Source: Mycobacterium sp. (GTDB lineage Bacteria; Actinomycetota; Actinomycetes; Mycobacteriales; Mycobacteriaceae). From it: DNA of 22,986 nt. Position numbers and translations under genes: made by a program. The notes under the pieces are model-generated. The model saw only the letters and a list, made by a program, of their open reading frames with translations. It did not search any database and was not told the origin of the DNA. Below are positions 1 through 22,986 of this stretch, one piece after another (positions within the stretch are counted from its first letter, which is position 1; every line of letters begins with the position of its first letter). The stretch lies in the NCBI GenBank assembly GCA_025965815.1, contig JAOPWF010000813.1, positions 1-22,986 on the forward strand, given 5' to 3'.

Positions 1-2
1 GG

Positions 3-149
3 CTGACCTATTCGGTCGAGGCGGCGACAGCTGTGGGAACTCCGCTGGACACCTCCCCGGTGCGCACCATTCACCGAGATGAAACCCGTTGCCGACCACG
101 ATCAGTCAGGTCGTCGCCGGATCACACACGGGTGGCGACTATGTTCTAA
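3..149 (+). CDS. Possible C-terminal tail of an unidentified upstream gene (partial)
   Basis: Forward frame 3 is open from the window edge to a TAA at 147-149, giving up to 48 residues. The first part, about LTYSVEAATAVGTPLDTSPV, reads like ordinary GC-rich coding sequence. The rest is arginine-rich and looks less like protein. No domain can be recognised, and the other forward frames stop early. If it is real it is the end of a gene transcribed towards the glycosyltransferase. If not, bases 1-227 are simply the upstream region of that gene. A TATGTT at 140-145 could be its -10 box, but no convincing -35 element goes with it. Confidence 0.2.
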   Translation: MTYSVEAATAVGTPLDTSPVRTIHRDETRCRPRSVRSSPDHTRVATMF

Positions 150-227
150 TCGGGGCGTGCTGGTGATGACACAGCCGACGAATCCAGTCAGCGAGCGGTC
201 GTTGTCAGGCCGGTGCGAGCGGCGACG

Positions 228-1475
228 ATGAAGTTCGCGATCGCAGTCCACGGAACCCGTGGCGATGTCGAGCCCTGCGCCGCCGTCGGCCTGGAACTGC
301 TGAGCCGCGGGCACGATGTGCAGATAGCCGTGCCGCCGAATCTCGTTGCCTTCGTCGAGCGGGTCAAGCTTTCCTCCGCGGCTGCATACGGAGTGGATTC
401 GCAACAGCAGCTCGACGCGGATGTCTTCCGCACGTACTGGAAGATCCGGAACCCCTTCACTGCGCTGCGGGAAGTCAAGGAGTACATCACGCAGGGTTGG
501 GCGGAGATGAACACGACGTTGAAGTCGCTGGCCGATGGCGCCGACCTGATCCTCACCGGCACGACGTACCAGGAGGTCGCCGCCAACGTCGCTGAGTACT
601 ACGGCACTCCGTTGGCCGCGTTGCATTATTTTCCGGCGCGCGCCAACAGTCGCACTCTCCCTGTCCCGTTGCCGTCTCAGCTGATTCGATCCGCTTGGGC
701 AACGGTCGAGTGGGTGCATTGGCGCATGCTGAAAGAGGCCGAGGATGCGCAACGACGCGAGCTGGGCCTGCCGACGGCAACAGCGCGCGCGGTGCGACGC
801 ATCGTGGAGGGCGGAGCGCTTGAAATACAAGCCTACGATGAGCTGTTCTTTCCGGGCCTAGCCGAAGAATGGGGTGGGGAACGCCCTTTTGTGGGTTCGA
901 TAACGCTGGAGTCAGAGTCGGATTCCAACGACCAGGTGACGTCCTGGATTGCCGCCGGGAGTCCGCCGATCTACTTCGGATTCGGAAGCATGCCGGTCGA
1001 GTCTCCTGCCGACGCCGTCGCCATGATCACGGCCGTCTGCGCGGAACTGGGCGAGCGGGCGCTGATCTGCTCAGGAGTCTGGGACCTCGAGGACACACCA
1101 CAGCCCGGGCACGTCAAAGTCGTACGAGCGGTGAACCATTCGGCGGTGTTCCCCGCTTGCCGCGCGGTCGTCCACCACGGTGGCGCAGGCACCACGGCGG
1201 CCAGCGTTCGAGCCGGTGTCCCGACATTGATTCTGTGGGTCGGAGCCGACCAGCCGATTTGGGGCAATCAGGTCAAACAGCTGCAAGTCGGTACCTCTCA
1301 GCGCTTTTCGACCACCACCCGCGATTCGCTGTTCACTGCGCTCCAGTCTGTCCTCTCACCGCAGTACGCCGCCCGCGCCGACGAGGTCGCCGCTCAGATG
1401 ACCAAACCGGCGGTGAGCGTCTCGACAGTCGCCGATCTGCTCGAAGATGCCGCCCACAAAGGCCATGCCCGGTGA
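228..1475 (+). CDS. GT1-family glycosyltransferase (UGT-like, GPL/LOS type)
   Basis: This predicts a 415-residue GT-B glycosyltransferase that would move a sugar from a nucleotide donor onto a cell-envelope glycolipid in the cytoplasm. The N-terminus MKFAIAVHGTRGDVEP has the GTRGD loop found in mycobacterial and sterol-type UGTs. The donor-binding half carries HHGGAGTTAASVRAGVP, with the His-His-Gly-Gly at about residues 316-319, followed by a GADQPIWGNQV stretch typical of the family. I chose ATG 228 rather than the in-frame GTG at 213 because relatives begin exactly with MKFA; neither start has a strong Shine-Dalgarno. The gene converges on the fadD gene with only 24 bases between stop codons, and no clear terminator hairpin lies between them. 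Known relatives include the Gtf enzymes of glycopeptidolipid synthesis and M. tuberculosis Rv1524/Rv1526c, the latter near pks5 and papA4 (recalled). The acceptor and sugar are inferred only from context. Confidence 0.9.
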   Translation: MKFAIAVHGTRGDVEPCAAVGLELLSRGHDVQIAVPPNLVAFVERVKLSSAAAYGVDSQQQLDADVFRTYWKIRNPFTALREVKEYITQGWAEMNTTLKSLADGADLILTGTTYQEVAANVAEYYGTPLAALHYFPARANSRTLPVPLPSQLIRSAWATVEWVHWRMLKEAEDAQRRELGLPTATARAVRRIVEGGALEIQAYDELFFPGLAEEWGGERPFVGSITLESESDSNDQVTSWIAAGSPPIYFGFGSMPVESPADAVAMITAVCAELGERALICSGVWDLEDTPQPGHVKVVRAVNHSAVFPACRAVVHHGGAGTTAASVRAGVPTLILWVGADQPIWGNQVKQLQVGTSQRFSTTTRDSLFTALQSVLSPQYAARADEVAAQMTKPAVSVSTVADLLEDAAHKGHAR

Positions 1476-1499
1476 GACTCTGCCGCCGGTAAGACCGAC

Positions 1500-3257
1500 T
1501 CAGCCGGCGTTCACGGCTTGATCGTCCAACCTGACGAACTGACGGTTCCGGTAAAGGTCTACACAGGACGCCCGACGGATCTTGCCGCTCGTGGTGATCG
1601 GGATCGAACCACGTCCCACCAGAACGACATCCGCGGCGCTGATCCCGTGCGCCTGCGAGATGGCAGAGGTGACCTCGCGCTTGGCGGTGCGGAGTTTCTC
1701 CATCGCTACTTCATCGGATTCCGCGCGCGTCCTGACCTCGACGATCGCGACGAGCTGTTCGGTGCGATCCTGCTCGACCGCTATCGCCGCCACTCGGCCC
1801 CCGGTGATCTCCTGGATGGTGGCTTCGATGTCGTCGGGATAGTGATTGCGCCCGCGCACGATCAGCAGATCCTTGATGCGGCCGACGATGAACAGCTCAC
1901 CCTCGAAGATGAACCCCAGGTCGCCGGTCCTCAACCAAGATCCGTCGGGAGTCCCCGCCGAGGGGGCAACGATGTTCGCTTCGAACGTGTACTCGGTCTG
2001 CTCAGGTTTCTGCCAGTATCCCAAGCAGACGTTGTCACCGTGTAGCCAAATCTCACCGATCGTTGCACCTGGACACTCCGACTTGGTCTCCGGATCGACG
2101 ATCCGCAAAACTGGTGATTCCACGTTGCCGTAGCTGACCAGCGATGTACCCGTTCTGTTTTCGCACCGCTTTGCGTGGCCGCCGGACAAGTTCTCCGGTT
2201 CGAAGCAGACAATGTTCGGCGGCTGGCCGGGCTCGCGGGTCGCGACAAAGAGAGTCGCCTCTGCGAGCCCATACGACGGTCGTAACGCCCGCTCGCGCAA
2301 ATTGAAGCGGGCGAACCGCTGCGCAAACCGCCTCAGGGTCGCCTCGTGGACCCGTTCGCTGCCGCTCAGCACGTTCAGGACATCCCCGAGGTCGAGGCCG
2401 GCCATGTCGTCGTCTGACGTTCGTGCCGCCGCCAACTCGAAGGCGAAATTCGGGGCTGCGGTCAATGCACGAGGATTGCTGGCCAGCAACTGCATCCACC
2501 GTGCCGGTCGGGCGAGGAATGACATCGGAGTAGTGAACACCGAGTGCCATCCGCCGAGAATCGGTCCGCACAAACCCAACATCAGCCCCATGTCGTGATA
2601 GAACGGCAGCCACGACACAGCGGAGGTGTTCGGCGGCGAAACCTTGCCATAGTCCGGAAAGAGGCCGCCGACTATCTGTTCGAAGTTGGCTGCGAGGTTC
2701 CTGTTCGAAACCATCACGCCAGCCGGTGTACGGGTCGAACCGGATGTGTATTGCAGATACGCCGTCTCCGGCGGCGTCTCACGACTGGAGGTGGACCGCC
2801 GCCGAGAATCCAGATCGAGCGAATCAACCTCGAGGACCACGGGAGCGAGATCATCGCCCTGGGGTACAGCGTATTCAGCGACATGGCCAGCGACGGACGA
2901 CGTGGTGACGATGACGCGGGGCGACGAGTCGCGGAGCACAGCAGTGACACGTTCGTCATGTATGCCAACCATTGGCACCGAGAGCGGCACCGCGATCAGA
3001 CCGGCCTGCATCGATCCGAGGAATGCAACGACGTAGTCGAGTCCCTGCGGCGCCAGAACGACGGCCCGGTCCCCTATCGACGCGTGCAGTCTGAGTTCGC
3101 TTGCAAGGCTGAGCACTCGTCGGTTCAACTGCGCCCATGTCAGTGTGTTGGCGACGCCCTCCCAGTCCTGCTCGTAATCGATGAAGGTGAATGCGATGTC
3201 ATCCGGCTGCAGACTGGCGCGTTCGCGCAGCATGCCGGTAAGGGAAGGGCCGGTCAT
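1500..3257 (-). CDS. Fatty acyl-AMP ligase (FAAL-type FadD)
   Basis: This 585-residue protein is an ANL-superfamily adenylating enzyme. FAALs activate a fatty acid with ATP and pass the acyl-AMP to a polyketide synthase instead of to CoA. Visible motifs are the P-loop-like [12 protein letters not shown] (170-181), LPFYHDMGL (217-225), [11 protein letters not shown] (328-338), LRTGDLGF (442-449), [16 protein letters not shown] (459-474) and the C-terminal catalytic lysine in TTSGKIRR (K559). The stretch at about 350-377, between the YGLAEA and TGD motifs, fits the extra segment that separates FAALs from FACLs. ATG 3257 has an AAAGG Shine-Dalgarno eight bases upstream. It is the last gene of the reverse-strand series and probably supplies the starter acid to the PKS at 9121-15432, in the manner of FadD24/FadD25 beside Pks5. 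Substrate chain length cannot be read from the sequence. Confidence 0.93.
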
Positions 3258-3278
3258 AGGCGTTGCCTTTCTTGTCGA

Positions 3279-3434
3279 TCACGCCGGAGGTCGAAACTCA
3301 GGCGGCGCGCGCGCCTCCAACTCATGCGCGTTGGGCTGCGAGTCGGTTTCGCCGGGCTGGTAGGCAACGATGCCCGTGGTCATCTTGCCACCGATCACCG
3401 AGCCACTCAGAAGTGGTCGCCGCTGCCGCCTCGT
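3279..3434 (-). pseudogene. C-terminal relic of a fourth acyltransferase-like paralog
   Basis: The gap between paralog C and the fadD gene is not empty. Reading directly on from the TAA of paralog C (3435-3437), in the same frame, 51 sense codons lead to a TGA at 3279-3281. The translation contains GGKMTTGIVAYQPGETDSQP and then HELEAR...PPEF. It lines up with the C-termini of paralog A (GGKVSVTVVAYQPGAENSKP...RELAAQ...LAEF) and paralog B (GGKMSIGITAYQAGEHNSK...LAEF). Even the preceding RQRRPLL matches ERRRGLL of paralog A. The last residues, rich in proline, have drifted. There is no start codon, no body of the protein and no HxxxD motif, so this is the decayed 3' end of a deleted or recombined copy and not a gene. 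Confidence 0.8.
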
Positions 3435-4772
3435 TTACTCGATGGTGCCCGTTAGATGGAAGTCCGCAAGGGCGCTGGTTATCAGTTCACACAGGTCATC
3501 CTTCGAGTCTTGCGTAGCACCTTGATAGGCACGGAACGTAATGAACAGCTGTCCACAGATCCGTCCTGAAGCCAGGGCTAACTCGCCATACTTCAGCTCA
3601 GGGCTTTTCTCAGTGAGATTCTGCTCCACCAATCTCAGCGAGACGCGGTCAGCTGCGGTGCCGTCGGCACACGCCAAGGCTGGGTCGAGATGGCCGATAT
3701 TTGAGCAACCCACGGGAAGTTCGGTGGTGCCCACAGACTCTGTCGCCAGTCTTCTGACGAGCACCTTCGGTACCAGGGGAGTCAGCGGGAGGACGGCTTC
3801 CTGCTCCTTGAACACACCGAGTCCCAATGTCAGGGCCTCCTTGATATTCTCGCGAACTTGTTGCAGGTCTGTCGTTACCGGCGTTGGGTCAACCGTGAAA
3901 TCAACCGACTTCAGCGCATTGGCACGCAGATCGCCTTCGGTGCGGTCGTTGACGGGGTACGCCAGCGTGACTCTGCCATCGCCTGCACGAACTCGCCCGA
4001 TTCGTTCTGCCAGTCGCGCGGCGAATCCGGCAAATAGCGAGTTACTCGTTCCACCGAGAGATTCCGCGCGTGCGTCCCAGTCCGCCAGATCGACGTAGAG
4101 CGTCGCTGTCGGTACCACTACGGGCCGATCGCTGTCGGCTTTGCGCCTCGAGGAAACCGACGGTGCGCTCGACCGAGCAGGTTTAGGTCTGGGGCGACGT
4201 GCCAGCTTTATCACGGCGACGATCGCATGGGCGACCTCGGGTAACCCCCGTGCCGTCAGACGGGCGTCTTCGATCAACGCCCGCCGCCGAGGGCGTGAGG
4301 ATGGCAGCGGATAGCCAAGATCGTGGGTTATGCCCTTCGCCGCGTCCGTCATGGCGAAACACAGGCCGAGCGCGTCGACCACGGTATGAGAGGCCACCAG
4401 GCTGACTGCGGTTCCGTAGCCCTCGATCGGAAGTACACCGATATGCCAGTGCGGCCCCAGTTCTGGATCGACGGGCAATCGGGCGCGTTCGTCAGCCCAC
4501 CCGGCCAGGCCGTCGGGCGAACCAATCGGCTGCGCGATGTCGATCTCGGGCGCCTGCTGGCACGAGACCCAGCGATGCCGCCCGAACGGTAACGGCGACC
4601 GTTCGACCCGCCGCCCTAACAATCCGTGCGCGAGGTTGTCGCGCAACCGTCCGAGCCCATCGATGTCGATAGCGCGCTCATACACCCAAATACATTGAAT
4701 AGCGTGGACGTGGCCACTTGCCCGCACCCACGCGAAAGAGGCCTGATCAATAAACGCAAGCGTGTTGTCCAT
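3435..4772 (-). CDS. HxxxD acyltransferase-like protein, paralog C
   Basis: This 445-residue protein belongs to the same family as the two genes upstream of it. It looks like the CoA-dependent acyltransferase/condensation superfamily that includes Pap and WS/DGAT enzymes. The shared family hallmark ERSPLPFGRHRWVS is at about 57-70, and the presumed catalytic motif is SHTVVDALG (H129, D133). The residue after the Asp is Ala, where paralogs A and B have the usual Gly. Other shared blocks are LYVDLADWDARAESLGG and, near the end, a C-terminal block with AYQ and DSK. Its ATG overlaps the TGA of paralog B as TGATG, so translation is probably coupled, and I see no good Shine-Dalgarno of its own. It is the most divergent of the three. 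I infer acyl transfer onto a sugar in glycolipid synthesis; a structural or inactive role is possible. The exact reaction is unknown. Confidence 0.85.
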   Translation of the reverse strand: MDNTLAFIDQASFAWVRASGHVHAIQCIWVYERAIDIDGLGRLRDNLAHGLLGRRVERSPLPFGRHRWVSCQQAPEIDIAQPIGSPDGLAGWADERARLPVDPELGPHWHIGVLPIEGYGTAVSLVASHTVVDALGLCFAMTDAAKGITHDLGYPLPSSRPRRRALIEDARLTARGLPEVAHAIVAVIKLARRPRPKPARSSAPSVSSRRKADSDRPVVVPTATLYVDLADWDARAESLGGTSNSLFAGFAARLAERIGRVRAGDGRVTLAYPVNDRTEGDLRANALKSVDFTVDPTPVTTDLQQVRENIKEALTLGLGVFKEQEAVLPLTPLVPKVLVRRLATESVGTTELPVGCSNIGHLDPALACADGTAADRVSLRLVEQNLTEKSPELKYGELALASGRICGQLFITFRAYQGATQDSKDDLCELITSALADFHLTGTIE

Positions 4773-6178
4773 CAGTCGATTACGGCCGTGAGCTCAAACT
4801 CGGCCAGCGTCTTTGCCACCAGCTCACGCAGACGAGCCTTCGAGTTGTGTTCGCCGGCCTGATACGCCGTGATACCGATCGACATCTTGCCACCGAGACG
4901 ACCGGCGACCAGGACGAGTTGACCGCCGGCTCGCTCTATGTCAGCTCGCTTGACCCCTTGGTCCACCCCTCGAAGCATGACGTACTCGGCGACGGTACCA
5001 TCGAGACGGCCTACGTCAGGGGGGATCTCGCCGAGGTTGGAACACGCCACCAGCGGATCGGCGAAGCCGAACACCCTATCGGCCGTTCGTTTCACCGCCC
5101 GCTTCGGGACAAACGGGTTCAGCGGAAGAAGCTCAAACGATTCATCCGGCGCCCTCCGCAGTTTCGTGAGCGCTTGCCTGATCACGCCCCGGGCGCCGGT
5201 CAGGTCGGTCGCTACGTACGTCGGGTCGACGCTGACGTTGACAAACGACATTGCGTGAGCCTGGGTGTCCTCAAGGGTGCGGTCGCTGAGAGCGATGAGC
5301 AGGGTGACGGCGCCGTCGGCGGCACGGCAACGCTCCATGCGTTCCCCGAGTTTCGCGGCGAACCCAGCAAGCAGTGAATAGCTTGTTCCGCCAAGGGCTT
5401 CCGCGCGGGCATCCCAATCGGCCAGGTCGATGTAGACCGAGATCACCGGCATCACAACATTTTCATCGCCGTTTTCTGCAAGGATCGCGGTGGGTTGCGG
5501 TGCTTTCGATCGGACGAGCTCATACCGGCGACGAAATGCCAGTTTTGCTCCTGCGACAAGCGTCCGGGCAACCTCAGGTGCGTCCTGCATGGTGCCACGT
5601 AAGTCGGACGTAATGGCGCGAAGTCGAGTACGTGAACGTGGTGGCGGGTAGCCGAAATCGTGCAGGTTGCCCGTGATCGCATCGAAGATCAACAAGAGGC
5701 CCCCGACGCCGTCGGCCAGACAGTGCGAACCGATCAGACTGATCGCCGTCGAACCGTCGGTCATCGGCAGGACCCCGATATGCCAGCCCGGTCCCCATTC
5801 GGGATCTACCGGCACCTGTGAGCGTTCATCAACCCAGTCACTGAGTTCAGCGCGGGGCCGGGCGCACTCGACGAAGTCGATCTCCGACGGAGGTGTCCCC
5901 GACGAGACCCACCGATGCCGGCCGAACGGGAGCGGCGACCGCTCGATCTGCCGGCCGGCCAACCCGAAACACATATTGTGGTGAAACCGTCTGAGCCCGT
6001 CAAAGTCGACAGGGTGCTCATAGATCCACACCAGCTGAACGAGTTGCCCCCGGCCCGTCGCACGCAGCGTGAGAAACGAGGCTTGATCCATATACGAAAG
6101 GCGGTTGTCCTGCCGCTCTTTGCCTTTGGGTGCGCGAGCGCGAAAGGATTCGCGTAACGAACGTTTCAGGACCGCCAC
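4772..6178 (-). CDS. HxxxD acyltransferase-like protein, paralog B
   Basis: This 468-residue protein is closely related to paralog A and less so to paralog C. The start is GTG at 6176-6178, supported by a GGAGG seven bases upstream (6186-6190 on the plus strand). It adds about 22 basic residues (MAVLKRSLRESFRARAPKGK) before the region where the other two begin. Visible features are ERSPLPFGRHRWVS (about 79-92), the catalytic-type motif SHCLADGVG (H152, D156, G157), SVYIDLADWDARAEALGG and a C-terminal GGKMSIGITAYQAGEHNSK block. No signal peptide or membrane helix is evident. It lies 36 bases after paralog A and overlaps paralog C by one base. The family is that of condensation/WES-type acyltransferases, and acylation of a trehalose-based glycolipid is inferred from its neighbours. 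Confidence 0.87.
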   Translation of the reverse strand: MAVLKRSLRESFRARAPKGKERQDNRLSYMDQASFLTLRATGRGQLVQLVWIYEHPVDFDGLRRFHHNMCFGLAGRQIERSPLPFGRHRWVSSGTPPSEIDFVECARPRAELSDWVDERSQVPVDPEWGPGWHIGVLPMTDGSTAISLIGSHCLADGVGGLLLIFDAITGNLHDFGYPPPRSRTRLRAITSDLRGTMQDAPEVARTLVAGAKLAFRRRYELVRSKAPQPTAILAENGDENVVMPVISVYIDLADWDARAEALGGTSYSLLAGFAAKLGERMERCRAADGAVTLLIALSDRTLEDTQAHAMSFVNVSVDPTYVATDLTGARGVIRQALTKLRRAPDESFELLPLNPFVPKRAVKRTADRVFGFADPLVACSNLGEIPPDVGRLDGTVAEYVMLRGVDQGVKRADIERAGGQLVLVAGRLGGKMSIGITAYQAGEHNSKARLRELVAKTLAEFELTAVID

Positions 6179-6214
6179 TGGTCTACCTCCGCCGACATAA
6201 ATTGCTCTTGCCCA

Positions 6215-7576
6215 CTACTCGATCAGGCCGGCGAGGTCGAACTCGGCCAGCGTCTGCGCCGCCAGTTCACGCAAGTGGGGCTTCGAGTTCTCTGCGCCGG
6301 GCTGGTACGCGACGACGGTGACGGAAACCTTGCCACCGACACGTCCACCCAAGACGGTGAGAAGGCCGCGCCTTCGCTCGAGGAACTGACGCGTTACGCA
6401 TCTGTCCACCCCTCGTAACATGACGTATTCGGCGTCGGTGCCGTCGGGACGGCCGAGGGTGGGGTCGACCTCGCCGAGGTTGGAACACGACACCGGGAGA
6501 TCGGCGAACCCGAACAACACATCGGCTCCACGCCTGACCGCCCGTTTCGGTATGAACGGGGTCAGCGGGAGAAGCTGCAAGGTCTCATCCGGCACCTCCC
6601 GCAGCGTCTTGAGCGCCTGCCTGATCGCGACCCGAGCGCCAGACAAATCTGTTGTCACCTGCGTTGAGTCGACACAGACGTCGGTAAGCGATACTGCGTT
6701 CGCACGCGTATCGTCCTGGGCCCGGTCGCTGATGGGAATGTTCAAGGTGACCGCGCCGTCGGCGAGACGGCGGCGCCCGAGCCGTTCGCCCAGTCTCGCG
6801 GCCAACCCGGCGAGCAGCGAGTGACTGGATCCACCAAGGGCTTTCGCGCGGGCATCCCAGTCGTTCAGATCGAGGTATATCGAGATTGCCGGCACGACGA
6901 CATTGTCATCGCCGCCGGCAAGGATCGTGGTTGGACTCGGCGCTCCTGATCGGCCGAACTCGTGTCGGCGACGAAAGGCCACTCTTGCCCCTCCGACAAG
7001 CGCGCCGGCAACCTCGGGTAGTCCCTGGACGGTTTGACGGGCGTCGGAAGCGACGGCGCGCAGTCGGGTACGTGAACGTGGCGGGGGGTAGCCGAGATCG
7101 CGCACATTGCCCTTGACCGCATCAATAACCGTGAGGAACAGCCCAAAGCCGTCGGTCAGACAGTGCGAACCCACCAGGCTGACCGCCGTCGAGCCGTCGG
7201 TCATCGGCAGGACCCCGAGATGCCAACCCGGCCCCCATTCCGGATCGACGGGCAACTGTGAACGCTCATCGACCCAGTCACTGAGCTCAGCGCGTGGCCG
7301 AGCACCCTCCACGAAATCCATGTCCGACGGAGGCCCCACAGACGAGACCCACCGATGCCGGCCGAACGGAAGCGGCGAGCGCTCGATCCGCCGTCCCAAC
7401 AACCCGTGGCCGAGATAGTGATGAAACCGCCTCAATCCACCGACGTCGACGGCATGTTCGTAAACCCACACGATCTGCGCGACTGCTTCCTGGCCGGTGG
7501 CGCGCTGTCCGAGGAACAAGGCTTGATCGACGAACGCGAGTCGACTGTCCGGCGGTACTTGCGCACGCCTAGTCAT
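6215..7576 (-). CDS. HxxxD acyltransferase-like protein, paralog A
   Basis: This 453-residue protein is the first of three tandem paralogs. It starts near RLAFVDQALFLGQRATG, which recalls the N-terminus of WS/DGAT enzymes, followed by ERSPLPFGRHRWVS (about 65-78). The HxxxDG motif is in SHCLTDGFG (H138, D142). It also has SIYLDLNDWDARAKALGG and the C-terminal GGKVSVTVVAYQPGAENSK block. ATG 7576 is preceded by AGGAG at a long spacing of about 13 bases, so the start is moderately certain. It follows papA by 31 bases. Nucleotide similarity to paralog B is high over long stretches, for example 5700-5950 against 7150-7390 on the plus strand, which points to recent duplication or gene conversion. 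Role inferred: transfer of the PKS-made or another acyl chain to the glycolipid core. Confidence 0.87.
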   Translation of the reverse strand: MTRRAQVPPDSRLAFVDQALFLGQRATGQEAVAQIVWVYEHAVDVGGLRRFHHYLGHGLLGRRIERSPLPFGRHRWVSSVGPPSDMDFVEGARPRAELSDWVDERSQLPVDPEWGPGWHLGVLPMTDGSTAVSLVGSHCLTDGFGLFLTVIDAVKGNVRDLGYPPPRSRTRLRAVASDARQTVQGLPEVAGALVGGARVAFRRRHEFGRSGAPSPTTILAGGDDNVVVPAISIYLDLNDWDARAKALGGSSHSLLAGLAARLGERLGRRRLADGAVTLNIPISDRAQDDTRANAVSLTDVCVDSTQVTTDLSGARVAIRQALKTLREVPDETLQLLPLTPFIPKRAVRRGADVLFGFADLPVSCSNLGEVDPTLGRPDGTDAEYVMLRGVDRCVTRQFLERRRGLLTVLGGRVGGKVSVTVVAYQPGAENSKPHLRELAAQTLAEFDLAGLIE

Positions 7577-7607
7577 CGATTCGATCCATCTCCTGTTCCG
7601 GCCTTGA

Positions 7608-9056
7608 TCAGGCCGATCTCAGATCAAGGGCTTCGACTCTGGCAACGGGTCTCGCTGCCCCGCGACCGTCGGCGACACGGACGTACACGGATTTCATGGC
7701 CTCCACGTACCGGGTGACCGATTCGCGGGCGATCGGGTTGTTCGGGAACGCCACTGTCACCGTGGTCTCCTCGACCCGATTCACCCACATGCCGACTTGA
7801 TGTGCAGACCTGGCGTCGCTGTACACCTTGCCGTTCAGCGCCTCCCATTGAGCGATGATGACCGGAGACAGCGGAGGAAGGCCGGCGTCGAGGTAGGACA
7901 GCATGGGAACGCCTGGTTCAGGGGTCCTGAGGCCCAGCTTGGACTCCGCCAATTCCAATACCCGATCAAACGGGACATTTGCCAGGCCAGTACCCGAATC
8001 GAAGGAAGCCTGAGCGGCGCGGGCGGTTTCACCGAACGATGTTGCGTCAACCGGCACGGTGATCGGAATCAAACCGGTGAACCAACCTGTAGTCATGAAT
8101 TCGGCTGCAGTGCGACGCGTCGTCGTGGGAGTAACCACGTAATACGTTTCAGCGCCGGTCAATTCATGCTCTGCAAACGCGGCACAGGCAACCACCCCGC
8201 CGCTGAACCGGGCACCGGCCGCCATGCACGCGGATTCGAAGCGGTCTGTCTGCGCTTTGTCCATCAGCCGTATGGTGAGCATGTCGCCACCGCAGGGCAC
8301 CGATGAGTCACCGAGCGGCAGCGCGAAGTGCGGCATGGTGCCATCGTTGTTCTGGGCGAACTGGATCCATGCCCGCACCTCTGGGGACTCTAAAGTCAGA
8401 GCGGATAAGTACTGATGCTGCCGGACACAGAAAAGGTCGTACTTACCAGCGTCCGGCAGCTGGATGGGGGCCGCGCCTGACACCAGGGCGGCGTACATCA
8501 TATGGATCTCTACTAGCACCAAACTCATGAACATCGCGTCGGTGTGGACATGGTCGACACTGACATAGAAAGTGAAGTGGTCGGCGCGTTGAATGATCCC
8601 AAAGTGAAAGCATTCCCACTGCAGTGGATCCGGGGTGGCCAGCACGTGGTCTCGCCATTGCGTCGGCGTCATCTCGCCGTGCTCCGTCGGGACGAACTTG
8701 ATATCCCTTGGGTTGCCGATGGTCCGCCGAACGATGTGGTCCGCGTCTTGGTACTCGAACCAACTGTGGTATGTATCGTGCCGACGAACGTACGCATTGA
8801 TGACCTGCGTCATGGCACGGAAATCGCACTGGCCGGCCATGTCCCAGGCGGGAATATTCAGCCGTGCCATATCGGTTCCCCGCGCCTGATGGTCCAGATA
8901 GCTACGAAGATGCTGCGCCTGCTGATAGCTGGCGGGCACCGCACTCAGCGGGGCGTCCCGTACCTTGGCCCGCGTTGCCGGTGACGGGTTCCACGTTACG
9001 AGCGCACCCGGCTCGCCCATCCAGTCATGGATTGATTTTATTGCAACCATTCGCAT
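7608..9056 (-). CDS. PapA-type polyketide-associated acyltransferase
   Basis: This 482-residue protein is clearly of the PapA1/PapA3/PapA4 family. These enzymes take the finished acyl chain from a Mas-like PKS and esterify it to trehalose or a related sugar, which explains the lack of a thioesterase in the PKS next door. Family signatures are IHDWMGEPGALVTWNPSPAT near the start, NAYVRRHDTYHSWFEYQDAD (about 87-106), HFGIIQRADHFTFYVSVDHV (about 151-170) and GGWFTG-like TTGWFTGLIPITVPV. The catalytic motif is DHVHTDAM, with H169 and D173 and with Ala in place of the usual Gly after the Asp. The start may be ATG 9056 or the ATG two codons later (9050); the GGGGA Shine-Dalgarno is better spaced for the second. 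It begins 64 bases after the PKS stop, in the same operon. The protein is cytosolic, with no signal peptide. Confidence 0.93.
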   Translation of the reverse strand: MRMVAIKSIHDWMGEPGALVTWNPSPATRAKVRDAPLSAVPASYQQAQHLRSYLDHQARGTDMARLNIPAWDMAGQCDFRAMTQVINAYVRRHDTYHSWFEYQDADHIVRRTIGNPRDIKFVPTEHGEMTPTQWRDHVLATPDPLQWECFHFGIIQRADHFTFYVSVDHVHTDAMFMSLVLVEIHMMYAALVSGAAPIQLPDAGKYDLFCVRQHQYLSALTLESPEVRAWIQFAQNNDGTMPHFALPLGDSSVPCGGDMLTIRLMDKAQTDRFESACMAAGARFSGGVVACAAFAEHELTGAETYYVVTPTTTRRTAAEFMTTGWFTGLIPITVPVDATSFGETARAAQASFDSGTGLANVPFDRVLELAESKLGLRTPEPGVPMLSYLDAGLPPLSPVIIAQWEALNGKVYSDARSAHQVGMWVNRVEETTVTVAFPNNPIARESVTRYVEAMKSVYVRVADGRGAARPVARVEALDLRSA

Positions 9057-9120
9057 TCCCCTGCTTCAGCGACTCCAGCGACGGCGTTCGGCGGCTCCTT
9101 CGACGCCATCTGATCCGCAA

Positions 9121-12100
9121 TCACGACGGTGCCGTAACGATCGCGTCTTCCGTGGCTGCCGCGAGCAAGTCGCACAAGCGCTGCGCCAACGCCCGAGTAG
9201 TGGTGATGTCGGTTGCACTGATACGTATCCCGGTTTCGGTTTCGATCCGGGTGCGCACTTCGAGTGTGCCCAGGGAGTCCAGGCCGTACTCGGAGAGCGG
9301 TCGGTCAGGATCGACGGAGCGGCGCATTATCAGGCCGATCTGGTCTGAGACCAGTCGACGGAGTCGGGCCGGCCACTCGTCTTGGGGCAACTCGCGCAAC
9401 TCAGCAAGGAATGCACTTGTTTCCGTTCGGCTTTGCCCGATGGACTGGAACGCCTGCGCGAACTTGCTGGTCTGCGCGAACGCCGTCAGCCACGGTGCAC
9501 CCGCCACCGGCGCGTATCCGGTGTACGCGCGATCGTTACGCAGCAATGCCTCAAACGCGTGTGCACCGTCGACGGGGGCGATGGCCATCGCGGTGTCCTC
9601 CGCCATGGCCTGACCACGACCGATCTCGGCCCAGGCTCCCCATGCGACGGCGCTGGCCGGCAGACCCTGGGCACGGCGCCAGTGCGTGAACGCGTCCAGC
9701 CAGCTGTTGGCCGCGGCGTAGGCGCCCTGTCCCGGTGACCCCAACATGGCGGCCGCCGAGGAGAACGAGCAGAACCAGTCCAGCGGCTGAGACATGCTGG
9801 CCTGGTGCAGATTCCAAGCGCCGTGAGCCTTCGGCATCCAGTCATGGTCGATGAGCTCGTCGGTGATGTTGGTCAATGTGGCGTCCTCGACAACCGCCGC
9901 CGCGTGCAACACGCCACGGACACGCAACCCGGTCGACGTTGCGACTGCGACCAGGCGCTCGGCGGTTTCGGCTTCGGCGATATCGCCTCGCTCCACCTCG
10001 ATCTCGGTGCCGCCGCGCCTGATTCGCTCGATGACCACCCGCGCTTCAGGGGTGGGCTCCGAGCGACCGTTGAGGATGATCCGACCGCAGCCGGCCGCGG
10101 CCATCTTCTCGGCCAGGAACAGCCCGAGGCCACCAAGGCCACCGGTGACGATGTAGGCGCCGTCACTGCGGAAGGTCTGCGCTGCCTCCGGCGGCACCAC
10201 CACGCCGATCTCGCCGGTGTGCGGAACGTCGAGCACCAGCTTGCCGCTGTGCCCGGCAGCGCTCATCACCCGGATGGCGGTGCCGCCGTCGTGCAATGGG
10301 TAATGCGTGGCCTCCGGCACAGGCAAAACGCCGTCTGCGATCTGCTGGAACACCGTCTCCAGCAGGCGCCGTAGGACTGCCGGGTTGGTGAGCATCAGCA
10401 GCGCCAGGTCGACGGCGTAGAACGACAGATTGCGGCGGAACGGGAAGAGTCCGAGTCGGGTGTCGCCGTAGATGTCGCGTTTGCCTATTTCGACGAACCG
10501 ACCTCCGAAGGACAGCAGTTCCAGTCCAGCGCGTTGCGCTGCGCCGGTCAGCGAGTTGAGCACGATGTCGACGCCGTAGCCGTCGGTGTCGCGCCGGATC
10601 GCGTCAGCGAACTCGGTGCTACGTGAGTCGTATACGTGCTCGATGCCCATGTCGTGCAGCAATTGTCGACGCTTCGGACTGCCTGCCGTCGCGAAGATCT
10701 CGGCCCCCGCACCCCGCGCAATCGCGATCGCGGCCTGGCCCACGCCACCTGTCGCCGAGTGGATCAACACTTTGTCGCTGGAGGAGATCCGCGCCAGATC
10801 TTGCAGGCTGTACTGGGCGGTGGCGTGCGCGCTGGGTACAGCGGCCGCCTGATCGTCGGTCAGCCCATCGGGAAGGCTGACGGCGAGGTCGGCGTCGCAG
10901 GTGACGAATGTGCTCCACGCGCCTGTGGCTGAGATGCCGGCGACACGGTCTCCGACCCCGTGGTTGGTGACGCCCGGCCCCACTGCGGTCACCACCCCGG
11001 CGAAATCGGCACCGAGTTGCGGCAGCCGTCCCTCGAAGCTCGGGTACCGGCCGAACGCGACCAGGACATCGGCAAAGTTGAGGTTCGATGCTGTGACCGA
11101 AACCTCGATCTGTCCAGGCCCGGGAGGAATCCGATCAAATGCCACCAGTTCCAGCGATTCGATGTCGCCGGGCGTGCGTATCTGCAGGCGCATTCCGTCG
11201 TGCTGGGGGTTGACGACGGTGGTGCGCCGTTCCTCGGGTCGCAAAGGACTCAGGTTCAACCGGGCGGTGTACCACTCGTTGTTACGCCACGCAGTCTCGT
11301 CCTCGTCGGATCCCGACAGCAGTTGGGACGCCAGCTGTGAAACCTCAGTGTCGTCGTCCATGTCGATCTGAGTGGCAGAAAGGTGCGGTTGTTCCATTGC
11401 GATCACCCGCATCAACCCTCGCAGCCCGGCCTGGTCGAGATTGGCGGTCTCGCCGGACAGCACCGTCTGCGCTCCGCTGGTCACGACGAAGAGTCGCGGC
11501 GCCTCTCCCGGGATGTCCGGCAGCACACGGGCGATGCGCACGATATGACGCACGCACTCCAGACCCCGATCCGGGGATTTATCCTCCGGTGCGCCGTTTC
11601 GCGGTGGCGTCACCACGATCACACCGTGGTGCGCGCTCGCCGCGAGGTGACTGCGCAGCCGTTCAGCCTCGGCCGCGTGGTCGGCGTCCTGCGGCCAGGC
11701 CAACGTCGTGACCTCGGCCTTGTGCAGCTTCAGCGCGTCAGCCAGATCGGTCGTCAGCACAGCGGCGGCATCGGATGCTGTGACCAGCAACCAGAAGCCC
11801 ACGTCGACGGTGTCGTCTACCTCGGGAGCTTCCTGCCTGCTCCAGTCGATGGTGAGCAGGCGCTCATTGAGCACCCGATCGCGTTGGCCGGCCTCGGAGG
11901 CACCGCTGCCAAGCCGAAGGCCGGTGACCGACAGCAGGACGGTCCCGTGCTCATCCAGGACGTCGAGGTCGGCCTGGACACCCAGCACGTTGGCACTGGT
12001 CAGGCGTGCGTAGCAGTAGTGCGCATTACGCGTGGGCCCGTAGGCGCGAATCCGACGGACGCCCAGGGGCAACATCATGACGCCGGTGACATCGTTGCGC

Positions 12101-15100
12101 AGGTCCGGATGCGCCCCGACAGCCTGGAAGCAGGCATCCAACAGCGCCGGATGAATCGCGTAGGCCCCCTGTTGAGAGCGGATCGAACCGGGCAGCGCGA
12201 CCTCGGCCAGCACTGAGGTGTCGGATCCGTCGGCAGTGTGGGCGGACACCAGCCCGGCGAAGGCGGGGCCGTACTGAATGCCTCGTTCGTCGTACCACTG
12301 CCGCATCTCCGCGCCTTCGATGCGGTTGGGATGTGCCGCAAGCAGATCCGCCAAGTTGTAAGCGGCGGGCAGTTGGTCGTCCCCGGCGGTCAGAACCGCT
12401 GCGCCGCGCTGCGTCAGCTCGCCGTCCTGATAGGTCTCCACCACGAAGTCCACGACATCCGGCGACACGACCGAGGCCACCGCGGACACTGGTGTCTCAT
12501 CCTCGAGTAACAGGATCTGGTCGAAGGTGACGTCGCGCACTTCGGACGCCTCGCCGAGCACGGCGTCGGCCGCCGCCAAGGCCATTTCGCAGTAGGCGGC
12601 ACCAGGCAGCGCCCCCACGTTGTGGACCTGGTGGTCGCCGAGCCACGGCTGCGCCACGGTGCCGACGTCTGCCTGCCAGACATGGCGTTCCGGCTCCTCC
12701 GGCAGGCGCACGTGGGCGCCGAGGAGCGGATGAACCGCCAGCGCAGAGCCACTATGGGCCTGTTCCTGGCTGTCGCGGGTCAGCAACAGCTGACGGTGCG
12801 TCCACGACGGCAGCGGCGCGTCGACGAGGCGGCCATCGGGATACAACGCAGAGAAGTCAACCGACGCGCCTGCGCCGTGCAGATCGGCGACGAAGCCACG
12901 CAAACCGTCGGGCGACTCCTGCTCGCGTCGCATGCTGGCGAGCGCCGCCAGTGGTACGTCGAGACCCCGGGCAGTCTGCTCGACGGCGTAGGTGAGTAGC
13001 GGATGTGGTGACAGCTCCCCGAAAACCCGATAGCCGTCCTCCAGCGCGGCCTGGACCGCCGCCGCAAACCGCACCGCGTGGCGGAGATTGTCCGCCCAGT
13101 AGTAGGCGTCCCACTCGGCCGGGTCACGCGGGTCGTACAGCGTGGCGGAGTAGTACGGAACCATCGGCTCCATCGGGGTGAGGTCTGCCAGCGCGTCGGT
13201 CAGGTCGTCGAGGATGGGATCGACCTGGGGCGAATGCGAAGCGACGTCGACAGCCACCTCGCGCGCCATCACCCCGCGTTCCTGCCAGTGTTCCACCAGA
13301 TCGCGAATCGACTGGGTGGCACCGCCGACGACAGTCGACTGCGGCGAGGCGATGACGGATAGCACGACATCCCTGACACCACGGGCAGCTAGGTCTGAAA
13401 GCACTTGCTGGGCAGGCAGTTCCACCGAAGCCATTGCTCCGGAACCGGAGATCCGCAGCATCAGCTGTGAGCGACGGCAGATGACCTTCACGGCGTCTTC
13501 GAGCGACAACGCTCCGGCCACCACCGCGGCGGCGACCTCGCCCATCGAATGACCGATGACGGCTCCTGGCCGCACTCCGTAGGACTTCATCGTTTCCGCC
13601 AGTGCAACCTGGACAGCGAATACCGTCGGCTGAACGCGGTCGATGCCGGTCACCTTCTCTGCCGCCGACATCGCCTCGGTCACTGAGAATCCGGACTCCG
13701 CAGCGATCAGCGGTTCGATCCGGGCGACCGTCGCGGCGAACACCGGTTCCGAGGCGAGCAGGCTGGCCCCCATTCCGGCCCATTGGGAACCCTGCCCGGA
13801 AAACACCCACACCGGTCCCCGGTCGCGCTGGCTGACGGCAGCCTGATAAGGGGTCTCGCCGTCGGCGACCTCTCGCAGCGCCTTGACCAGTTCTTCGTGG
13901 CCGGCAGCCAGAACCGCGGTGCGTACCGGCCGGTGCGCGCGCCGCCGCGCCAACGTATAGGCCAGGTCGCACAGCTCGACACTGGCCTTGTGAGCATTTC
14001 CGTCGGCATGCTCAGCGACCCAGTCGGCCAGTCGGCCCGCGGTCCGGCGGAGTTCGTCGGCCGAGGTGGACGACAGCATGAACAGCAGCGGTGAGCCAGC
14101 AGGCTCGTCGGCCGGTGCGACACCCGTCGGAGCGGGGTCCGCGGGCGCCTGCTCGAGGATGGCGTGGACGTTGGTGCCCGACAGCCCGTAAGACGACACC
14201 GCCGCCCGGCGCGGCTGCCCCCCGTTGGTGGGCCAGGGCGTGGCCTCCGTCGGCACGAACAATTTCGTGTCGATGCGGGCCATTTCCTCCGGCATCTCGG
14301 TGAAGTGCAGATTGCGCGGCACCGTGCCGTGCTGCAGGGACAGGACCGCCTTCATGAGTCCGACCGCCCCGGAGGCCGACTGAGCGTGACCGAAGTTGGT
14401 CTTAGCCGATCCCAGTGCGCATGGACCATCGGATCCGTACACCGTGGCCAGGCTCGCGAACTCGATGGGGTCGCCCACCGGCGTCCCGGTGCCGTGTGCC
14501 TCCACCATTCCCACGCTTGCGGGGTCCACCCCGGCGGCTGCAAGGGCGGCCTTGTAGTTGGCGATCTGGGCGGGCGCCGACGGTGTCGCGATGTTGACGG
14601 TATGCCCGTCCTGGTTGGCCGCGGTGCCCCGCACCACGGCCAGGACCCGATCACCGTCGCGCTCGGCGTCCGGCAGTCGCTTGAGCATGAGTATTGCCGT
14701 GGCCTCACCAATGACGAACCCGTCCGCCTTGATGTCGAACGCGTGGCAGTGGCCGGTGGGAGACAACATCCCTTGGGCCGAGCCCGAGGCGAACTTTCGT
14801 GGTTCGAGCATGACCGAAGCGCCGCCGGCAAGGGCGAGGTCGCTTTCGCCGTCCTGCAAGCTGCGGCAGGCCATGTGCACAGCGAGGAGACTGGAGGAAC
14901 ACGCGGAGTCGACCGTGTACGCGGGGCCGTGGACGCCCAGGTGGTACGCGATCCGCCCGGATGCCAGGCTGAAATTGTTGCCGGTGAATCCGTAGGGCCC
15001 CTCGACCTCCCCGGCGTCGGCGGCAAGCAACTGGTAGTCGGCGCCCGTCAGCCCGACAAACACCCCGGTCAGCGATTCGGCAACCGTCGCAGGGTCGATG

Positions 15101-15432
15101 CCTGCGTGCTCCATGGCTTCCCAGGCGGTTTCCAGGAGCAGGCGGTGCTGTGGATCGGTCGAGGTGGCCTCGCGCTCACTGATGTTGAAGAACTCGGCGT
15201 CGAAGCCGCCGACGTCGTCGAGAAAGGCGCCCCATTTGGACACCGAGCGGCCGGGGACGCCTGGTTCCGGGTCGTAGTACTCCTCGGCATCCCAGCGATC
15301 CAGCGGTACTTTGGTGACGTAGTCCTCGCCACGCAGAAGGGCCTCCCACAGCTGGTCAGGAGATTCGATCCCGCCGGGGAGCCGGCACGCCATTCCGATG
15401 ACAGCAACTGGAATCGCTGGCATTTCGCCCAC
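9121..15432 (-). CDS. Mas/Pks5-type iterative polyketide synthase
   Basis: This 2103-residue type I PKS would build multimethyl-branched fatty acids by repeated, fully reducing cycles. Domains in order are: KS (about 7-430; Cys178 in [33 protein letters not shown]); AT (about 540-860; Ser629 in GHSMG; VASHS at 730-734, the type seen with methylmalonyl-CoA); DH (about 900-1190; His934 in [13 protein letters not shown], Asp1099 in LLDACFQ); ER (about 1390-1720; [32 protein letters not shown] near 1558-1563); KR (about 1755-1960; GGLGGLG at 1764-1770, Ser/Tyr pair with Tyr1905 in [11 protein letters not shown]); and ACP (Ser2053 in GLDSLGT). There is no thioesterase, as in Mas (about 2100 residues). 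The GTG start at 15430-15432 is fixed by AAGGAGGG nine bases upstream. The following papA presumably offloads the product. Pks5 of lipooligosaccharide loci is the closest match by context; a Mas or Pks2-like role is possible. Confidence 0.96.
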
Positions 15433-15441
15433 GTACCTCTA

Positions 15442-15449
15442 CCCTCCTT
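15442..15449 (-). promoter_or_regulatory. Shine-Dalgarno that decides the GTG start of the PKS
   Basis: The minus strand reads AAGGAGGG here, nine bases before GTG 15430-15432 and eighteen before the first in-frame ATG (15421-15423). The spacing favours GTG as the start. It is the strongest ribosome binding site in the operon. Confidence 0.75.
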
Positions 15450-15819
15450 AGCTCTGGTTACCGGAAGCCCGATTGCATTCGGATGCGGAAAAGGAATTCC
15501 CGCCCCCATGCTTTGCCGACCGTTCCGACGCATCGAAACAAGAATCACCGATGCGAATCGGTAGCTTAGCGGTTCTGCTTGATTGCGCAATAAATGAGCC
15601 GCTTCGGGCCGTTCATGCCTCGGGGGTTGTAGTGTCGCAAGCCGCCTCTCGTTGCAGACGTATAGGACTCGATTGGGCGCCCAAATATGGCCTCTGACAA
15701 GGCGACTCTTCACCATCCCGGCTCGCACACCTGCTGCGCCACAAGTCGAGGTTGACGGCGCCGCGCACTCTGGCCACTGATGCACAGACAGTTTAGATTA
15801 GCAACTCGCCCGTAGCTTT

Positions 15820-15835
15820 TGTGATATAAATCATA
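15820..15835. promoter_or_regulatory. CRP/FNR-like palindrome
   Basis: TGTGATATAAATCATA is a 6-4-6 dyad (TGTGAT, ATAA, ATCATA) with one mismatch. It fits the CRP consensus TGTGA-N6-TCACA at nine of ten fixed positions and also contains the FNR core TGAT-N4-ATCA. It overlaps TATGAT on the minus strand, a candidate -10 box for the PKS operon. Mycobacterial CRP (Rv3676 family) uses the same consensus. If used, binding would probably block that promoter. The site lies about 390 bases from the PKS start, so a long leader would be needed. Confidence 0.35.
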
Positions 15836-16120
15836 GCTCTCTGGACAGCTGGGGTTACCGGTACGCCGCCGATACGAGTTTGCTAGAAATGCACTTCTGT
15901 TAAACGGGCTACGTCGCCGCTATTTGCGCCGTATAGGCAAAGCTCAAGGTCAGCTTGTAGAAACGCGCGTCTTTATGCTCGCGACGCGGCAACGGGCAAA
16001 TATTCCAATCGAGGCTCGCAGGTTTCGAATCCCGCACATGGGTGACCTATCTCTGGTTCACCGGGCGCGCCGATGGCCAGTCCGTCGTGCACCAAGGTCG
16101 TCTGACCCGAGGGCAATGCA

Positions 16121-17887
16121 CTAGACCGCGTTGTCGGCGCCGACCTCGGTGCCGTAGCGGCCCGCGTTGAACAGCGACGCCACCGCGCCGATCAGCATCA
16201 TCACGGCGGCGGCGATGAACACCACGACGAGCCCGGAGTGGAACGGCTCGGTGATCAGATGTGGGAAGAACGTCTTGCCCGTCAGCACGTCGGCGTTGAC
16301 ACCGGGCTGCGCCAACGCACCTGAGGGCGTGAGCAACTCGGCGATCGGGTTGTAGCCGAGGAACGCCGCGAACAGGCTGCCGACCGGCGGCAGGTTGGCC
16401 ACGTCGTGCGCGACGGAGCTCGGCACGCCCTGGGCCTGCAACCCGCTGCTCATCGCGCCGGGCAGCGTGTTGGCCAGGCCGACGATCATCAGCGAGAAGA
16501 AGATGCCGATAGACAGCGACGAGCCGGCGTTGAAGAACGTCGCCCGCACACCGGACGCTGCGCCGCGCTCGGCTGCCGGAACGCTGGACATGATCGCCGC
16601 GGTGTTGGGCGCCGTGAAGATGCCGCCGCCCAAGCCGTTGAGGAACACCAGCAGTGCAAAGACCCAGTAGTTGAAGTCGACCGGAATCATCACCAGCGCG
16701 ACGAACGACGCCGCCATCAGCAGCATCCCGCCGACCGTGAAGGGTCGTGCGCCGAAGCGGTCGGACAGCGAGCCTGCCAGCGGACCGGCCACCAGGAAGC
16801 CGACGGTCATCGGAAGCATGTAGATACCGGCCCACAGCGGCGTGGATTCAAAGCTGTAGCCATGCAACGGAAGCCAGATGCCCTGCAGCCAGATGATCAG
16901 CATGAACTGCAGTCCGCCGCGGCCCACCGACGCCATCAATCCGGCGAGGTTACCCATCCCGAACGCCGTCGAACGGAACAGCCGCATGTTGACCATCGGC
17001 TGTGCTACCCGATTTTCGATCAGAACGAACGCCACCAGCAGCAGCACGCCGAACGCGATCGATCCGAGCACCCACGGGTTGGTCCACCCGGTCGTGGAAC
17101 CGCCGTAGGGCTGGATGCCATAGGTGATTCCGGTCAGCAGAACGGTCAGCCCGATACCAAACGTCAAGACCCCAGCCCAGTCCAGGTGCCCGGGCGTCTT
17201 CACACCGAGTTCCTTCAGCGAGCGCACACTCCAGATGGTGCCGAGGATGCCGATCGGCACGCCGACCCAGAAGATCGCGCGCCAGTCCCATTCGGAAAGG
17301 ACGCCGCCGATCAGCAGGCCCAGGAACGACCCGGCCACCGCGGCCACCATGTTCACGCCCAGCGCCATGCCGCGCTGATTCGCCGGGAAGGCGTCGGTCA
17401 AGATCGCCGACGACGACGCCATCAGCATCGCGCCGCCGACGCCCTGCACCACCCGCCAGCCGATCAGCCACAGCGCCCCGCCGCCGAGGTGGAACGGGTC
17501 GAAGGACAGCGCGACGGCGGCGATGGTAAAGACGGCGAAACCGACGTTGTAGATGCGCACCCGGCCGTACATGTCGCCCAGGCGCCCGAAGAGAACCACC
17601 AGCACGGCGGTCACCACCAGGTAGCCCATCAGCATCCACAGCAGGTAACTGACGTTGCCCGGCGACAGCGGGTTCAGGCCGATTCCCCTGAAGATCGCCG
17701 GCAGAGAGATCAGCACAATAGACGCGTTGATCGTGGCAAGCAGCGTGCCAAGCGTGGTGTTGGACAACACGACCCACTTGTAGAACGGGTGGTCGTGATC
17801 AACCGACATGCGCCGCCGCGCGGTCACGTCCTCCGGCGCATCGACGGATTCGCTCTGGGCTTTCGTCATCTCGATCTCAGTCGTCAT
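16121..17887 (-). CDS. DHA2/EmrB-type MFS exporter (14 TM)
   Basis: This 588-residue inner-membrane protein belongs to the major facilitator superfamily, drug:H+ antiporter family 2. About 36 mostly hydrophilic N-terminal residues precede the first helix (WVVLSNTTLGTLLATINASI). Motif A, GRLGDMYGRVRIYNVG, is at 101-116; RVVQGVGGAMLMASSSAILT is at about 145-164; and a GSFLGLLIGG segment (187-195) takes the place of motif C before DWRAIFWVGVPIG. A long polar stretch (about 470-550) separates the last two helices. ATG 17887 has no strong Shine-Dalgarno, and a second ATG six codons later is possible. It is divergent from thiC and 688 bases upstream of the PKS on the same strand. The substrate is unknown: drug or metabolite efflux is likely from the family, and a link to the glycolipid locus is not shown. 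Confidence 0.9.
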   Translation of the reverse strand: MTTEIEMTKAQSESVDAPEDVTARRRMSVDHDHPFYKWVVLSNTTLGTLLATINASIVLISLPAIFRGIGLNPLSPGNVSYLLWMLMGYLVVTAVLVVLFGRLGDMYGRVRIYNVGFAVFTIAAVALSFDPFHLGGGALWLIGWRVVQGVGGAMLMASSSAILTDAFPANQRGMALGVNMVAAVAGSFLGLLIGGVLSEWDWRAIFWVGVPIGILGTIWSVRSLKELGVKTPGHLDWAGVLTFGIGLTVLLTGITYGIQPYGGSTTGWTNPWVLGSIAFGVLLLVAFVLIENRVAQPMVNMRLFRSTAFGMGNLAGLMASVGRGGLQFMLIIWLQGIWLPLHGYSFESTPLWAGIYMLPMTVGFLVAGPLAGSLSDRFGARPFTVGGMLLMAASFVALVMIPVDFNYWVFALLVFLNGLGGGIFTAPNTAAIMSSVPAAERGAASGVRATFFNAGSSLSIGIFFSLMIVGLANTLPGAMSSGLQAQGVPSSVAHDVANLPPVGSLFAAFLGYNPIAELLTPSGALAQPGVNADVLTGKTFFPHLITEPFHSGLVVVFIAAAVMMLIGAVASLFNAGRYGTEVGADNAV

Positions 17888-18061
17888 CGGCAGTCTTCGT
17901 TTCGTATCTACGTGGGCAAGTGCTCGGTATCACCGCGACGGCGCGCCAACCGGAGCGCCGCAAAACGCATATGTTAGCTATACAAAGCATCGCACGCCAA
18001 TTCGTATTCCCCCGCGCTGCTGCCGCGACACTGCGCTACCGTGTGAAGCGCACCACTAATC

Positions 18062-20596
<2,535 letters not shown>

Positions 20597-20600
<4 letters not shown>

Positions 20601-21217
20601 CGGTGGACCTGGAGCGGATCGCGGGCGTCGCACACGAACCCGACGGCAAGCCGTCGGGCGTCGTGGTGCTCACGCACGGCGCGGGCGGCAGTCGTGAATC
20701 GCCCCTGCTGATCCGGCTCTGCGACGAATGGGCGGGCCGCGGCTGGCTGGCCGTGCGCTACAACCTGCCTTACCGGCGCCGACGGCCCAAGGGTCCCCCG
20801 TCCGGGTCAGCGGCCTCGGACCGGGTGGGCATCATTGAAGCGGTGGCCGTGGCAAGAGAGTTGGGCGAGGGGCCCGTGATCGCGGGCGGGCACTCCTACG
20901 GTGGGCGGCAGACGTCGATGGCGGTCGCCGAGGGCCTGAAAATAGATGTATTGACAGTGTTCTCCTATCCCCTGCACCCTCCCGGCAAGCCCGAGCGGTT
21001 ACGCACCGAGCATCTGCCGCTGGTCTCGGTGCCCACGGTCTTCACCCACGGCACCGCCGACCCCTTCGGAACACTCGACGAGCTGCGTGCCGCCGCGCCG
21101 CTGATCAAGGCACCCACCCGCATCGTCGAGGTCACCGGCGCCCGCCACGACCTGGGGTCGAAGTCCCTTGACGTCCCCTCGCTGGCTGTCGACGCCGCCC
21201 TGGCGCTGCTGGGCTAG
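20597..21217 (+). CDS. Alpha/beta hydrolase, Tex30/KANL3-like
   Basis: This is a small alpha/beta-hydrolase of about 206 residues. VVVLTHGAGGSRESPLL carries the oxyanion region, and WLAVRYNLPYRRRRPKGPP is typical of the Tex30/KANL3 group. The nucleophile is Ser100 in GGHSYGGR, with Asp155 in HGTADPFG and His184 in TGARHDLG completing the triad. The start is uncertain: TTG 20597 would overlap the thiD stop as TTGA, and GTG 20603 is two codons on. Earlier in-frame starts back to 20522 would lie inside thiD. No Shine-Dalgarno is visible, so coupling to thiD is likely. From memory, M. tuberculosis has a similar gene (Rv0421c) beside thiD. The substrate is unknown; a role in thiamine salvage is a guess from operon position only. 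Confidence 0.85.
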
Positions 21218-21245
21218 CCGGGTCGCTGGTTCGGGCGCCGCAGCG

Positions 21246-21701
21246 TCAGCAGTTCGCTTTGACCTTGAAAGTCGCGGTCGCCCGTTTGGGCTTGTCGGCA
21301 TTGAACCCGTCGACTGTGCCGCTGATCGTCCACGTGTTGCCGGCAATACCGGCGTCGGCGTTGCCGCCCTGGCCATCCCAGTAGGAACCGGTGAACCCGT
21401 CAAGATTGCGGATCTGAACCGACTTGGCCGTGAGCATCTCCCCGCTTTGGACGACCGCGGTGACACCGGCCGTTTTGTCGCCGGCTTCGATGATCCACAA
21501 CCACTGCGCCTGGGCGCAATTGACGGCATCTGTCGGGCCCATGCGCTTTCCGTTCACGGTCACCTCAGCGGTACCGGGAGGCAGCGCTCCCGCTGGCTGT
21601 TGCGGCTCGGCCGGTGGCGACGAGCAGCCGCCGATAATGACCGCCGATACTGACGCGGCACCTGCCACGGCAACGAATCGGTTCTTCACGACGCTTGCCA
21701 T
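21246..21701 (-). CDS. LpqH (19 kDa)-family lipoprotein
   Basis: This 151-residue predicted lipoprotein has a short positive N-terminus (VKNR), a hydrophobic stretch and the lipobox IGGC with Cys26. A proline-rich linker (about 29-43) tethers the mature domain to the membrane. The domain shows TAEVTVNGKRM, AVNCAQAQ, an acidic/hydrophobic core and a C-terminal TFKVKANC. Two further cysteines, C62 and the final C151, match the paired cysteines of LpqH. It resembles the mycobacterial 19 kDa antigen family. ATG 21701 lacks a good ribosome site; the GTG five codons later is an alternative. It converges on the hydrolase gene 28 bases away and diverges from the monooxygenase. The function of this family member is unknown. 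Confidence 0.87.
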   Translation of the reverse strand: MASVVKNRFVAVAGAASVSAVIIGGCSSPPAEPQQPAGALPPGTAEVTVNGKRMGPTDAVNCAQAQWLWIIEAGDKTAGVTAVVQSGEMLTAKSVQIRNLDGFTGSYWDGQGGNADAGIAGNTWTISGTVDGFNADKPKRATATFKVKANC

Positions 21702-21825
21702 GGCGACCGGTTACCCGCAGCGGCGCGCGCTATGCAGCGCCAATCGCGCGGTGACCGATCGTCATGGGAAAATGGCGACCGGTAACTCGTCTACGTCGCC
21801 GGCCGGTGATGTGGACCACAGAGAG

Positions 21826-21841
21826 CTTACTTTGAAGTAAG
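21826..21841. promoter_or_regulatory. Perfect palindromic operator candidate before the monooxygenase
   Basis: CTTACTT-TG-AAGTAAG is a perfect inverted repeat with 7-base arms and a 2-base centre, 13 bases upstream of ATG 21855. TAAGGT (21838-21843) overlaps its right arm and could be a -10 box 11 bases before the ATG, which would give a leaderless or nearly leaderless mRNA. The size and symmetry are those of TetR-family operators, but the regulator is not in the window. It could also affect the divergent lipoprotein gene. Confidence 0.5.
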
Positions 21842-21854
21842 GTACGGTCTGCAC

Positions 21855-22986
21855 ATGAGCGCGCGGCAACTGGACGTGGTCATCGTGGGAGCGGGTTTCG
21901 GCGGTATCGGAGCCGCCATCCAGCTCAAGCGGCTGGGCTACGACAACATCGCGATTCTCGAGCGCGAGGACGACCTCGGCGGTACCTGGTACGTCAACCA
22001 CTACCCCGGCTTGGCGGTCGACGTCCCCACGACCACGTACTCCTACTTCTTCGAGCCGAACCCGAACTGGTCGCGGCTGTTCTCCACGGGCGCTGATATC
22101 AAGCAGTACGCCGACGATGTGGCCGACAAGTACGACGTGCGCCGTCACATCCGCTACAACACGACCGTCGAAGGCGCCCGCTGGGACGAAGAGGCAAAGG
22201 TCTGGCGCGTCGCGCTGGCCGATGGCGACACGCTGACCACGCGCTACCTGATCACCGCCACGGGCTTCCTTTCGCAGCCGCGGGTGCCGGACATCCCCGG
22301 TATCGACAGCTTCACGGGCAAGATCATCCACACCACTGACTGGGACGATGACTACGACCCACAGGGCCGCCGGGTCGCCGTCATCGGCACCGGTGCGACC
22401 GCGGTCCAACTCATCCCGGAACTCGCCAAGAAGGCGGCCGATCTCACCGTCTTTCAGCGCACCCCCATCTGGGTGGTCCCCAAGATCGACGTGCGCTTCT
22501 CGGAGCGGGCGAAGCGACTGTTCGCCAGGGTGCCGTTCACACAGCGGGCGATCCGCTGGCTCACCGACTCCATCTATGAAGTCATGATCGTCACCGCGGT
22601 CTTGCATCACCGGAATTTCCGGCGGCTCAACATCGCGGCCGCCGACCTGTCGAAAATGCACCGGTTCGCCTCGATCCGTGACAAGGAACTGCGCGAGAAG
22701 CTGACGCCGGACTACGACTTCGGCTGCAAGCGGCCCACATTCTCCAACGGCTACTACCGAGCGTTCACCAAACCGCACGTGCACCTGCAGTCCAGCGGAA
22801 TCGAGCGCATCGAAGCCGACGGCATCGTCAGCGCCGACGGCACCAAAACGGTGATCGACACTTTGGTGCTGGCCACCGGTTTCGACCTGTGGGACGCTAA
22901 CTTCCCCGCCATCGAAGTCATCGGGCGCGAAGGCCGTAACCTCGGAAAGTGGTGGCGCGACAATCGATTCCAGGCCTATCAGGGCG
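21855..22986 (+). CDS. Class B flavin monooxygenase, Baeyer-Villiger type (partial)
   Basis: The frame is open from ATG 21855 to the window end, giving 377 residues without a stop, so the C-terminus is missing. The FAD Rossmann motif GAGFGGIGAA is at 12-21, then LEREDDLGGTWY (35-46) and HYPGLAVDVPTTTYSYFF. The Baeyer-Villiger fingerprint FxGxxxHxxxW is present (F153, G155, H159, W163), followed by the NADPH Rossmann motif GTGATAVQ (178-185) and LVLATGFD near the end of the visible part. Such enzymes use NADPH and O2 to insert oxygen next to ketones or to oxidise heteroatoms. Mycobacteria hold many, including EtaA/EthA and MymA. Codon use matches the thi operon. The gene is divergent from the lipoprotein and has a palindromic operator candidate at its start, with no strong Shine-Dalgarno. 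The substrate is unknown. Confidence 0.93.
   Translation, partial: MSARQLDVVIVGAGFGGIGAAIQLKRLGYDNIAILEREDDLGGTWYVNHYPGLAVDVPTTTYSYFFEPNPNWSRLFSTGADIKQYADDVADKYDVRRHIRYNTTVEGARWDEEAKVWRVALADGDTLTTRYLITATGFLSQPRVPDIPGIDSFTGKIIHTTDWDDDYDPQGRRVAVIGTGATAVQLIPELAKKAADLTVFQRTPIWVVPKIDVRFSERAKRLFARVPFTQRAIRWLTDSIYEVMIVTAVLHHRNFRRLNIAAADLSKMHRFASIRDKELREKLTPDYDFGCKRPTFSNGYYRAFTKPHVHLQSSGIERIEADGIVSADGTKTVIDTLVLATGFDLWDANFPAIEVIGREGRNLGKWWRDNRFQAYQG

Follow-up and report, generated by a model that had tools for sequence, protein, structure and literature searches.

Organization of the array

The window, by which we mean the whole stretch of 22,986 nucleotides analysed here, is a complete contig (C483) of a genome of 5.66 Mb in 877 contigs that is about 81% complete and, judged by its relatives, mycobacterial. 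On its minus strand the genes follow the order PKS, PapA, C, B, A and FAAL, and a GT28-type glycosyltransferase gene faces this row. The features are:

213..1475, plus strand: glycosyltransferase, EryCIII-like/GT28 type, 420 aa (PF06722, 64.8 bits)
1500..3257, minus strand: fatty-acyl-AMP ligase (FAAL), FadD21/FadD28-like, 585 aa (NCBIfam PRK05850, 991.7 bits, cut-off 775)
3294..3425, minus strand: what is left of a decayed fourth copy, from its C-terminus (46 aa, 48% to C, E 3.3e-4)
3435..4772, minus strand: A, the more distant paralog in the third slot (P3), 445 aa (ORF, own-genome search)
4374..4388, minus strand: HxxxD motif of A, H129-D133 (alignment A1, coordinates by arithmetic)
4772..6178, minus strand: B, second slot (P2), paralog, 468 aa (ORF, own-genome search)
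5711..5725, minus strand: HxxxD motif of B, H152-D156 (alignment A1, coordinates by arithmetic)
6215..7576, minus strand: C, first slot (P1), HxxxD acyltransferase-like, 453 aa (ORF, own-genome search, AlphaFold model of C)
7151..7165, minus strand: HxxxD motif of C, H138-D142 (coordinates calculated from the start of the ORF)
7608..9056, minus strand: PapA-type condensation-domain acyltransferase, 482 aa (PF00668, 54.9 bits, cut-off 30.6)
9121..15432, minus strand: mas-like type I PKS, KS-AT-DH-ER-KR-ACP, 2103 aa (Pfam scan)

A sequence-only reading had described three paralogs at this place, lying between papA and fadD, and both parts of this description hold. A, B and C are minus-strand ORFs of 445, 468 and 453 aa that have ERSPLPFGRHRWVS and an SHxxxDxxG motif in common (SHTVVDALG in A, SHCLADGVG in B, SHCLTDGFG in C), and they are flanked by the PapA (PF00668) and FAAL (PRK05850) genes. 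When the own genome was searched with C, B matched with 66% identity (E 9e-197) and A with 50% (E 6e-128), both far beyond chance. The genes for A and B overlap by one base, at tgATG. Between A and the FAAL gene lies a piece matching profile positions 410-447 (11 bits), with C as its top-scoring relative, in which roughly the C-terminal tenth of a fourth copy is left; read as a decayed gene, it shows turnover of copies within the array. In the PKS the ACP occupies residues 2023-2085 of 2103, and the Pfam scan listed no thioesterase domain. Outside the module, the window carries an MFS transporter gene by Pfam (16121-17887, minus strand) and, by eye, a ThiC-like gene (18154-19761, plus strand) and a flavin monooxygenase-like gene (21855-22985, plus strand).

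The same reading had called the three proteins HxxxD acyltransferase-like, a label with which two results agree. The AlphaFold model of C, the paralog that was modelled, has a two-lobed CAT/condensation-type fold (pLDDT 89.7), so the lack of a CAT-type fold, named in advance as grounds for giving up the idea, is not what the prediction gives. In addition, the His and Asp of HxxxD are invariant in all 216 rows of the family alignment, a set in which some genomes occur twice and from which a row with an internal stop (L077) and short fragments were left out.

Slots P1, P2 and P3 as separate lineages

The row of PKS, PapA and two family members recurs in 17 of the 74 named loci and in 19 of 40 near-complete genomes (38 of them single-contig). 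These genomes were picked among the matches of the genus survey, so the rates are conditional on presence of the family. All 19 arrays contain both P1 and P2, and a PKS-PapA row with a single family member was not seen among the 40 genomes. A third copy is directly adjacent in four of the 19 arrays (L143, L174, L203 and L206) and lies past the FAAL gene in three (L193, L199 and L201). In loci L005 (9038-9958) and L006 (8503-9615, minus strand) an ORF that looks methyltransferase-like by eye stands on the opposite strand between the second and third copies.

In a tree of 109 rows, the P1 copies fall on one branch (18/18, support 93; C with 17 others) and the P2 copies on another (18/18, support 99; B with 17 others), while the third-slot copies require three changes. 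In a tree of 114 rows the slot labels match the clades, five label changes being the minimum, with supports of 96 for P2, 100 for adjacent P3, 100 for P3 after the FAAL, 100 for the PKS-fused copies and only 65 for P1; A of the window belongs to the adjacent-P3 clade of five (support 100). Left out of both trees were L077, for its internal stop, and pieces covering fewer than 350 profile positions, such as L070, L054, L171, L196 and the remnant in the window. P1 and P2 also differ in near-fixed residues, among them those at positions 281 (four before R285), 405 and 407. The agreement of slots and clades indicates that B and C derive from an old split and A from a distant branch, and that the trio are not recent copies of one another. 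The 'tandem array' of the sequence-only reading thus stands as a layout but not as a recent local duplication. Together with the residues that set P1 apart from P2, the same agreement favours distinct, retained jobs for the slots. That P1 and P2 each follow their own orthologous line speaks for roles that are not redundant, and would be consistent with the earlier suggestion of several acyl positions, each perhaps served by its own enzyme.

The constant pairing could also be read in another way, namely that P1 and P2 (and A with them) make up one hetero-oligomeric transferase, some of whose subunits would be structural and not catalytic. Their joint occurrence in every one of the 19 arrays would suit such a complex, as would the close spacing of the genes and the one-base overlap of A and B. 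However, the H and D of HxxxD are kept without exception in the 216 rows, and the proposal is weakened further by the many relatives that are standalone or fused to a PKS; we regard it as unlikely. That the copies are redundant, and merely raise the dosage of one reaction, seems quite improbable: one family, one motif, one gene row and the turnover seen in the fourth copy would be in keeping with it, but slot labels follow clades across species with the minimum of label changes, and the near-fixed residues at 281, 405 and 407 separate P1 from P2.

Relation to known acyltransferase families

None of the curated families in Pfam and NCBIfam covers A, B or C. Against the wax ester/triacylglycerol synthase (WS/DGAT) models the best scores were 16.1 bits for PF03007 (cut-off 23.6) and 21.5 for TIGR02946 (cut-off 309.95), so that the three proteins stay below all curated cut-offs. 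The first His of HHxxxDG is replaced by Ser in 205/216 rows. When profiles were compared, the 216-row family matched WS/DGAT at E 2.5e-5 (probability 75%, 236 columns), and eight other comparisons gave E 0.07 or worse. The WS/DGAT value depended on the number of WS/DGAT rows: with three it was a weak E 0.0028, and with 26 it was 3.2e-4 for profile A2 and 2.5e-5 for the 216 rows.

Membership in the Pap proteins was considered and rejected, as the sequence-only reading had anticipated in setting the trio apart from classical Pap proteins: A, B and C have no PF00668 match, and the profile comparison gave E 0.18, within the range of the controls. The family thus appears tied to WS/DGAT weakly, though above all controls, and not to Pap. 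In a sequence search of solved structures, C alone gave no match. Profile A2 gave six at E 0.038-0.1, the best an NRPS chain (AmbE) followed by phosphatase activators, none of which is credible. A, B and C are probably acyltransferases that belong to the CAT/condensation superfamily, within a large and mainly mycobacterial family that has no name and is most akin to WS/DGAT. They differ from WS/DGAT enzymes (PF03007, TIGR02946) in scoring below the cut-offs, in having SH instead of HH and in lying beside PKS, PapA and FAAL genes, and from PapA5, other Pap proteins and the PapA of the window in having no Pfam Condensation match and a profile relation no better than that of controls.

It is very improbable that the three are storage-lipid enzymes, that is, wax ester/triacylglycerol synthases placed in a PKS operon by chance. 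WS/DGAT is their nearest profile relation and one source labels a relative 'wax ester/triacylglycerol synthase domain-containing'; against this, besides the sub-threshold scores and the Ser in place of the first His, four other proteins of the own genome do pass the WS/DGAT cut-off, and the neighbouring genes are of glycolipid type. Also very improbable is a reaction other than acyl transfer, for instance a hydrolytic release or a dehydration on the condensation fold, because enzymes of this superfamily transfer acyl groups by means of the HxxxD pair and the neighbouring genes are of acyl-glycolipid type. The names 'Fatty acyl-AMP ligase FadD28 and polyketide synthase' and 'Diacylglycerol O-acyltransferase', which some public records give to family members, look like mis- or over-annotations.

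PKS-fused relatives suggest a possible ACP-bound donor

Type I PKSs of other mycobacteria can end in the family domain, which then follows immediately on the last ACP. Such fusions were seen in about 17 distinct loci (L055, L035, L041, L053, L028, L038, L015, L045, L095, L098, L099 and others), several of whose ORFs end at a contig or stretch border on the N-terminal side. In all 14 fusions examined, an ACP serine motif, G[IVM]DSL, precedes the family domain by 54-61 residues and the domain runs to the C-terminus. The fusion of M. gastri is an ORF of 2572 aa extending from KS to ACP. That of M. palustre, of 3233 aa, carries an AMP-ligase domain at its N-terminus, and that of M. paraense has 2204 aa with AMP-ligase, KS, AT and ACP.

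Thioesterase and carnitine-acyltransferase domains are known release domains of PKSs. Like these, the fused relatives sit C-terminally after the last ACP; they belong to another family, and the proteins of the window are discrete. Since the domain takes the place of a thioesterase, the ACP-bound chain would be its natural donor in the fusions. On the trees the fused copies form one separate clade (L094, L095, L096 and L099 are absent from the trees), so that for the discrete P1, P2 and P3 proteins an ACP-bound donor can only be presumed by extension.

Distribution of the family

Of 396 genomes sampled within the genus, 314 have a family member at E 1e-10. Across the order, 41/298 sampled genomes gave matches: 27 in the genus (counting the own genome), 12 elsewhere in the taxonomic family and 2 beyond, those outside being far weaker (best E 6e-98 versus 3e-228). 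About four to five candidates were scored per genome in both surveys, and the copy numbers there are lower bounds. In locus L103, from another family of the order, three distant members stand in a row at 7604-11566 on the minus strand (61-87 bits), perhaps an independent tandem expansion. Copies in L171, L205, L077, L196, L051 and L070 appear broken by an internal stop or a split frame, possibly through assembly error.

Genomic context and a probable link to lipooligosaccharides

At least one homologue of PKS, PapA, FAAL, GT or MmpL accompanies the family in 64 of 75 loci, compared with 2 of 20 control stretches taken at arbitrary round coordinates in 20 of the 40 near-complete genomes; some loci come from one and the same genome, and the PKS counted in a fused locus may be the fused ORF itself. 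The window unites PKS, PapA, FAAL and GT in one locus, as would be expected of a lipooligosaccharide (LOS) acylation module. MmpL is absent from the window, a whole contig, and present in many sister arrays.

In one array (G077), whose P2 shares 99% identity with a protein assigned to M. goodii, the genes that follow encode a GT2, a PE-PPE protein, SfLAP/Sap, a polysaccharide pyruvyltransferase and a methyltransferase. In the glycan of an M. smegmatis glycolipid, pyruvate and 3-O-methyl glucose occur on a chain ending in a 1,1-linked glucose pair (PMC6801904). MSMEG_4727-4737 is called the LOS island of M. smegmatis (PMC11139207; PMC8125055 for MSMEG_4727). The locus is silenced by Lsr2, contains the mas-like PKS MSMEG_4727 and has been tied to LOS (PMC8125055, PMC11139207). 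The laboratory strain mc2 155 makes LOS once lsr2 is removed (PMC8125055). By the gene order of the near-M. goodii array alone, MSMEG_4729 and MSMEG_4730 would be the P1 and P2 genes. The single deletions listed in the relevant part of PMC11139207 are those of MSMEG_4728, 4731, 4733, 4734 and 4737, with 4729 and 4730 not among them. No paper containing MSMEG_4729 or MSMEG_4730, and no title on such a family, was found among the openly licensed PMC papers searched, which bears out, for those papers, the earlier remark that its reaction appears poorly described; PMC13095810 and PMC8217490 yielded nothing relevant to the family.

M. houstonense and M. gordonae are named as LOS makers in PMC7261415; the former has a three-copy array (L013) and the latter a single copy beside MmpL and FAAL homologues (L020). 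LOS acylation in M. marinum is credited to PapA4, a Pap protein by name (PMC5706390). The window differs from the M. smegmatis island in its third copy and its decayed fourth, and a search of its genome, about 81% complete, gave no pyruvyltransferase at E 1e-5. A further acyltrehalose-type cluster lies on contig C344 of this genome (7527 bases, locus L238). It carries MmpL and Sap by search, an ORF like PapA and one like a FAAL are recognizable by eye, and it may be a second locus for a polyacyl glycolipid. The missing pyruvyltransferase and this other MmpL/Sap cluster make the LOS reading weaker for the organism of the window.

A model for chain transfer

Taken together, the trio probably moves fatty chains from the PKS to a sugar, building surface glycolipids. 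In its specific form, which we consider rather probable, A, B and C would be PKS-offloading acyltransferases that esterify an LOS-type glycolipid, with PapA, C and B each responsible for one chain or one hydroxyl and A for a further one. We infer the donor, the acceptor, the regiochemistry, the order of the steps and the rule of one enzyme for one position as follows. The FAAL would activate a starter fatty acid as acyl-AMP and load it onto the mas-like PKS, which would elongate it to a methyl-branched chain; with no thioesterase, the product would stay on the C-terminal ACP. The HxxxD histidine would then activate a hydroxyl of a trehalose-based sugar for attack on the acyl-ACP thioester. One chain or one hydroxyl would fall to each of PapA, C (P1) and B (P2), and a further, lineage-specific chain to A (P3), and the product would be a lipooligosaccharide-type glycolipid. 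From known LOS chemistry one would expect trehalose as the acceptor and a total of three to four chains on each molecule.

For mycobacterial acyltrehaloses, the known acylation steps are attributed to Pap proteins and to surface transesterases. A second, widespread family is now found in the same kind of loci, where one PKS can be accompanied by as many as three copies, and it occurs fused to PKSs as well. If acyl transfer is its true reaction, it would help to explain which enzymes set the acyl pattern of LOS. More tentatively, the family may constitute a distinct class of PKS-release acyltransferases, fused and discrete, such that the number and lineage of its genes beside a mas-like PKS could predict the number and place of acyl chains in each species. 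In M. smegmatis, colony form and phage adsorption are affected by the LOS locus (PMC8125055, PMC11139207).
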